A DNA stretch of 57,479 nucleotides from a candidate division WOR-3 bacterium. Its GTDB lineage: Bacteria; Hydrothermota; Tepidihabitantia; Tepidihabitantales; JBDRVQ01. The stretch spans positions 1 to 57,479 of the forward strand of contig JBDRVQ010000008.1 in the NCBI GenBank assembly GCA_039801905.1, in the 5' to 3' direction. Below the pieces are notes generated by a model, which was given only the letters and a program-made list of their open reading frames with translations, had not been told where the DNA came from and made no database searches. This document shows positions 1-57,479 of the stretch, one piece after another; position 1 is the stretch's first letter; each line of letters opens with the position of its first letter. A program made the translations under genes and the position numbers.

Positions 1-354
1 TTAAAGGGGAATAATACCACTTCTATTTGGAAATATACTGGGAATAAATCTCAAATTTCAAATCTCAAATCTCAAAACGGGGAACAAACTCGGGAGTTAA
101 GTTACAAGCCTTTGATAAAATCCTTACGGATTAACTCCAATCCGACGAATAGTTTAACTAAGGTTTATTATAACTTACCGAAGAGAGAGATGGTAACCCT
201 TAAAATCTATAACACCTTAGGAAATCTGGTCTACTCTGTGAAGAGCGATAAGGGTGAGTTTACAATTAAGAGACTACCAACAGGAATCTATCTCTTATGG
301 TTTGAGTCCGCCTCCGGCTACAAAGAAGAGAGGAAATTAATTCTTGTGAAGTAG
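1..354 (+). CDS. C-terminal end of a T9SS-sorted surface/secreted protein (5' truncated)
   Basis: The frame is open from the first base, so this is the tail of a gene that begins outside the window. The last ~80 residues have the form of a Por-type (T9SS type A) sorting domain: an NSNPTN turn, a strand ending LKIYNTLGNLVYS, then LPTGIYLLWFES and a lysine-rich end. In known systems this domain directs export through the type IX machinery and is removed at the cell surface. The 37 residues before it are rich in Asn, Gln, Ser and Thr, as in a linker. The catalytic or binding part is not visible, so the protein's role is unknown. Confidence 0.8.
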   Translation, partial: LKGNNTTSIWKYTGNKSQISNLKSQNGEQTRELSYKPLIKSLRINSNPTNSLTKVYYNLPKREMVTLKIYNTLGNLVYSVKSDKGEFTIKRLPTGIYLLWFESASGYKEERKLILVK

Positions 355-372
355 CCTTAGGGATAAAAGGAG

Positions 373-401
373 ACGCCCCCGGAAATTCCGGGGGCGTTTT
401 T
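373..401 (+). terminator. Rho-independent terminator after the T9SS cargo gene
   Basis: A 10-bp GC-rich stem (373-382 with 388-397, ACGCCCCCGG and its complement) has a 5-nt loop and is followed directly by a T run. It ends the plus-strand unit just before the convergent glycosyltransferase gene. The minus strand would have the same hairpin without a good T tract. Confidence 0.9.
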
Positions 402-411
402 CATTAAATAT

Positions 412-1551
412 TTAAACCCTTGCCACCTTCTCCATTATTTCCGCAAGTTCCCTTGCCCTCTTAGAAAAGGAATATTCCTCAACCCCCAAAAATTGAAACT
501 CTTTTCTTAATCCTTCCTCAATCGCCTCCTTTATCTTCTCCCCTTTCTTTAAGATTATACCGGAATCGGTCTTTTTGATTATCTTTTCCGCCTCGGTCCC
601 ATCAGGTCCCAGATAGATAATTGGCCTCTTTGCCCCTAAATACTCGTAAAGTTTTATCCCCGCCTCCTGATTCGGTTTAGCCAAATAAAGGAGGAGACTA
701 CTCCGGAGCATCAATCGCATCACCTCTCTATGGGGTAAAATGCCGAGATAATTGACAAAGGGATATCTTTTTATCTTTTTTAGGAAACCTTCCCTTACCG
801 CGCCGCAGATATCCAATCTAATTTCTATCTTACTTTCCTTAATCCCTTCCACAATTTTTAAGAAGGCATCTTCATTTTCCAACAGGTTTCCGGCATAAAA
901 GAGGTTATTTTGATCCGGCAAGACTTCTTCTTCTAATAGGTCATAGCCATTGGGTAAGAGATAACCTTCAATTCCTAAGATTGATTTTATCCTCTCCTGA
1001 ACTAAGGTGATGGCTTCGCTACTTTTTACAATGTATCGGAGGAGGGAGGAGAGCCTTTTCTTAAATAAGTTGCGAGGAGGGATAAATCCTTGGGGCCAGG
1101 GGTCGCGAAAGTCGGAGATTAAGGGAAGGGAAAAATGGTGCTTTAAGGAGATACCCAAAAGGAGCACAGTCCACGGTGGGGCAGTGGCAAAGATTAAAGA
1201 TACCTTCTCCTTTTGGATCACTTTCTTCCCTAATTGGTAGGCAAAAGGGAGGAAGCCAATCTTAGAATCCGGGAAGAAAAAATGGAAAGAAGGGAATCGG
1301 GGAGGGGAAACTTTCTTACCAAAAAATAGAAAGAAGAGTCTTGCCGGGTCAAAGGATTCCGCCCGATAAATTTTTATCCCCTTAATCTCTTTTAGGAGTT
1401 CTTTATCGTAATGGTAATAGGCGATTGGTTGGCAGGTTAAAATAATTGGTTCAATACCAAATTGGGGGAGATATTTACAGAACTTGGTCACCCTTAAAAC
1501 ACCGGAGAGTCCTAAGGGGGGAGCATAATAGGAGATGATTAAAACTTTCAT
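412..1551 (-). CDS. Glycosyltransferase, GT4-like (GT-B fold)
   Basis: 379 aa. The N-terminus (KVLIISYYAPPLGLSGVLRV) is the usual start of GT-B glycosyltransferases, with the glycine-rich turn that meets the acceptor. Late motifs include YAGNLLENEDAF and LLLYLAKPNQEAGIKLYEYL, a variant of the donor-sugar-binding E-x7-E region, followed by AKRPIIYLGP. These enzymes move a sugar from a nucleotide donor to a cell-surface polysaccharide or lipid acceptor; the substrates here cannot be told. The gene stands alone with its own promoter, and the predicted mRNA starts about at the ATG. Confidence 0.8.
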   Translation of the reverse strand: MKVLIISYYAPPLGLSGVLRVTKFCKYLPQFGIEPIILTCQPIAYYHYDKELLKEIKGIKIYRAESFDPARLFFLFFGKKVSPPRFPSFHFFFPDSKIGFLPFAYQLGKKVIQKEKVSLIFATAPPWTVLLLGISLKHHFSLPLISDFRDPWPQGFIPPRNLFKKRLSSLLRYIVKSSEAITLVQERIKSILGIEGYLLPNGYDLLEEEVLPDQNNLFYAGNLLENEDAFLKIVEGIKESKIEIRLDICGAVREGFLKKIKRYPFVNYLGILPHREVMRLMLRSSLLLYLAKPNQEAGIKLYEYLGAKRPIIYLGPDGTEAEKIIKKTDSGIILKKGEKIKEAIEEGLRKEFQFLGVEEYSFSKRARELAEIMEKVARV

Positions 1552-1556
1552 CTGGG

Positions 1557-1584
1557 ATTATAGAGAATAGGCTTTTAATGTCAA
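1557..1584 (-). promoter_or_regulatory. Promoter of the glycosyltransferase gene (leaderless)
   Basis: Reading the minus strand, TTGACA (1584-1579) is followed by a 16-nt spacer and TATAAT (1562-1557), both perfect consensus boxes. Only 5 nt separate the -10 box from the ATG at 1551, so transcription should begin at or next to the start codon. Confidence 0.85.
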
Positions 1585-1605
1585 ATGGAGACTTTCTAAA
1601 ATTTA

Positions 1606-1632
1606 GTGTCAGAAAATGGGGGTATTTCCGTT
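1606..1632 (+). repeat. 27-nt motif shared with 25666-25694
   Basis: The motif begins GTGTCAGAAAATGGGGG and continues TATTTCCGTT. The same sequence, with one extra G, occurs at 25666, also just upstream of a copy of the 12-nt-array element. It is absent upstream of the third copy. It could be a boundary or regulatory part of the element, or a separate small repeat. Confidence 0.7.
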
Positions 1633-1648
1633 TTATCATAGAGGGCTA

Positions 1649-1899
1649 GGAGGGTTTTATCTTTATAAAAAGGGGTGTAGCATACAGGGGATGGTATCGG
1701 GGATTTAATGGAAAGTCTAAATAACGGTCTAAACTTAGGTCTAATTGGAGTTCTAAATAAGGGTCTAAAAGTAGGGATAATAAAAAGATTAATTGGAAAT
1801 CTAATTAAGGGTCTAATTGAAGGCTTAATTGGGAGGCTAATTATATATTTAACCGAAAGCCTAATTGAGAATTTAATCGCCGGTGTAATTATAAAAGAA
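1649..1899 (+). repeat. Dispersed 12-nt-array element, copy 1
   Basis: A leader (1649-1707) contains TTTATCTTTATAAAAAGGGG and then GTAGCATACAGGGGATGGTA. From 1708 come about fifteen degenerate 12-nt units with consensus roughly ATTGNNGGTCTA; the final TA and the next unit's first A are nearly fixed. Copies 2 and 3 (25932-26182, and 41934-42184 on the minus strand) share leader and period. The array can be read as a 72-aa ORF of four-residue repeats of the IxGL type from the ATG at 1708, but copy 3 cannot, so protein coding is doubtful. The stretch 1900-2028 after it holds nothing else I recognise. Confidence 0.85.
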
Positions 1900-2028
1900 A
1901 CTGCCGAGAAAGAGGCTCCTTTATAGTCGGAGAGGATAGATTATCCGGAGTTAGTGGTGGAGGTGATTGAGAGGGGTAAGTGGGGGAAGGGTTTAAAAAT
2001 TTTCCATAAAATTTGACAATATCTCAGA

Positions 2029-4101
2029 TTAGATGTATCCCTCAACCATCGTCAAACAGAAGTCCTTCGGTCTTTCTAAGAAAGAGATCTTTTTGAGGAA
2101 GGCAATTAGACCGCTAATATCTAAGGTGATTGCCAAATCCTTTATCTTCAAGTCGTCCGGTAAGAGACGGAAGAAACTACTGACCCCTAAGGCATCTTCC
2201 AACCGGAATAAATTCTTTTTAATCCACCCTTCAATCGTCTCTCTCTTCGGAATGGGGAAATTGAAATCTTTCTCTTGGGATTCTATCTGAAATACCTTAC
2301 CTCCAATGTCAATTATCTCAAACCCTTCCTCTTGGAGGGTATCTTGGAAGAGTGTGCCGTAGAGGGAGCCGAGGAAGTGGAAGAGGTAAATCCTTCCTCC
2401 TTCCCGGTAATAAGGGAAGACCATCTCTCCCAATCTGGGGAATAGTCTATTCTTAATCACCTCTGCCAGAAGATAGAAATAACCACCGGTTCCAGTCCCT
2501 TCAAAGATTTTCACTTCTCCCTTCTCTTCCCCTAAGGGTCGGGCAAAGATTTTCCTTTCTTTCTCTTTTATCTCAATCTTTTCCCAGGTCCTACCCCCTA
2601 AGATGAATCTCTCTTTTGGGTAATAAATCATCCCAATCTCCTTGCCGGTGAGAAGATTAAATACCTGGTATTCACCGAAACTCTTCTCCTGGATATTGGT
2701 ATGGATCTTCCCCCATTCCATCTCCTTTTCCAATTGGGGGGAGAGGAAGTAAATCCCGGGTCGGGGAGAGAGGAAAAAACCCTTCTCTAAGAGATGGGAG
2801 AAAGTTCTCTCTATCTCCTCTCTCGTATAAGTTGGGGTTAAGGCATTAAAGAGGGAGTCTAAGGTTGTGCCGATTCTCTTCCTCTGGAAGGCATAGGAGA
2901 TTATCTGCTGGGGAAGGGCGGAAAGGGATTTGCGATAAGACTTTTCGTAAAATCTCCCTTCCTTTGCCCCTTCAAAAAATATCTCAAAGATAAGCCTCTC
3001 AAAAGGGTTCTCATAAATGCCGAAGGCAAAAATCTTATCCCGCCGCCGATTTCCCCGACCAATTCTCTGTAAAAGGGAACTGATTGAGAAAGGGGGGCGA
3101 TACTGGCCAACACAGTCAATATCCCCGATATCAATCCCCAGTTCCAGAGTGGAGGTGGCACAGAGAATGCCAATCTTTTCTTGATTCATTATCCTTTCCA
3201 CCTCCTCCCTCTTCTCCTTCGTTAAGGAGGCGTGATGGACCCAAACCCTCTTCTCAAATATCCCAGAGGAGAGATAACGGGAGAATAACTCCGCTAAACT
3301 CCGGGCATTGAAGAAGAGGAGGATTTTCTTTAACGAGTTTTCTTGGAAATAGGAGAAGAGGTTTCCTACCAATTTTTTAATACCCTCTGCCCCAACCTTC
3401 CCCTTCTCATCCCGGAGGATGGGAAATAGGTGGTAGTCAATCTCCCTTCTCTCCTTCACCTCACACACGATTGGTTTTGGAAAATACCTCTCCCCCATCT
3501 TCTTATCCTCAATCGTTGCGGAAAGGGCACAATACTGAATTGAGGGGTTGATTAAGGAAAGCCTTTTCAAGAGGCATCGCAACTGATCACCGCGGGGAGA
3601 AGAGTCTAAAAGATGCAACTCATCAAGGATCACCGCCCGGATATGCTTAAAGAGAGAAGGTTTCCTTCCTAAGAGGGAATCAAAGGATTCCGGAGTGGTT
3701 AAGAGTAAGAAAGGGGGATTTTTCTCATCAACGGTCGGTCGGTCCCCGGTCTTCCTTTTTAGGGAAAGGTTCAATTCCCGTAAGGGATTTTCCAAACGCC
3801 GGAATAAATCGTTCACCAAAGCCCGGGTTGGTGAGAGATAAAGGATGGCTGGTTTCTTCCCTTCCCACTTCTTTAAGACTAACTCAATCACCGGGGCTAA
3901 AACCGCCTCCGTCTTCCCGGTTGCCGCCGGGGAGATGACCAATAAGTTATCTCCTTCTAAGATTAAAGGGATCGCCTTCTTCTGGACTTCGGTCAGATTG
4001 CCAAAGCGGGCAAAGAAGGGAAACCAGGTCTTTTTTAATTTCTCCTTGATGAGAAGAACCGCTTCTAATTCATCTTCTCTTTTCCTTCCCCCGTAACTCA
4101 C
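2029..4101 (-). CDS. DEAD/DEAH-box superfamily 2 helicase, Lhr-like
   Basis: 690 aa. It contains a Q-motif-like LTEVQKKAIPLIL (~38-50), motif I SPAATGKTEA (~57-66), motif Ia LSPTRALVNDL, motif Ib TTPES, motif II DELH (~160), motif III SATIED, and C-terminal helicase motifs including LGIDIGDIDCVGQYRPP and QRIGRGNRR. This order and the RIGRGNRR form of motif VI fit the Lhr family of ATP-dependent nucleic-acid helicases, implicated in repair or RNA metabolism. It is shorter than classical Lhr (about 900 aa or more). The start overlaps the preceding Spy-like gene by 32 nt, so it is probably the last gene of the sigma-factor operon. Confidence 0.82.
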   Translation of the reverse strand: MSYGGRKREDELEAVLLIKEKLKKTWFPFFARFGNLTEVQKKAIPLILEGDNLLVISPAATGKTEAVLAPVIELVLKKWEGKKPAILYLSPTRALVNDLFRRLENPLRELNLSLKRKTGDRPTVDEKNPPFLLLTTPESFDSLLGRKPSLFKHIRAVILDELHLLDSSPRGDQLRCLLKRLSLINPSIQYCALSATIEDKKMGERYFPKPIVCEVKERREIDYHLFPILRDEKGKVGAEGIKKLVGNLFSYFQENSLKKILLFFNARSLAELFSRYLSSGIFEKRVWVHHASLTKEKREEVERIMNQEKIGILCATSTLELGIDIGDIDCVGQYRPPFSISSLLQRIGRGNRRRDKIFAFGIYENPFERLIFEIFFEGAKEGRFYEKSYRKSLSALPQQIISYAFQRKRIGTTLDSLFNALTPTYTREEIERTFSHLLEKGFFLSPRPGIYFLSPQLEKEMEWGKIHTNIQEKSFGEYQVFNLLTGKEIGMIYYPKERFILGGRTWEKIEIKEKERKIFARPLGEEKGEVKIFEGTGTGGYFYLLAEVIKNRLFPRLGEMVFPYYREGGRIYLFHFLGSLYGTLFQDTLQEEGFEIIDIGGKVFQIESQEKDFNFPIPKRETIEGWIKKNLFRLEDALGVSSFFRLLPDDLKIKDLAITLDISGLIAFLKKISFLERPKDFCLTMVEGYI

Positions 4102-4576
4102 GAATCATCCCCCTAATTTTTCGCTCAAACCGCTCCTGAAAGATTAGAAATCGGGCGAATTGCTCCGGAGAGAGGAGGGCTTCAATCTCCTTCTTCAATG
4201 CCTCCTCCTGATTCTGGAATCGCTTTTCTAATTCCTTTATCTCCTCAATCTTCTTCTTTAAAGCCTCAACCTTTGCCTTTTGGGCTAAAAGTTCTGCCAG
4301 TTCGGTTATTTTTTTAATCTTCTCTTTTTCTCTCTCCTTTCTCAATTCCCTTAGCGAGCGGAATTTTGGGAATAGTTTTGCCGCCTGCTCCTCGGTCAGT
4401 TTCAATTCCTCGGTTAACTGATAGAGCCTTATCGCCTCAATCCTTTCCATCGGTTCTTCCTCCTCCGGAGGGAGAATTTTTTCCTCAGGCATCGGTGGTT
4501 TTGGTGGGGGAGCGGGTGGTTGGGAAAAAAGAAAGGTGGAAAGGAAAAGAAAGAAAATTCCGGTTAAATTTTTCAT
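4070..4576 (-). CDS. Secreted Spy/CpxP-like helical protein
   Basis: 168 aa. A hydrophobic signal peptide (NLTGIFFLFLSTFLFS) is followed by a Pro-rich spacer and then by a long charged helical region full of Lys and Glu. Two LT/LSxEQ segments (LTEEQAAKLFPKF near residue 58 and LSPEQFARFLIFQERF near 135) resemble the LTxxQ motifs of periplasmic Spy/CpxP chaperones and heavy-metal-resistance proteins. It lies behind the sigma and anti-sigma genes (4-nt overlap with the anti-sigma stop), the usual place for an envelope-stress output or sensor. The family match is by motif only. Confidence 0.65.
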   Translation of the reverse strand: MKNLTGIFFLFLSTFLFSQPPAPPPKPPMPEEKILPPEEEEPMERIEAIRLYQLTEELKLTEEQAAKLFPKFRSLRELRKEREKEKIKKITELAELLAQKAKVEALKKKIEEIKELEKRFQNQEEALKKEIEALLSPEQFARFLIFQERFERKIRGMIRELRGKEKRR

Positions 4577-5100
4577 AACTCACCTCCGATTAATCTTTTC
4601 ACTAATACCTCCTTTTCTTCTTCCGCCAAATTTTCAATCAGAGTAAAATAGTCAAAAGAGGTTAAAATTTCCTCCTCCAATTTTTCTAAGTCGGAACTTT
4701 TAAGAAGCCTCACCGCCAATTCTTCCTTAACCTCGGTGGGAATCTCTTCTATAATCTCGTAGTAGGATAAGTCTAATGGCAGATAGACTTCGGGGGAGGG
4801 GCGGGAAAGGAGGAGAAGGATAACCGCCAGAGCAGCCACCGGTAAAAATACCAAACGCCAAGCTAGTCTCTTTTTTGATTGCGACCTCTTCTTTCGGAAG
4901 TGGAAAAGGAGACGCGAAAAGTTCGGCACCGGAATCCCTCCCTCTCCCACCGCTAACAATTCTTTTAACCTTTGGTATCTTCTTAATTCCTCTTGACAGG
5001 TGCCACAGATTTTCAAGTGGGAAAGGAAATCTTCCCTCTCCTTTTCCGAGAGGAGATTTTCTAAGAAGAATAAGACCCTCTCTTTCGGACAACTTCTCAT
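4573..5100 (-). CDS. Anti-sigma factor with zinc-finger (zf-HC2) and one membrane helix
   Basis: 175 aa from the second in-frame Met. That ATG at 5100 overlaps the sigma-factor stop as ATGA and has GAAGGA six nt upstream, whereas the upstream ATG at 5106 abuts the same GAAGGA with no spacing. The N-terminus carries HLKICGTCQEEL, the HxxxCxxC signature of zinc-binding anti-sigma domains that hold ECF sigma factors inactive. A single membrane segment (LVFLPVAALAVILLLL) follows a basic stretch, leaving an acidic domain of ~75 residues outside. Its position right behind the sigma gene makes it the likely cognate regulator. Confidence 0.85.
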   Translation of the reverse strand: MRSCPKERVLFFLENLLSEKEREDFLSHLKICGTCQEELRRYQRLKELLAVGEGGIPVPNFSRLLFHFRKKRSQSKKRLAWRLVFLPVAALAVILLLLSRPSPEVYLPLDLSYYEIIEEIPTEVKEELAVRLLKSSDLEKLEEEILTSFDYFTLIENLAEEEKEVLVKRLIGGEL

Positions 5101-5627
5101 AGCCATTCCTTCAAAGAGTGACGCAGTTTTTTCACCGCCTGGAAGTAAGTTGCCTTAACCGTACCTTCTTTCAGATTAAGGATTTGGGCGATCTCTTTTA
5201 TCTTCTTATCCTCCTTCTCTTTCAGGATGAAGACCACCCTTTCCCGGGGTGGGAGAGATTGGATCGCCAATTCAATCGCCTCCCTTAACTTCTCATTCCG
5301 CTCTTCTTCTAAGACCCCTCTCGCCGTTGGAAAATCCCTCTCCCCAAGGGAAAGTGTCAATCTCTTTTTCTTGAGCCGATTGATACCTAAATTGAGGCAG
5401 ATCCGATAAAGATAGGTGAAGAAAGAAGAATCTCCCCGAAACCGATTTAAATTTTGGTAGGCACGGAGAAAGGTATCGGAGGTCAACTCGTAGGCATCAT
5501 CTTCATTCTTCATTAAGCGGTAGGCGAGTTGAAAAATCCTTTGGTAATTTTCTTTCATTAAAATCTCAAAACTCCCTTCGTCGCCATCCTTTGCCTTTCT
5601 AAGTAGTTCCTTCTCTTTCTCACTCAC
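5097..5627 (-). CDS. ECF (RpoE-like) RNA polymerase sigma factor
   Basis: 176 aa, normal ECF length. Region 2 is visible as EILMKENYQRIFQLAYRLMK with DAYELTSDTFLRAYQNL (residues ~20-65). Region 4 is the C-terminal helix-turn-helix SLPPRERVVFILKEKEDKKI and ILNLKEGTVKATYFQAVKKL. The start codon is GTG (GTGAGTGAG). It follows the DUF3467 gene by 33 nt and is followed by its anti-sigma factor with a 4-nt overlap. It probably directs an envelope-related regulon, by analogy with sigma/anti-sigma/Spy-like groupings. Confidence 0.9.
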   Translation of the reverse strand: MSEKEKELLRKAKDGDEGSFEILMKENYQRIFQLAYRLMKNEDDAYELTSDTFLRAYQNLNRFRGDSSFFTYLYRICLNLGINRLKKKRLTLSLGERDFPTARGVLEEERNEKLREAIELAIQSLPPRERVVFILKEKEDKKIKEIAQILNLKEGTVKATYFQAVKKLRHSLKEWL

Positions 5628-5660
5628 ATTTAGACAAGAAAAGGGAGGGGAAGGTTTATT

Positions 5661-5954
5661 CTAAAAGCCGAAGGATTTACTCTCTTCCTTACCCGGAATT
5701 TTAATCTTTCCGAAACGCTCCTCGTATCTCTTGATATTCTCCTCTAAGGCATTGAGGAGCAATTTTGCATGCTGGGGGGTGGTAACAATCCGGGCGAAGA
5801 CCTTCGCCTTCGTTAGACCGGGAAGGATCCGGGCGCAGTCAATGATGAACTCAGAGGAGGAGTGGGCAATCAGAAAGAAATTGGTATAGACCCCTTCCGA
5901 CTCCTTTTCCCCAATCTCAACTTGGATCGGTCCAACCTGTTTCTCTTCGTTCAT
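5661..5954 (-). CDS. DUF3467 family protein
   Basis: 97 aa. The pattern VYTNFFLIAHSSSEFIIDCARI, then VFARIVTTPQHAKLLLNALEENIKRYEERFGKI, is the characteristic layout of DUF3467, a small widespread bacterial family of unknown role. It has no signal peptide or membrane segment. It is the first gene of the minus-strand operon carrying the sigma factor, and its promoter predicts a leaderless mRNA. Confidence 0.85.
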   Translation of the reverse strand: MNEEKQVGPIQVEIGEKESEGVYTNFFLIAHSSSEFIIDCARILPGLTKAKVFARIVTTPQHAKLLLNALEENIKRYEERFGKIKIPGKEESKSFGF

Positions 5955-5959
5955 AAGTT

Positions 5960-5987
5960 ATATTAACTGGAAAAGTGGAAAAATCAA
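5960..5987 (-). promoter_or_regulatory. Promoter of DUF3467-sigma operon (leaderless)
   Basis: Minus strand: TTGATT (5987-5982), 16-nt spacer, TAATAT (5965-5960), then 5 nt to the ATG at 5954. Its -35 box lies 3 nt from the -35 box of the divergent V-ATPase promoter, so the two polymerase footprints overlap. Confidence 0.7.
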
Positions 5988-5990
5988 GAG

Positions 5991-6018
5991 TTGACGAAAG
6001 GGGAAATTTTAATAAAAT
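5991..6018 (+). promoter_or_regulatory. Promoter of V-ATPase subunit D-VanZ-hisS operon (leaderless)
   Basis: TTGACG (5991-5996), 16-nt spacer, TAAAAT (6013-6018), then 5 nt (GAGGG) to the ATG at 6024. The GAGGG would touch the start codon and so cannot act as a normal ribosome-binding site. Confidence 0.75.
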
Positions 6019-6023
6019 GAGGG

Positions 6024-6632
6024 ATGCTCATCCCGGTTAATGCTACCCGGATGGAACTTTTACGCCTCAAGCGGCGACTCGCTTTAGCCCGCCGGGGCCA
6101 TAAACTCTTAAAGGATAAGGAAGAGGAGTTAATGCGTCATATCCTCTCTTTATTAAAGAAGGTTCGGGAGAAGAGAAAGGAGGTGGAGAAAAATTTAGAG
6201 GAGGCGAAGAAGAGGTTTTATATGGCGAGCCTCTACCAAAACCCCCTCTTCTCCGAAGCCGCCTTCTTATTACCCTCCTTCTCCTTTCAATTGAAGACCT
6301 CTTCTCTTCGGGTCTTAAATCTCACCCTCCCCAAGGTGGAAGTGACATGGCAGGAGTTAGGAAGAAATTATGGCCTCTTCCAAACCTCAGGAGAGTTGGA
6401 AGAAGGGATTGAGAGATTTAAGAAACTCCTCCCCCTCCTTCTCTCTTTAGCCGCCGAAGAGAAAGCCTTAGAACTTCTCCTCCAAGAGAGGGAAAAGACA
6501 AGAAGGAGGGTTAATGCCTTAGAGTATATCTTAATCCCCCACTTGGAGAAAGGGGTGAAGTTTGTCACCTTCAAACTGGCAGAGCGGGAAAGGGAAGATC
6601 TTTTGCGATTGAAAAGGATTAAGAGAGAATGA
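6024..6632 (+). CDS. atpD: V/A-type ATP synthase subunit D
   Basis: 202 aa, normal for the family. The start (VNATRMELLRLKRRLALARR then GHKLLKDKEEEL) is the hallmark of subunit D, the coiled-coil central rotor shaft of V/A-type ATPases; the C-terminus (RRVNALEYILIPHLEKGVKF) matches the second coiled-coil arm. It couples ATP turnover in the A3B3 head to rotation of the membrane ring. No other ATPase subunit gene is next to it: the upstream neighbour is divergent and the downstream genes are vanZ-like and hisS. In most genomes D closes a contiguous atp operon, so this location is unusual. Start choice follows family alignment. Confidence 0.92.
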   Translation: MLIPVNATRMELLRLKRRLALARRGHKLLKDKEEELMRHILSLLKKVREKRKEVEKNLEEAKKRFYMASLYQNPLFSEAAFLLPSFSFQLKTSSLRVLNLTLPKVEVTWQELGRNYGLFQTSGELEEGIERFKKLLPLLLSLAAEEKALELLLQEREKTRRRVNALEYILIPHLEKGVKFVTFKLAEREREDLLRLKRIKRE

Positions 6633-6943
6633 GAAGGGGGGATATCCTCATCACTTTTTTAATCCTCTTTTTAATCCTCATCTTTTCCCTCCTCCCTTTC
6701 TCCTCCCCCAAAAAGGGAAAAAGGTATGAGATAGATAAGATTGGCCATTTGGTCTTCTATACCTTCTGGGGCTATTTCTCTTATCCGGTAATCGGCCTCT
6801 TCTCTTTCCTCTTCGGAGTTCTTTTAGGGATCATTACCGAATCGGCACAAAGATTCATTCCCAATCGGGAGGCTTCCTTTATTGACTTTCTCTGCAACCT
6901 CTTGGGGATTACCCTCGGAATTTTTCTTAGGCGAAGGTTATGA
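6629..6943 (+). CDS. VanZ-like small membrane protein
   Basis: 104 aa. Three to four membrane segments can be seen (ILITFLILFLILIFSLLPF, LVFYTFWGYFSYPVIGLF, SFLFGVLLGIITESAQRFI, IDFLCNLLGITLGIFL). The motif IDKIGHLVFYTFWGY, then ITESAQRFIPNREASFIDFLCNLLG, is typical of the VanZ-like/YfhO-type domain (DKxxH, E(x)xQ, R.....D...N..G). The function of the family is unclear apart from teicoplanin resistance in VanZ itself. It overlaps atpD by 4 nt and hisS by 4 nt, so the three are co-transcribed. Confidence 0.8.
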   Translation: MRRGDILITFLILFLILIFSLLPFSSPKKGKRYEIDKIGHLVFYTFWGYFSYPVIGLFSFLFGVLLGIITESAQRFIPNREASFIDFLCNLLGITLGIFLRRRL

Positions 6944-8208
6944 GATACCAGAAACCGAAGGGGACAAAGGACTTTTTACCACCGGAGGCGAAAAGGGCAA
7001 CCGCTTTGGAGGAGAAATTCCGAAAGGTCTGTTCCCTCTTCGGTTGCCAAGAGATCCGAACGCCGATCTTGGAACATAGTGAACTATTCCTCAGAACCAC
7101 TGGCGAAGGAAGCGATATTGTGCAGAAGGAGATGTATCTCTTTAAGGATAAAGGCGGTCGGGAGTTGGCGCTCCGGCCCGAAGGGACACCCGGGGTATTA
7201 AGGGCGGTAATTGAAGGGAAATTGAAATTGCCTCTCCGGCTTTTCTATCTGGGACCGATGTTCCGTTATGAGAAACCCCAAAAGGGGAGATTACGTCAGC
7301 ATACCCAGTTGGGAGTAGAAATTTTAGGGGAGGAAGGACCCTATGCCGATGCGGAATTAATCCTTCTGGGCAAAGAGTTCTTTTTTGAGATTGGGATTAA
7401 AGATTACACGGTCCATGTCAATAGCCTCGGCTGCCAAAGATGTAGTAATCCCTTCAAGGAGGAGTTGAAGAGTTTCCTTAGGGAGAAGAGAGAGGGGCTC
7501 TGTTCCGATTGCCAAGAGCGCCTCCTGAAAAATCCCTTGCGGGTCTTTGATTGTAAAAACGAAGAGTGCCAAAAAATTTATGAGGCGGCACCAAAGATCA
7601 GTAATTTCCTCTGCCCTTCCTGTGCTCAACATTTTGCCTCTTTCCTCTCCTATCTTTCGGAGATGGGGATAAAGAATTATCAGATCCATGAGAGGTTGGT
7701 GCGGGGGATTGACTATTACACCCGAACGGTATTTGAGTTTGTCTCCGAAAAACTCGGCTCCCAGAATAGTTTTGGCGGCGGGGGACGTTATGATAACCTC
7801 CTCTCGCAGTTGGGTGGGGAAGAGAGACCGGCGATCGGTTTTGCCTTAGGTTTGGAAAGACTCCTTCTCCTCACCGCGGAGGAGAAAGAAGAGAATAATT
7901 TAACCTTTCTTATCTTCCTCTCGTTTGAAGATTTCCGAAGGGGAAAGGAGGTTATTAGCCAACTTCGTTCTTCGGATATCCCCCTGATTGTGGGGGAGGT
8001 GGGTGAGAAGTTGAAGAAGCAGTTGAAGAGGGCAAATACCTATAATGCCCGCTGGGTCCTAATCTTGGGAGAGGAGGAATGGAAAAAAGGGGTAATTGGC
8101 GTCAAGGATATGGCTGAAGGGAAGCAGTGGGAGATAAAGAGGGAGGAGGTGGTAGATTTTATTCTTGGTGGCGGGGACATTGGGGGGCGATGGGTAAAGA
8201 GAGGATAA
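6940..8208 (+). CDS. hisS: Histidyl-tRNA synthetase
   Basis: 422 aa. Class II signatures: motif 2 FRYEKPQKGRLRQHTQLGVE (~109-128), the histidine-binding RGIDYYTRTVFEF (~255-267), and motif 3 ERPAIGFALGLERL (~295-308). A cysteine-rich insert with four CxxC-like pairs (~165-228) is present, as in many bacterial HisRS. The C-terminal anticodon-binding domain begins near FLIFLSF. It charges tRNA-His. The last 50 nt overlap the end of the convergent DUF177 gene, so the C-terminal GGGDIGGRWVKRG is read from sequence shared with that gene. Confidence 0.95.
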   Translation: MRYQKPKGTKDFLPPEAKRATALEEKFRKVCSLFGCQEIRTPILEHSELFLRTTGEGSDIVQKEMYLFKDKGGRELALRPEGTPGVLRAVIEGKLKLPLRLFYLGPMFRYEKPQKGRLRQHTQLGVEILGEEGPYADAELILLGKEFFFEIGIKDYTVHVNSLGCQRCSNPFKEELKSFLREKREGLCSDCQERLLKNPLRVFDCKNEECQKIYEAAPKISNFLCPSCAQHFASFLSYLSEMGIKNYQIHERLVRGIDYYTRTVFEFVSEKLGSQNSFGGGGRYDNLLSQLGGEERPAIGFALGLERLLLLTAEEKEENNLTFLIFLSFEDFRRGKEVISQLRSSDIPLIVGEVGEKLKKQLKRANTYNARWVLILGEEEWKKGVIGVKDMAEGKQWEIKREEVVDFILGGGDIGGRWVKRG

Positions 8209-8587
8209 TGGTGTCCCGGATCAAAGGCTCTAAGTTGATAAAATCCCCACGATAATAGACCCGGTCAATCTCTTCGTCATCCAAATCTAAGTTAGGAGGT
8301 AATCTCTTCTCATCCCCCTTCACATAACAACTGACAAAATCCTCGGAAAAGTCGCGGAGAAACCTTTCACCACAATAGGCACAGGTCACTTCCCCTCTAA
8401 AAATTAGAGAGCCTGTGATTAAGACCTTCTCCCCACTCTTTTGAAGAGTCATCTTCATTCGGATCTCACTCTTCATTATCAGATCCTCAATTTCCAAATC
8501 CTCGGATTTGATTATCCATTCCAAATCGTTTCTCCCTTCTTTTAAGTCTTTAAGGAAAACGAGAAATTTTCTTTCCCTCTTTTTCAT
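8159..8587 (-). CDS. DUF177 (YceD-like) protein
   Basis: 142 aa. It shows the family layout: LEWIIKSEDLEIED, LITGSLIFRGEVTCAYCGERF with a CxxC pair, a conserved acidic stretch (LDLDDEEIDRVYYRGDFINL) and EPLIRDTIILSLPIAPQC. DUF177 genes usually sit directly before rpmF (ribosomal protein L32) and have been linked to 23S rRNA metabolism. Here the 3' end runs 50 nt into hisS from the opposite side, the final Cys-rich tail is short (CPRHQE), and no rpmF follows. It overlaps the MoxR gene stop by 4 nt. Confidence 0.8.
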   Translation of the reverse strand: MKKRERKFLVFLKDLKEGRNDLEWIIKSEDLEIEDLIMKSEIRMKMTLQKSGEKVLITGSLIFRGEVTCAYCGERFLRDFSEDFVSCYVKGDEKRLPPNLDLDDEEIDRVYYRGDFINLEPLIRDTIILSLPIAPQCPRHQE

Positions 8588-9576
8588 AGGTCGCGCAATA
8601 AATTGTCAATTATCATCTCCGGTTTTATCCCATCCGCTTCCGCCTGGAAGTTAGTCACTAACCGGTGTCTTAAGACCGGATGGGCAACCGCCTTGATGTC
8701 TTCAATCGTTGGTGTATACCTCCCAAAAAGGATTGCCCGGGTCTTCGCCCCCAAGATTAAATACTGGGAAGCACGCGGTCCACATCCCCAGGCGATGTAA
8801 TCTTTAATATACTTAAAGGAATTATTGGCGGAAGGTCTGGTTGCCGCGACAAAACGGACCGCATAGTCAATCACCTCTTCTGAGACCGGAACCCGCCTCA
8901 AAAGTTTCTGTAATTTGATAATCTCTTCACCGTTTAAGACCTTTTTCAATTGGGGTTGATAAGAGGAGGTGGTCTGTTTCACAATCTCCTTCTCCTCGTT
9001 AAAGGATGGGTAGTCAATATAGATGGAGAACATAAATCGGTCCAACTGGGCCTCGGGAAGGGGATAGGTCCCTTCCATCTCAATCGGGTTTTGAGTTGCT
9101 AACACGAAAAAAGGCAAAGGGAGGGGATAGGTCTCACTGCCCACACTCACCCGGTATTCCTGCATCGCCTGGAGTAAAGCGGCTTGGGTCTTGGGAGGGG
9201 TGCGGTTAATCTCATCCGCCAGGACGATATTGGCAAAGATCGGTCCTTTCACAAACCGGAAGACACGTTTGCCCGTGGTTTTATCCTCCTCCACCATCTC
9301 GGTTCCGGTAATATCCGAAGGCATCAGATCGGGAGTGAATTGGATTCTCTTGAAAGAGAGGTCTAAGACCTCAGCCAAGGTATTGACTAACAGGGTCTTC
9401 GCTAACCCGGGAACGCCGATGATTAAGGCATGCCCATTCGCCAGAAGGCAGATCAAAATCTTTTCGATCACTTCCTTCTGACCGACAATCACCTTCGCCA
9501 CCTCTTCCTCAATCAGCTGGCGGGCCGCTTTTAGTTTTTTGATCGCTTCTAAGTCGTGCTCTTCGGGAATGGTCAT
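8584..9576 (-). CDS. MoxR-family AAA+ ATPase
   Basis: 330 aa. Walker A GVPGLAKT (~58-65), Walker B with sensor VLADEINRTPPKTQAALLQA (~119-138), and the arginine-finger region YPLPEAQLDRFMF are all typical of MoxR (AAA_3) with its lid domain at the end. MoxR ATPases act as chaperones that help load cofactors or assemble complexes, often next to von Willebrand domain proteins; none is seen here, but a DUF4159 gene of the type often grouped with MoxR lies just across the divergent promoter region. Confidence 0.92.
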   Translation of the reverse strand: MTIPEEHDLEAIKKLKAARQLIEEEVAKVIVGQKEVIEKILICLLANGHALIIGVPGLAKTLLVNTLAEVLDLSFKRIQFTPDLMPSDITGTEMVEEDKTTGKRVFRFVKGPIFANIVLADEINRTPPKTQAALLQAMQEYRVSVGSETYPLPLPFFVLATQNPIEMEGTYPLPEAQLDRFMFSIYIDYPSFNEEKEIVKQTTSSYQPQLKKVLNGEEIIKLQKLLRRVPVSEEVIDYAVRFVAATRPSANNSFKYIKDYIAWGCGPRASQYLILGAKTRAILFGRYTPTIEDIKAVAHPVLRHRLVTNFQAEADGIKPEMIIDNLLRDL

Positions 9577-9583
9577 ATTTTAG

Positions 9584-9611
9584 ATTTTACAAAAGATAGA
9601 AGGAAAGTCAA
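9584..9611 (-). promoter_or_regulatory. Promoter of moxR-DUF177 (leaderless)
   Basis: Minus strand: TTGACT (9611-9606), 16-nt spacer, TAAAAT (9589-9584), 7 nt to the ATG at 9576. It is back-to-back with the GTPase promoter, with 4 nt between the two -35 boxes. Confidence 0.78.
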
Positions 9612-9615
9612 ATGG

Positions 9616-9643
9616 TTGACGAAAAGAAAAATTTTTTTATCAT
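9616..9643 (+). promoter_or_regulatory. Promoter of the TGS GTPase operon (leaderless)
   Basis: TTGACG (9616-9621), 16-nt spacer rich in A and T, TATCAT (9638-9643), 8 nt to the ATG at 9652. Confidence 0.65.
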
Positions 9644-9651
9644 TAATTAAA

Positions 9652-10590
9652 ATGCCCGCCAACTTGACACCGGAGTATCTGGCGGCGGAAGAACGGTTCC
9701 GCCAGGCGAAAACTTTGGAGGAGAAGATCTTTGCCCTAAAAGAGATGCTGGCGACAGTGCCCAAGCATAAGGGGACAGAGAAACTCCAGAAGGAGATAAA
9801 GACGAAATTGTCCAAATACCAGAAGGAGTTACAGAAAAGACCAGCCACCCGCCGCACGATCTTCTATCACTTTGAAAAGAAAGGAGCCGGACAGGTCGCA
9901 GTCTTTGGCTTTGCCAATGCCGGAAAGTCGGCATTAGTGAAGACTTTAACCCGAGCCAATACCGAAGTCGCCCCTTATCCTTTTACAACGAAAATCCCAG
10001 TTGACGGGATGATGCCTTATGAGAATGTCCAGATCCAAATCATTGACACCCCACCCTTAACCACTAAGCCCGAGCCTTGGTATTTCCATATCCTCCGTTC
10101 GGCAGATTCTCTCATCTACCTCTTAGATTTAGCCTCCGACGATTTACTGAGTGACTACGAGAAGGGCTTTGAGATCTTAGAAAAGGGGAGAATCTCTCGG
10201 GAAAGAGTTTCCCTTATCGTCGGCAATAAGATTGATACCGAAGAAGGAAAGGTGGGGGGAGAATTTCTAAGAGAGATTTGCCCCAATTTAGTGGCCATCG
10301 CCGCGGAAAAGGGGCTGGGGATTGAAGAGCTGAAGGAGAAGATCTTTTTTAGTTTAGAAATAATCCGGGTCTACACGAAACCACCGCAAGAGAAACCCGA
10401 CTTCTCAGAGCCGATTATCTTAAAGAAGAATGCTTCGGTTTTAGATGCCGCCCAGAAGTTACATAAGGACTTCGCCCGCAATCTGAAATATGCTCGGATC
10501 TGGTCAAAAGATAACCGAGTCTTTTCCGGGCAAAGGGTAGAGAGTAGTTTTATCTTAAAGGATGGGGATATTATTGAGTTCCATGTATAA
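9652..10590 (+). CDS. OBG/DRG-like GTPase with TGS domain
   Basis: 312 aa from the ATG at 9652. The frame is open upstream to 9556, but that part covers the divergent promoters. Positively charged N-terminal helices (~5-65) precede the GTPase fold: G1 GFANAGKSAL (~86-95), G2 around YPFTTKIP, G3 DTPP (~132), G4 NKID. The C-terminal ~70 residues (IILKKNASVLDAAQKLHKDF, ending FILKDGDIIEFHV) form a TGS domain. The order matches DRG-type GTPases linked to ribosome and tRNA functions, otherwise most typical of archaea and eukaryotes; DRG-like proteins also occur in scattered bacteria. Confidence 0.85.
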   Translation: MPANLTPEYLAAEERFRQAKTLEEKIFALKEMLATVPKHKGTEKLQKEIKTKLSKYQKELQKRPATRRTIFYHFEKKGAGQVAVFGFANAGKSALVKTLTRANTEVAPYPFTTKIPVDGMMPYENVQIQIIDTPPLTTKPEPWYFHILRSADSLIYLLDLASDDLLSDYEKGFEILEKGRISRERVSLIVGNKIDTEEGKVGGEFLREICPNLVAIAAEKGLGIEELKEKIFFSLEIIRVYTKPPQEKPDFSEPIILKKNASVLDAAQKLHKDFARNLKYARIWSKDNRVFSGQRVESSFILKDGDIIEFHV

Positions 10591-11245
10591 AAATTTTGTC
10601 GTCTTGACCTTTACCCTTTACACTTTAAGTTATCTTTTTAGTTCTCAAGCGAGCCCCGGGCAAATCACCCTTGCCCGGCTCCGTTACCAAGGGGGTGGGG
10701 ATTGGTATAATGACCCGGATGCCTTACCCAATCTGGCAAGAGAGATAAATAGAAGGACCAGTTTGCAGGTTAACTTAGAAGAGGCGCGGGTTTCATTACT
10801 GGAAGAAAATCTATTCAATTACCCATTTCTCTTTCTCACCGGTCACGGGAATATCTCCTTCTCCGAAGAAGAAGTGAAAAGACTTAGGTTGTATCTGGAA
10901 AGGGGTGGTTTTCTTTATGCCGATGATGACTACGGTATGGATGAGAGTTTTAGAAGGGAGATGAAGAAGGTCTTCCCCAATTCCGAACTGGTGGAAGTTC
11001 CTTTCTCCCATCCGATCTATCATATCTTCTATTCCTTCCCCAATGGTCTGCCGAAAATCCATGAGCATCGTGAAGGGCGACCGAAAGGTTTTGGTATTTT
11101 TTATAAAGGCCGGCTCTGTTGTTTTTATACCTGGAATACTAATATCTCGGATGGCTGGACGGATGCCCACAACGACCCAGAAGAAAAGAGGGAAGAGGCA
11201 TTCCGGATGGGGATAAATATCGTCCTCTTTTCCCTTTTCTATTGA
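10583..11245 (+). CDS. DUF4159 secreted protein
   Basis: 220 aa from the ATG at 10583, which overlaps the GTPase stop; another ATG at 10562 would add seven residues that spoil the signal peptide. The N-terminus (YKNFVVLTFTLYTLSYLFSS) is a signal peptide. Family features: ITLARLRYQGGGDWYNDPDALPNLAREINRRT, FLFLTGHGNISFSEEEVKRL, GGFLYADDDYG and a closing stretch with RMGINIV. DUF4159 has a GATase-like fold and often occurs with MoxR and vWA proteins; its biochemical role is not established. Confidence 0.8.
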   Translation: MYKNFVVLTFTLYTLSYLFSSQASPGQITLARLRYQGGGDWYNDPDALPNLAREINRRTSLQVNLEEARVSLLEENLFNYPFLFLTGHGNISFSEEEVKRLRLYLERGGFLYADDDYGMDESFRREMKKVFPNSELVEVPFSHPIYHIFYSFPNGLPKIHEHREGRPKGFGIFYKGRLCCFYTWNTNISDGWTDAHNDPEEKREEAFRMGINIVLFSLFY

Positions 11246-11269
11246 CTTTTCTCTTCTTTTCCCTATAAT
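11242..11269 (+). promoter_or_regulatory. Promoter of proS operon (leaderless)
   Basis: TTGACT (11242-11247), 16-nt spacer, perfect TATAAT (11264-11269), then 7 nt to the ATG at 11277. The -35 box lies just after the end of the DUF4159 gene. Confidence 0.85.
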
Positions 11270-11276
11270 TCGGGTT

Positions 11277-12704
11277 ATGAAGGAATTGCCCAAAAAGGCG
11301 AATCTTTCCGAATGGTACACCTCGGTTTGCTTAAAAGCGGAACTAGCGGATTATGCGCCAATCCGGGGCTGTATGGTAATTAGACCCTACGGCTTCGCCA
11401 TCTGGGAGAAGATCAGAAGTTATCTTGATGAAAAATTTCGCTTGCTGGGGGTAAAGAATTGCTACTTCCCCATCTTCATCCCCGAGAGTTTATTGGAGAG
11501 GGAAAGGGAGCATATCTCTGGTTTTGCCCCCCAATGCGCTTGGGTGGAGAAAGGCGGAGAGGAAAGTCTTTCCGAGAGGCTTGCCTTAAGACCAACTTCC
11601 GAGGCGATCATCTGCTCTATGTTTGCCAAATGGGTCTCTTCTTATCGCTTTTTACCGGTCTTAATCAATCAGTGGGTGAATGTGATCCGCTGGGAAAAAT
11701 CAACCCGGCTCTTTTTAAGAACGACGGAGTTCCTTTGGCAGGAGGGCCATACCCTCCACCGCACAGAGAAAGAAGCCGAGGAGTTTGCCTTAAAAATCTT
11801 AGAAATCTATCGCCTTTTCTTCACCGATTTTCTATCAATCCCGGTGCTCGTCGGTAAGAAGCCCCCCAGTGAGAAATTTGCCGGGGCTAAAACTACCTAT
11901 ACCTTAGAGGCCTTAATGCCCGATGGCCAGGCGCTCCAAGCCGGAACATCCCACAACCTCGGGACAAATTTTAGTGAGGCTTTCCAGATAAAGTATCTGG
12001 CGGAAGATAATCAGGAGAAATATCCCTACGGCACCTCCTGGGGAATTTCTACCCGAGTGATTGGGGCTTTGATTATGACCCACGGCGATGATAAGGGGCT
12101 TATCCTTCCCCCGACGGTCGCCCCCATCCAAATAGTTATCGTTCCCATTTTTACCAAAGAAGAGAGGGTGAATGAGAAGTTGCGGGAGAAGGGAGAAAAT
12201 CTCCTCTGTTGCCTCACCCAACAAGGATTTTCTGCCCATTTTGATAAGAGAGAAGAATATTCGCCCGGTTGGAAGTTTAACGAATGGGACTTAAAGGGAA
12301 TCCCTCTGCGGGTTGAGATTGGAGAGAAGGAATTAAAAGAAGGGAAATTGACAATAAAAACCAGGCTCGGAGAGAGGGAGGAGGTAAAAGTTGAAGATTT
12401 TCTCTTAAATACCAACTCCTTCTTAGAAAAGGTCCAAAAGAGACTTTACGAACGGGCAAAGGATTTCCTCTCTTTGCGGACTATTACCGCCTCTTCCCTT
12501 TCCCAATTTAAGGAAGAGATGGCGACGCGTCCGGGGTTTATTAAAGTCTCTTGGTGCGGCAAACAGGAATGTGAAAATAGAATTAGAAAGGAGACCCAAA
12601 CTTCCCCCCGGCTCATTCCCGTTGATTTCTCTTCTTGTAATCGGCCCTGCCTTGTTTGCCAAGGGGAGGGAAGATTTACTGTCTATTATGCTCGGGCTTA
12701 TTAA
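11277..12704 (+). CDS. proS: Prolyl-tRNA synthetase, archaeal/eukaryotic type (ProS type 3)
   Basis: 475 aa, the length of the short archaeal-type enzyme, without the YbaK-like editing insertion of the long bacterial type. Motif 1 region LADYAPIRGCMVIRPYGFAI (~23-42), motif 2 RLFLRTTEFLWQEGHTLH (~144-161) and motif 3 YGTSWGISTRVIGALIMTHG are present; the C-terminal zinc-like domain has CGKQECENRI and CNRPCLVCQGEG and ends in Tyr as in this subtype. It charges tRNA-Pro. It heads an operon with a membrane methyltransferase and the aspartyl-tRNA synthetase. Confidence 0.93.
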   Translation: MKELPKKANLSEWYTSVCLKAELADYAPIRGCMVIRPYGFAIWEKIRSYLDEKFRLLGVKNCYFPIFIPESLLEREREHISGFAPQCAWVEKGGEESLSERLALRPTSEAIICSMFAKWVSSYRFLPVLINQWVNVIRWEKSTRLFLRTTEFLWQEGHTLHRTEKEAEEFALKILEIYRLFFTDFLSIPVLVGKKPPSEKFAGAKTTYTLEALMPDGQALQAGTSHNLGTNFSEAFQIKYLAEDNQEKYPYGTSWGISTRVIGALIMTHGDDKGLILPPTVAPIQIVIVPIFTKEERVNEKLREKGENLLCCLTQQGFSAHFDKREEYSPGWKFNEWDLKGIPLRVEIGEKELKEGKLTIKTRLGEREEVKVEDFLLNTNSFLEKVQKRLYERAKDFLSLRTITASSLSQFKEEMATRPGFIKVSWCGKQECENRIRKETQTSPRLIPVDFSSCNRPCLVCQGEGRFTVYYARAY

Positions 12705-13185
12705 AAAGGTCTATTCCTACCGGGGGGAGATTGGCGCGATTGCCTTCTTTATCCTCTATCCCTTCTTTTCCCCAAAAGAGGAGGTTTTACTCTGGACGTT
12801 TCTTCTTTTAGGTGTTGGTCTATTCCTTCGGGCATGGGCACGGGGTTATATCGGGGAAAAAAGTGCAAGCGAGAAGATGGAGATAAGAGAGGTCCATAAT
12901 TCCGGGATTTATAAAATCCGCCATCCCCTCTATCTGGGGAATTTCTTTTTAACCCTGGGTGTCCTTCTCTATGCCTCCCCCCCAACCTTCCTGTTTTTTC
13001 TTTTTTTCTCTCTCTTTCTTATTGAATACCTCTCGTTTATCTATCTGGAGGAGGTATTCCGGAAAGGGAAGAAGTCTATTGAGGAGAAATTCTCCTTAAA
13101 GAGATCTCTCTTAGAGGTGAAGACAGTTTTTATCCTCTTCTTAATTTTTTTCCTTCTCTACCTCAAAACATGGAAAGGGTCTTAG
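12688..13185 (+). CDS. Isoprenylcysteine methyltransferase-like membrane protein (PEMT/ICMT fold)
   Basis: 165 aa from the ATG at 12688, inside the 3' end of proS (17-nt overlap); upstream frame belongs to proS coding sequence. It has about four to five membrane segments (IGAIAFFILYPFF, LLWTFLLLGVGLFLRAWARG, LYLGNFFLTLGVLLYA, FLFFLFFSLFLIEYLSF and a C-terminal helix). The signature GIYKIRHPLYLGNFFLTLG, then IYLEEVFRKG, is the SAM-binding RHPxYxG...EE pattern of this family. The substrate is unknown, perhaps a lipid or small hydrophobic molecule. Confidence 0.75.
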   Translation: MLGLIKKVYSYRGEIGAIAFFILYPFFSPKEEVLLWTFLLLGVGLFLRAWARGYIGEKSASEKMEIREVHNSGIYKIRHPLYLGNFFLTLGVLLYASPPTFLFFLFFSLFLIEYLSFIYLEEVFRKGKKSIEEKFSLKRSLLEVKTVFILFLIFFLLYLKTWKGS

Positions 13186-14438
13186 GGCGCGACTTTAAGA
13201 GATTTATCGGAAAAGAGATACTCTTTAAGGGTTGGTTGGCTCAGATAAGGAAATTGGGGGGGATAACTTTTCTTCTCTTGCGCGACCGGACCGGAGAGAT
13301 CCAAGGGGTCTTAGAGAAGAGAAGTCTCTTTTTACCTCCTAAGGAGTCCTGCGTGGAGGTGGTGGGGGTAGTGAAACAGGAGAGGCAGGCACCGGGGGGA
13401 ATAGAACTTGTAATTAAAGAGATAAAGACCATCTCGGAGGCGAAAGAACTACCATTTGAGATCGGGCGGGAGAGATACCTGAATGTGAAATTGGATACCC
13501 TTCTTGACTATCGGCCCTTGGTTTTAAGAAATCCGAAGGTGGGGACGATATTTCGGGTGGAGGCGGAGATTGTTAAAAACTTTCGGGAGTTTTTAACCAA
13601 AAAGGACTTTTTGGAGGTCTTTACCTCAAAGATTATCTCCCAGGCGACGGAAGGTGGTTCGGCTCTCTTCAAGATCCAGTATTTTGAACAAGAGGCTTAT
13701 CTCACCCAGAGCCCCCAGTTTTATAAACAGATGCTGGTTGGGGCAGGCTACGAGCGGGTATTTGAGGTGGGCTTTGTTTATCGGGCGGAAGAGCATGACA
13801 CCTCGCGCCATCTCAACGAGTATCTCTCTTTGGACTTAGAGATGGGTTTCATTTCCGATGAGGGGGAGGTGATGGATCTGGAGGAGGAGTTATTGAGGTA
13901 TATCATCTCGCGCCTTAATGAGCGACAAGACTACCTTAAAGTTTTTGGGATTTCCGAGATTTCTTTTCCGAAGGGGATTCCGCGGATTACATTTGAGGAG
14001 GCGAAGGAGATTCTTTCCGGGGATAAGGGGTGTGATTTAACCTTTGAGGAGGAGAGGAATTTGGCAAGGTATGTTAAGGAGAGGTATGATTCGGACTTTG
14101 TTTTTGTGACCAAGTTTCCCTATTTTTTGCGTCCCTTTTATACGATGCCGGATGAGAAGAGGCCATATTGTCGGAGTTTTGATTTACTTTATCGGGGGGT
14201 GGAGGTGACGACGGGGAGTCAGAGGATTCATGAGGCGAAGGTTTTAAGGGATAATTTGGTGGCGTTTGGGCTCCGGCCGGAGGATTTCGGGTTTTATTTA
14301 ATGATATTTGATTATGGGATGCCGCCCCACGGGGGACTGGCGATTGGGTTGGAGAGATTGACGGTGGGTTTATTGGGGTTGAGGAATATTCGGGAGGCGA
14401 GTTTATTCCCCCGCGATAGAAAACGCCTTATTCCATAA
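13170..14438 (+). CDS. aspS: Aspartyl-tRNA synthetase, archaeal (probably non-discriminating) type
   Basis: 422 aa. N-terminal OB-fold anticodon-binding domain (ILFKGWLAQIRKLGGITFLL, ~18-37), class II motif 1 near VRNPKV-like RNPKVGTIFRVEAEIV, motif 2 FVYRAEEHDTSRHLNEY (~210-226), and motif 3 GGLAIGLERLTVGLLGL near the end, closing FPRDRKRLIP. It is the short AspRS/AsnRS form of archaea, without the GAD insertion of bacterial AspRS. Such enzymes often charge both tRNA-Asp and tRNA-Asn; which applies here depends on whether gatCAB and asnS exist elsewhere. It overlaps the preceding gene by 16 nt. Confidence 0.88.
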   Translation: MERVLGRDFKRFIGKEILFKGWLAQIRKLGGITFLLLRDRTGEIQGVLEKRSLFLPPKESCVEVVGVVKQERQAPGGIELVIKEIKTISEAKELPFEIGRERYLNVKLDTLLDYRPLVLRNPKVGTIFRVEAEIVKNFREFLTKKDFLEVFTSKIISQATEGGSALFKIQYFEQEAYLTQSPQFYKQMLVGAGYERVFEVGFVYRAEEHDTSRHLNEYLSLDLEMGFISDEGEVMDLEEELLRYIISRLNERQDYLKVFGISEISFPKGIPRITFEEAKEILSGDKGCDLTFEEERNLARYVKERYDSDFVFVTKFPYFLRPFYTMPDEKRPYCRSFDLLYRGVEVTTGSQRIHEAKVLRDNLVAFGLRPEDFGFYLMIFDYGMPPHGGLAIGLERLTVGLLGLRNIREASLFPRDRKRLIP

Positions 14439-14456
14439 CTATGAAAGAATACCCCC

Positions 14457-14484
14457 TTGACTCTTTTAGGAAAATAAATATAAT
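14457..14484 (+). promoter_or_regulatory. Promoter of the cell-surface operon
   Basis: TTGACT (14457-14462), 16-nt spacer, perfect TATAAT (14479-14484). Unlike the leaderless cases, the start codon lies 50 nt downstream and has a strong Shine-Dalgarno site, so this mRNA should carry a leader of ~40 nt. Confidence 0.85.
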
Positions 14485-14534
14485 ACAAAGATTAGAATAT
14501 GTTTTTTCTAAATTGTGCATCTGAAGGAGGATAT

Positions 14535-15524
14535 ATGTTTAAATTTCTCTTAGTTTTTTTTCTTTTTCTTCTCTTTTTTGGGTGTGGGAATCCACCACCC
14601 CCAGAATTCTTCTCCGGAACTAATCTTGACTCTCTCTCTATCCGCGCCATCGCCGAAACCACCCGCGCCTTCCAAATCACCGCCTTCTCCGATTCCCTCA
14701 TCCCCCTAGACTCCTCTTCCTTCGCCATCCTCTCCCGATACGCCCGCAAGGCTTCCGACCGCTCCCAGGCAAAGTTTTTAACCACTTCCTTCGGCCTAAA
14801 AATCGTCTCGGAAAAAGTTAATGACACCCTTCTCTTTATTAAAGACACCACCGCCACCCTTATCTTGAGGAGGGAATTGACCGGAGAGTTGTCTTTAAGA
14901 ATCTGTTCCATCACCCCCTATGATTCCAATGCCGGTATGTATGATACGCTCTTTCTTCCGGTTGACTCCGTCGTGAAGAAGTCCTTCCGTGCCACCACTT
15001 GGCAGTGGGGTCATTTTGAGCCGATAAAGAAGGATACCGCGGAAAGGACCTGGCGGTTAGTAAAGATTACCGGCTGTTATGTCATCTCCATCCCGGATGA
15101 GGAAAACTCTGTGCTCATCCCCTACCCGGTCGCTTTAATCTCTCCTGATAAGGTAGACTCGGTATTCTCGTTTGGCTATATGTCGCCCCGGGATTCAACG
15201 AAGTTTGGGGACCGCCGTCTCTATTATTATCTTGACACCGCCTGTCTTAAGAAAGATTCCCTTCTCTTCTTTACCGGAGGCAAGACCTTAAAGGCAAATA
15301 TCACCCCTTGGTTAAATCCCGACGACACGGTGTTAAAATTTATCTCGTTTATGGACAACTCGGTGATGGAGAGAAAGGAGGCGATGGCGGGGATTACTCT
15401 CCCCACCTTCTCTCTCCCCACCTTCTTTCGGATTAACCTCATGGTCTTCACCTGTGAGGCTTTAACTTATGAGAAGAAAAATCTGAGAGGCATAATCTGG
15501 GGTGTCAGTTCCCGGATAAAGTAG
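14535..15524 (+). CDS. Lipoprotein of unknown function
   Basis: 329 aa. The ATG at 14535 is preferred over an upstream ATG at 14499 because GAAGGAGG lies 4 nt before it and it gives a clean lipoprotein signal (FKFLLVFFLFLLFFGCG with the lipid-bearing Cys near residue 17). The mature part is rich in Ser, Thr and Asp, with beta-type alternation, and I recognise no domain. It is the first gene of the operon with the TonB-dependent receptor, the T9SS cargo protein and the PorV-like protein, so it probably sits in the outer membrane with them. Confidence 0.75.
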   Translation: MFKFLLVFFLFLLFFGCGNPPPPEFFSGTNLDSLSIRAIAETTRAFQITAFSDSLIPLDSSSFAILSRYARKASDRSQAKFLTTSFGLKIVSEKVNDTLLFIKDTTATLILRRELTGELSLRICSITPYDSNAGMYDTLFLPVDSVVKKSFRATTWQWGHFEPIKKDTAERTWRLVKITGCYVISIPDEENSVLIPYPVALISPDKVDSVFSFGYMSPRDSTKFGDRRLYYYLDTACLKKDSLLFFTGGKTLKANITPWLNPDDTVLKFISFMDNSVMERKEAMAGITLPTFSLPTFFRINLMVFTCEALTYEKKNLRGIIWGVSSRIK

Positions 15525-15532
15525 GAGGGTCT

Positions 15533-18280
15533 ATGTGGCGAATTTTTCCCATTTTTCTTCTCTTCGCCATAGTTTTTGCCGGTCCAACCGGCAAGATTGT
15601 GGGAAAGGTGGTTGACGCTCAGACGAACGAGCCCTTAGTCGGTTGTGATGTCTTAGTCGTCGGAACGGAACTTGGTGCCAGTGTGGAGAAGGATGGAAGG
15701 TATTCTATTATTAATGTCCCGGTGGGCACTTATGATGTGGAGGCGAGTATGGTCGGTTATGAGCCGGTGATTGTCAAGGGCGTCCGGGTGATGGCTGACC
15801 AGGTGACGACGGTCAACTTCAAGTTGCGCCCGACGGTGATTGAGCAGAAGCCGGTGGAGGTGATTGGCGAGCGGCCGATGGTGGTGCCGAGCGCGGTCCA
15901 GACCACCCGGATCGCCTCCGCGGAGGATATCGCCCGGCTGCCGGTGACCCAGATTACGCAGTTGATTAGTCTTTCGGCGGGTGTCGTCTCCCGGGGTGGC
16001 TTCCAGTATATCCGGGGTGGCCGGAATGATGAGATCGTCACTTTGGTTGATGGCATTGCCGCGGTTGACCCATTCTATCATATCGCCTATCACCGTCCGC
16101 CTTCGCAATCGGTAGAAGAAGTACAGTTAATTACTGGTGGCTTTGATGCGGAATACGGCGAGGCGATGTCCGGGGTAGTTCAGATCTCCACTAAGGAAGG
16201 TGGCGAAAGGCTCGCCGGGGGTTTCCGGTATACGACGGATGATTTCCTACCGGAGGATTTAGACTTCGGGTATAATCTCACCCAATTGAATTTTGGTGGT
16301 CCTCTATTTTCTAAGTCTTTCCGGTTCTTCTTCTCCGGGGAGATCTGGAATGCCGATGATGCCTCACCCACCCGGTATAAGTTAAATAAGCCCAGGCAGG
16401 AATATACTGGTCAGGGTAAGTTCACTTATCGTTTGCCCAAGACGCGTGTTTCTTTGGATTACTACACTTCTTGTTTGCAGTGGGATATCTTCTCTAATTC
16501 TTGGAAGTATTGGTTAAAGAGGGCGGGGGCGGTTCGTAGTTATGGGGATAAGTTCGGTTTTGGCCTCAATACGATGCCGGATAAGAATACGGTCTTAGAG
16601 GTGAAGTTGGGTTATCACTATTACGACCGGATGCAATCGGTGCGCAGTTATGAGGACGAAGAGAAGGATAAGGGGCATCTCTTGGAGAAGTTGGGCATCT
16701 GGCAGAGGTATATTATGAAGTCAGAGGACTTTGTCTTTAGAAACGAAAGGATTCCTGGTCATCCGATTTATGATAATAAACCGGCACCACCCGAGACCGC
16801 GATTTTGTATCTCTTTAAGGACCAGAAGGCGGCGTGGGAAGAAGGAACTCCCTATACCACGAATAACCCCTGGGGTGTTTATGGAATGTTTTATGGGGTT
16901 GGCGATTATCGGCTCTGGCACTATCGGCAGTCAAAGACCTATATCGGGAAACTTGATTATACGAAGCAACTCGGAACGGTCCATGAGGTAAAGACCGGTT
17001 TTGAGACGAAGTTTTATAACCTGTGGCTCCTTGAAAACTCTCTGCCCTGGACCTCCATGCCCTTCTGGGATGCTTACCGAAAGAAGCCCTATCAACTCGC
17101 CTGTTATTTACAGGATCGGGCAAACTTTGAGGATTTGGTTGTGAGGGCGGGCTTGCGGTTTGATTTTATCAATCCCCGTTCCAAAAAGGATGCGACCCCT
17201 TACAATGTGATTGACGATTCTATGATCCCGGCGAAACCGAAGTTTAAGATCTCCCCAAGGTTGGGGATTGCCTTCCCGATTACCGAAAGGATTAAGTTCC
17301 GGTTCTCGTATGGCCATTTCTTCCAGACCCCATCCTTTACCAATCTCTATGAGAGTTTGGAGGCGGACATTGTGCGCCGGGGCAATATCATTGTTGGCGA
17401 TCCGGACTTGGAGGCGCAGAAGACGGTCGCCTATGAGACCGGTTTTGAAGCCCAACTCTCCGATGTTTTTGCCTTTGACTTAACCCTCTTCTATAAAGAT
17501 ATCTATGACTTAGTCGGGACAAGACCAATCTCCGCGCTGCCGATGAGTTATACCATCTTGACCAATGTGGAATACGGAAGGACCTTCGGTTTTGAGTTGG
17601 GTTTCCAGAAGCGATTGAGTCGCGCCTGGCAGGCGCGGGCGAATTATACCTTCTCAATTGCCAAGGGGACCGCGGCTGACGCCTGGCAGTGGTATAGTTA
17701 TAACTACCAAGGGATTCCCTTCACCCAGATTGACTATTACTTAGACTACGACCAGAGGCATCTTGTCAATTTTGACTTTGGTCTTGCCTTCCCGCAAGAT
17801 TTCTTCTTCTTCCCCTTGCGCGACTTTAATGCGGGTTTCGTGTTCACCTACGGCACCGGCTTCCCTTATACCCCAACCGATTTACGGGGCACAAGAACCG
17901 GGGATTTGAACTCCGGAAGGATGCCTGCCACCTGGAATGCGGATTTAAGGCTTTCAAAGGAATTTCGGCTCGGTGGCATCCGGCCGGTTTTGGTCTGCGA
18001 CATCTTGAACGTGTTTAATCATATCAATGTGACCAGTGTCCACGCGGCGACCGGCTTACCCAACTTTGACGGTCAGGTCTATACGATTGGGGAATTTACC
18101 TATGGCCATATCCCGGGGGATCCGACCTATCATCCGGCAAGGGATTATAACCATGATGGCTACATTAACCAGTGGGAGCGGTATGATTCTTATATCCAGG
18201 CAAGGCGGGATTATGTTGACTCCCCAACCAACTATGGACCACCGAGGAGGATTAGGTTGGGACTGGAATTTGGATTTTAG
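15533..18280 (+). CDS. TonB-dependent outer-membrane receptor with N-terminal carboxypeptidase-regulatory-like domain
   Basis: 915 aa; AGGAGGG precedes the ATG. A signal peptide (WRIFPIFLLFAIVFAG) is followed by a CarboxypepD_reg-like domain (TGKIVGKVVDAQTNEPLVGC to ~100), a plug domain (ITQLISLSAGVVSRGGFQYI with VTLVDGIAAVDPFYH, ~140-230), and a large 22-strand-type barrel ending in the aromatic signature RIRLGLEFGF. Such receptors import bulky nutrients across the outer membrane using TonB energy; the ligand is not evident. It follows the lipoprotein by 8 nt and precedes the 983-aa cargo by 8 nt. Confidence 0.9.
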   Translation: MWRIFPIFLLFAIVFAGPTGKIVGKVVDAQTNEPLVGCDVLVVGTELGASVEKDGRYSIINVPVGTYDVEASMVGYEPVIVKGVRVMADQVTTVNFKLRPTVIEQKPVEVIGERPMVVPSAVQTTRIASAEDIARLPVTQITQLISLSAGVVSRGGFQYIRGGRNDEIVTLVDGIAAVDPFYHIAYHRPPSQSVEEVQLITGGFDAEYGEAMSGVVQISTKEGGERLAGGFRYTTDDFLPEDLDFGYNLTQLNFGGPLFSKSFRFFFSGEIWNADDASPTRYKLNKPRQEYTGQGKFTYRLPKTRVSLDYYTSCLQWDIFSNSWKYWLKRAGAVRSYGDKFGFGLNTMPDKNTVLEVKLGYHYYDRMQSVRSYEDEEKDKGHLLEKLGIWQRYIMKSEDFVFRNERIPGHPIYDNKPAPPETAILYLFKDQKAAWEEGTPYTTNNPWGVYGMFYGVGDYRLWHYRQSKTYIGKLDYTKQLGTVHEVKTGFETKFYNLWLLENSLPWTSMPFWDAYRKKPYQLACYLQDRANFEDLVVRAGLRFDFINPRSKKDATPYNVIDDSMIPAKPKFKISPRLGIAFPITERIKFRFSYGHFFQTPSFTNLYESLEADIVRRGNIIVGDPDLEAQKTVAYETGFEAQLSDVFAFDLTLFYKDIYDLVGTRPISALPMSYTILTNVEYGRTFGFELGFQKRLSRAWQARANYTFSIAKGTAADAWQWYSYNYQGIPFTQIDYYLDYDQRHLVNFDFGLAFPQDFFFFPLRDFNAGFVFTYGTGFPYTPTDLRGTRTGDLNSGRMPATWNADLRLSKEFRLGGIRPVLVCDILNVFNHINVTSVHAATGLPNFDGQVYTIGEFTYGHIPGDPTYHPARDYNHDGYINQWERYDSYIQARRDYVDSPTNYGPPRRIRLGLEFGF

Positions 18281-18288
18281 GAGGAAGT

Positions 18289-21240
18289 ATGAAAAAGGGG
18301 CAAATTTTATTAGTTCTCTCTTTAATTGCCTGCCAATTTATCCTGGCGAGAAGTGTTACGAGTAGCCAAGGACGGAAAATCTACGATAAGAAATGGCTCA
18401 ATGCCAACCGGCTTGTGATGCCCATCTATAACGACGGGAGGTTCGGGATTGATGTCGGTACTGGAACTGACCAGGCGGGTGGCTATTGGCCTAAGCCACT
18501 AAGAAACTTCTATATCTTTGGGGCTGGTATCTGGTTTGGTTATATCTCGGCAACGGGGGAGACCTGTGTCACCTATGGCTACAATCCGAACTCCGGGGCA
18601 AGCGAGATGGTGCCGGTGATTAAAAAAGACTTCGCTAGTGGTTATGAGGGTGATCTGGATTATAGAATCTATATCTTCCCTACGGATTGGCCACCACCAA
18701 AGGATAAGTTTACGGTTACTACCTCTTCGGGAGATACGATTGTCTTCTGTCCCCAGGAGACCTTATCAATTCAGGATGCCTGGTCCTGTTTTTCCGACCA
18801 CGATTCAAAAAAGCACGACCCGGGTGATACAAGACCGATTGGGGTTGATATCAGTATGACATGTTATGTCTGGAATTTGCCCACGAACCGGGATATGATC
18901 TTCATCCGGTATGACCTAAGGAATGTGACAAGTGAGACCTTGAAGAAGTGTTATGTCGGTGTGGTCTTGGATGCGGATGTCGGGCAATATTCCGATGATA
19001 TGATGGGGATGGTGGTGGATAGGAGGGTGACGCCACCAAGGCCGATGAGATACGTCTGGAATAAGGCAAGGACCGATTCCGTCTGGGTTGATAACTTGGC
19101 TTGGATTTATGACAATGACAATCGGGAGAGTCCGGGTCGTTTCTGGGAAAGGGGGACACCGGGTGCGGTCGCCTATGACTTCTTACAGACCCCTTATGCC
19201 TTAGATGACAGTCTTGATAATGACGGCGATGGTTTAGTTGACCGGGAAGAACTTGACTCTGCCTATATCACGAATAACTTCCCGCACCTCATTGATGCGG
19301 ATGGCGATGGGATTCCGGCTTGGCGTGACTTCTCGGAGATTGAACAGTTGGGAATGACCGCCTGTAAGTTCTTCCCGATTGAAAACGACCCGAGAAATGA
19401 CCCAGAAAGGTATTTGGCGATGGCGGGCTATACCCATTATTTAAGACCACCCCAATACGACCCTTATGACGATGATGATGCCACCCCTGCGGATAAGAGA
19501 TTTTTACAATCTTCCGGACCTTTCACCTTACTACCGGAATCAACGGTCACTTTGATGCTGGCGGTAATCTGTGCCAAATACGGAGAAGAAGGTGAACCGG
19601 CGAACCAGAGGGATACCTGGGATTTGGCTAAGGCATCAGTAGAGGCGCAAAGGGTTTATGACAATAACTGGCTCTTACCGGCGGCACCGTTAGTGCCTAA
19701 TTTCTGGGTTGTCCCAGGGGATAAGAAGGTGACTGTGGTTTGGGATAATTCCAAAGAGAGGGTGCCTGATCCATTCTACCGGATCGCATCCAGAACTGAC
19801 CCGACCTATCGGCAGTATGACTTTGAAGGTTATAAGGTCTATAAGTCAACGGATGGGATTAACTGGTCGCAGGTTGCCATCTGCGATTTGAAGAATGGGA
19901 TAAGATGGGCGGATACGGCAATCACCTATAAGGTTGTGGGTGGTGAGACAACGAAGGTAGAGAGTATCTATACCTGGGCGAATGATAAGGGTCTTTTCTA
20001 CTCTTATGAAGACAAGGATGTGATAAATGGGCTGGAATACTACTATGCGGTTACGGCCTTTGACTACAACTTTATGCGGGGCGAGAGATTGGTCTTGGAA
20101 GCGGGAATTCAGGAGAAGATGGCAATTCCGAGAAAGGAAGCGGCTAACTATTTAGCGCCGGAGGGGGAGATAGAACAAGTGAGGGGTGATAAAGATAATA
20201 CCCGAGCAAAATTTGAGATTCTAAAAACCAATCCTAAGGAAGTGAGAGATGAGGAATATCTCTTACATTTCATCTCTCCGGCTTATGATACAATCATGAA
20301 AGGTCCTATCTACCGGGCGCTCTTAACTAAGAAAAATGATACCATCCTTCTATTAGATACCATTCGGTTATTCTATGATACAACCGGCAAAATTAGAACT
20401 TACAATATTCCCTATTTCTTTGGCATTGAACCGAAACTGACCTTTGAGTTAGACTCGGCGATTAATCCCTTTGATAGTATCAAAGTGAAGGGGCTCTATC
20501 CCGTAGAGACACTGAAAGTGGTTTCCGTGGCACCTTTAATGTGGGCATTTCGGGGTAGTGACTATAAATTAGTCTGGAAACGGGTTGGTGATTCCTTAAC
20601 CCTTGATGTTTATGACCTGACAAACGACACCCTGGTTAATTATACCCCGCTCTCCGGTTATACCGGAAATCGGATTAAGGATGGTGATGGTTGGGCATTC
20701 CAGTACGGTCCAACCGCTATCCCTTCCCCGACTTTAAGGATTAACGAGAAGGCGATCTATTTACCGGGTGGCTATATTAAATTCCGACCGGGTGGTGGTG
20801 ATACCCTGACCCGTTATCTTTACTCCTTGATTCAACCGGGCGATACCTGGTATGTCTATTCTAATAAGAGTTATGGTTGTGCCCTCTCTTATACCAAATG
20901 GGAGATCAAGACCAAGGCGGCAATAATTGACACCCTAACGAAAAAAGAGTTTAAGGTGAAGGTTGTGCCCAATCCGTATATTGTGACCAACCAGTGGGAG
21001 AAGACAACCCTTTCCCGGAAGATTGCCTTCACCGGTCTTCCGAATAAATGCAAGATTCGGATCTATAATATGGCGGGGGATCTAGTGAAGATCATTGAAC
21101 ACGAATCCCAAGATTTTGGTGGCACTGCGACCTGGAATCTTTTAAATACCCACGACCAGAAGATTGCCTCTGGTGTTTACATCTTCTATGTGGAATCCGC
21201 GATTGGCGAATATGTGGGAAAGTTTGCGGTTGTCTATTAG
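18289..21240 (+). CDS. Large secreted protein with fibronectin-like region and C-terminal sorting domain
   Basis: 983 aa; GGAGGAAGT precedes the ATG. Signal peptide: KKGQILLVLSLIACQFILAR. Acidic loops such as DNDGDGLVDREELDS and DADGDGIPAWRDF look like calcium-binding dockerin/thrombospondin-type repeats. A region near 19690-20130 (VTVVWDNSKE to YYYAVTAFDYN) has the fibronectin type III pattern. The end (KVKVVPNPYIVTNQWEK, then CKIRIYNMAGDLVKII and IASGVYIFYVES) is a T9SS/Por-type sorting domain. It is probably the surface partner of the upstream TonB-dependent receptor. Its enzymatic role, if any, is unknown. Confidence 0.82.
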   Translation: MKKGQILLVLSLIACQFILARSVTSSQGRKIYDKKWLNANRLVMPIYNDGRFGIDVGTGTDQAGGYWPKPLRNFYIFGAGIWFGYISATGETCVTYGYNPNSGASEMVPVIKKDFASGYEGDLDYRIYIFPTDWPPPKDKFTVTTSSGDTIVFCPQETLSIQDAWSCFSDHDSKKHDPGDTRPIGVDISMTCYVWNLPTNRDMIFIRYDLRNVTSETLKKCYVGVVLDADVGQYSDDMMGMVVDRRVTPPRPMRYVWNKARTDSVWVDNLAWIYDNDNRESPGRFWERGTPGAVAYDFLQTPYALDDSLDNDGDGLVDREELDSAYITNNFPHLIDADGDGIPAWRDFSEIEQLGMTACKFFPIENDPRNDPERYLAMAGYTHYLRPPQYDPYDDDDATPADKRFLQSSGPFTLLPESTVTLMLAVICAKYGEEGEPANQRDTWDLAKASVEAQRVYDNNWLLPAAPLVPNFWVVPGDKKVTVVWDNSKERVPDPFYRIASRTDPTYRQYDFEGYKVYKSTDGINWSQVAICDLKNGIRWADTAITYKVVGGETTKVESIYTWANDKGLFYSYEDKDVINGLEYYYAVTAFDYNFMRGERLVLEAGIQEKMAIPRKEAANYLAPEGEIEQVRGDKDNTRAKFEILKTNPKEVRDEEYLLHFISPAYDTIMKGPIYRALLTKKNDTILLLDTIRLFYDTTGKIRTYNIPYFFGIEPKLTFELDSAINPFDSIKVKGLYPVETLKVVSVAPLMWAFRGSDYKLVWKRVGDSLTLDVYDLTNDTLVNYTPLSGYTGNRIKDGDGWAFQYGPTAIPSPTLRINEKAIYLPGGYIKFRPGGGDTLTRYLYSLIQPGDTWYVYSNKSYGCALSYTKWEIKTKAAIIDTLTKKEFKVKVVPNPYIVTNQWEKTTLSRKIAFTGLPNKCKIRIYNMAGDLVKIIEHESQDFGGTATWNLLNTHDQKIASGVYIFYVESAIGEYVGKFAVVY

Positions 21241-21250
21241 GGAGGCTAAG

Positions 21251-22309
21251 ATGAGAAAGCGAACACTAATTCTAATTTTAATTACCCTTTTCCTTTTCTC
21301 CTTCGCCCAGGAGGAGAAGGAACCCTTTGATAAAAGGGGTACGACCGCCGCTCCTTTCTTAAAGATTGGGGTTGGTCGGGCTACCGGAATGGGAGAGGCA
21401 TTTGTTGCCTTATCCGATGATCCTTCTGCCATCTTCTATAACCCGAGTGGTCTCACCCATCTCACCAAGCGGGAGATAATGGTTAACTACATTGATTGGC
21501 TTGCGGATGTTACCCATAACTACCTCTCTTTCTGCACACCGATCACCGGGCTGGGGGTTTTGGGTCTTTCGGTTTGCGCCTTAAACATTGGCGATTTAGA
21601 ATACTATCGGGTTGATAGTTTGGGAACACCGGTGCGGGAAGATGACTCTTTACTTATGACCTTCCCTTGTGCCGATTTCTCCTTTGGCATCTCTTTTGCC
21701 CGGATGATTACCGACAAACTATCCTTTGGGACAACCGTGAAGGGGATTTACGAAAAGATTTGGGATATGGTCGCTTCCAGTATCGCCTTAGACCTTGGTT
21801 TACACTACAATACCGGCTTCCGTTCTTTAAGGCTTGGTGCTTCTATGTCTAACTTCGGTCAGGAGATGTCTTTTTCCGGAAGGCAATTGGACCGGATTGA
21901 AAAGGATCCGGTGACGGGTAAAGAGGTTCCGGTTCGGTATAAGACAACCCCCTTTGCCCTCCCGACCATTTTCCGTTTCGGGATTGCCTACAACCTGATT
22001 GATAAAGAGAGGGAGAAGTTGGTCTCCTGTTTGGACCTTGTCCACTATAACGATATCAACGAGACCTTCAATTTCGGTTTGGAGTATAATATCGGGAATC
22101 TCCTCTTTCTGCGCGGTGGTTATATCTTAAATACCAGTGAGACCTACCGCAGTGCCGAAAAAGGGGTTGGTCCGCTTACCGGTTTATCGGGTGGTTTGGG
22201 TTTAGCCTTCAAGACCGGGGAGAATCTCTCTTGGCTTTTGAACTACAACTACCGCCACAACCAGTTCCTTTCCGGTTCTCATCGGCTCACGCTTAATATC
22301 GGGTTTTAA
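21251..22309 (+). CDS. PorV/PorQ-family outer-membrane protein
   Basis: 352 aa; the ATG at 21251 has GGAGG 5 nt upstream. Signal peptide: RKRTLILILITLFLFSFAQ. The motif VGRATGMGEAFVALSDDPSA, then IFYNPSGL, is diagnostic of the PorV/UPF0164 family of FadL-like barrels. The rest alternates as beta strands and ends on a barrel-type Phe (LTLNIGF). PorV proteins shuttle T9SS cargo from the translocon to the attachment complex, so its place directly behind a T9SS cargo gene makes functional sense. It is the last gene of the operon, before a strong terminator. Confidence 0.85.
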   Translation: MRKRTLILILITLFLFSFAQEEKEPFDKRGTTAAPFLKIGVGRATGMGEAFVALSDDPSAIFYNPSGLTHLTKREIMVNYIDWLADVTHNYLSFCTPITGLGVLGLSVCALNIGDLEYYRVDSLGTPVREDDSLLMTFPCADFSFGISFARMITDKLSFGTTVKGIYEKIWDMVASSIALDLGLHYNTGFRSLRLGASMSNFGQEMSFSGRQLDRIEKDPVTGKEVPVRYKTTPFALPTIFRFGIAYNLIDKEREKLVSCLDLVHYNDINETFNFGLEYNIGNLLFLRGGYILNTSETYRSAEKGVGPLTGLSGGLGLAFKTGENLSWLLNYNYRHNQFLSGSHRLTLNIGF

Positions 22310-22329
22310 TCTAATTCCCGAAAAGGAGA

Positions 22330-22361
22330 GGGCGGTCGGTAAAACCGGCCGCCCTTTTTTT
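22330..22361 (+). terminator. Rho-independent terminator of the cell-surface operon
   Basis: An 11-bp stem (22330-22340 with 22344-22354; GGGCGGTCGGT and its near-complement with one G-U pair) has a 3-nt loop and is followed by seven T. It ends only 2 nt before the ATG of the next gene, which has no visible promoter of its own. Confidence 0.92.
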
Positions 22362-22363
22362 AA

Positions 22364-24397
22364 ATGGCAAGAATCTTCCTTTTCCTTTTAGTTTTTGGTC
22401 TATTGCCGGCTACGGAGTGGACGGTAATTTTTTATTTGGATGGCGATAATGGTCTCTCCCAAGCCGCGGCTAGTCTTTTAGAAAGTATGAGTCGCTTTGG
22501 CAGGAATCCGAATGTAAAGATTGTGGCTCTAATTGATTACCTTTCTTCTCCGCCTGCGGTTTATGAGATTCTTTCCGGGGAGAAGCACTTAAAAGTTTCT
22601 CTCCCGGAAAGGGATTTGGCAGATATAAATTTCTTTTCTGAGTTTATCACCTTCTGTCGGGAAAATTATCCCGCCCCGAAGTATATTTTAATCTTCTATG
22701 ACCACGGCAATGGCTGGTATCCAGAAGTTTTTCCTCTCATTCAGCGGGCAATTCTTTATGATGCCTCATCCGGAAATTCGGTTGGCGTAGCCGGGGGAGG
22801 TTTGAAAGATTTTTTAAGAAGGGCAAAGGAGATTTTGGGTAAGGAGATCACAATCGTTCTCTTTGATGCCTGCCTGATGGGAGAGATTGAAGTTCTAAGC
22901 GAAATAAAGGACTATTGCCAAATTTGTCTTGCTTCTCCTTCTTTAATCCCCATCGTTGCCTGGGACTATGAAGGTTTCTTGGATACCTTGGAGAAGAACC
23001 CAAAAATCAAAGCGGAGGAGTTGGCTCGGGTTTTAATTGACCTAATTAAAAGGAAAGGGGGGGAGGGGACTTATTCCGCTTATGATTTATCCCTTTTGAG
23101 AAAGGTTAACCTGAAAGAGTTGACTGAAAAGTTGAGAAGGAAGGAGAGACTTTTTTTAGAAGCAAAAAGGAGGCTCTGCCTCACCTATCCCCTCCAGGAG
23201 GCTCCTCCCTCTCCCCAGGATTGTCATATTGACCTTCTTTACTTCTTAAAAATTTTGGGGATGGAAACCAAATTAAGAAAGACACTCATTGCCACCAATA
23301 AAGAAGAAGTCTCGGGTCTTGGAGTTTGGTTTCCTTTCACCTATGGGGAGTTTAAGCGCTGGTATAGGGATTACCTCACCTTACAATTTTCAAAAGAGTC
23401 CTTCTGGGGGCATTTCCTCTACTATTACTACGGGATTGACGATATAAAACCGACACCAAGTAAACTGACGAAAAGTGAGGTAGGCGAAGAGAACGAATTT
23501 GTCATCTCTTGGCAACCTTCCTTTGACTTCGCTCCGGTTAACTACCACCTCTATTCTTTTACCGCTTCGGAAACCATCTTCTTTGATTCCGCAAATGACT
23601 TAAACAGATGGGAGGGAGATTTTACCCTTTCCGGTCGGGCTCATTCCCGGCCTTTCTCCTTCTTCTCGGGGATCGGTAATCATCGGGAGAGCAGTTTAAG
23701 GTTAAAGGAGGCACTCTCTTTGCCCGAGGGGGGGATTTTATTCTTCTGGGTGTATTACGAAACCGAAGAGGAGTACTTTGATGGCGAAAGAAAAAGGGAT
23801 ATATTATATGTTGAAATCTCAAGGGATGGTAAGAATTGGGAAAGGATAGATTCCCTATACGGAAGGAATTTAACCTGGCGTCTCTTCTCTTATCTCCTTC
23901 CTCCCGCCCCCAATCTCTTTTTAGGATTTCGCTACCAAGCGGATAGCACCCGAAATCTCCTTGGGGTCTTCATTGACGACATTACCGTTCTTTCCCTCTC
24001 CCAATTAAGAAGGTACGGTTTGGTGCTTAAAGATACCTTTTTTGTCCTCTTTAATCAACCAAAAGGAATCTACCATTTCTTTCTCATCCCCGAAGATTCT
24101 TGTGGCAATAGAGGTTTCCTTTCCGATTTCCTTACCCAGGAGGTAGAAAAACCTGCTCGTCCTTTCTCTTTCCCCTCGCCTTTCTTTTCGGAAACGGGGA
24201 TATTCCTGGATGGGGAGGAGAAGGGGGATTTGGTGATAGTTGACATTTTGGGCAGGGTTAGACGGCGGCTCTCTTTTTCCCAAAGGGAAATTTATTTTGA
24301 TGGTCGGGACGGTTATGGAAGAAGACTTCCTCCGGGCATCTATTTTCTCAAAAGCAAAAAGGGGAGAGGGGGAAAGATATGTAAAGTAGGCTTTTAG
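22364..24397 (+). CDS. C11 (clostripain-like) cysteine peptidase with C-terminal sorting domain
   Basis: 677 aa. Signal peptide ARIFLFLLVFGLLPAT, then EWTVIFYLDGDNGL, the usual start of clostripain-like proteins. The catalytic His is in YILIFYDHGNGWYPE and the Cys in ITIVLFDACLMGEIEVLSEI, as in the C11 caspase-like fold. A middle region resembles a MAM/jelly-roll domain (IFFDSANDLNRWEGDF to FIDDITVLSL). The end (LVIVDILGRVRRRL, LPPGIYFLKSKKG) is a T9SS-type sorting domain. It is thus a secreted peptidase. The ATG lies 2 nt beyond a terminator T tract, and an AAGGAG site lies before the hairpin. Confidence 0.85.
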   Translation: MARIFLFLLVFGLLPATEWTVIFYLDGDNGLSQAAASLLESMSRFGRNPNVKIVALIDYLSSPPAVYEILSGEKHLKVSLPERDLADINFFSEFITFCRENYPAPKYILIFYDHGNGWYPEVFPLIQRAILYDASSGNSVGVAGGGLKDFLRRAKEILGKEITIVLFDACLMGEIEVLSEIKDYCQICLASPSLIPIVAWDYEGFLDTLEKNPKIKAEELARVLIDLIKRKGGEGTYSAYDLSLLRKVNLKELTEKLRRKERLFLEAKRRLCLTYPLQEAPPSPQDCHIDLLYFLKILGMETKLRKTLIATNKEEVSGLGVWFPFTYGEFKRWYRDYLTLQFSKESFWGHFLYYYYGIDDIKPTPSKLTKSEVGEENEFVISWQPSFDFAPVNYHLYSFTASETIFFDSANDLNRWEGDFTLSGRAHSRPFSFFSGIGNHRESSLRLKEALSLPEGGILFFWVYYETEEEYFDGERKRDILYVEISRDGKNWERIDSLYGRNLTWRLFSYLLPPAPNLFLGFRYQADSTRNLLGVFIDDITVLSLSQLRRYGLVLKDTFFVLFNQPKGIYHFFLIPEDSCGNRGFLSDFLTQEVEKPARPFSFPSPFFSETGIFLDGEEKGDLVIVDILGRVRRRLSFSQREIYFDGRDGYGRRLPPGIYFLKSKKGRGGKICKVGF

Positions 24398-25608
24398 ATT
24401 TCTTGGGGCAACAATTTTGCGAGGCTGACATACAAGGACCAGATAAGAATCACAATGCTGCCGAAAGCGGTGGCGACTGGTGCTCCGAACTTTTGAGCAA
24501 CCGCCCCCGCCAGAAGGCTCCCCACCGGGAACATCCCCATAAACATCATCACGTAGAAACTCATCACCCTCCCCCGGAGGTTATCCGGGACGACTTCTTG
24601 GAGAATGGTATTGACGGTCACATTTTGCATAATCACCCAGAGGCCGAGACCGAAGAGTAAGAAGAGGGAGGGGAGAAAGAGCTTTTGGAAGGAGAAGATG
24701 AGAAGAAAAAGGGCAAAGGAGAAACTGGCAATGATGATAACTTTCCCCTTTTTTAGATCTTTTCCTAAGATGGCTAAAAGACTGGCTCCGGAGAGAGAAC
24801 CGAAACCAACCGCGGACATCATCATCCCGTAACCCTTAACCCCAACCCGCAAGATATCCCGAGCAAATACCGGGACTAAGGTTAAGAATGAAACCCCAAA
24901 GACGCTCAAAAATCCGACCATAAGAATTAATAAAAGAATTTCTCTATTTTTTAGAATATAACGGAAGGCATCTTTTAGGTCTTTACTGTAAGAACTCTTC
25001 TCCGGCGGTAGAAATGCTGTGCGGATGAAGATGAGACCAAAAATCACGGGTAAGAAACTTAAACCGTTAACTAAAAAGCAGAAAGCGATACCCACAGTAG
25101 TGATTAAAAGACCAGCCACGGCTGGGCCAATCATTCTTGCCAAGTTGAAGATTAAAGAATTTAAAGCAACCGCATTCATCAGGTCTTCTTTATTAACCAG
25201 TTCCTTAACAAAGGATTGACGACCCGGAGCATCAAAGGCAAAGACCATCCCAGCGAGTGCTTCTAAGATGAGAATGTGCCAGACTCTAATCAATTGGAGG
25301 TAGACCAATCCCGCAAGGAGGAAAGCCAAAATGGTGAGGGTGGTTTGGGTGAATAAAAGGAGGTTGCGTTTATAGACCCGGTCGGCAAAGAGACCACCGA
25401 GGAGGGAGAAGATGAGAATTGGGATAGAGCCGATAAAAGCCACTAAGCCTAAGATAAAAGGGGAATTGGACAATTGTAAAACTAACCAACTGCGGGCAAC
25501 ATTCTGCACCCAAGTTCCGATTAAAGAGATTATCTGTCCAAACCAGAAGAGGCGGAAGTTTTTATAACTTAAAGCCCCAAGCCTATTTCCAATGCTCTTT
25601 GCTGTCAC
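24394..25608 (-). CDS. Major facilitator superfamily exporter (MFS_3/EntS-like)
   Basis: 404 aa with twelve predicted membrane segments. Family signatures include FRLFWFGQIISLIGTWVQNVARSWLVLQL (start of helix 1), the loop 2-3 motif GGLFADRVYKRNLL, and NLRGRVMSFYVMMFMGMFPVGSL near the end. It probably exports a small molecule by proton antiport; the substrate is unknown. The start codon is GTG. Its 3' end overlaps the convergent C11 peptidase stop by 4 nt. Confidence 0.85.
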   Translation of the reverse strand: MTAKSIGNRLGALSYKNFRLFWFGQIISLIGTWVQNVARSWLVLQLSNSPFILGLVAFIGSIPILIFSLLGGLFADRVYKRNLLLFTQTTLTILAFLLAGLVYLQLIRVWHILILEALAGMVFAFDAPGRQSFVKELVNKEDLMNAVALNSLIFNLARMIGPAVAGLLITTVGIAFCFLVNGLSFLPVIFGLIFIRTAFLPPEKSSYSKDLKDAFRYILKNREILLLILMVGFLSVFGVSFLTLVPVFARDILRVGVKGYGMMMSAVGFGSLSGASLLAILGKDLKKGKVIIIASFSFALFLLIFSFQKLFLPSLFLLFGLGLWVIMQNVTVNTILQEVVPDNLRGRVMSFYVMMFMGMFPVGSLLAGAVAQKFGAPVATAFGSIVILIWSLYVSLAKLLPQEI

Positions 25609-25616
25609 GAAAAAGG

Positions 25617-25644
25617 ATTATAACCAATTTTTTCTAAAAGTAAA
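25617..25644 (-). promoter_or_regulatory. Promoter of the MFS exporter (leaderless, GTG start)
   Basis: Minus strand: TTTACT (25644-25639), 16-nt spacer, perfect TATAAT (25622-25617), 8 nt to the GTG at 25608. Confidence 0.72.
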
Positions 25645-25665
25645 ATGGAATTAAGGGGAAATTTC

Positions 25666-25694
25666 GTGTCAGAAAATGGGGGGTATTTCCGTTA
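25666..25694 (+). repeat. 29-nt motif shared with 1606-1632
   Basis: Starts GTGTCAGAAAATGGGGGG and continues TATTTCCGTTA; one more G than copy 1. It lies ~240 nt upstream of the array element here, against ~16 nt in copy 1, as if extra sequence had been inserted between. A related string (GGGGATTTCGGTTATTTAT) recurs at about 25778. Confidence 0.7.
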
Positions 25695-25753
25695 TTTATA
25701 TGTAGGGGTATTGGGTTCTCATCCCAACCCCGAAAAGAGAGGCGTGATATGAG

Positions 25754-25864
25754 ATGAAAAAGATTCTTGAAGAGCAGGGGATTTCGGTTATTTATCACTT
25801 TGCCGATTATGCCTTTGGCAGAAAGGTCTATAAACTCTTAAAGGGAGGTCCTATGGGAGATTAG
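25754..25864 (+). pseudogene. Short ORF of 36 aa, possible gene remnant
   Basis: The ATG at 25754 opens a 36-residue frame (KKILEEQGISVIYHFADYAF then GRKVYKLLKGGPMGD). I do not recognise it. Its amino-acid make-up is protein-like, with no low complexity, and it lies in the extra sequence between the 29-nt motif and the array element. It may be the remains of a gene carried or interrupted by the repeat, or chance. No ribosome-binding site is clear. Confidence 0.2.
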
Positions 25865-25931
25865 GGAGAGATTAGTGGAGAAATAGGTCTAAAATAAAAC
25901 TTGAGTTAAGTGAGAAGAATTTTATGAGAAA

Positions 25932-26182
25932 GGAGGGGTTTATCTTTATAAAAAGGGGTGTAGCATACAGGGGATGGTATCGGGGTTCTAATGGAAAGTC
26001 TAAATAATGGTCTAATAATTGGTTTAATTTCAGGTTTAATCAAAAAGCTAAAAAGAGGAATAAAAGTAGGGGCAATAAGAAGGATGATTGGAGATCTAAT
26101 TAGAGATTCAATCGGCTGTCCAATTGATAGTCTAACGGGGAGTGTAAATGTCGGCTTAGCCGAATTTATAATTGGCGTGATT
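25932..26182 (+). repeat. Dispersed 12-nt-array element, copy 2
   Basis: The leader (25932-25990) is almost identical to copy 1 across about 60 nt, including the ATG-bearing GTCTAATGGAAAGTCTAA-like junction. From 25991 there are sixteen 12-nt units ending at 26182, such as AATAATGGTCTA and ATTGGAGATCTA. It can be read as a 69-aa ORF of four-residue repeats. The array stops 8 nt before the end of the convergent mnmA gene. Individual units differ from copy 1 apart from the first two, so the copies share layout more than unit sequence. Confidence 0.85.
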
Positions 26183-26190
26183 AATCTCCT

Positions 26191-27261
26191 TCACTTTTGA
26201 AGCCTTCCAAACTCGTCTTGAATTACGCCTCCCCCCAGAACTGTATCGTTATCGTATAGGACTAACGATTGGCCGGGGGTGATTGCCCATTTTGGCTCCT
26301 CAAATCTAACCAGAATCTGGTCTTTTCCTAACCAGTTAACTATTGCCCAACTCTCCTTATCTTGATGCCGAATCTTTGCCTTCGCCCTTAAACCATCAGG
26401 AATTTCCACAAATAGATTCAATTGGGAGACAAGAGCCTCTTTCCCATAAGTATCTTTTTCTTCCCCTAAGACGATTGTATTATTTACCGGATCGGTTTTT
26501 ATCACATATAATCTCTTCCCCCTGGCGATACCCACCCCTCTCCTCTGGCCAATTGTGTAATAGATAATCCCCTTATGCTGCCCAATCTCTTTTCCTTCTC
26601 GGTCCAAAATCGGACCCGGTTTTGCCGCGTTCGGGTAAAATTTTAATAGAAATCGAGGATAATCGTCATCGGGGATGAAACAGATCTCTTGGCTTTTTGG
26701 TTTTTCCGCCGTGACAAGATTTGCCTTTCGGGCAATCTCTCTCACCTCTTCCTTTCCGTAATCGCCAATGGGAAAGAGGATTCTTTTAAGTCTCTCTTTG
26801 GGTAGGGCATAGAGAAAATAGGATTGGTCGTATTTTAGTACCTTTCCTTTTTTTAGGAAAGAGTTTTCAATCCGGGCGTAGTGACCAGTAGCAATGTATC
26901 CCGCCTCATCCGGAAAGAGTTGTGCCAGACGCTCTAATACCTTACCAAACTTAATTTTTTGGTTACAGACGATACAAGGGTTGGGTGTCCTTCCGGAGAG
27001 GTAAGATATTAAAAAATCTTCCACCACCAGTTTTTTGAACTCTTCTCTTAAATCCAGGGTGAGATGGGGGATTCTTATTTCCGCGGCGCAAGCCGCAGCA
27101 TCCCGAATTGCCTTTTGCCCGCAGCAAGACTTTCCCCCTGCTTCTCCTTCCCATAGGAGGAGAGTGACCCCCACTACCTCATAACCCATCTCCTTCAAAA
27201 GATAGGCGGCGGTAGCAGAATCAACTCCCCCGGACATAAGGCAATAGACCCTTTCTTTCAT
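26191..27261 (-). CDS. mnmA: tRNA-specific 2-thiouridylase
   Basis: 356 aa. PP-loop start CLMSGGVDSATAAYLLKEMG (~8-27), catalytic CIVCNQKIKFG (nucleophile Cys ~95), ATGHYARI (~127), QSYFLYALP, the second catalytic Cys in KSQEICFIPDDDYPRFL, then IGQHKGIIYYTIGQRRGVGI and the C-terminal barrel ending VLYDNDTVLGGGVI. It thiolates U34 of tRNA-Glu, -Gln and -Lys using sulfur from a cysteine desulfurase. All key residues are present. Monocistronic with its own leaderless promoter. Confidence 0.95.
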   Translation of the reverse strand: MKERVYCLMSGGVDSATAAYLLKEMGYEVVGVTLLLWEGEAGGKSCCGQKAIRDAAACAAEIRIPHLTLDLREEFKKLVVEDFLISYLSGRTPNPCIVCNQKIKFGKVLERLAQLFPDEAGYIATGHYARIENSFLKKGKVLKYDQSYFLYALPKERLKRILFPIGDYGKEEVREIARKANLVTAEKPKSQEICFIPDDDYPRFLLKFYPNAAKPGPILDREGKEIGQHKGIIYYTIGQRRGVGIARGKRLYVIKTDPVNNTIVLGEEKDTYGKEALVSQLNLFVEIPDGLRAKAKIRHQDKESWAIVNWLGKDQILVRFEEPKWAITPGQSLVLYDNDTVLGGGVIQDEFGRLQK

Positions 27262-27267
27262 CCCAAA

Positions 27268-27295
27268 AAGATAAGGATAGTTTCTTTAAGGTCAA
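27268..27295 (-). promoter_or_regulatory. Promoter of mnmA (leaderless)
   Basis: Minus strand: TTGACC (27295-27290), 16-nt spacer, TATCTT (27273-27268), 6 nt to the ATG at 27261. Its -35 box is 4 nt from that of the divergent lipoprotein promoter. Confidence 0.72.
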
Positions 27296-27299
27296 GAGA

Positions 27300-27328
27300 T
27301 TGACAGAGAGCCGATTTTGAATTATATT
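27300..27328 (+). promoter_or_regulatory. Promoter of lipoprotein-rpsO-pnp operon (leaderless)
   Basis: TTGACA (27300-27305), 17-nt spacer, TATATT (27323-27328), 9 nt to the ATG at 27338. A 16-nt spacing would give TTATAT one base earlier. Confidence 0.68.
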
Positions 27329-27337
27329 ACAGAATAT

Positions 27338-27982
27338 ATGAAAAAAGATAAGACTGAAATAGGAAAAGGTGTCCTTTTCTTACTTTGCCTTTTCCTTAGT
27401 TGCCCAAAGGAGAAGAATAGAGGAACTTTTTATTTCCCCTTGGCGGTTGGCAATCGGTGGGTCTATGAATATTCTGCCTCAGAGTGGAGCGAAGGGGAAG
27501 TTGATACCTTAGAAAAGGGTCAAGTAGAAATTTTAATTACCGCCAAAGATTCCTCAGGCGGTAGGGAACTCTACCGGGTTTTTGGGAAATTGATTGTTGA
27601 GGGGGATACTTCTTCTTGGGTCTCATTCTGGGGATTAGAGGAAGCAGGTATCCTCCAGTATGATTCCTTAGGGGTAACTTTTGATACCTTTCTTCCTTTA
27701 CCCTTAGAAAAAGGGAGGGTTTGGCGGATGGTCTCTTTTTACCTTCTTCTCCTCCGGGATGAACCTCATTCCTATTATGCGCACCTTTTCGGAGATGATA
27801 CCGTAAGAGTTGGCGAGGAGAAGTTTGACACCGCGCAAAGGATTGATTACACCTTGGAAGAAGAGGAGATTAGAGGTTCCTTCTGGTTAGTAAAAGAGAT
27901 TGGCTTAGTAAAGTTAGTTGATAAAGAGGGAGATATGGATTCTTATACCGAATTTATCTTTGATTGGAAAAGGGAGGGATAG
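27338..27982 (+). CDS. Lipoprotein of unknown function
   Basis: 214 aa from the ATG at 27338, chosen because it lies just after the promoter and gives a lipoprotein signal (GVLFLLCLFLSC, lipid Cys near residue 21). An upstream ATG at 27317 falls within the promoter. The mature part starts YFPLAVGNRWVYEYSASEWS, a pattern common in beta-rich lipoproteins of this and related phyla, with later strands such as EEIRGSFWLVKEIGLVKLVD. No known catalytic motif is seen. It abuts rpsO with no gap. Confidence 0.75.
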   Translation: MKKDKTEIGKGVLFLLCLFLSCPKEKNRGTFYFPLAVGNRWVYEYSASEWSEGEVDTLEKGQVEILITAKDSSGGRELYRVFGKLIVEGDTSSWVSFWGLEEAGILQYDSLGVTFDTFLPLPLEKGRVWRMVSFYLLLLRDEPHSYYAHLFGDDTVRVGEEKFDTAQRIDYTLEEEEIRGSFWLVKEIGLVKLVDKEGDMDSYTEFIFDWKREG

Positions 27983-28252
27983 ATGCCGCTTTCAAAGTTA
28001 AAAAAGAAGGAAATAATTGAAAAGTTTAAACTTCATGAAAGTGATACCGGCTCACCCGAAGTTCAGATTGCGGTCCTTACGGAAAGGATCAACCAACTGA
28101 CCGAACACTTAAAGGTTCACAAGAAGGATAAACATTCCCGAATCGGTTTGATAAAGATGGTGAATCTGAGAAGGCGCCACCTCAATTATCTCCAGAGGCA
28201 TCATAAAGAGCGCTACCTAAAGATTGTAGAAAAACTTGGCTTACGGGGTTAG
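27983..28252 (+). CDS. rpsO: 30S ribosomal protein S15
   Basis: 89 aa, exact family length. Motifs [38 protein letters not shown] and [11 protein letters not shown] are those of S15, which binds the three-way junction of the 16S rRNA central domain. GGGAGGG sits 4 nt before the ATG. The rpsO-pnp order is conserved across bacteria. Confidence 0.97.
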
Positions 28253-28265
28253 ATAACGTTTTTCA

Positions 28266-30356
28266 ATGGTTAAAGTAGAAAGAGAGATTGGTGGTCGGAA
28301 GATTATTTTGGAGACCGGAAATTTAGCCAAACAATCCGAAGGGAGTTGTTTAATTCGCTACGGCGATACGATTGTCCTTTCCACCGTCAATTTTCGGCGG
28401 GAGGAGACGAAGTTCGTTTCGGTTCTCCCCTTAACCGTTGATTATCGGGAATTTTCTTATGCCGCGGGAAAAATTCCCGGGGGATTTTTCAAAAGGGAGG
28501 GGAGACCCCGCGATACGGAGATTTTAACCTCCCGCCTCATTGACCGCCCCCTCCGTCCCCTCTTTCCCAAAAATTTCTGTTACGAGACCCAAATTATCTC
28601 TCTCCTCCTCTCTTTTGACCAAGAAAATGCCGCGGACTTTCTTGGGATAATTTCTGCCTCTTCGGCTCTTTTACTCTCTTCCTTACCTTTTAATACGCCG
28701 GTTGGTGCCTGCCGGGTTAGTAAGTTTGGTTCGGATTTTGTTGTTAACCCCGCGGTCTCCTCCTTCCCTTCGGCGGATCTCAATTTGGTAGTGGCTGGCA
28801 CTAAAGATTCTATTCTGATGGTGGAAGGGGAAGGAAAAGAGGTTTCTATTTCCGATCTGGAGAAGGCGCTGCGGCTTGCTACTGAGGTAATAAGAGAGAT
28901 TTGTGAATTGGAAGAGGAGTTCGTCTCTCTTTCCGGCCGGGAAAAGGGGATCTTCTCTCTGCCGGAGGTTAATCCGGAGTTGGCAAGGTGGATTAAAGAG
29001 AGGGAGGAGGAGATTTGCCAGGCTAATGAGTTACCAAAGAAAGCGGAAAGGGAGGAGTACCTTTATGCCCTCTTCCACCGGTTTAAGGAAGAATTGGCAA
29101 ATTCTTTCCCTAATCTTTTAGATTTAGAAGAGCAGATAAGACAGGTGATGGAAGAGATCCTGCGCCGGAATATGAGGGAGAAGATTCTTAACCGGGGAAT
29201 AAGAATTGACGGTCGGACTCCGGAGGAGATTCGTCCGATATCTTGTGTCGTCTCCATCCTTCCCCGGACGCATGGCAGTTGTCTCTTTACCCGAGGGGAG
29301 ACCCAATGTTTGGCGGTTGTCACTCTGGGAACCAAAGAAGACGAGCAAATTATTGACGCCCTCACCGGTGAGATTCCCAAAAGTTTTATGCTCCATTATA
29401 ACTTTCCCCCTTTTTCTACGGGGGAGGTGAAGCCACTCCGTGGTCCTTCAAGAAGGGAGATTGGTCACGGTGCTTTGGCGGAGAGGTGTTTGGAGGTTTT
29501 ATTGGAAAAAGATTCCTTCCCCTACACCATTCGGGTCGTTTCCGATATTTTAGAATCTAATGGGAGTTCTTCTATGGCAACGGTCTGTGGCGCTTGTCTC
29601 GCTCTAATGGATGCCGGGGTACCGATTAAGAGTCACTGTGCGGGCATCGCTATGGGTTTAATAAAAGAAGAGGATAAGTATGTTTTACTTTCCGATATCT
29701 TAGGTCAGGAAGACCATTACGGGGATATGGACTTTAAGGTCGCGGGCACTAGGAAAGGGATTACCGGTTTGCAACTTGACTTAAAGACAGAGAAGGTCAG
29801 TTTAGAGATTTTAACCGAAGCCTTAAAAAAGGCGGAAAAAGGGATCCATTTTATTATTGACATTATGGAGAAGACCCTTTCCAAACCCCGAGAAAAAATT
29901 TCCGAATATGCCCCGAGAATTGTCACCTTCAAAATCCCAAAGGAGAAGATTGGGGAGGTGATTGGTCCCGGAGGAAAGGTGATCCGGAAGATTATTGAAG
30001 AGACCGGAGTGGAGATTAACATTGCGGACGATGGCTTAGTTCAGATTGCCGGTCCAGCAGAAAAGCAGGTGGAAGAGGCAAAAAGCCGGATTTTAGCAAT
30101 CACCGCCGAGGTGGAAGTGGGGAAGATTTATTTGGGGGTGGTGAAACGGATTGTCCCCTTCGGCTGTTTTGTGGAGATTTTACCCGGTAAAGAAGGGCTC
30201 TGCCACATCTCCCAACTCTCCGACCGGAGAATTCGGGATGTGCGGGAGGTGGTAAAGGTTGGTGATCGGGTGAAGGTGAAGGTAATTAAGATTGATGAGA
30301 TGGGACGAATCAACCTCTCTAAGAAACAGGCGGAAGGAAGAAATTTCCGGCGATGA
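28266..30356 (+). CDS. pnp: Polyribonucleotide nucleotidyltransferase (PNPase)
   Basis: 696 aa. Two RNase PH domains (first with EFSYAAGKIPGGFFKREGRP, second with PYTIRVVSDILESNGSSSMA, ~420-440) flank the helical linker; KH (IGEVIGPGGKVIRKIIEETG, ~555) and S1 (GKIYLGVVKRIVPFGCFVEI) domains follow. It degrades RNA from the 3' end with phosphate. It lies 14 nt after rpsO and overlaps the M16 peptidase start by 4 nt, the common bacterial arrangement. Confidence 0.97.
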   Translation: MVKVEREIGGRKIILETGNLAKQSEGSCLIRYGDTIVLSTVNFRREETKFVSVLPLTVDYREFSYAAGKIPGGFFKREGRPRDTEILTSRLIDRPLRPLFPKNFCYETQIISLLLSFDQENAADFLGIISASSALLLSSLPFNTPVGACRVSKFGSDFVVNPAVSSFPSADLNLVVAGTKDSILMVEGEGKEVSISDLEKALRLATEVIREICELEEEFVSLSGREKGIFSLPEVNPELARWIKEREEEICQANELPKKAEREEYLYALFHRFKEELANSFPNLLDLEEQIRQVMEEILRRNMREKILNRGIRIDGRTPEEIRPISCVVSILPRTHGSCLFTRGETQCLAVVTLGTKEDEQIIDALTGEIPKSFMLHYNFPPFSTGEVKPLRGPSRREIGHGALAERCLEVLLEKDSFPYTIRVVSDILESNGSSSMATVCGACLALMDAGVPIKSHCAGIAMGLIKEEDKYVLLSDILGQEDHYGDMDFKVAGTRKGITGLQLDLKTEKVSLEILTEALKKAEKGIHFIIDIMEKTLSKPREKISEYAPRIVTFKIPKEKIGEVIGPGGKVIRKIIEETGVEINIADDGLVQIAGPAEKQVEEAKSRILAITAEVEVGKIYLGVVKRIVPFGCFVEILPGKEGLCHISQLSDRRIRDVREVVKVGDRVKVKVIKIDEMGRINLSKKQAEGRNFRR

Positions 30357-31597
30357 TTCGGAAAGAGGTGGTTAATGGGCTGAGGATAATTCAGGAGGAT
30401 TTCCCATTCCTTCCCTCTGCGGCTTTGGGGATTATCTTCAATTTTGGTTCACGGGACGAAGATAAAGAAAACAACGGGATGACCCACTTTATTGAACATA
30501 CCCTCTTTAAGGGAACGAAAAAAAAGTCGGCTCGGGAGATTTCCTTAGCTGCTGAGTCCTTAGGCGCCCATCTTGATGGTTTCACCGCCCGGGAGGCGAC
30601 CGGTCTTTATGCCCGGTTCTTGAAAGAAAAGACAGAAGAGGTCTTAGAACTCTTATCGGAAGTTGCCTTTTCTCCGGTCTTCCCCGAAGAGGAGATTGAA
30701 AAAGAAAAGAGGGTTATCCTCCAGGAGATAAGGGAGGCAGAAGAAGATCCCGAGGATAAGGTATTCTCCATCCTCTTTGAAACTCTCTTTCCCGATCACC
30801 CTCTGGGGCGTCCCATTACGGGTATTTCGGAAACGGTTAAAAAATTTTCTCGGGAGAAGATTCTTTCTTATTTTGGGAGTAATTACCGAAAAGAGAGGAT
30901 CATTTTAGTATTGGTAGGCGATAAGACCTTTTGCCAAAAAGAATGGGAAATTGGCAATGGCGATAGCAAAGCAGATATCTCTTTCCGAAAAAGGGAGAAG
31001 CCGAGTTTTCCGGAAAGAAGGGTGCGGGTTGAGAGGCGAAAGGAGTTGGAAAGTGTCCATGTGGTGGTTGCCCAACCGGTTCTCATTCACCCCCAGCAGC
31101 GCTATGCCCTTTCGGTCTTAAATACCGCTTTTGGCGGTGCCCTCTCTTCTCCCCTCTTTCAACGCTTGCGGGAGGAGGAAGGTTTGGTTTACCAAATCTC
31201 TTCCTTTATTGATTTTTATTCCGATTGTGTCCTTTTTGGTATCTATTTTGTCACCAACCAGAAGGATCTACCCCAGGCATTAAAAATTACGAGCGAGGTG
31301 AGAGAAAGATATTACCGAGATGGTTTCTCGCCTAAGGAAATGGCGGTGGCTCTTAATTTAACAAAAAGTTCTATTATCCTCTCCCAGGAGAGTCCCCTCC
31401 ACCGACTTTTTGCCCTGATGCGCAGCGAGTTGCTCTTTGGGGAGACTCTAACCTTGGGGGAGATTCTTAACAATTACGAGAAGGTAGAATTGGCGGAAGT
31501 AAATTTTTTAGTCAAGGAGGTTCTCACTCCGCCCTTAGTGATTGCCGCGGTGGGCAATATCAGAGAGAAGGAGTTAGAGCCTTTTTTAGAAAAATGA
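30353..31597 (+). CDS. M16 family zinc peptidase (processing peptidase-like)
   Basis: 414 aa. The inverted zinc motif HFIEH (in GMTHFIEHTLFKGTKKKSAR, ~43-62) and the downstream EKRVILQEIREAEEDPED glutamate are intact. A C-terminal M16_C domain has the RLREEEGLVYQIS stretch. This small one-chain form resembles the YmxG/mitochondrial processing peptidase-type enzymes found after pnp in many bacteria. No signal peptide is visible, so it probably acts in the cytoplasm. Confidence 0.9.
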   Translation: MIRKEVVNGLRIIQEDFPFLPSAALGIIFNFGSRDEDKENNGMTHFIEHTLFKGTKKKSAREISLAAESLGAHLDGFTAREATGLYARFLKEKTEEVLELLSEVAFSPVFPEEEIEKEKRVILQEIREAEEDPEDKVFSILFETLFPDHPLGRPITGISETVKKFSREKILSYFGSNYRKERIILVLVGDKTFCQKEWEIGNGDSKADISFRKREKPSFPERRVRVERRKELESVHVVVAQPVLIHPQQRYALSVLNTAFGGALSSPLFQRLREEEGLVYQISSFIDFYSDCVLFGIYFVTNQKDLPQALKITSEVRERYYRDGFSPKEMAVALNLTKSSIILSQESPLHRLFALMRSELLFGETLTLGEILNNYEKVELAEVNFLVKEVLTPPLVIAAVGNIREKELEPFLEK

Positions 31598-31616
31598 TAA
31601 ATATTCTGGAGGGAAG

Positions 31617-32603
31617 ATGAAGGTCTTATTCATCAGTAGGAAAGAAGTTTACGAGCTTCTTGATATGGAAGCCACTCTCCAAGCAACCGAGACCGCCTTT
31701 CGGGAGAAGGGGTTGGGTAACGTCCAGATGCCTCCGAAAATGTATCTCTTCTACGAAAAGTATGCCGGCGACTTGCGGGTGATGCCTTCTTATATCACCT
31801 CTTTGGATATTTCCGGGGTGAAGGTTGTCAATGTTCATACTGAAAACCCGAAAAATTATAAATTACCAACGGTGATGGCGACGATTATTCTGATTGACCC
31901 GAAGAGCGGCTTTCCCTACGCGATAATGGATGGCACTTGGATTACAACAATGCGCACCGGCGCGGCTTCGGGTGTGGCGACAAAATATCTTGCCCGAAAA
32001 GAGAGTAAAATTCTTTCTCTAATTGGTTGCGGCGTCCAAGCGGAGACCCAATTACAGGCGATTTTAGCGGTTGCTCAGATTGAGAAGGTTAAGATATTTG
32101 ATGTTGCCGAAGAGCGGATGGTGGATTTTATCAAGAAGGCGAAAACTTTTACTTCCATCCCAATTATTCCGAGCGCCTCTCTGGAGGAATGCGTTCGGGA
32201 TTGTGATATCCTCTGCACCCTCACCCCCGTACGAAAACCAATCATCCAATCGGAATGGATAAAACCCGGTTGTCATATTAATGCCATTGGGGCGGATGCT
32301 CCAGGAAAAGAGGAATTAGACCCAAAAATCCTTTTGGCGGCCAAAATCTTTATTGACGATTGGGAACAGGCGCTCCATTCCGGAGAAGTAAATGTCCCTT
32401 ATGCCCAGGGGATGATCAAAAAAGAGGATATCAGAGGAGAATTGGGAGATCTGATCTGCGGGAAGATTAAAGGGAGAGAGAAGGAGGAGGAGATCACCAT
32501 TTTTGATTCCACCGGTTTAGGAATCCAAGATCTCGTCACCGCCGATTATGTCTATAAGAAGGCAAAGGAGAAAAAATTTGGGAAGGAATGGGAGATCATC
32601 TAA
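31617..32603 (+). CDS. Ornithine cyclodeaminase/mu-crystallin family dehydrogenase
   Basis: 328 aa; GGAGGGAAG lies directly before the ATG. N-terminal substrate-binding half with LRVMPSYITSLDISGVKVVN and MDGTWITTMRTGAASGVATK, then a Rossmann fold with LSLIGCGVQAETQL (~140). Members are ornithine cyclodeaminase, alanine dehydrogenase, ketimine reductase and related enzymes, and the sequence alone does not separate them. The neighbours (M16 peptidase, glycosyltransferase) give no pathway clue. Confidence 0.85.
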   Translation: MKVLFISRKEVYELLDMEATLQATETAFREKGLGNVQMPPKMYLFYEKYAGDLRVMPSYITSLDISGVKVVNVHTENPKNYKLPTVMATIILIDPKSGFPYAIMDGTWITTMRTGAASGVATKYLARKESKILSLIGCGVQAETQLQAILAVAQIEKVKIFDVAEERMVDFIKKAKTFTSIPIIPSASLEECVRDCDILCTLTPVRKPIIQSEWIKPGCHINAIGADAPGKEELDPKILLAAKIFIDDWEQALHSGEVNVPYAQGMIKKEDIRGELGDLICGKIKGREKEEEITIFDSTGLGIQDLVTADYVYKKAKEKKFGKEWEII

Positions 32604-32619
32604 TCCTCGTGCTTAAAAG

Positions 32620-33747
32620 ATGCGCATCTTAATGGTCTCGGATGTCTATTTCCCTCACATTGGTGGCATTCCGGTTCACATCTATAACCTCTCGCGGGAA
32701 CTAAAAAAATTTGGACACGAGGTGAAGATTTTGACGACCAATTATTCGACGAGAATTCTTGACGGTGTTAAATACCTACCTGATGAAGAGGATGTCTATC
32801 GGGTTGGGCGGGCGCTGGTGATCCGTTCGAATAAATCTTGGGCTTCCGTCTGCTTTGGCTTTCGTTTGGGAAAAGAAGTAAAAAAGGTTCTCTCTTATGG
32901 CTTTGACATCGTTCATATCCATGGTTCTTTAGCCCCCACCTTACCCATTTTGGCTTTACGCCATTCCCAAGCGAAAAATTTAATCACCCTCCATTCCTAT
33001 TATCGGCGGAGTAAGGGTTATGCCTTCTTTCGTCCTTTTCTCCTGCCTTACTTTAAGAAATTGGATGGGGTAATTGCGGTTTCCCAGGCGGCAGTGAGGG
33101 CGACCCGCCGTTACTTTCCTGGTGAGTACTGTGTCATTCCGAATGCCATTGATCCAAATCAATTCTCTCCCGAGGTTCCGCCTTTATCCCAATTTTTAAA
33201 TCACTTTCCCCGGATTTTATTTGTCGGACGTTTTGAGCCAAAAAAAGGCTTAAAATATCTACTCCAAGCCCTCCCCTTAGTAAAAAAGGTCTTTCCGAAT
33301 TGCCTCCTTTTGGTTATCGGGGCGGGTCTTTTTGGTTACTCTTACAAAGAATATATTGACGAAAGCGTCCAAAAAAATGTCAAGTTCTTAGGGGTTATCA
33401 ATCCTCAGGATATCCCTTCTTACTACGCCACCTGCGATATCTTTTGTGCACCCTCAGTAGACTGCGAAAGTTTCGGCATAATCCTTCTGGAGGCGATGGC
33501 TTGCGGTAAACCAGTAGTGGCCTCTAATATCCCGGGTTACCAAGAGGTGGTTAGTGATGGGGAAGATGGTTTTTTAGTCCCACCCCGTTCGCCGAAAGCG
33601 ATTGCGGAGGCGATAATTAGGATTTGTCAAGATGAAGAGAAAAGAAGGGAAATGGGAGAGGCGGGAAGGAGGAAGGCTTTAACTTATTCCTGGGAGAATA
33701 TTGGGAAGAAAGTGGAAGAATTCTACAAGAAGCTTTTGAGAGGGTAA
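32620..33747 (+). CDS. Glycosyltransferase family 4
   Basis: 375 aa. The start MRILMVSDVYFPHIGGIPVH is the GT4 acceptor-site glycine loop. The second domain has RILFVGRFEPKKGLKYLLQA (~203-222) and CESFGIILLEAMACGKPVVA, the E-x7-E donor motif. These retaining enzymes transfer sugars from UDP- or GDP-donors to surface polysaccharides or glycolipids. It is followed closely by a transporter and a methyltransferase, perhaps one unit for making and moving a surface compound. Confidence 0.9.
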   Translation: MRILMVSDVYFPHIGGIPVHIYNLSRELKKFGHEVKILTTNYSTRILDGVKYLPDEEDVYRVGRALVIRSNKSWASVCFGFRLGKEVKKVLSYGFDIVHIHGSLAPTLPILALRHSQAKNLITLHSYYRRSKGYAFFRPFLLPYFKKLDGVIAVSQAAVRATRRYFPGEYCVIPNAIDPNQFSPEVPPLSQFLNHFPRILFVGRFEPKKGLKYLLQALPLVKKVFPNCLLLVIGAGLFGYSYKEYIDESVQKNVKFLGVINPQDIPSYYATCDIFCAPSVDCESFGIILLEAMACGKPVVASNIPGYQEVVSDGEDGFLVPPRSPKAIAEAIIRICQDEEKRREMGEAGRRKALTYSWENIGKKVEEFYKKLLRG

Positions 33748-33757
33748 AACCTAAATT

Positions 33758-35116
33758 TTGGAAAGGAAGGGCGAATTTTTAAATCTCTTTAAGATAAGAA
33801 ACTTTTTAATCTTTGCTTTCTCTCAGGCTTTTTCCCTTTTTGGTGATAAACTTGATTATATGGCACTTCTGGCTCTCATTGCCTTTTTGTCTCAGAAATA
33901 CAATTGGGATACCGCCAGGGGGATCTCTTATCTCTCGGTCGCCATTACCCTACCCACCATCCTTTTTGGTAACTTCGCGGGCGTTCTCGTTGACCGCTGG
34001 GATAAGAGGAAAGTATTGGTCATCTGTGATCTCATCCGGGCTTTTTTAGTTCTTCTCATTCCCCTTGTGGTCTTAGAGGTGGGGAGTCTCTTTTTAGTTT
34101 ATCTCATCGCCTTTTTAATTTTTCTCTTTGGCCTTTTCTTCAATACCGCCCGTTTAGCGGTTATTCCCACCTTAGTTTCGCCCCGGCGGCTTTTGGCTGC
34201 CAATTCCTTCATTTCCCTCATCGGTCGGATTGCTACTTTTTTGGGCGTCCTTTTGGGAGGGGTGATTGTGGACCTTGAATTCTGGCGGAAGATTGGGATC
34301 CGCTATCCTTGGAGTGCCGGTTTCTATATTGATTCTTTTAGTTATTGGGTCTCAGCCTTCTCTCTGATCTATATCTTCCGGCGCTATCTCTTAATCCGGG
34401 AAAAGAAGAAGGAGAGTCTCTTTCTCAAAGGGAAAAACCTTTTGGCAATGGCGGGTAGTAATATAGAGAAACTATTTCTTAATCTGAAAGAGACCTATAA
34501 ATTAATCTTCTCCTTTCCTCCGGTCACCTTCACCTTCCTTTCCGTATTAACTTTTGTCTTATTGGGAGCGGGCGTCTTTGTTCTTTACATACCAATCGTT
34601 CAAACCTTACCTCCGCCCAATTTAAGAATTGGTAAAGAATTGGGTTTGGGTTTAGGGACGAGGGGGGTTGGTTTTCTGGGGGCAGTTGGTTCAATTGGGT
34701 TAATTATCAGTTCCCTCTCCTATGGCATTTTAGGGCATAAAATTAGTAAGCGAATTATTGTGGTGATTTGCCTCTTCTTTTTAGGGGTGATTGCTATCCT
34801 CTCTTCTCTCACCCGTTCGGTCTTCCTACCTTTCCTCTTCTTTTTTTTAGGCGGAATTTTCCTCTCTCCCATCCTTATCGCCTGGGATACGATTCTGCAG
34901 GAGAGTGTGCCTAAAGAAATCCGCGGTCGGATCTTTTCCACCCGGGAATGGATTTTGCACTTCTTTTTTGGTCTCTTTGCCTTCATCTTTGGGCAGTTAA
35001 CCACCTTCTTTGCCAAAAGGGATTTGCTTTTAGTCGTAGGTCTTATAGTTATTTTTTTCTGTTTTCTCTTACTTCCCTTACTCAAAAAACCAAGCGGCGA
35101 AATACAGAAAGGGTGA
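33758..35116 (+). CDS. Major facilitator superfamily transporter
   Basis: 452 aa with twelve likely membrane segments. Typical MFS features are FAFSQAFSLFGDKLDYMALL (helix 1), the loop motif GVLVDRWDKRKVLVICDLIR, and ESVPKEIRGRIFSTREWILH late in the protein. The start is uncertain: a TTG at 33758 has only a distant GAGAGGG, and no ATG or GTG lies near helix 1. The substrate is unknown. The stop is 3 nt before the next start. Confidence 0.78.
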   Translation: MERKGEFLNLFKIRNFLIFAFSQAFSLFGDKLDYMALLALIAFLSQKYNWDTARGISYLSVAITLPTILFGNFAGVLVDRWDKRKVLVICDLIRAFLVLLIPLVVLEVGSLFLVYLIAFLIFLFGLFFNTARLAVIPTLVSPRRLLAANSFISLIGRIATFLGVLLGGVIVDLEFWRKIGIRYPWSAGFYIDSFSYWVSAFSLIYIFRRYLLIREKKKESLFLKGKNLLAMAGSNIEKLFLNLKETYKLIFSFPPVTFTFLSVLTFVLLGAGVFVLYIPIVQTLPPPNLRIGKELGLGLGTRGVGFLGAVGSIGLIISSLSYGILGHKISKRIIVVICLFFLGVIAILSSLTRSVFLPFLFFFLGGIFLSPILIAWDTILQESVPKEIRGRIFSTREWILHFFFGLFAFIFGQLTTFFAKRDLLLVVGLIVIFFCFLLLPLLKKPSGEIQKG

Positions 35117-35119
35117 TAA

Positions 35120-35890
35120 ATGGGGAAGGGATTGCGCCCTTTTGAAAAATTTGCCTTCTACTATGACAGTTTTATGAAAGAACTGGTTGATTACGAGCGC
35201 TGGGTGAATTACACGATAAAAATTTGGCAGAGGGAGGGAAAAGCGGTGAGGAGTGTTTTAGATCTTGCCTGTGGCACCGGTATCCCTTCCCTCCTTTTAG
35301 CAAAAAAAGGGTTTTTGGTCACCGGTTTGGATTCTTCTCCGGAGATGTTGGCGGTCTTTCGGGAGAAGACGAAAGATAAGGGATTAACGGGAAGTTTAAA
35401 GATAGTGTTGGGGGATATGAAAAATTTCTCTCTGCCAGACCGGTTTGATGCCTGCACCTCTTTTTATGATTCCCTAAACTATCTCCTCACCGAGGAAGAT
35501 TTGCGGGGATGCTTCCAATCTGTTTTCCACTCCTTAAACGAGGGGGGGATTTTCACCTTTGATATGAATACCATCTTCTCTCTGGAAAAGATTTGGGATA
35601 ATCAATCCTTCTGGCGGGAGAGTAAAGAACTTTTAACCTTTTGGCGAAACGAATACGATAAGGGAAAAAGGATTTCTACCCTTTACCTCAGATGTTGGGT
35701 CAAGAGTTTGAATGGCGACTTCCTTTATGACTTTGAGGAGATTCATCGGGAACGGGGTTACGAATTGGAAGAGATTGCCGAGGAACTAAAAGCAGCTGGT
35801 TTCTCCGAAATAAAATTCTATCATCACCTCACTTTTCGAAAGCCTTCTTCTGAGACCGCCCGGGTGATGGCGGTGGCGATAAGAGATTAA
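35120..35890 (+). CDS. SAM-dependent methyltransferase (class I)
   Basis: 256 aa. Motif I VLDLACGTGIPSLLLAKKGF (~48-67), motif II GLDSSPEMLAVFREK, then FDACTSFYDSLNYLLTEEDL and GGIFTFDMNT follow the usual class I Rossmann order. The pattern AFYYDSFMKEL at the start and WRESKELL in the middle resemble the small-molecule methyltransferases with Methyltransf_25-type folds. The substrate is unknown. It probably ends the unit begun by the glycosyltransferase. Confidence 0.85.
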   Translation: MGKGLRPFEKFAFYYDSFMKELVDYERWVNYTIKIWQREGKAVRSVLDLACGTGIPSLLLAKKGFLVTGLDSSPEMLAVFREKTKDKGLTGSLKIVLGDMKNFSLPDRFDACTSFYDSLNYLLTEEDLRGCFQSVFHSLNEGGIFTFDMNTIFSLEKIWDNQSFWRESKELLTFWRNEYDKGKRISTLYLRCWVKSLNGDFLYDFEEIHRERGYELEEIAEELKAAGFSEIKFYHHLTFRKPSSETARVMAVAIRD

Positions 35891-35932
35891 TCTCAAAAAG
35901 AGAGAAGTTTTACTAATTAGGAGGTCTTTTAG

Positions 35933-36571
35933 TTAACGGGAATTTTTATTTAGCCAAACTGCTGCCTTTAAGAGTTCTTTAATATCGCCAATGTTATGTT
36001 CCCCCGGGGTAATGACTAAGGTATCACGCAGACCATTTTCTTGAAAGACTTTATGGAGATAACGATTCTCGGAAAGGTTCCAATCTTTTTCCCGAGAGAT
36101 AAGATAGATTAGTTTATCTTTTAATCTCTGCCAGCGGGCAAAGGGCAGGGCTTGGGAATGGGCACACACGGAAATAACCCCCCGAAATTTTTCCGGATGG
36201 AGGAATAAAGTTAAAAGCGCCTGAACGCCCATTGCGGAAAAGCCGTAGAGGAAGACCCGGGAGGAATCAACCGGATAATTTTTTATCAATTTCTCATAGG
36301 TCTTCGTTATATCCTTATCATTTAACCAAAAGTCCCTTCTTTTTTTTGCCTTGTGGCAAGTAGCGAGAACCCAACCGAGGCTATCACCAACCTTTTTCAT
36401 CTCTCTCATATCCTTTTCGGTTGCCCCGGTGCAACTAAGATAGATTAAGGCAGGAGACTTTCCCTTTGCCTTCTTGGGCAGATAGAAGCAATCGGAATCA
36501 GAATCGCAGTGAATCTTCTGGGCAAAGGAGTTGAGAAAGAAGATGGCTAAAAATAAAAAGGTTTGCTTCAT
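35933..36571 (-). CDS. Secreted alpha/beta-hydrolase (esterase/PHB-depolymerase-like)
   Basis: 212 aa. Signal peptide KQTFLFLAIFFLNSFAQ. The nucleophile elbow is GFSAMG (YGFSAMGVQALLTLFLH), the acid is probably in ISREKDWNLSENRYLH, and the His is in TPGEHN near the end, completing a Ser-Asp-His triad. A pair of cysteines early (HCDSDSDCFYLP) may form a disulfide. It overlaps the upstream TMTC-like gene by 4 nt. The substrate cannot be told. Confidence 0.78.
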   Translation of the reverse strand: MKQTFLFLAIFFLNSFAQKIHCDSDSDCFYLPKKAKGKSPALIYLSCTGATEKDMREMKKVGDSLGWVLATCHKAKKRRDFWLNDKDITKTYEKLIKNYPVDSSRVFLYGFSAMGVQALLTLFLHPEKFRGVISVCAHSQALPFARWQRLKDKLIYLISREKDWNLSENRYLHKVFQENGLRDTLVITPGEHNIGDIKELLKAAVWLNKNSR

Positions 36572-38313
36572 CTCTTAATCTCCTTTAGGGCGTTTATCGC
36601 CGGTAAGAAATCGGGCATTATCTTCAGTGCCCTTTGATAAGAAGATTCCGCCCGGGCAAAATCCCCCAAGCGGTGATAGGCAAGACCAAGGTTATAATGG
36701 GCAAGGGTATAATTCGGGTCACTTTTTAATGCCTTTTGAAATTGGATAAGCGCACTGTCAATTTTATTTTGCTTTAAGAAGATTTCTCCTAAGTTATTAA
36801 GGGCAAGGGAGAGGTCTGGCTTTAAGGCAAGTGCCCGGCGAAAACAGGATTCCGCCTTAATTAAATCTCCCAATTCTTGATAGGCAACTCCTAAATTGTT
36901 ATGCATAATGGCATCCGTCGGTTTTAGACGCACCGCCTTCTCGTATTCTTGAATCGCTTCTCTTATCCTTCCCTTCTCTAATAAGGCATTTCCCAAACGG
37001 CCATAACCTTCGGCATCATTTGGTTTTAATTCTACCGCCTTTTTAAACTCGGCAATCGCTTCATCCAATTTTCCCTCTTTGAGATATTTGCCGCCCAGTT
37101 GGATATGGGGGAGATAATTTTTCGGATCTTCCTTTGCCATCACCGCCATTAAGGTAAAGTCGTCTTGATAAATTGGTAGGCGCGACCAGAGGTTAAGAGC
37201 CATCGCCCCGAGATAAAAGAGAATGAAGGGCATAAGGAAACTCCTTTTTGGGAAGTTCCAAAAAGAGAAGAGAAAAAGGGAAAGACCAAGGGTTGGCAAA
37301 TAGAGTAATCTTTCGGAGAGGTAGGAGGCACCAGGCGGGAAGAGATTACAGGCAGGGAGAAGGGAAAAAAGAAAGATTATAGCACCGGTCCTTTTGGCAA
37401 GAGAAGATTTCAATCCGAAAAAGAGAAGGATAAAGAGAGAGAATAGAGCAAAGAAGGTAGGAAAGCCAATTTTGGTAAAGTCAGCAATATCGGAATAGGT
37501 CAGTTTATGAAGAAAGGGGAAGAAGGCAAGGAAGGAATAACGACCGAAACCATTGAGAAATAAGAAAAATCTCTCTTGGAAACTAACCCCGCTCCAGGGA
37601 GTAGAGAAACCTTTCAGGACCAAGAAGCGAATGATGAGATAGATTAAGGTAAGGGAGAAAAGGGAAAGAAGGAAAATTTTCTCTCTTTGCCATTCTCTCT
37701 TGGGAAACAAAATAAGAAAAAGAAGGGGGAAGAATAGGGCATTCTCTTTCGCCAGTAAGGCAAGGAAGAAGAAAAGAGAAGTGGTAAATAGAAAAATACT
37801 TTTTCTCCTTTTCTTGTAGGCAAGAAGGGAGAGAAAGGCGATTAAGAGGAAGATGGTCATTAAAATATCAGTGCGACCGGAAATAAAGGCGACCGATTCT
37901 AAGTGGGTGGGATGGAGGGAAAAGAAGAGGGTGGCAAAGAAGGCGGGGAGAAGAGGAAGGAATTGAGAAAAGAGGAAGAAGGCAAGAAAAATGGTGATGA
38001 GGTTTAAGAGGATATTCGTTAAATGGTAAAAACTGGGGATAAGACCGAAGAGTCTTCTTTCTAAGAAGAAAGTGAGCATCACTAAGGGTCGGTAATAAGA
38101 GTGGGGGACAATCCCTTTCTTTGCTGCCCAATTGGTGAAACTCTGGGTGAAGAGGGGAAGAGGGGAATTTTTTAGGTCTTCATTCTCAACGATTAAGAGA
38201 TAATCATCCCAGACGAAATTATATTTTAATGTTGGGAGATAGATTAAACCCGAAAGGAGAATAAGAAGATAGGGAGAAAATCTTAAAGGAAAAAGAAAGC
38301 CCTTCGGTTTTAT
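36568..38313 (-). CDS. TMTC-like membrane glycosyltransferase with C-terminal TPR repeats; likely AUA start
   Basis: A GTG at 38082 opens a 504-aa frame, but the same frame continues upstream without a stop to 38380 and encodes conserved TMTC-type sequence: a membrane helix PYLLILLSGLIYLP, then YNFVWDDYLLIVEN with the paired acidic residues of GT-C enzymes, then SYYRPLVMLTFF. No ATG, GTG or TTG occurs in that part. The ATA at 38313 overlaps the M14 stop as ATAA, copying the ATGA overlaps elsewhere, with AAAGGCGG upstream. From there the protein is 581 aa: about ten membrane helices, then five to six TPRs (~370-580). Likely protein O-mannosylation-type activity at the membrane. Confidence 0.7.
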   Translation of the reverse strand: MKPKGFLFPLRFSPYLLILLSGLIYLPTLKYNFVWDDYLLIVENEDLKNSPLPLFTQSFTNWAAKKGIVPHSYYRPLVMLTFFLERRLFGLIPSFYHLTNILLNLITIFLAFFLFSQFLPLLPAFFATLFFSLHPTHLESVAFISGRTDILMTIFLLIAFLSLLAYKKRRKSIFLFTTSLFFFLALLAKENALFFPLLFLILFPKREWQREKIFLLSLFSLTLIYLIIRFLVLKGFSTPWSGVSFQERFFLFLNGFGRYSFLAFFPFLHKLTYSDIADFTKIGFPTFFALFSLFILLFFGLKSSLAKRTGAIIFLFSLLPACNLFPPGASYLSERLLYLPTLGLSLFLFSFWNFPKRSFLMPFILFYLGAMALNLWSRLPIYQDDFTLMAVMAKEDPKNYLPHIQLGGKYLKEGKLDEAIAEFKKAVELKPNDAEGYGRLGNALLEKGRIREAIQEYEKAVRLKPTDAIMHNNLGVAYQELGDLIKAESCFRRALALKPDLSLALNNLGEIFLKQNKIDSALIQFQKALKSDPNYTLAHYNLGLAYHRLGDFARAESSYQRALKIMPDFLPAINALKEIKR

Positions 38314-41306
38314 CTTATCTTTACCGCCTTTAATGTTCTCTTCCCAATTTTCACTAAATAAACACCCTTGGGTAAGGATTTACCATTCCAGGTTATCTCT
38401 TCTCTTTCGGGATAAAAAGAAGTGAGGAGCCTTCCGTCAATGGTGTAGATACTTACCGGTTGGTTGATAAGGAAAGAGGGGAGGCGAAGGGTAAGGTTGG
38501 CAGTGAAAGGATTGGGATAGATTTGAAGAGGTGATTTTTTCTCGGCAAGAGGAGAAGTAGTAATCCCGGTGACACCCTGGGTGGTATATTTTATTGCCCT
38601 TTGGGAAATAATCGGTGCCGCACCGCGGTGGTAAGTATTATTATAAAGATAGCAAATCCCAATCTGATTGGTTGGGTCTTCTATGCCAACGGTTGAAGAT
38701 TGGAAATAATTACCGGTCGCGTACTGGACGATAAAGAGATTATCACCGGTTGGGGTGGTAAAGGTGGTATCATAGATGATAATTTCAAATCTCTCCCAGG
38801 AAGTGGAGGGAGAGAAATACCGGATACTGTCATATTCAATAATCATTCGGTGATTTAAGGAATCATAAAGATAGTGAATGCCATAAGGGGCAGAGGAAGG
38901 GACTAGGTCATCCCAGTTTAGGCAAATCATCGCACTGGGGTTGGTGGAAGTGGGGTCGGGTAATGGTTGATTGGTATAAGTAGTGGAAGTTGTCCGGCCC
39001 GGAGCAATCCAGCCATTAGAACAGATTGATAAAGAGTCTACATATCTCTGACCATAATACTTAAAGACAAAGGGCAATTTAATCCTTATCGTCTGGTCAT
39101 CAGAATTTATTGGTAGTCTTATGCCCACTCCCCGAATCTCAAGCCAACTATAGACCGGACATTCTGGATATAAGGTATCGGTATTATCATAAGCCCAATA
39201 CCGAAAGATAGAATCCGGGATTGGGTCGGAGGAGGTAATCTCGCCCACAGTTAAAGAGAAGGTGAGAGAATCGGTGTAGTTCCGACCGATAAATTTTAGT
39301 AGGAAATCAACCCTTCTGCCCCGGGGCGTATTGGGTTGGGCAAATAAAATAAGAGAATCAAGATTCCTTCTGATACTTTCCGGGGGGATTGTGCCGAAGA
39401 AGGCAAGAGAATCAATAAGTTCAATATAAGGGTCATTCTCTTTGATAAAGCCATAAACCGAATCCGCACTTAACCTTCCCAGGTTGGCAACCGAAAGAAT
39501 TAAACCGACCCGCTCTCCAGGGTCAAGCCGACCGTTATTATTCCCCGGGGGTGGGTCCAGGATTTGAACAGTGCTTAGGGTGAGAGAAGGTAGATTGGCA
39601 ACAACCGCCTCAATCGCATCTAAGTCAAAACCAGCAGTGGGATTACTTGTGCCATCGCCATCATCAATGATTCTGATGTACCGACAGGAAGATACCCCAC
39701 CGCGTGCTAGGTCAAAACCACTAGTTCCGGTATCGGAGCCAAGGGATGTCCAAGGTCCATCCATATTCATTGAGACCTCAACCCGATAACCTTCGGGGTC
39801 AGGGTCATCCTCATAAACCGTGAAGTCGTTTCCCGGTCCATTAGTGATTATCTTTCCCATATCAACTATTGTCCAGCCCGCGACGCCGATTGACAACCTC
39901 CTACCATCCCTTCTCTCCAAGGAGAGATTGGTGAAAGAAGAGATGACATTACCATCTTTTAATCGGCACATCGGACAGAAAAATCCGGCAATTGGGGAAG
40001 TAGTATCCGGGACTAAGGGGATATTGACAAAAACCGAAGTGTCCGAAGGGACAGTGATATTGGTAATTGTCTTCGTCTGATAACCAGGACAGACAACTCT
40101 TAAAGAATAGGTACCGGGTAAAAGGAAACGGTGGAAATCACCTAAAAGGGAATCGGTATAAGAGGGCCAATCTATGGGTAGGGGGATGACCATCGCCTTT
40201 AAGGGATGACCGGTTAGGGAGTCATAGACTACTCCTTCAATTCCCCTTTTTGCCATCTGGCACATATAGAGCATCGCTGGAATCTCCCGGTTGGAGATTG
40301 GGTCAATAGAATCTGCGGGTGGGGTCTTAATGATACAAATCTCAACCGACCAGGAGGTGGCACCTAAGGCACCATAGGCGAAATCTTTTGAAGAACCATG
40401 AATCTCATACATTCCATGATAACCCTGAGCATAGGGATAACCGGTGAAATTGTGATAGTTCTGTCCCAGATATTTTAAGGCTAAAGAGTCTCTTGGTTGG
40501 AATGGCGAATAACTCCAGGAATAAGAGATGAAATAGGTGCCAGCGTGGAAACTGGTCCAGTGATAAAAATTATTTCTTAAAGCCAAGTTCCGAAATGCCT
40601 TGGTTTCGGGTTGAGAAAAGGCATTAGGGGAAGAGCCTTCTCCATCCCAGACATAGCCGTAGTCCCGATTTAAGTCAACACCGTTGGCATTTCCCCGGGT
40701 ATTAGAGATATGGCCATCCGGATTGACAACCGGTGAGACCCAGATTTCTCGGGTATTGATAAGATTGGTAATTAAGGGGTCAACACCATAATTTCTGACC
40801 AATCTCAGAATGAAGTTGAAGGGGACCTCGGAGCCGATCTTTTCATCACCGTGGGTATTGCCTTCAAATAAAATTTCCGGTTCGTTCTCCTCTTGGGTTG
40901 GATTATCGGTAATCTTTAAGGCAACAATCCGCCGGCCACCAGCGGAAATGCCTAAGGTTTCCAACTTACAGATATTGGGATTATTGGTGGCGATGATAGC
41001 TAAGGTATCAAGAAATTCCTGATAGGTGTGATAACGGGCATCAGAGAAGTTCTTCTCATAAAAAGAGGTGACATCGGGGATTAAGACCTCATAGGTTAAA
41101 CCCATCTTTTCTAACTCTTTCTCTTTTCCGATTGGGACTTCAACTAAAAGGGCGTTATTATGAGGACCGTTGATGATACAGCCTAAATCTTCCAATGCCG
41201 AGATTTTATCCTTAGGTATGGGAGTTATCTTTAATAAATCATAATGAGTGCCTGCCCAAGAAGTAAGGAAAAGGAAGAGAGAAAAGAAAAAAGTTCTCTT
41301 AAACAT
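38310..41306 (-). CDS. M14 zinc carboxypeptidase, secreted, with C-terminal sorting domain (paralogue 1)
   Basis: 998 aa from the ATG at 41306, which has GGAGG 5 nt upstream; an ATG at 41321 lacks a site. Signal peptide FKRTFFFSLFLFLTSWAG. The M14 domain has the zinc motif NTHGDEKIG, NPDGHISNTRGNANGVDLNRDYG, a third zinc His in WTSFHAGTYFISYSW, and the catalytic Glu in WSVEICI. A carboxypeptidase-regulatory domain, a discoidin-like domain (GWTIVDMGKIITNGPGNDFT) and a beta domain follow, then a sorting domain (LQIYPNPFTANLTLRL, LPKGVYLVKIG). It is a digestive or surface exopeptidase, and has a close paralogue at 49661-52690. Confidence 0.9.
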   Translation of the reverse strand: MFKRTFFFSLFLFLTSWAGTHYDLLKITPIPKDKISALEDLGCIINGPHNNALLVEVPIGKEKELEKMGLTYEVLIPDVTSFYEKNFSDARYHTYQEFLDTLAIIATNNPNICKLETLGISAGGRRIVALKITDNPTQEENEPEILFEGNTHGDEKIGSEVPFNFILRLVRNYGVDPLITNLINTREIWVSPVVNPDGHISNTRGNANGVDLNRDYGYVWDGEGSSPNAFSQPETKAFRNLALRNNFYHWTSFHAGTYFISYSWSYSPFQPRDSLALKYLGQNYHNFTGYPYAQGYHGMYEIHGSSKDFAYGALGATSWSVEICIIKTPPADSIDPISNREIPAMLYMCQMAKRGIEGVVYDSLTGHPLKAMVIPLPIDWPSYTDSLLGDFHRFLLPGTYSLRVVCPGYQTKTITNITVPSDTSVFVNIPLVPDTTSPIAGFFCPMCRLKDGNVISSFTNLSLERRDGRRLSIGVAGWTIVDMGKIITNGPGNDFTVYEDDPDPEGYRVEVSMNMDGPWTSLGSDTGTSGFDLARGGVSSCRYIRIIDDGDGTSNPTAGFDLDAIEAVVANLPSLTLSTVQILDPPPGNNNGRLDPGERVGLILSVANLGRLSADSVYGFIKENDPYIELIDSLAFFGTIPPESIRRNLDSLILFAQPNTPRGRRVDFLLKFIGRNYTDSLTFSLTVGEITSSDPIPDSIFRYWAYDNTDTLYPECPVYSWLEIRGVGIRLPINSDDQTIRIKLPFVFKYYGQRYVDSLSICSNGWIAPGRTTSTTYTNQPLPDPTSTNPSAMICLNWDDLVPSSAPYGIHYLYDSLNHRMIIEYDSIRYFSPSTSWERFEIIIYDTTFTTPTGDNLFIVQYATGNYFQSSTVGIEDPTNQIGICYLYNNTYHRGAAPIISQRAIKYTTQGVTGITTSPLAEKKSPLQIYPNPFTANLTLRLPSFLINQPVSIYTIDGRLLTSFYPEREEITWNGKSLPKGVYLVKIGKRTLKAVKIR

Positions 41307-41334
41307 AAAATCCTCCGCCATTTATAATATGACT

Positions 41335-41362
41335 ATTTTATATTAAAAATCTATTAGGTCAA
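41335..41362 (-). promoter_or_regulatory. Promoter of M14 peptidase 1
   Basis: Minus strand: TTGACC (41362-41357), 16-nt spacer, TAAAAT (41340-41335). The start codon lies 28 nt further with its own Shine-Dalgarno site, so this mRNA has a short leader. Confidence 0.72.
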
Positions 41363-41416
41363 CCATAAATATTATTATCCTGCCTTTAAGGAAATCTATT
41401 GTCCCTTTCCTCCATT

Positions 41417-41444
41417 TTGACAAAAACTTTATTTGGTGGATAAT
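41417..41444 (+). promoter_or_regulatory. Promoter of the 147-aa surface-protein remnant (leaderless)
   Basis: TTGACA (41417-41422), 16-nt spacer, GATAAT (41439-41444), 7 nt to the ATG at 41452. Confidence 0.7.
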
Positions 41445-41451
41445 TAAAGAG

Positions 41452-41895
41452 ATGAATTTAGTGATGACTTTATTGCCAATTTTTCTTTTTACCCAGAATG
41501 TGAGATGGATTTACCGATATGATGGGTCTCCCGTAGATGTAGCACAGTGTTTGGTTTATGGTTCTGATGGCAATATTTATGCGGCTGGGGAGAGTAGAGG
41601 CACCTCTACCTGGGTTGATTTTATTGTGATAAGCCTTGAGCCAACACTGGGGATAGGAGAAAAATCAAGATCCCCAAAATCTTTCACCTTCTCCAAGGAA
41701 GGAATTATTTTAAGTTCTAATCAGCCAATAAAAGTTAAACTTTATAATCTATATGGGAAATTGGTCTTAGAAAAGGAGGTGACTGGTTCGGAGAGAAAAA
41801 TTAAAGAGACCGAAAAGTTACCTCCGGGTATTTACTTCCTTTCTATTTCTTCTGAGGGAAAGGAAGAGAGGAGAAAAATAATAAAGATAAAGTAG
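41452..41895 (+). CDS. Collapsed beta-propeller (SBBP-like) T9SS cargo protein
   Basis: 147 aa. A signal peptide (NLVMTLLPIFLFTQ) is followed by one SBBP-type repeat (VRWIYRYDGSPVDVAQCLVY, GSDGNIYAAGESRGT, FIVISL), then at EPTLG the sequence jumps to a complete T9SS sorting domain (PIKVKLYNLYGKLVLEKEV, LPPGIYFLSISSEG). Proteins of this class usually carry many such repeats before the sorting domain, so this looks like a gene that lost its middle by recombination between repeats. The frame is intact, and the promoter is strong. It may be a mini-protein in use or a recent remnant. Confidence 0.65.
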   Translation: MNLVMTLLPIFLFTQNVRWIYRYDGSPVDVAQCLVYGSDGNIYAAGESRGTSTWVDFIVISLEPTLGIGEKSRSPKSFTFSKEGIILSSNQPIKVKLYNLYGKLVLEKEVTGSERKIKETEKLPPGIYFLSISSEGKEERRKIIKIK

Positions 41896-41933
41896 GGACT
41901 TAGGAAGAGGTTAACTTTTTCTCCTAGCCGAAT

Positions 41934-42184
41934 TAGGCTCCCATTTAGGCTTTGGATTAAGCCTTTGATTAGGCTTGGGATTATACCCTAATTTAGGCTT
42001 CTATTTATCCTTCTCTTTATACCATCTTTTAGACTATTTATTAAATTTTTAATTAAACCCTTTATTAAATCTCCAATTAAATCCGAAATTAAGCCTTTTC
42101 TTAGAACTTCTATTATCTCTTCTATTAAATCCCCGATACCATCCCCTGTATGCTACACCCCATTTTATAAAAAAATACCCCTCC
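41934..42184 (-). repeat. Dispersed 12-nt-array element, copy 3
   Basis: On the minus strand the leader (42184-42126) shares the core GTAGCATACAGGGGATGGTA with the other copies, and sixteen 12-nt units run from 42125 to 41934. The first codon is ATA, not ATG, and unit 12 (41993-41982) carries an in-frame TAG, so this copy does not encode the repeat protein. The leader is slightly diverged upstream (GGAGGGGTATTTTTTTATAA). The rest of 41896-42308 holds nothing else I recognise. Confidence 0.85.
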
Positions 42185-42308
42185 TTTTTTCGGAAAGGTA
42201 GGTTAAATAATTATTGAGTTTGTTCTATTATAAAGTAGTTATAAGAGTTTGTCAACTGCCCGGTTTTTCGCTTGGTCTCCGTTTCAAAACTCTTCTTGTA
42301 ATGACCAA

Positions 42309-43524
42309 CTATATTCCTATCTTCCAGACGATATCCTTATTTATTTCTCCATTGTCATCAATGCCATCTTTGCCTACGCTATAAATTAGAACCCCCTCCG
42401 GAAGAACTTTATAGATATACCCTTTTCCCGTAAATGGGTCAAGAAGAACCTTATCGGTAACTTCTTTTAACTCTTTGGGCAATTTGCCGGTTTTTCTCTT
42501 ATGGATAAAAATCTTTAACCCGAGAATGGTAATCTCCTTCTCCGCTTCAAAGGATTCAGTATTTAGATAGAAAATTTTTGGGTTGGGAACAAAATTTATT
42601 ATCAAAGGCTTAAAAATCCCCATCTTTTCTATCTCTTTTGGGAGATGGTCACAAGCCTCTCTTCCCATAAAGTAGGGATCTCTAACAATCTCAATCTCCC
42701 GTTTCATCAGTTGGAGGGTCTTTAGTTGAATATACCTCCTTATCGGTAAAAGGTTGAGGAGGAAGAAAAAAAATCTTTTCTTGGGAAGATATTCAGAAAA
42801 GTTTTCGGATTGGGAGAGGGAGATATTATTGGAAAGCATTTGTCCAATCAGCGCCTCCCTCATCTCTTCTCTCATTTTTAGGTTTTCAATCGTATTCACC
42901 AAATCTTTCAGGGTATTAAGATCTCCTTTACGGGAAAACTCCTGGATTACCTTTAATGTCTTTCTTAGACTCCTCACTTTGTATAAATGATAAATGAGAT
43001 AGGGTTCCTTTACCATTGAGGCAAGTTTTAAGGCTTTTCCCAAGATTTTAAGGGCAGAATCGCTCTTCCCTTCCTCGGAGATTTTTTTCGCATAAATCCT
43101 TAAAAGAGAAGGGAAATGGGGGGGAGATGGCGAGTTCGTCAATTTCGGTTCGGAACCCTTTCTCATAATCAATGCCAAAATAGAAATGAGGATATTCCGC
43201 TGCCTTTAATAATAGACCAATCGCCTTTATATTATCGCCAGCCACTTTTCGGAATAGGCGCGGGTTTTCTTCATATTCAATACTATCAGCCAGTCTTATC
43301 TCCTCTCTATTTTTCAACTCCGAATGGGCGAGGCTTAATATCTCTTTTGCCTCTTCACTCTCTTGGGTGCGTTTCGGGGCGATTTCCTTTATTGATTTTG
43401 GATAACCTTCTTTTTCCAGGGCGTTAAGCGTCGTTTTAATTTGGTAGTCAAAGAGGAGACTGATAAGGAAATATAAGGAGATAATAATAATCAAGACCAA
43501 AATCACCACCCAACCTTTCTTCAT
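42309..43524 (-). pseudogene. Frameshifted gene for a membrane-anchored protein with a pseudopilin-type C-terminal motif
   Basis: Two overlapping frames form one gene. Frame one (43524 to 43048) starts with a membrane helix (GWVVILVLIIIISLYFLISL) and reads to EIDELAISPP. Frame two, entered at the C7 run (G7 on the plus strand, 43117-43123), continues HFPSLLRIYAKKISEEGKSD to the stop at 42309. One extra C would join them into ~404 aa. The C-terminus (LLDPFTGKGYIYKVLPEGVL then IYSVGKDGIDDNGE) matches a motif common at the ends of type II secretion-like and planctomycete-style proteins. It could be a pseudogene, a sequencing error, or a slippage-controlled gene. Confidence 0.75.
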
Positions 43525-43530
43525 ACTTGA

Positions 43531-43558
43531 ACTATATACTGATTATCGTTTTTGTCAA
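43531..43558 (-). promoter_or_regulatory. Promoter of the frameshifted gene (leaderless)
   Basis: Minus strand: TTGACA (43558-43553), 16-nt spacer, TATAGT (43536-43531), 6 nt to the ATG at 43524. Its good state suggests that the gene behind it is still expressed or was lost recently. Confidence 0.75.
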
Positions 43559-43568
43559 ATCTCCACGG

Positions 43569-43596
43569 TTGACTTTTATCAGAAGTTTGGTAAAAT
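43569..43596 (+). promoter_or_regulatory. Promoter of the TPR protein operon
   Basis: TTGACT (43569-43574), 16-nt spacer, TAAAAT (43591-43596). The chosen ATG is 30 nt further on and has AAAGGGA upstream; a TTG at 43609 would be the leaderless alternative. Confidence 0.72.
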
Positions 43597-43626
43597 AAGG
43601 GAAATTTATTGATAAAGGGAATTCTT

Positions 43627-45099
43627 ATGGAACGAAGAATGAAAATTTTCTTAATTTTCTTTCCCTTCTTTTTATTTAGCCAAGTGCCGTTTGCGGCACG
43701 GATGAACGGGGGAAAAATCCATTATCGCGAAGGAAGATACGAAAGGGCAAAGGAGCAATTTGAACTCGCCTTAAAGGAGAGGCCAAATTCGGAAGAAGCC
43801 CATCTCTGGCTCGGTCTGGCACTTTTCCAATTGGGAGATGCCTCTACCGCCGCGGTCCATTTCTTAGAAGCGATCAAGATAGATACTACTCTCATCAACC
43901 AGATAAGAAAGGAAGAGGATAAGAGATTGGCAGTTTGGAGTGCCTTATCTCAGAAAACCCAAAGGCTCATCTTAGAAAATGATTACGAAAATGCCCTTCC
44001 CTATGCCGAGATGAGTATTAGGATTGACGAAACCCATCCTCTTGGCTATACCCTTTTGGCTCAGGTTTATTCCCAATTGAATAAACTCCAGGAACTCCAT
44101 AACTTGGGAAAAAGGTTGGTGAAGGGGGATTCCCTCTCTCCCCAGGGATATAATATCCTCGGCATTTATTTCTTTGCGATTAATAGTTGGGATAGCGCAG
44201 CGATTACCTATCAGAGAGCGAGTAATCTTTATGAGAAGAAAATTGCTGAATACAGAGAGGATTTAAAAAAGGAGATAAAGAGGGCAGATGCGGAAACGGT
44301 GATTGAGAAATTAATCTCTTATCAGAAGGGCAAGGAAGTGGATAAATTCCGTTCTTATGTGGAGGACTCTTTACGGCTAAAACCAAAATTGAGTACCATC
44401 GCCCGGCTCACCTTAGAGCTTTACAATATAGTGTTAGAGAAGAATTTTGTTGATTTCCGAATCGGGAGTTCCTATCTCCAAAAGAGCAGTGCCCTACCCG
44501 AAAGTATGAAGTGGGGTTATCTCTTAAAGGCGGAGAGTGCTTTCACCGCGGTATTGGTTAATAATCCGCAGGATTTAGATGCGAAGTATAACTTGGGATT
44601 TGTTAAATATTCCTTAGGCAAGGAGAAGGTTGAGGAGGCGGTTATCTTATTTAAGGAATTGGTGGAGAACGGGGTTTATCTTACCCAACTCCCGGAAAAG
44701 GTGAAGGAAGAGATTTCCTCCCTTTTGAAAACAGAGGCTGGGAAAATTGCCATCCCCTTACCTTCAGAAATCGCTTCTCAGATTAAGGAAGGGAACTTTG
44801 CTTATCTTTACCTCTTTGATACCCTCTCTCCCTTCCTCTCACCCTTTGAACCAAAGACGATGGAAAATCTCTATCTCTTATTGGGTGCCTCCTATGTCCG
44901 GGTGGCGGATTTGCGAAAGCTGAAAGAGAATTACGACAAAGCCATCTCCGCTTTTCAGAAGGTTATTACCATAAACCCAGAAAATGTTGACGCCTATCAA
45001 AATCTGGTGGTTGCCTACCGGGAGAAGGGGGATAAAAAAATGGCGGAAAAGATGTATCTCAAAATGGAGGAAATTAAAAAGAAAAGGGGAAGTAAATGA
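43627..45099 (+). CDS. Secreted/periplasmic TPR-repeat protein
   Basis: 490 aa from the ATG at 43627 (AAAGGGA 6-7 nt upstream). Signal peptide KIFLIFFPFFLFSQ. TPR units are clear at the N-terminus (GGKIHYREGRYERAKEQFEL, EEAHLWLGLALFQLGDASTA), in the middle and at the end (NYDKAISAFQKVITINPENV, DAYQNLVVAYREKGDKKMAE). TPRs mediate protein contacts; no enzyme domain is seen. It overlaps the next gene by 4 nt. Confidence 0.82.
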   Translation: MERRMKIFLIFFPFFLFSQVPFAARMNGGKIHYREGRYERAKEQFELALKERPNSEEAHLWLGLALFQLGDASTAAVHFLEAIKIDTTLINQIRKEEDKRLAVWSALSQKTQRLILENDYENALPYAEMSIRIDETHPLGYTLLAQVYSQLNKLQELHNLGKRLVKGDSLSPQGYNILGIYFFAINSWDSAAITYQRASNLYEKKIAEYREDLKKEIKRADAETVIEKLISYQKGKEVDKFRSYVEDSLRLKPKLSTIARLTLELYNIVLEKNFVDFRIGSSYLQKSSALPESMKWGYLLKAESAFTAVLVNNPQDLDAKYNLGFVKYSLGKEKVEEAVILFKELVENGVYLTQLPEKVKEEISSLLKTEAGKIAIPLPSEIASQIKEGNFAYLYLFDTLSPFLSPFEPKTMENLYLLLGASYVRVADLRKLKENYDKAISAFQKVITINPENVDAYQNLVVAYREKGDKKMAEKMYLKMEEIKKKRGSK

Positions 45100-46073
45100 A
45101 AACACTCTTAAATATCTTGATTGTTCTTCTTATTGGTCTTCTTTTGTATATCCTCCTTTACCCTCAATATCAGGAGAGTAAGGTTCAGACGGTGAAGATG
45201 GGAATTGACGGTTCGCTCGCTTCCTTAGTCATCTTTTTTGCCGAAGAGAAGGCTTTTCTTAAAGAACAGAAGTTAATTCCGGAATACATCTTCCTTGATT
45301 CGCCAGAAGAAATCTATTCTCAACTCCTCGACCAAAAGATTGATTTTGCTATCCTTCCCTGGTCAACAGTCTTAAAAAGGGTTGTGGCTAGTGGGGAGAC
45401 GGTTAAGGCGTTCATCTCGTTAAATCTTCGGACGGGAATACCGGTTGATGCCATCTTTACCCATCCCAATTCAAAGATTACTTCCTTAAAAGGTTTGAAA
45501 GGGAAGAAGTTTGGTCTGCCCCCCGGTTTTCTTGATTTGGTGCAGGTAATTCTTACCGAGAATCAAACCTCGCCTAAGGATTTAATTCTTTCCGAAATAC
45601 CCGAAAAGGAGATCGTTCAGAAGTTAAAAAATGGGGAATTGGATTGCGCCTTGGTCTTAGAACCTTACCGTACCCAATTGAAAAAAGAGGGGATGGTAGT
45701 TCTCTTAGACGGTCCCCTACCCAAAACTTTCCTTGCCCCCTTTCCCGGATACGCCTATGTCTTAAATCCCCTGCTCTTAAAGGAGAAGCGGAAGGTGGCG
45801 GTTCGTTTGAAGATTGCGACGGATATGGCGATAAGTCTCTTGGATAAAGAACCCCAAAATGCCCGGGCAGTTTTAATTAAGAGGTGGGGTTTAGACCCAG
45901 AACTCGCTGCTGATTTTAACCTTCCCGAGGTGGAGAAACTGGCGGGAATAAATAAACCCCAGATTCAAGCGTATCTCTTAAATCTGGCTGAAAGGGGAAT
46001 TATCAATCGGGCGGGGATAGAGGAGTTAAAGGCAGAAAACCTTCTTTGTGCCCCGATTGATTTACAACCATAG
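45096..46073 (+). CDS. ABC-type substrate-binding protein, NMT1/SsuA-like, orphan
   Basis: 325 aa. An N-terminal membrane anchor (LLNILIVLLIGLLLYILLYP) is followed by the periplasmic-binding fold: VKMGIDGSLASLVIFFAEEK, DFAILPWSTVLKRVVASGET, LKGLKGKKFGLPPGFLDLVQ and ELDCALVLEPYRTQL. This resembles the NMT1/ThiY/SsuA family that delivers pyrimidines, sulfonates or nitrate-like ligands to importers. No permease or ATPase gene is nearby; the partner is a TPR gene. The stop codon lies 1 nt before the predicted 5' end of the SRP RNA. Confidence 0.78.
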   Translation: MKTLLNILIVLLIGLLLYILLYPQYQESKVQTVKMGIDGSLASLVIFFAEEKAFLKEQKLIPEYIFLDSPEEIYSQLLDQKIDFAILPWSTVLKRVVASGETVKAFISLNLRTGIPVDAIFTHPNSKITSLKGLKGKKFGLPPGFLDLVQVILTENQTSPKDLILSEIPEKEIVQKLKNGELDCALVLEPYRTQLKKEGMVVLLDGPLPKTFLAPFPGYAYVLNPLLLKEKRKVAVRLKIATDMAISLLDKEPQNARAVLIKRWGLDPELAADFNLPEVEKLAGINKPQIQAYLLNLAERGIINRAGIEELKAENLLCAPIDLQP

Positions 46074-46074
46074 A

Positions 46075-46347
<273 letters not shown>

Positions 46348-46364
46348 AAAAAGGGAAGTGGGAG

Positions 46365-47453
46365 ATGCATAAGATTCTCTCCCTCAAATATCGCCCTCAG
46401 ACTTTTGATGAGATTGAAGGGCAGGAGCATATCAAAAATACCTTAAAAAAGGCGATTGAGAACAATAAAATTGCTAATGCCTATCTCTTCTGCGGTCCCC
46501 GAGGGGTGGGAAAGACCACAACCGCTCGGGTCTTAGCCCGTTGCCTCAACTGCACCGCCGGGAACGGACCAACAGTAAATCCTTGTGGGAAATGCCCACC
46601 CTGTGAAGATATCAAAAACTCCCGTAGTATTGATGTCTTAGAAATTGACGGGGCTTCCAATCGGCAGATTGACGATATCAGAAACCTTCGGGAGAATGTG
46701 AAATACGCTCCGGTCTTTTCCCGGTATAAGATTTATATCATTGACGAAGTCCATATGCTCACGAAAGAGGCTTTCAATGCCTTACTAAAAACCTTAGAAG
46801 AGCCACCACCCCATGTGAAATTCATCTTTGCCACCACTGCTCCCCATAAATTACCGGAGACCATCCTCTCGCGGTGCCAAAGGTTTGATTTCCGGAAGGC
46901 AGAAGTAGGGGAGATTGTCAACCGTCTGAAGAGGATTGCGGAGAAGGAAGGGATAAAGATTGAAGAATCCGCCCTTTATCTCATCGCCCGAAGGAGTGAT
47001 GGAGCGATCAGAGACGGGGAAGTACTTTTAGACCAGATCGCCGCCTATTCGGATAAGATGATTACCGGGAAACTGGTGGAAGAGATATTGGATATCATTC
47101 CCGAAGAGACCTACTTCTCCTATTTTAATATTCTAAAAAAGGGAGAGGTTAAATCCCTCTTCTCCTTCCTCTCCAAACTTTCCGAAGCCGCTTATGACCC
47201 GATAGAATTTTACTCCGGTATCATAAGATTTTTCCGCACCCTCCTTTTAGTTAAAAATGAACTTCCGGCAAAGACCTTAGGTCTCTCTGTGGAAGATTAC
47301 CAAAAGTTTCAAAGGTGTGCCGATCTTCTTCCTCTGGATGAGATCACACGCATCCTCTCCCTTCTCTTAGATTCCGAAGAGATGATGCGGCGCACCTTCT
47401 TTCCGGAAATTCTCTTAGAGGTCATCTCCTTAAAGATCAGACCTAACCTTTAA
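46365..47453 (+). CDS. dnaX: DNA polymerase III subunit gamma/tau, short form
   Basis: 362 aa from the ATG at 46365 (MHKILSLKYRPQTFDEIEGQ); the frame is open upstream to 46272, but that part lies in the SRP RNA. Walker A GPRGVGKTTTAR (~45-56), zinc-binding CLNC...CGKCPPC (~63-85), Walker B IIDEVHML and the SRC arginine finger (LSRCQRFDFRK) are present. It makes the sliding-clamp loader. It ends after domain III and lacks the long C-terminal tau region that contacts the polymerase and helicase, so only a gamma-size product can be made from this frame. TAATG overlap with recR. Confidence 0.93.
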   Translation: MHKILSLKYRPQTFDEIEGQEHIKNTLKKAIENNKIANAYLFCGPRGVGKTTTARVLARCLNCTAGNGPTVNPCGKCPPCEDIKNSRSIDVLEIDGASNRQIDDIRNLRENVKYAPVFSRYKIYIIDEVHMLTKEAFNALLKTLEEPPPHVKFIFATTAPHKLPETILSRCQRFDFRKAEVGEIVNRLKRIAEKEGIKIEESALYLIARRSDGAIRDGEVLLDQIAAYSDKMITGKLVEEILDIIPEETYFSYFNILKKGEVKSLFSFLSKLSEAAYDPIEFYSGIIRFFRTLLLVKNELPAKTLGLSVEDYQKFQRCADLLPLDEITRILSLLLDSEEMMRRTFFPEILLEVISLKIRPNL

Positions 47454-48034
47454 TGGAGGAGTTAAAAAAGATTATTACCCTTCTCTCCCAATTTCCAGGG
47501 ATTGGAAGAAAAACCGCGGAGCGGATTGCCTTTTTCATCTTAAAGATGGATGAGGGAAAGGTTAAAGAACTTTCCTCTGCTATTGTCCTCTGGCGGCAAT
47601 TGGTAAAGCCCTGCCCCCTCTGTTTTAATATCACCACCAGAGAGAGATGCGAAATCTGTGAAGACCCAAAGAGGGAGAGGGATACCCTCTGTGTGGTTGA
47701 AGATGCTTCTGACTTGTATGCCATAGAAAATACCCATTCATATAAGGGGCTCTATTTTGTTTTGGGTGGCGTGATAAAAGATGAAGGGACAAAAAGGGCT
47801 TTACGGTTAAAGGAATTGGAGGAGAGGGTGAAAAGGGATAAGATTAAAGAGGTGATCATCGCCACCAATCCCACGACCGAAGGGGAATTGACCGCCCTCC
47901 ATTTGGCAAAACTCTTGAAGCCGTTTGGGGTTAAACTCACCCGGATCGCTCGGGGTATCCCCTTTGGTGCTCACTTAGAATTGGCAGATAGTATTACCAT
48001 CTCTCAAGCCTTAGAGGGGCGGAAAGAGATTTAA
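47453..48034 (+). CDS. recR: Recombination protein RecR
   Basis: 193 aa. A helix-hairpin-helix (SQFPGIGRKTAERIAFFIL, ~10-28), a four-Cys zinc finger (CPLCFNITTRERCEICEDPK, ~56-75) and a Toprim domain (TLCVVEDASDLYAIENTHSY, then LGGVIKDEG and IIATNPTTEGELTALHLAK) are in order. It works with RecF and RecO in loading RecA at gaps. The small gene ebfC/yaaK that usually lies between dnaX and recR is absent. Confidence 0.96.
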   Translation: MEELKKIITLLSQFPGIGRKTAERIAFFILKMDEGKVKELSSAIVLWRQLVKPCPLCFNITTRERCEICEDPKRERDTLCVVEDASDLYAIENTHSYKGLYFVLGGVIKDEGTKRALRLKELEERVKRDKIKEVIIATNPTTEGELTALHLAKLLKPFGVKLTRIARGIPFGAHLELADSITISQALEGRKEI

Positions 48035-48221
48035 TAAAAAGTTGTTTTAAAAAATAAGTTATTAGTAAGACAATGATCTTTATAAGAAAGAGATAAAAAA
48101 TCTTTAATTATTTTATAAGATATTCAATTTAAATGACTTATAAAAATATAATTTTAGAAAAAAATTAAAATTTCTCTTAAAAATTTATTGTCTTATCAGT
48201 ATTATTATATTAGGAGGCCTT
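48035..48221 (+). other. Very AT-rich intergenic leader with inverted repeat
   Basis: This 187-bp gap is strikingly poor in G and C. Inverted sequences flank it: TTATTAGTAAGACAAT at 48059-48074 and ATTGTCTTATCAGTATTA from 48187, of which TAAGACAAT is an exact match. AGGAGG at 48212-48217 is the ribosome-binding site of the next gene. No promoter of the standard TTGACN-16-TATAAT form is evident, and T runs after recR may help end transcription. Confidence 0.6.
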
Positions 48222-49625
48222 ATGGGTAGAAGAGATATAAATAGTCAGTATCTGGAGGCAGTTAATAGATACTGCTACCTTTTGCTCAATTCCTCACTTA
48301 AATTCCGGCGGAAGAAGTTTGATTATCCGGTGCCGATGGAGATACCGGACCAAAGATTTTTCTACCGCTCATTATCAGAAACTTTACCTCCGGCGATAGA
48401 GACTGAGATGAGAAGAGTAGAAGGAAAGATTGAAGAGGTTAAAGAAAGGGCAAAAGAGGAAAATTTTATTATCCCCTTAGAGCAAATTCGCACCCAATAC
48501 GGATTGAGCAAAGAGGAGTGGTTAATCTTGGCTTTCCTTTTCTTTGCTCGGTTTAATGAAGGACACCGTGATAAAAAGATAGAAGGACTAACCTTACTCC
48601 GTCTTGTCTCCTTTCGCGAGAACCCATTAAATAAAATAGAAATCCTTTCCCCAAAGGGGAAGTTGCGAGGAAATGGTTTAATTAAATTAGAAACCGACCG
48701 CTACTCTTGGGAAGAGAAAAGGATGCTCTTTGAGGAATCCTTCTCCCTCACTGAGGAGATCTTCTATCAGATTGCTGGGGTGGAAAATTGGCGAGAATTG
48801 GAGGATTTAGAAAAAGAGAGACCTAAAGAATCTTTACTCATCATCCGGGAACCCGAGATTTCCTTTAACCATTTGGTTTTACCCCGAGAAGTAAAAGAAA
48901 AGATTGATAATGCCCTTTGGCAATACGAAAATGGAGAAAAGGTCTACGAAAGATACGGGCTAAAAGAGAAGATTCCTTATTGTCAACCGGTGGTGATACT
49001 TTTCTATGGTCCATCCGGCACGGGCAAGACCGCAACCAGTGAGGCAATCGCCAAACATCTCAATAAAAAGATTGGAATTGCCAACTACGCCCAAATCTAT
49101 GATTGTTGGGTTGGGGAATCGGAAAAGAATATCCTCAGGCTCTTTGCCGAAGCGAAGAGAAAGGATTGTCTCCTTCTATTTGACGAAGCCGACTCCCTTT
49201 TTGCCGAAAGGTTTAACGAAGGTCGTTCCGTAGAGCGGATGCACAATCTAATGACCAACCTCTTAATGCAGAAACTGGAAGATTTCTCCGGGATTATCGT
49301 CTTAACAACCAATCGGGAGGTAGTAATTGATAAGGCATTTGAGAGGCGGATTTTATTGAAGTTGAAGTTTGATTTGCCTCCTAAGGAGATGAGGATAAAA
49401 ATCTGGCAACTCTTCTTAAAAGATTGTCCCCAATTGAGCCGGGATGTTTCCTTTGAAGAATTGAGTGATTATCCGTTGCCCGGGGGTAAAATCAAAAATG
49501 CGGTAATCAAGAGCGTAATGAGATGCGCCCAAGAAAATAGAGAAATCAAAATGGCAGATTTAATCCAAGCCGCCGCAGAAGAACTGAAAGGGACATTTTC
49601 AAACCGAGAAAGGATTGGATTTTAA
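48222..49625 (+). CDS. AAA+ ATPase
   Basis: 467 aa with AGGAGG 4 nt before the ATG. A ~210-residue N-terminal part of unknown type, mostly helical, precedes a classic AAA module: Walker A YGPSGTGKTATSEAIAKHL (~265-283), Walker B CLLLFDEADSLFAERF, an arginine-finger region near FSGIIVLTTNREVVIDKAFE and RRILLKLKFDLP. The order resembles single-AAA proteins of the CbbX/Vps4/ATPase family often used to remodel other proteins. No partner gene is adjacent (M14 convergent downstream). The AT-rich upstream region may mark separate control. Confidence 0.82.
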   Translation: MGRRDINSQYLEAVNRYCYLLLNSSLKFRRKKFDYPVPMEIPDQRFFYRSLSETLPPAIETEMRRVEGKIEEVKERAKEENFIIPLEQIRTQYGLSKEEWLILAFLFFARFNEGHRDKKIEGLTLLRLVSFRENPLNKIEILSPKGKLRGNGLIKLETDRYSWEEKRMLFEESFSLTEEIFYQIAGVENWRELEDLEKERPKESLLIIREPEISFNHLVLPREVKEKIDNALWQYENGEKVYERYGLKEKIPYCQPVVILFYGPSGTGKTATSEAIAKHLNKKIGIANYAQIYDCWVGESEKNILRLFAEAKRKDCLLLFDEADSLFAERFNEGRSVERMHNLMTNLLMQKLEDFSGIIVLTTNREVVIDKAFERRILLKLKFDLPPKEMRIKIWQLFLKDCPQLSRDVSFEELSDYPLPGGKIKNAVIKSVMRCAQENREIKMADLIQAAAEELKGTFSNRERIGF

Positions 49626-49660
49626 AGGGCAATAATAGTCTTCTCTTGTCTATTTGAATC

Positions 49661-52600
49661 TCATTTTAAGATAATTATCTTGTAAGCATCCTTTTCTTTC
49701 TCTTCCAGATTTAAGAAGTAAATGCCGGAAGGGAGATTCTTCAGCGCTAAAGACCGAAATTCCGGTTTCAAGAGAAACTCTTTCACCCTTTTCCCTAGTG
49801 CATCGTAAAGAATCGCCTTCTTATTTTCCTTGTGTTTTAGGAGATAGGCAATCTCCAAATTTCCTTTGAGAATTGTCGGATAAATCCGGAAAGATTCATC
49901 TATCGGATTCCGATAAGAGACCTCTTTTTCCCAAATACCGACTTGTGGTTCTCCGGTCTCAAAAGAGATTGCCCTGCCCGAAACTAAAGGTGCCTGTGCC
50001 CGATGGTAGGTACCGTTGTAAAGCCCGCAGATACCACGAGTGGAGGTATTATTCTCAATACCAACAGTATTGGAGACATAGTTATTACTTGAATAATACT
50101 GGAAGACAATTCGGTTATCACCGGTCGGCGTGGGAATGGTCGTATCATAGACGATTATCTCAAACTTATCCCATTGGCTATTAGGACTGAAATAGTGAAC
50201 CGAATCCCATTCAATAATAAATCTATGGGAGTCTGGTTCGTAGAGATACCAAATTCTATTACCATAAGGTGGATATAAGTCATCCCAGTTGATACAGATC
50301 ATAGAATGGGGATTGGTAGAGGTTGGGTCCGGGAGTTGCTGGTTGGAATAAGCAGTGGAGGTTGTCCTTCCCGGCATAATCCAACCGTTACCGCAGATAG
50401 AAAGCGATTCGGCAAATCTCTGCCCATAATACTTAAAGACAAAGGGTAAAGGAATTCTTATTGTCTGGTCATCCGAGGTGATCGGGAGTTGGGTTCCTCG
50501 GTTGCGCAATTCAATCCAACGGTATTTTGGATGTTGGCGATAGAGGGTATCAATATTGTCATATGCCCAGTAGATCGCTGGCTCACCATCAGGAATTGGG
50601 TCGGTAATCGTGATTTCGCCAACTTCTAAATTAAATCTCAAACTATCGGTATAACCGGTCCCGGAAAGGTAAAGGGAAAAACTGATAACCCTTCCCCTCG
50701 GTGTCTGAGGATTGGCGGAGAGGATAAACTTATCTCCATAATTTCCCCTTTGGGAATCTGGTGGAATATTACCAAAGGCGCCAAAAGAATCGGAGATTGT
50801 GAGATACGAATCTTGGGTTCTTAAAATCCCTGAGACATTATTGGCAGAGACTCTTCCCATATTCTTTAAGATGACAACCAGACTTACTGTCTCCCCCGGG
50901 TCTAAACGTTGGTTATTATTACCCGAAGAGTCATAGATAATTTTATCCTGGAAGATAAGGGCTGGGGCATTGGTAATCACCCCTTCAATCGCATCAATCT
51001 CAAAACCACCAGTTGGTCCGTTTGTGCCATCACCGTCATCAACAATTTTAATGTAGCGGGCGCTTCCTTGTCCGGCTCTTGATAAATCAAAAGAAGAGGT
51101 TCCGGTATCAACCCCGCAGAAAGACCAAGGTCCATTCCAGTTCATTGAGACAAAGACCGAGCAACCTTCTGGGTCAGTGTCTTCTTCAAAGATTGTGAAA
51201 TCACTACCCGGACCATTGATGATTAAATTCTGCATATCAAAGACCGCCCAACCACCAACCCCTAAGGAAAGACGCCGGTTATCCCTTCTCCCTAAGGAGA
51301 AGGCAGTTAGGGAAGTATTGGAATGGTTAGATGGGTCTTCAATATTACAGGAGACGCATTTGTAGGCAAAGATGGGGATTGTCGTATCAGGGAATAAGGG
51401 GATATCTAAGATGGCATAGGTATCCGCCGGCACATTCACGCCGGAGATAATTTTTTCCCGATAACCATTAGCGACAACCCGGACCGTATAACTACCTTGA
51501 TGGAGATAACGGAAGTAATAACCGTTACTATCGGTATAGATTGGGAAGTTTGGTGGGTCAGTGATGACAATCGCCTTGACCGGTTGATTGGTTAGAGAGT
51601 CATAGACCCGACCCCGAAGACCATAGGCACATCTTCTCAATATTTCTAAGTTGGCGCTTAAATTCTTTCGGCAGATGGTATCAATGCGGGAGGTATCTGG
51701 AACATGGGGTGAGCACAACTCAACCGCCAAACAGAACATACCTTCCGCGCCGTAGGCATAATCCGAGGAACAACCGTGGGTCTCATATAACCCCCGGCAG
51801 ATTTGAAAGGCGGGATAGCCAGTATAAGAACTGTACCTCTGACAGAGAAAAGCCATAAAGATACTGTCATAAGGGGCATTGGTGGAATATCCCCAGGGCC
51901 ACATCGCGGCTTCGGTTCCGGAATGGTAAGTAGTATAAATGACAAATGGTGCCCTTTGGGTGAAGTTTCTGATTGCCAGAATCTCTGGTTGGGAAAAAGG
52001 AGCCGGGCTTCCCCAACCGGTATCCCAGAGATAGCCGTAATCTCGGTTTAGGTCAACACCGTTGGCATTACCTCTGCTTCTTGCCACCATCCCATCCGGA
52101 TTGACAATCGGGATAATCCAGATTTCCCTCGTATTCACCAAATTGGTAATCAAAGGGTCAACCCCGTAATTTAATAAGAGGTGCCGGACTAAATATAGGC
52201 AAACCTCAGTACCGATATTCTCATTACCGTGGGTTGTGGCATCCCAAAGGATTCTTGGTTCGTGTTCGTCAACTCCGGCATTATCGGTAATTTTCATCGC
52301 CAATAAAACCCGATTCTGAACCGAACGGCCAATCGTATCTAAGCGGACCAAATTTGGATTATTTAAGGCGATGATGTTAAAAGTATCAACAATCTCCTGG
52401 TAAGAATGGAATCGACCAAAATTTACTCCTGGTGCCTGCCGGGCGTGATACTCTCCCATATCCGAAATGAGAACTTCCGTTGGATAACTTTTAGCGAAAT
52501 CAGAAAACTTATCTTCGCCAATTGCGCCGATGAGATAATCAGAACCCACTTCGTAGATATAAAGCCCTTTATCCATCAATTCTTTAATCTTTTCTCTGGG

Positions 52601-52690
52601 GGAAGGGATTGAGACCTTAATCAACTTTTCCTTCTCCGCCCAAGAGAATTGGAAGATTAGGAGAAGAAAAATAAAGAAAAATCTTTTCAT
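49661..52690 (-). CDS. M14 zinc carboxypeptidase, secreted, with C-terminal sorting domain (paralogue 2)
   Basis: 1009 aa; GGAGG lies 5 nt before the ATG. Signal peptide KRFFFIFLLLIFQFSWA. The M14 domain has TTHGNENIGTEVCLYLVRHL, NPDGMVARSRGNANGVDLNR, the third zinc His in YTTYHSGTEAAMWPW and the catalytic Glu in CLAVELCS. Then come the carboxypeptidase-regulatory, discoidin-like and beta domains in the same order as paralogue 1, and a sorting domain (FRIYPTILKGNLEIAY, LPSGIYFLNLEEKEKD). The two genes are alike throughout, so they arose by duplication. Confidence 0.9.
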   Translation of the reverse strand: MKRFFFIFLLLIFQFSWAEKEKLIKVSIPSPREKIKELMDKGLYIYEVGSDYLIGAIGEDKFSDFAKSYPTEVLISDMGEYHARQAPGVNFGRFHSYQEIVDTFNIIALNNPNLVRLDTIGRSVQNRVLLAMKITDNAGVDEHEPRILWDATTHGNENIGTEVCLYLVRHLLLNYGVDPLITNLVNTREIWIIPIVNPDGMVARSRGNANGVDLNRDYGYLWDTGWGSPAPFSQPEILAIRNFTQRAPFVIYTTYHSGTEAAMWPWGYSTNAPYDSIFMAFLCQRYSSYTGYPAFQICRGLYETHGCSSDYAYGAEGMFCLAVELCSPHVPDTSRIDTICRKNLSANLEILRRCAYGLRGRVYDSLTNQPVKAIVITDPPNFPIYTDSNGYYFRYLHQGSYTVRVVANGYREKIISGVNVPADTYAILDIPLFPDTTIPIFAYKCVSCNIEDPSNHSNTSLTAFSLGRRDNRRLSLGVGGWAVFDMQNLIINGPGSDFTIFEEDTDPEGCSVFVSMNWNGPWSFCGVDTGTSSFDLSRAGQGSARYIKIVDDGDGTNGPTGGFEIDAIEGVITNAPALIFQDKIIYDSSGNNNQRLDPGETVSLVVILKNMGRVSANNVSGILRTQDSYLTISDSFGAFGNIPPDSQRGNYGDKFILSANPQTPRGRVISFSLYLSGTGYTDSLRFNLEVGEITITDPIPDGEPAIYWAYDNIDTLYRQHPKYRWIELRNRGTQLPITSDDQTIRIPLPFVFKYYGQRFAESLSICGNGWIMPGRTTSTAYSNQQLPDPTSTNPHSMICINWDDLYPPYGNRIWYLYEPDSHRFIIEWDSVHYFSPNSQWDKFEIIVYDTTIPTPTGDNRIVFQYYSSNNYVSNTVGIENNTSTRGICGLYNGTYHRAQAPLVSGRAISFETGEPQVGIWEKEVSYRNPIDESFRIYPTILKGNLEIAYLLKHKENKKAILYDALGKRVKEFLLKPEFRSLALKNLPSGIYFLNLEEKEKDAYKIIILK

Positions 52691-52723
52691 ACTAACCTCC
52701 CGCTAAAAAAATTCATAATTATA

Positions 52724-52751
52724 AATATAAAGCGAAATTACAAAAAAGCAA
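52724..52751 (-). promoter_or_regulatory. Possible promoter of M14 peptidase 2
   Basis: Minus strand: TTGCTT (52751-52746), 16-nt spacer, TATATT (52729-52724), giving a leader of ~30 nt before the ATG at 52690. Boxes are weaker than elsewhere. Confidence 0.55.
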
Positions 52752-52760
52752 GTAAGGAGA

Positions 52761-52788
52761 TTGACAAGGAAAATTTTTCTCTTATTCT
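52761..52788 (+). promoter_or_regulatory. Promoter of the tRNA-Ser locus
   Basis: TTGACA (52761-52766), 16-nt spacer, TATTCT (52783-52788). It lies ~46 nt before the tRNA-Ser 5' fragment, so the original tRNA gene probably used it. The intact copy further on must now be reached through the GIY-YIG cassette. Confidence 0.7.
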
Positions 52789-52834
52789 TAAAGGTGATTT
52801 TGGCGAGATGCCGTTTCTAAATTTTTCTAATTTG

Positions 52835-52914
52835 GGAGAGGTGTCCGAGTGGTCGAAGGAGCACGACTGCCCGCCTTCGGCGAGGTCTCGCCTCAAAGAG
52901 GCGGAGAAATCGTG
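52835..52914 (+). pseudogene. tRNA-Ser 5' fragment interrupted by a 36-nt palindrome
   Basis: 52835-52869 is identical to the first 35 nt of the intact tRNA-Ser at 53164, up to the first anticodon base. A 36-nt palindromic sequence (52870-52905) follows, then GAAATCGTG (52906-52914), the 3' anticodon stem. After that the match ends and the GIY-YIG gene begins, so the variable arm, T arm and acceptor 3' strand are missing. Confidence 0.85.
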
Positions 52915-52922
52915 GGTAAATT

Positions 52923-53258
52923 ATGTGGAGTGTTTATATTTTGATTAGTAATTTTAGTGGAAGAACTTATGTTGGCTGTAGCCAAGATGTGGCGAAAAGA
53001 TTAGCGATGCATAATGCGGGAAGAGTGAAATCAACCAGGAAATATCTTCCTTGGAAAGTGGTGTACCAAGAAGAGGTTGGTACCTATCAAGAAGCCCGCA
53101 AGAGAGAAAGATATTATAAAAGTTTTGCTGGAAGAAAAAGAATCAAAGAAATCGTAGAGAACTGGAGAGGTGTCCGAGTGGTCGAAGGAGCACGACTGGA
53201 AATCGTGTGTAGGGCCAAAAGCCCTACCGTGGGTTCGAATCCCACCCTCTCCGTTTAA
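52923..53258 (+). CDS. Small GIY-YIG endonuclease, read through into the tRNA
   Basis: 111 aa. The first ~80 residues are a minimal GIY-YIG domain: WSVYILISNFSGRTYVGCSQ carries the YIL...YVG pair, KRLAMHNAG the catalytic Arg, and YQEEVGTYQEARKRERYYKS the metal-binding Glu. The last ~31 residues (from about RGVRVVEGARLEIV) are read from the tRNA-Ser gene at 53164-53253, which it overlaps completely. Short GIY-YIG proteins are DNA nucleases found free-standing and in selfish elements; this one is flanked by broken tRNA halves, which suggests a cassette that inserts at tRNA-Ser. No Shine-Dalgarno site is strong. Confidence 0.8.
   Translation: MWSVYILISNFSGRTYVGCSQDVAKRLAMHNAGRVKSTRKYLPWKVVYQEEVGTYQEARKRERYYKSFAGRKRIKEIVENWRGVRVVEGARLEIVCRAKSPTVGSNPTLSV
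53164..53253 (+). tRNA. tRNA-Ser (GGA anticodon), intact
   Basis: 90 nt. Acceptor stem GGAGAGG with CCTCTCC plus G discriminator, D arm, anticodon stem CACGA/TCGTG with loop CTGGAAA (anticodon GGA, reads UCC and UCU), a long class II variable arm (TGTAGGGCCAAAAGCCCTAC) and the T arm (GTGGGTTCGAATCCCAC). All arms pair. CCA is not encoded. The whole gene lies inside the GIY-YIG reading frame. Confidence 0.97.
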
Positions 53259-53267
53259 TATGTTTAA

Positions 53268-53373
53268 GAAGGAGCACGACTGCCCGCCTTTGGCGAGGTC
53301 TCGCCTCAAAGAGGCGGAGAAATCGTGTGTAGGGCCAAAAGCCCTACCGTGGGTTCGAATCCCACCCTCTCCG
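53268..53373 (+). pseudogene. tRNA-Ser 3' fragment with the same 36-nt palindrome
   Basis: 53268-53282 (GAAGGAGCACGACTG) matches the D-arm end and 5' anticodon stem. The 36-nt palindrome follows (53283-53318, one base different from that at 52870), then the rest of the tRNA to 53373 is identical to the intact copy. The first ~20 nt (acceptor and D-arm 5' side) are missing. Joined to the 5' fragment it would give one tRNA-Ser with a 36-nt insert between anticodon positions 34 and 35. Confidence 0.85.
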
Positions 53374-53376
53374 TGG

Positions 53377-53550
53377 ATTTTCCCCAAACCCCGCTCAATA
53401 GGGGTTTTCACCCCTCTTGCGGAAAAAAAACCCTTGGTTTTTTTCCTGTCACCCCATTGGGGAAAATCCATTTTCCCCAAACCCCGCCGTGCTTTCGCAC
53501 CGCTATCGCTAACAATAGGGGTTTTCACCCCTCTTGCGGGAAAAAAACCC
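53377..53550. repeat. Duplicated palindromic intergenic repeat
   Basis: Two copies of a unit lie in tandem: ATTTTCCCCAAACCCCGC (53377 and 53470), then AATAGGGGTTTTCACCCCTC (53397 and 53514) and a poly-A stretch. The second copy holds an extra 26 nt (53488-53513) with a GTGC-TTTC-GCAC hairpin. AAACCCC/GGGGTTT can fold as a hairpin in each and the first may end tRNA transcription. GGGGAAAATCCATTTTCCCC (53459-53478) is a perfect palindrome, and GGAAAAAAAACC/GGTTTTTTTCC another. No gene is recognised here. Confidence 0.75.
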
Positions 53551-53569
53551 GTATTTTCCAAGATAGGCT

Positions 53570-54706
53570 ATGCTAATTGCTAAGAGACTTACCAAATTAC
53601 CCCCTTATCCTTTTAAGGTTCTTTATGAATTAAAGAAAAATTATAAAGGGGAAAAACTCATTGATTTTGGGGAAGGGAATCCGGATCTACCACCCCCAAA
53701 AGGGATTATCAATCGCTTAATCAAGGCATTGGCAAAGGTAGAGAATCATCGCTATCCCAATTATGAAGGACTCTTAAAAGCCCGAGAAGCGGTTGCCCAA
53801 TGGTATAAGAGAAGGTTTGGAGTCTTTTTAGACCCGGAAAAAGAGGTCTGCATGCTGATTGGTTCAAAGGAAGGGATTGCCCATCTCTTCTGGGCATTAG
53901 TCGGTCCGGGTGAGCGGGTGGCAATCTGCGACCCGTATTTTCCTATTTACCGGAATCAACCGATTTTGGCTGGTGCCCAAGTAAAATTTCTTCCTTTAAG
54001 GGAGGAGAATAATTTTCTGCCGGAGTTAGAAAAATTAAAGGGGAGTAAGATAAAACTCCTCTGCCTCAACTATCCCAATAACCCAACCGGGGCATTTGCC
54101 GATCAGAAATTCTATGAAGAGGTCATCTCTTGGGCACAAAAGGAAGATTTCTTTCTCTTTAATGATAATGTCTATTCGGAAATCTATTTTCAAGAACCCC
54201 CGCCTTCTCTTCTCCAAATCAAAGGGGCAAAGGAGAGGGCGATTGAATTCCACTCTCTCTCTAAGACCTTCAATATGCCTGGCTGGCGGCTCGGTTTTGT
54301 GGTGGGCAACTCGGAGATTATCTCCGCCCTTTTGCGCCTCAAACAGAATGTTGATACTGGTCCTTTTAATGCGGTTCAAGAGGCAGCAATTTTTGCTCTC
54401 AATAAGAGCGAAACCTACGCCCAAAGGATGAGAAAAATTTATGAGAGGCGTCTCTCCCTTTTTGTCTCCGGTCTAAAAGATTTGGGTTGGGAGGCAAAGA
54501 TGCCCAAGGCAACATTCTACCTCTGGCTCAAAGTGCCTAGTAAAGAAGATTCCCTCACCTTCGCCACCAACTTATTAAAAAATTATGGCATCCTCTGTGC
54601 CCCGGGTAGTGGCTTTGGTAAATTTGGGGAGGGTTATCTCCGTTTCTCCCTCACCGTGAAAGAAGAGGAGATAGAGGAAGCACTCCGGCGCCTAAAAAAG
54701 AGATGA
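53570..54706 (+). CDS. PLP aminotransferase, class I/II, LL-diaminopimelate aminotransferase-like
   Basis: 378 aa. It starts with LPPYPFKVLYELKKNYKGEK, then LIDFGEGNPDLPPP, typical of DapL/aspartate-type enzymes. PLP ligands: YPNYEG, SKEGIAHLFWALVGPGE, NYPNNPTGAF, DNVYSEIYF and the Schiff-base Lys in FHSLSKTFNMPGWRLGFVVG (~residue 230), with the C-terminal Arg in YLRFSLTV. The next gene is aspartate kinase with a 4-nt overlap, so a role in the lysine/diaminopimelate pathway is plausible. Other amino-acid specificities cannot be excluded. Confidence 0.85.
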   Translation: MLIAKRLTKLPPYPFKVLYELKKNYKGEKLIDFGEGNPDLPPPKGIINRLIKALAKVENHRYPNYEGLLKAREAVAQWYKRRFGVFLDPEKEVCMLIGSKEGIAHLFWALVGPGERVAICDPYFPIYRNQPILAGAQVKFLPLREENNFLPELEKLKGSKIKLLCLNYPNNPTGAFADQKFYEEVISWAQKEDFFLFNDNVYSEIYFQEPPPSLLQIKGAKERAIEFHSLSKTFNMPGWRLGFVVGNSEIISALLRLKQNVDTGPFNAVQEAAIFALNKSETYAQRMRKIYERRLSLFVSGLKDLGWEAKMPKATFYLWLKVPSKEDSLTFATNLLKNYGILCAPGSGFGKFGEGYLRFSLTVKEEEIEEALRRLKKR

Positions 54707-55911
54707 TTGTCTTAAAATTTGGGGGTGATAGCCTATCCTCCTTAAAAAAGATAGAAGAGGTTGCCGAATATATCGCCAAGAGAAGGAAAAAAGTTAAAGA
54801 TTTATGTATTGTCGTCTCGGCGATGGGTGAGACTACTGACCAACTCTTAAAAGATGCCTTCGCCTTAAATGAGAAGCCGCCAACCCGAGAATTGGATATG
54901 CTCATCACCGTTGGCGAGCGGATTTCCGCTGCCCTCTTGGCGATTGCCTTAGCGAAGAGGAAAGTGCCGGCACTCTCTTTCACCGGTTCTCAGGTGGGAA
55001 TAATCACTGATACCTATCATACCGATGCCCGAATCTCTGAGATTAAGGGTGGTCGGTTAAAGATGGTTTTAAGGAAAAAGATGGTGCCGATTGTCTGTGG
55101 TTTTCAAGGGGTATCTTACAATAAAGAGATTACAACCTTAGGGCGCGGTGGTTCGGATATTACCGCGGTTGCCCTCGCCCATTTCTTAAAGGCACAGGTT
55201 TGTGAATTTTATAAGAAATTCTCAGGTATCTACACCGAAGACCCCAAGGAATTTTTTAATTTGAAAAGGTTGAAAGAACTCACTTATGAGGAAGGTTTGG
55301 AGTTAACCGCCTCGGGTTCGGAAGTAATCCATCCCCGGGCTTTGGCTTTAGCCAATAAGTATAATGTGAAACTCTTAGTTCGCTCCTTAAAGGATTCGGG
55401 AGGAACAATGATTAAGAGACAAACGGAAGGGGTAGAGAAGGCATTTATCAAGGCATTAACTCACCGCACCGATCTGGTGCGCTTCACCTTTGTTTCCGTG
55501 CCCAAAGTTGCCCAATGCCTCTCGCAGGTGGTGGCCACTCTGGCGGAAGAGAGGATCCCCTTCCTTTTCTTCTTCCACGGTATTCCCCATCAGAATCGCT
55601 TTGACCTCTCCTTCATCTTAAAGGGGGAGGAGGCGAAGCGAGCCCAAGATTTATTCCTTACCCTCAAGGAGAAGATAAAGGCAGAAGGTTTGGAGCGGCA
55701 AACGGGGATTGGTTCCATCTCTTTAATCGGACCGAATGTCGGCATTGACCCAGAGATCTTAAAAAAGGTCTTTACCTCTTTGAAGAAGGAAAGGATTCAT
55801 ATTGATGCCTTAGCCACCGGCACCACTAACATCACCCTTTATCTGAAAGAGAAAGAAGTGAAGAAGGGTGTTAAGAGACTTTTAAGGGATTTTCATCTTA
55901 CCAGAAGGTGA
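54703..55911 (+). CDS. lysC: Aspartate kinase
   Basis: 402 aa. The start IVLKFGGDSLSSLKKIEEVA is the KFGG(T/S)S-type motif; further EGISA-like VGERISAALLAIAL, TTLGRGGSDITAVALAHFL (~150) and GIYTEDPKEF mark the kinase domain. Two C-terminal ACT-type segments (~260-400) suggest feedback control by an amino acid. The stretch before GIYTEDP reads FYKKFSG where many family members have YTDVDG, a change near the ATP site worth noting. It catalyses the first step to lysine, threonine and methionine. Overlaps scpB by 4 nt. Confidence 0.9.
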   Translation: MIVLKFGGDSLSSLKKIEEVAEYIAKRRKKVKDLCIVVSAMGETTDQLLKDAFALNEKPPTRELDMLITVGERISAALLAIALAKRKVPALSFTGSQVGIITDTYHTDARISEIKGGRLKMVLRKKMVPIVCGFQGVSYNKEITTLGRGGSDITAVALAHFLKAQVCEFYKKFSGIYTEDPKEFFNLKRLKELTYEEGLELTASGSEVIHPRALALANKYNVKLLVRSLKDSGGTMIKRQTEGVEKAFIKALTHRTDLVRFTFVSVPKVAQCLSQVVATLAEERIPFLFFFHGIPHQNRFDLSFILKGEEAKRAQDLFLTLKEKIKAEGLERQTGIGSISLIGPNVGIDPEILKKVFTSLKKERIHIDALATGTTNITLYLKEKEVKKGVKRLLRDFHLTRR

Positions 55912-56549
55912 AGACCCTCCAATTGCTGCAAGAGTTTTTAACGATAAAGGAAAGATTTGAGAAAGTCTTCCGAAGGGATAGTAAGAGGATTTTGGAGGCG
56001 ATTCTCTTCTGCGCCCACGAGCCGATAAGTCCGAGGAGGCTTGCCCTCACCTTAAAAATGAGCGAGAAGGAAGTAGAACGGATCGTTGAGGAATTGAATT
56101 GGGAATACGAGAGGGATGGTCACTCCTTCCGCATTCATAAAATTGTCGCTGGTTATCAACTCTATACCCTACCCGAGTATGCGGAATGGATTAAATTATT
56201 CTTTACCCCCAAAAGACCGAAATTGTCAAAGGCGGCAAGGGAGATTTTAGCCATTATCGCCTTCAAACAGCCAATCACCAAACCGGAGATTGAAAAGATC
56301 CGGGGGGTTGACTCCACTTCCACCCTCCACTACCTCTTAGAGCGGAAATTGATAAAAATTGCCGGTCGGGCAAAGAAGTTGGGTGCCCCCTTTCTCTATA
56401 AGACGACCAAGGAGTTCTTGAAGTATTTTGGCCTTTCTAAAATAGAGGATCTGCCGAGTGCCGAAGAGTTAGATAGTTTTTTCCAATCCGCGGCTCCCTC
56501 CGAGGAGAAAAAAGAGGGGAGTGATAGTGAAGATTTTCCTACCCGCTAA
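55908..56549 (+). CDS. scpB: Segregation and condensation protein B
   Basis: 213 aa with GTG start overlapping the lysC stop (GTGA). Two winged-helix units are visible: RILEAILFCAHEPISPRRLA with LALTLKMSEKEVERIVEELN, and AAREILAIIAFKQPITKPEI with EKIRGVDSTSTLHYLLERKL and IKIAGRAKKLGAPFLYKTTK, the last being a strong ScpB signature. It binds the ScpA kleisin and SMC in chromosome organisation. scpA is not next to it. The end is acidic and low-complexity. Confidence 0.92.
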   Translation: MKTLQLLQEFLTIKERFEKVFRRDSKRILEAILFCAHEPISPRRLALTLKMSEKEVERIVEELNWEYERDGHSFRIHKIVAGYQLYTLPEYAEWIKLFFTPKRPKLSKAAREILAIIAFKQPITKPEIEKIRGVDSTSTLHYLLERKLIKIAGRAKKLGAPFLYKTTKEFLKYFGLSKIEDLPSAEELDSFFQSAAPSEEKKEGSDSEDFPTR

Positions 56550-57039
56550 AATCGTTTTGGGGATTTTGAGCAAAGAGATGGGAGCGGTTGGGGAAGTATT
56601 TAAGGAATTGAAGAGGGATTGGGGGGAGATAGATTTAGAAAGTGAAATTATCCCTTTCTCCTTCACCGACTATTACGAAAAAGAGATGGGAAAAGAACTA
56701 TTCCGTCTTTGGGTCTCTTTCCAGAAGGTGATTCCCGCGGAGAGAATGAAGGAGTTGAAGGTGAAGACGTTGGAAGTGGAGAGGCGATATCTAAATGAGA
56801 AAGGGGGGAGGATTTTCAATCTTGATCCGGGGATTCTTACCCTCTCTAACCTCTGCCTTCTAACACACAAAAATTATGCGCATCGCATCTATCTGGGCGA
56901 TGGGCTTTTCTGTGAGGTGACCCTTATCTACCGGAAGGGAAATTTTGAACCACTTCCTTGGACCTATCCGGATTATCGGACCGATACCGCCTTAAATTTC
57001 TTCCAAAAGGTGAGAGAAAAACTGGTTGGGGAAAAATGA
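56521..57039 (+). CDS. DUF4416 family protein
   Basis: 172 aa. Features: KIFLPAKIVLGILSKE, FGEID-like WGEIDLESEIIPFSFTDYYE, EMGKELFRLWVSFQKVIPAE, FNLDPGILTLSNLCLLTHKN, and EPLPWTYPDYRTDTALNFF, which match the DUF4416 layout. The role is unknown; the family is seen in thermophilic and delta-proteobacterial genomes. It overlaps scpB by 29 nt. A second GTG at 56527 is better spaced from GAGGGG and may be the true start. Confidence 0.82.
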   Translation: MIVKIFLPAKIVLGILSKEMGAVGEVFKELKRDWGEIDLESEIIPFSFTDYYEKEMGKELFRLWVSFQKVIPAERMKELKVKTLEVERRYLNEKGGRIFNLDPGILTLSNLCLLTHKNYAHRIYLGDGLFCEVTLIYRKGNFEPLPWTYPDYRTDTALNFFQKVREKLVGEK

Positions 57040-57049
57040 AAATAGAGAC

Positions 57050-57077
57050 TTGCCATTGGCAAAAATTTATCTATAAT
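57050..57077 (+). promoter_or_regulatory. Promoter of the DUF366 gene (leaderless, GTG start)
   Basis: TTGCCA (57050-57055), 16-nt spacer, perfect TATAAT (57072-57077), 7 nt to the GTG at 57085. Confidence 0.78.
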
Positions 57078-57084
57078 AAATAAG

Positions 57085-57479
57085 GTGCGTTCTAAGTTCA
57101 TTAAAGAGGATTTGAATTTTACCGGCGAGCAGTTCTCAAGCCTCTTCGCCTACAATAACTTTAACCTCTTAGGCGATTCCATTATCGCCTTCATCGGCGC
57201 TTGTGATGTCTCCTTAAAGGAGATTGTGGATTTGGAACTGGCAAAGAGCGGTAAGAAAACTTTCTCCTGTCCCAGGATGCTCCACTTTTTGGCAGAACAC
57301 TTTGAGGTGGATATGGAGAAAGCGATCCTCCGCTCTTTCCTCCTCTTAAATATCATAAAGGATTTAGTGAATGAGAAGTTGGAGAGACATATAATAAAAA
57401 GGGTGGGCACCGAACTCTTTGAAAACGATTCCCGAATCGGTTTCTCACTCGCTTCTTCCTCACCGGTCTCTTCCCTCAT
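57085..57479 (+). CDS. DUF366 family protein (3' truncated by window end)
   Basis: About 131 codons are open from the GTG to the end of the window. The translation contains YTGEQ-like FTGEQFSSLFAYNNFNLLGD, SIIAFIGACDVSLKEIVDLE, CPRMLHFLAEHFEVDMEKAI, RSFLLLNIIKDLVNEKLERH and RIGFSLASSSPVSSL, the pattern of DUF366, a family of unknown function common in archaea and thermophiles. The minus-strand frame in the same place is its shadow. Confidence 0.85.
   Translation, partial: MRSKFIKEDLNFTGEQFSSLFAYNNFNLLGDSIIAFIGACDVSLKEIVDLELAKSGKKTFSCPRMLHFLAEHFEVDMEKAILRSFLLLNIIKDLVNEKLERHIIKRVGTELFENDSRIGFSLASSSPVSSL

Follow-up and report, generated by a model that had tools for sequence, protein, structure and literature searches.

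Integrative islands and prophages insert into a tRNA gene, and the tRNA is reconstituted from element sequence. SegB, a free-standing GIY-YIG homing endonuclease of phages T4 and T6, cuts within tRNA genes at the motif RAWTSGAAC, and its activity leads to tandem duplication of the tRNA together with segB (PMC13096335, PMC2988022). In fungal mitochondria (for example of Glomus and Allomyces), mobile ORFs (mORFs) that encode a LAGLIDADG or GIY-YIG endonuclease insert into essential genes (atp6, atp9, cox2, nad3), carry a replacement for the severed gene part and leave the native part as a remnant (PMC3630166). GIY-YIG ORFs also occur in CPR rRNA genes, within inserts that are not group I or group II introns and that lie mostly at stem-loops; the authors judged GIY-YIG to fall outside spread by homing, and they do not mention tRNA (PMC11270868).

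We analyzed a 57,479-nt stretch of DNA from a candidate division WOR-3 bacterium (the window), in which a GIY-YIG ORF lies among copies of a tRNA-Ser gene. From sequence comparisons, this locus quite probably belongs to a class of recurrent miniature mobile elements residing in tRNA genes, whose arrangement of about 300 nt is shared by many unrelated bacteria. The element looks like one that invades essential genes without killing the host, a kind largely undescribed.

As with SegB, a GIY-YIG nuclease gene lies beside tRNA genes, and SegB is a strong precedent for the cutting half of the mechanism proposed below. However, SegB resides in phage tRNA clusters, whereas the present elements reside in single chromosomal tRNA genes. 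SegB has a larger homing-endonuclease architecture, and I-TevI also differs from the present protein, which has about 80 aa and lacks a separate DNA-binding domain. In the accessible parts of the SegB reports, neither a restored tRNA half nor a palindrome is described (PMC13096335, PMC2988022), and the association is not tied to isotype (PMC13096335), whereas the present lineages are isotype-bound. On our own reading, the SegB motif matches the T-loop consensus.

The mORFs resemble the present element in that the displaced host part is carried along and the native part is left as a remnant (here, tRNA nt 1-35 duplicated around the ORF, with comparable duplications at many other loci). They differ in residing in protein-coding mitochondrial genes and carrying the C-terminal part, with a palindrome not mentioned in the accessible text (PMC3630166), whereas the present elements reside in bacterial tRNA genes and can supply either half. 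The CPR inserts likewise occupy an essential RNA gene, but one for rRNA rather than tRNA (PMC11270868). Compared to integrative islands, the present element has no integrase, spans about 330 nt and sits within a loop of the tRNA (D, anticodon or T), where a palindrome marks the junction.

The tRNA-Ser locus and its nuclease gene

We found that three tRNA-Ser copies surround one ORF in the window (Table 1). The GIY-YIG ORF and an intact tRNA-Ser(GGA) are flanked by two remnants, one of the 5' part at 52835-52918 and one of the 3' part at 53268-53373; 14 nt separate the intact copy from the latter. Sequence comparison, ARAGORN, Rfam and Pfam together confirmed each piece that an earlier note on this DNA had listed, namely the 5' fragment, the GIY-YIG gene, the full tRNA-Ser(GGA) and the 3' fragment. 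The segment of about 60 nt that the note saw in both fragments is real (64 nt at 97%, far above chance), but its suggestion that the fragments join into one working gene does not hold, since they overlap and both carry a palindrome. Hence, rejoined remnants would not give a working tRNA, because each holds a palindromic insert in the anticodon loop. The note had described the shared segment without recognizing that it contains a 36-nt palindrome (P) at one point of this loop. P sits inside the anticodon, where it splits the first base from the second (nt 35|36), and its two copies are one mismatch apart.

Table 1. Features of the tRNA-Ser locus, in positions of the window
Feature	Coordinates	Strand	Basis or remark
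Likely promoter of the resident tRNA-Ser gene	52761..52789	+	TTGACA at 52761, TATTCT about 16 nt on; consensus match only
Resident tRNA-Ser 5' part, nt 1-35; left flank of the insertion	52835..52869	+	Same sequence as nt 1-35 in the intact tRNA
First copy of the 36-nt palindrome P, which separates nt 35 from nt 36; inferred left boundary of the element	52870..52905	+	Hairpin, -18.6 kcal/mol
Short copy of tRNA nt 36-48 separating P from the ORF; one mismatch	52906..52918	+	Sequence comparison
GIY-YIG nuclease ORF, 111 codons; nuclease domain about 52923-53165	52923..53258	+	PF01541
Inferred mobile element, 329 nt: P, copy of nt 36-48, ORF, tRNA nt 1-35	52870..53198	+	Repeats, G138/G137 pair, G149 tandem array
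Intact tRNA-Ser(GGA): nt 1-35 from the element, nt 36-90 resident	53164..53253	+	ARAGORN; Rfam, 59 bits
tRNA-Ser 3' remnant: nt 21-35, P copy 2 (53283-53318), nt 36-90	53268..53373	+	Sequence comparison
Aminotransferase gene, neighbour; anchors the orthologous empty site in G006	53570..54706	+	Pfam PF00155

The intact copy is the sole tRNA-Ser(GGA) in the genome tRNA list of this assembly (about 97% complete), and in the same list neither tRNA-Ser(GCT) nor tRNA-Ser(TGA) was found. Nucleotides 1-35 of the tRNA are present in two identical copies, one ahead of P (52835-52869) and one forming the 5' part of the intact tRNA (53164-53198). Since one gapless tRNA-Ser gene remains when 52870-53198 is taken out, the simplest reading is a 329-nt element inserted at nt 35|36. 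The right end of this element would replace the 5' part that was cut off and would rebuild the tRNA. A single insertion does not account for a second remnant bearing the same palindrome; this extra 3' remnant is probably an older scar or a solo insertion of P.

We found no integrase or other plausible gene besides the GIY-YIG ORF, either in the 329-nt element or between the flanking peptidase and aminotransferase genes. An assembly artefact is unlikely, because the same architecture occurs in many independent assemblies, one of them a single-contig genome (locus L072). The tRNA promoter that had been claimed before the broken copy is there as a TTGACA/TATTCT pair, and the uninterrupted orthologous tRNA-Ser of genome G006 has a similar upstream stretch (TTGACA...TATTCTTAAAG).

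The upstream neighbour of the tRNA locus (49661-52690, minus strand) encodes a large M14 zinc carboxypeptidase with a C-terminal Por_Secre_tail sorting domain. Downstream, the interval between the 3' tRNA remnant and the aminotransferase gene (53374-53557) contains a two-copy repeat (45 nt at 53396 and 53513, 91%) and inverted arms (53374-53387 and 53457-53470). Elsewhere in the window, positions 46081-46341 hold a bacterial large SRP RNA (Rfam RF01854, 151 bits).

The window ORF matches Pfam PF01541 with 53 bits (E 3e-14), above the cut-off, and residues Y5, G18, R26, H30 and E62 are invariant across 18 homologues. Its product is a bare GIY-YIG domain of about 80 aa followed by tRNA-encoded residues; no separate DNA-binding domain or modules were found in it, and its NCBIfam group I intron endonuclease score is far below the cut-off (21 vs 56 bits). 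SLX1 is longer and has further domains. By sequence profile, the nearest solved relatives are UPF0213 proteins and SLX1 (1zg2, 1ywl, 7wme), yet UPF0213-like clades in the phylum of the window are mostly not tRNA-associated.

The reading frame has no stop ahead of the tRNA, continues across its full length and terminates at a TAA immediately downstream. The GIY-YIG ORFs are under purifying selection, strong in several pairs, with dN/dS of 0.03-0.19 in six pairs and of 0.37 and 0.48 in two close pairs. Carriage by a plasmid or phage was rejected, as the window protein had zero plasmid matches and a single weak match in an unannotated phage record.

Distribution, tRNA isotypes and empty sites

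We compared 97 loci of small GIY-YIG ORFs, most from the phylum of the window, gathered partly by similarity to the window protein and mostly from fragmented assemblies, with 20 UvrC loci as controls. A tree was built from the GIY-YIG proteins of 95 of these loci (79 columns). Within the clade of the window protein, 35 of 56 members had a tRNA or tRNA fragment at most 160 nt away, all on the same strand; about 0.9% were expected from tRNA density (binomial 4e-57, relatedness ignored). None of the 20 UvrC controls, which cover mainly the upstream side, lay near a tRNA. Since the other 21 of the 56 clade proteins had no tRNA within 160 nt, the tRNA association is not universal. GIY-YIG genes beside tRNAs recur with many isotypes, including Ser and Leu, the two that the earlier note had singled out.

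The other large clade, UPF0213-like, is mostly not tRNA-associated, and some of its members adjoin tRNA-Asn genes containing group I introns. Matches to RF00028 at L148, L018, L022, L068, L017 and L261 represent group I introns, apparently in tRNA-Asn genes; the tRNA-Asn halves are split at nt 35/36 and lie next to or near small GIY-YIG genes, some of them UPF0213-like.

The tRNA-associated loci take two forms. Form A, with a remnant 5' part, the ORF and an intact tRNA in this order, was found in the window and at L050, L055, L132, L051, L131, L152, L149 and L054; form B, with an intact tRNA, the ORF and a remnant 3' part, was found at L058, L074, L076, L078, L142, L072, L061, L151 and, in Bacteroidota, L263. 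In form A, the ORF as a rule reaches the tRNA without meeting a stop codon; in about 15 loci the frame ends within the tRNA copy that follows, and in the window it ends just past the tRNA.

Using isotype labels that we curated after seeing the loci, we counted 8 isotype changes on the GIY-YIG tree among 31 loci (shuffles, 16-24). With syntenic loci collapsed, there were 8 changes among 25 loci, relative to a minimum of 14 in 500 shuffles. Each nuclease lineage keeps to one tRNA isotype. Same-isotype loci in different families have no neighbour genes in common, His excepted. Hence, the pattern does not reflect simple vertical inheritance.

The nearest relatives of the window protein are in Omnitrophota and likewise lie beside tRNA-Ser. 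Among the genomes behind three Omnitrophota loci, which our search covered, one carries a pair of these genes, located at tRNA-Ser(GCT) and tRNA-Ser(GGA), and a second genome carries a single gene, at tRNA-Ser(TGA). In the Bacteroidota genome G149, an intact tRNA-Arg(ACG) is preceded by a tandem pair of 294-nt units (99% identical). The 20-nt palindrome of this array and its position in the D loop match those of the Arg elements found in the phylum of the window.

For the window, an uninterrupted tRNA-Ser locus, which the earlier note had hoped to find in relatives, is present in G006, where one tRNA-Ser(GGA) stands directly upstream of the orthologous aminotransferase gene. It differs from the window tRNA at few positions, nearly all in the variable arm. 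This empty site comes from another family of the same order, not from a close relative. Within one genus, tRNA-Arg(CCT) is plain in G137 and has about 308 extra nt in G138, with flanks 89-92% identical and tRNA nt 1-23 on both sides of the insert; the insert opens at the junction with the 20-nt palindrome CCTGCCTGCCGGCAGGCAGG and contains a GIY-YIG ORF. Hence, as with free-standing homing endonucleases, the GIY-YIG gene is present or absent at one and the same site both in the G138/G137 comparison (tRNA-Arg) and between the window and G006 (tRNA-Ser). At tRNA-Asp, an element is present in G054, and in G120 a decayed, ORF-less 3' remnant follows the intact tRNA; the G120 site looks like a scar after element loss rather than a pristine site.

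The same-genus empty site, the Bacteroidota tandem array and the Omnitrophota copies at three tRNA-Ser genes suggest that the units are mobile. The earlier picture of a cassette that breaks a tRNA gene by means of a homing-type nuclease and supplies a working copy gains support from the G006 site, the G138/G137 pair and dozens of similar loci at other tRNA genes. It needs revision in two respects: the unit would not bring a whole second tRNA but a palindrome, the ORF and a tRNA 5' part that rebuilds the resident gene, and the nuclease is a member of lineages that are each bound to a single isotype.

Palindromes and rival explanations

Relatives of P occur at several other sites of the genome, within longer hairpins of the type AAGTCGC[C/T]CGCC...GGCGGATAAGACTT. 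Hence, P is a member of a dispersed repeat family and was not made at the tRNA-Ser site. We examined G135, G137, G138, G142, G144, G145 and G149 for dispersed palindromes and found CCTGCCTGCCGGCAGGCAGG, with up to 1 mismatch, in 72-87 copies in three f37 genomes and in 32 copies in G138 (0 for the reversed control), and TCCGCCTNNGGCGGA in about 100 copies each in G135 and G138. Short perfect palindromes of these types number from tens to more than a hundred in some genomes, and other genomes have none. In G114, both TCCGCCTNNGGCGGA copies are in the tRNA-GIY array; similarly, both copies of the exact Arg palindrome in G149 are in its array, and variants with one or two mismatches are dispersed. 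Since both copies lie in arrays, the palindromes of G114 and G149 look like part of the element there.

When the second tRNA copies were aligned to the intact copy, most were found to hold a palindrome inserted in, or replacing, one arm. Its position is the D loop in Arg, the anticodon arm in Ser (window), Asp and Thr, around the anticodon in Asn, and the T loop or arm in His, Leu and other Asp elements; L053 is an exception to this pattern, and at L142 the palindrome lies at the edge of the remnant. An automatic palindrome score (perfect arm of 7 or more) was positive for 23 of 35 remnants, 5.6% of random windows and 12 of 45 intact tRNAs; because the stems of intact tRNAs score too, it separates remnants from them weakly. 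Hence, the insertion alignments are better evidence than this score.

We considered and rejected a functional short intron in the interrupted tRNA (fold computed), as the palindrome differs by locus and an intact copy normally adjoins. In the first 394 nt of L026 (genome G004), both tRNA-His copies around the GIY-YIG ORF have the T arm replaced by CCCGTTTCGGG, and no intact tRNA-His was seen in this stretch; the contig starts exactly at one of the copies, as a collapsed tandem array would predict. At L151 (G114, 796-1697), several tRNA-Asn 3' remnants with palindromes surround one GIY-YIG ORF at roughly regular spacing, an arrangement that resembles a scar array from repeated insertion.

The dispersal of same-sequence palindromes (CCTGCCTGCCGGCAGGCAGG, TCCGCCTNNGGCGGA and the relatives of P) is what one would expect if the palindrome were itself the mobile part, entering tRNA hairpin loops, with the GIY-YIG protein moving it, as RAYT does with REP, or helping to duplicate the tRNA; insertion would then be tolerated only where a second tRNA copy exists. 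Palindrome-only tRNA copies (L026, L059 and the 3' remnant of the window) also fit, and SLX1-like kinship would suit the cutting of hairpins or cruciforms. However, we think this explanation unlikely, given the confinement of TCCGCCTNNGGCGGA in G114 and of the exact Arg palindrome in G149 to the arrays. REP/RAYT and other small palindromic repeats likewise have short dispersed palindromes at the junction, but in the present loci a single palindrome has a fixed place in a tRNA loop and is accompanied by a GIY-YIG ORF.

An ordinary tandem duplication of the tRNA followed by decay, with the GIY-YIG gene as a passenger between the copies, is quite improbable. Although tRNA genes do duplicate and the remnants are decayed copies, this explanation is at odds with the same-strand adjacency in 35 of 56 homologues, with lineages that keep their isotype across different neighbourhoods, with ORFs ending right at tRNA nt 1 and with a 294-nt unit whose tandem repetition includes the ORF. 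The separate decay of three tandem tRNA genes, which the earlier note had named as grounds for giving up its reading, was not borne out either, since the GIY-YIG gene is found sandwiched in this way with various tRNAs and in various gene contexts. We give very little weight to a toxin or defence nuclease directed at tRNA, with a spare or decoy tRNA kept alongside; isotype-specific pairing of nuclease and tRNA is likewise expected for a tRNA cutter with a protective copy, but GIY-YIG enzymes are known as DNA nucleases (PMC2988022), and the tandem arrays, scars and empty/occupied junctions at one tRNA position indicate DNA insertion. A group I intron with a homing endonuclease in a tRNA gene is extremely improbable here: such introns are present at tRNA-Asn genes in the phylum, in some cases beside GIY-YIG genes of other subfamilies, but Rfam finds no group I intron (RF00028) at the window locus, at the gathering threshold or at E 0.1. 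What interrupts the tRNA there is a 36-nt palindrome, and the locus provides an intact tRNA rather than relying on splicing.

Proposed mechanism and significance

In the miniature mobile element that we propose, the GIY-YIG nuclease would break its cognate tRNA gene in a loop (in the window, the anticodon loop at nt 35|36), and repair would copy in a unit in which the palindrome and the ORF are joined to a 5' part of the tRNA itself. The 5' part of the element would join the resident 3' part, so that a working tRNA would always be left; in the mirror form at other loci, the element would carry the tRNA 3' part instead. Tandem arrays and scars would result if a site were hit again and again. 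Since the ORF has no stop codon before the tRNA, a cut by RNase P at tRNA nt 1 would leave a nonstop nuclease mRNA, and tRNA maturation and nuclease synthesis would compete. Self-protection is unaccounted for in this scheme, because the intact tRNA still carries the presumed target. The second palindrome-bearing remnant, the bare domain of about 80 aa with its UPF0213 and SLX1 kinship, and the 21 clade members that lack a nearby tRNA also speak against the proposal.

We advance a broader proposal tentatively. The loci may represent an undescribed mobile DNA of ~300-bp units, each bounded on one side by a palindrome and on the other by a tRNA-repairing half, and encoding a minimal SLX1/UPF0213-like GIY-YIG nuclease. 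The enzyme would recognize isotype-specific loops (or extruded hairpins), spread within and between phyla and perhaps be the source or mover of scattered palindromes. In an open-access library, we found no description of such elements in bacterial chromosomes. Taken by its parts, the element is a variant of free-standing homing-type elements; what is new is the combination of a palindrome end, a bare nuclease and an isotype-bound tRNA target.

If this reading is true, essential tRNA genes in several bacterial phyla would house some of the smallest autonomous-looking mobile elements known, and the problem of striking an essential gene would be solved by rebuilding that gene. A common class of tiny GIY-YIG proteins would gain a testable function, and tRNA remnants and tandem tRNA copies would have a possible origin. 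The elements would also offer a lead on what moves short palindromic repeats in uncultured bacteria, and a simple control circuit is predicted, in which maturation of the tRNA would deprive the nuclease mRNA of its stop codon.
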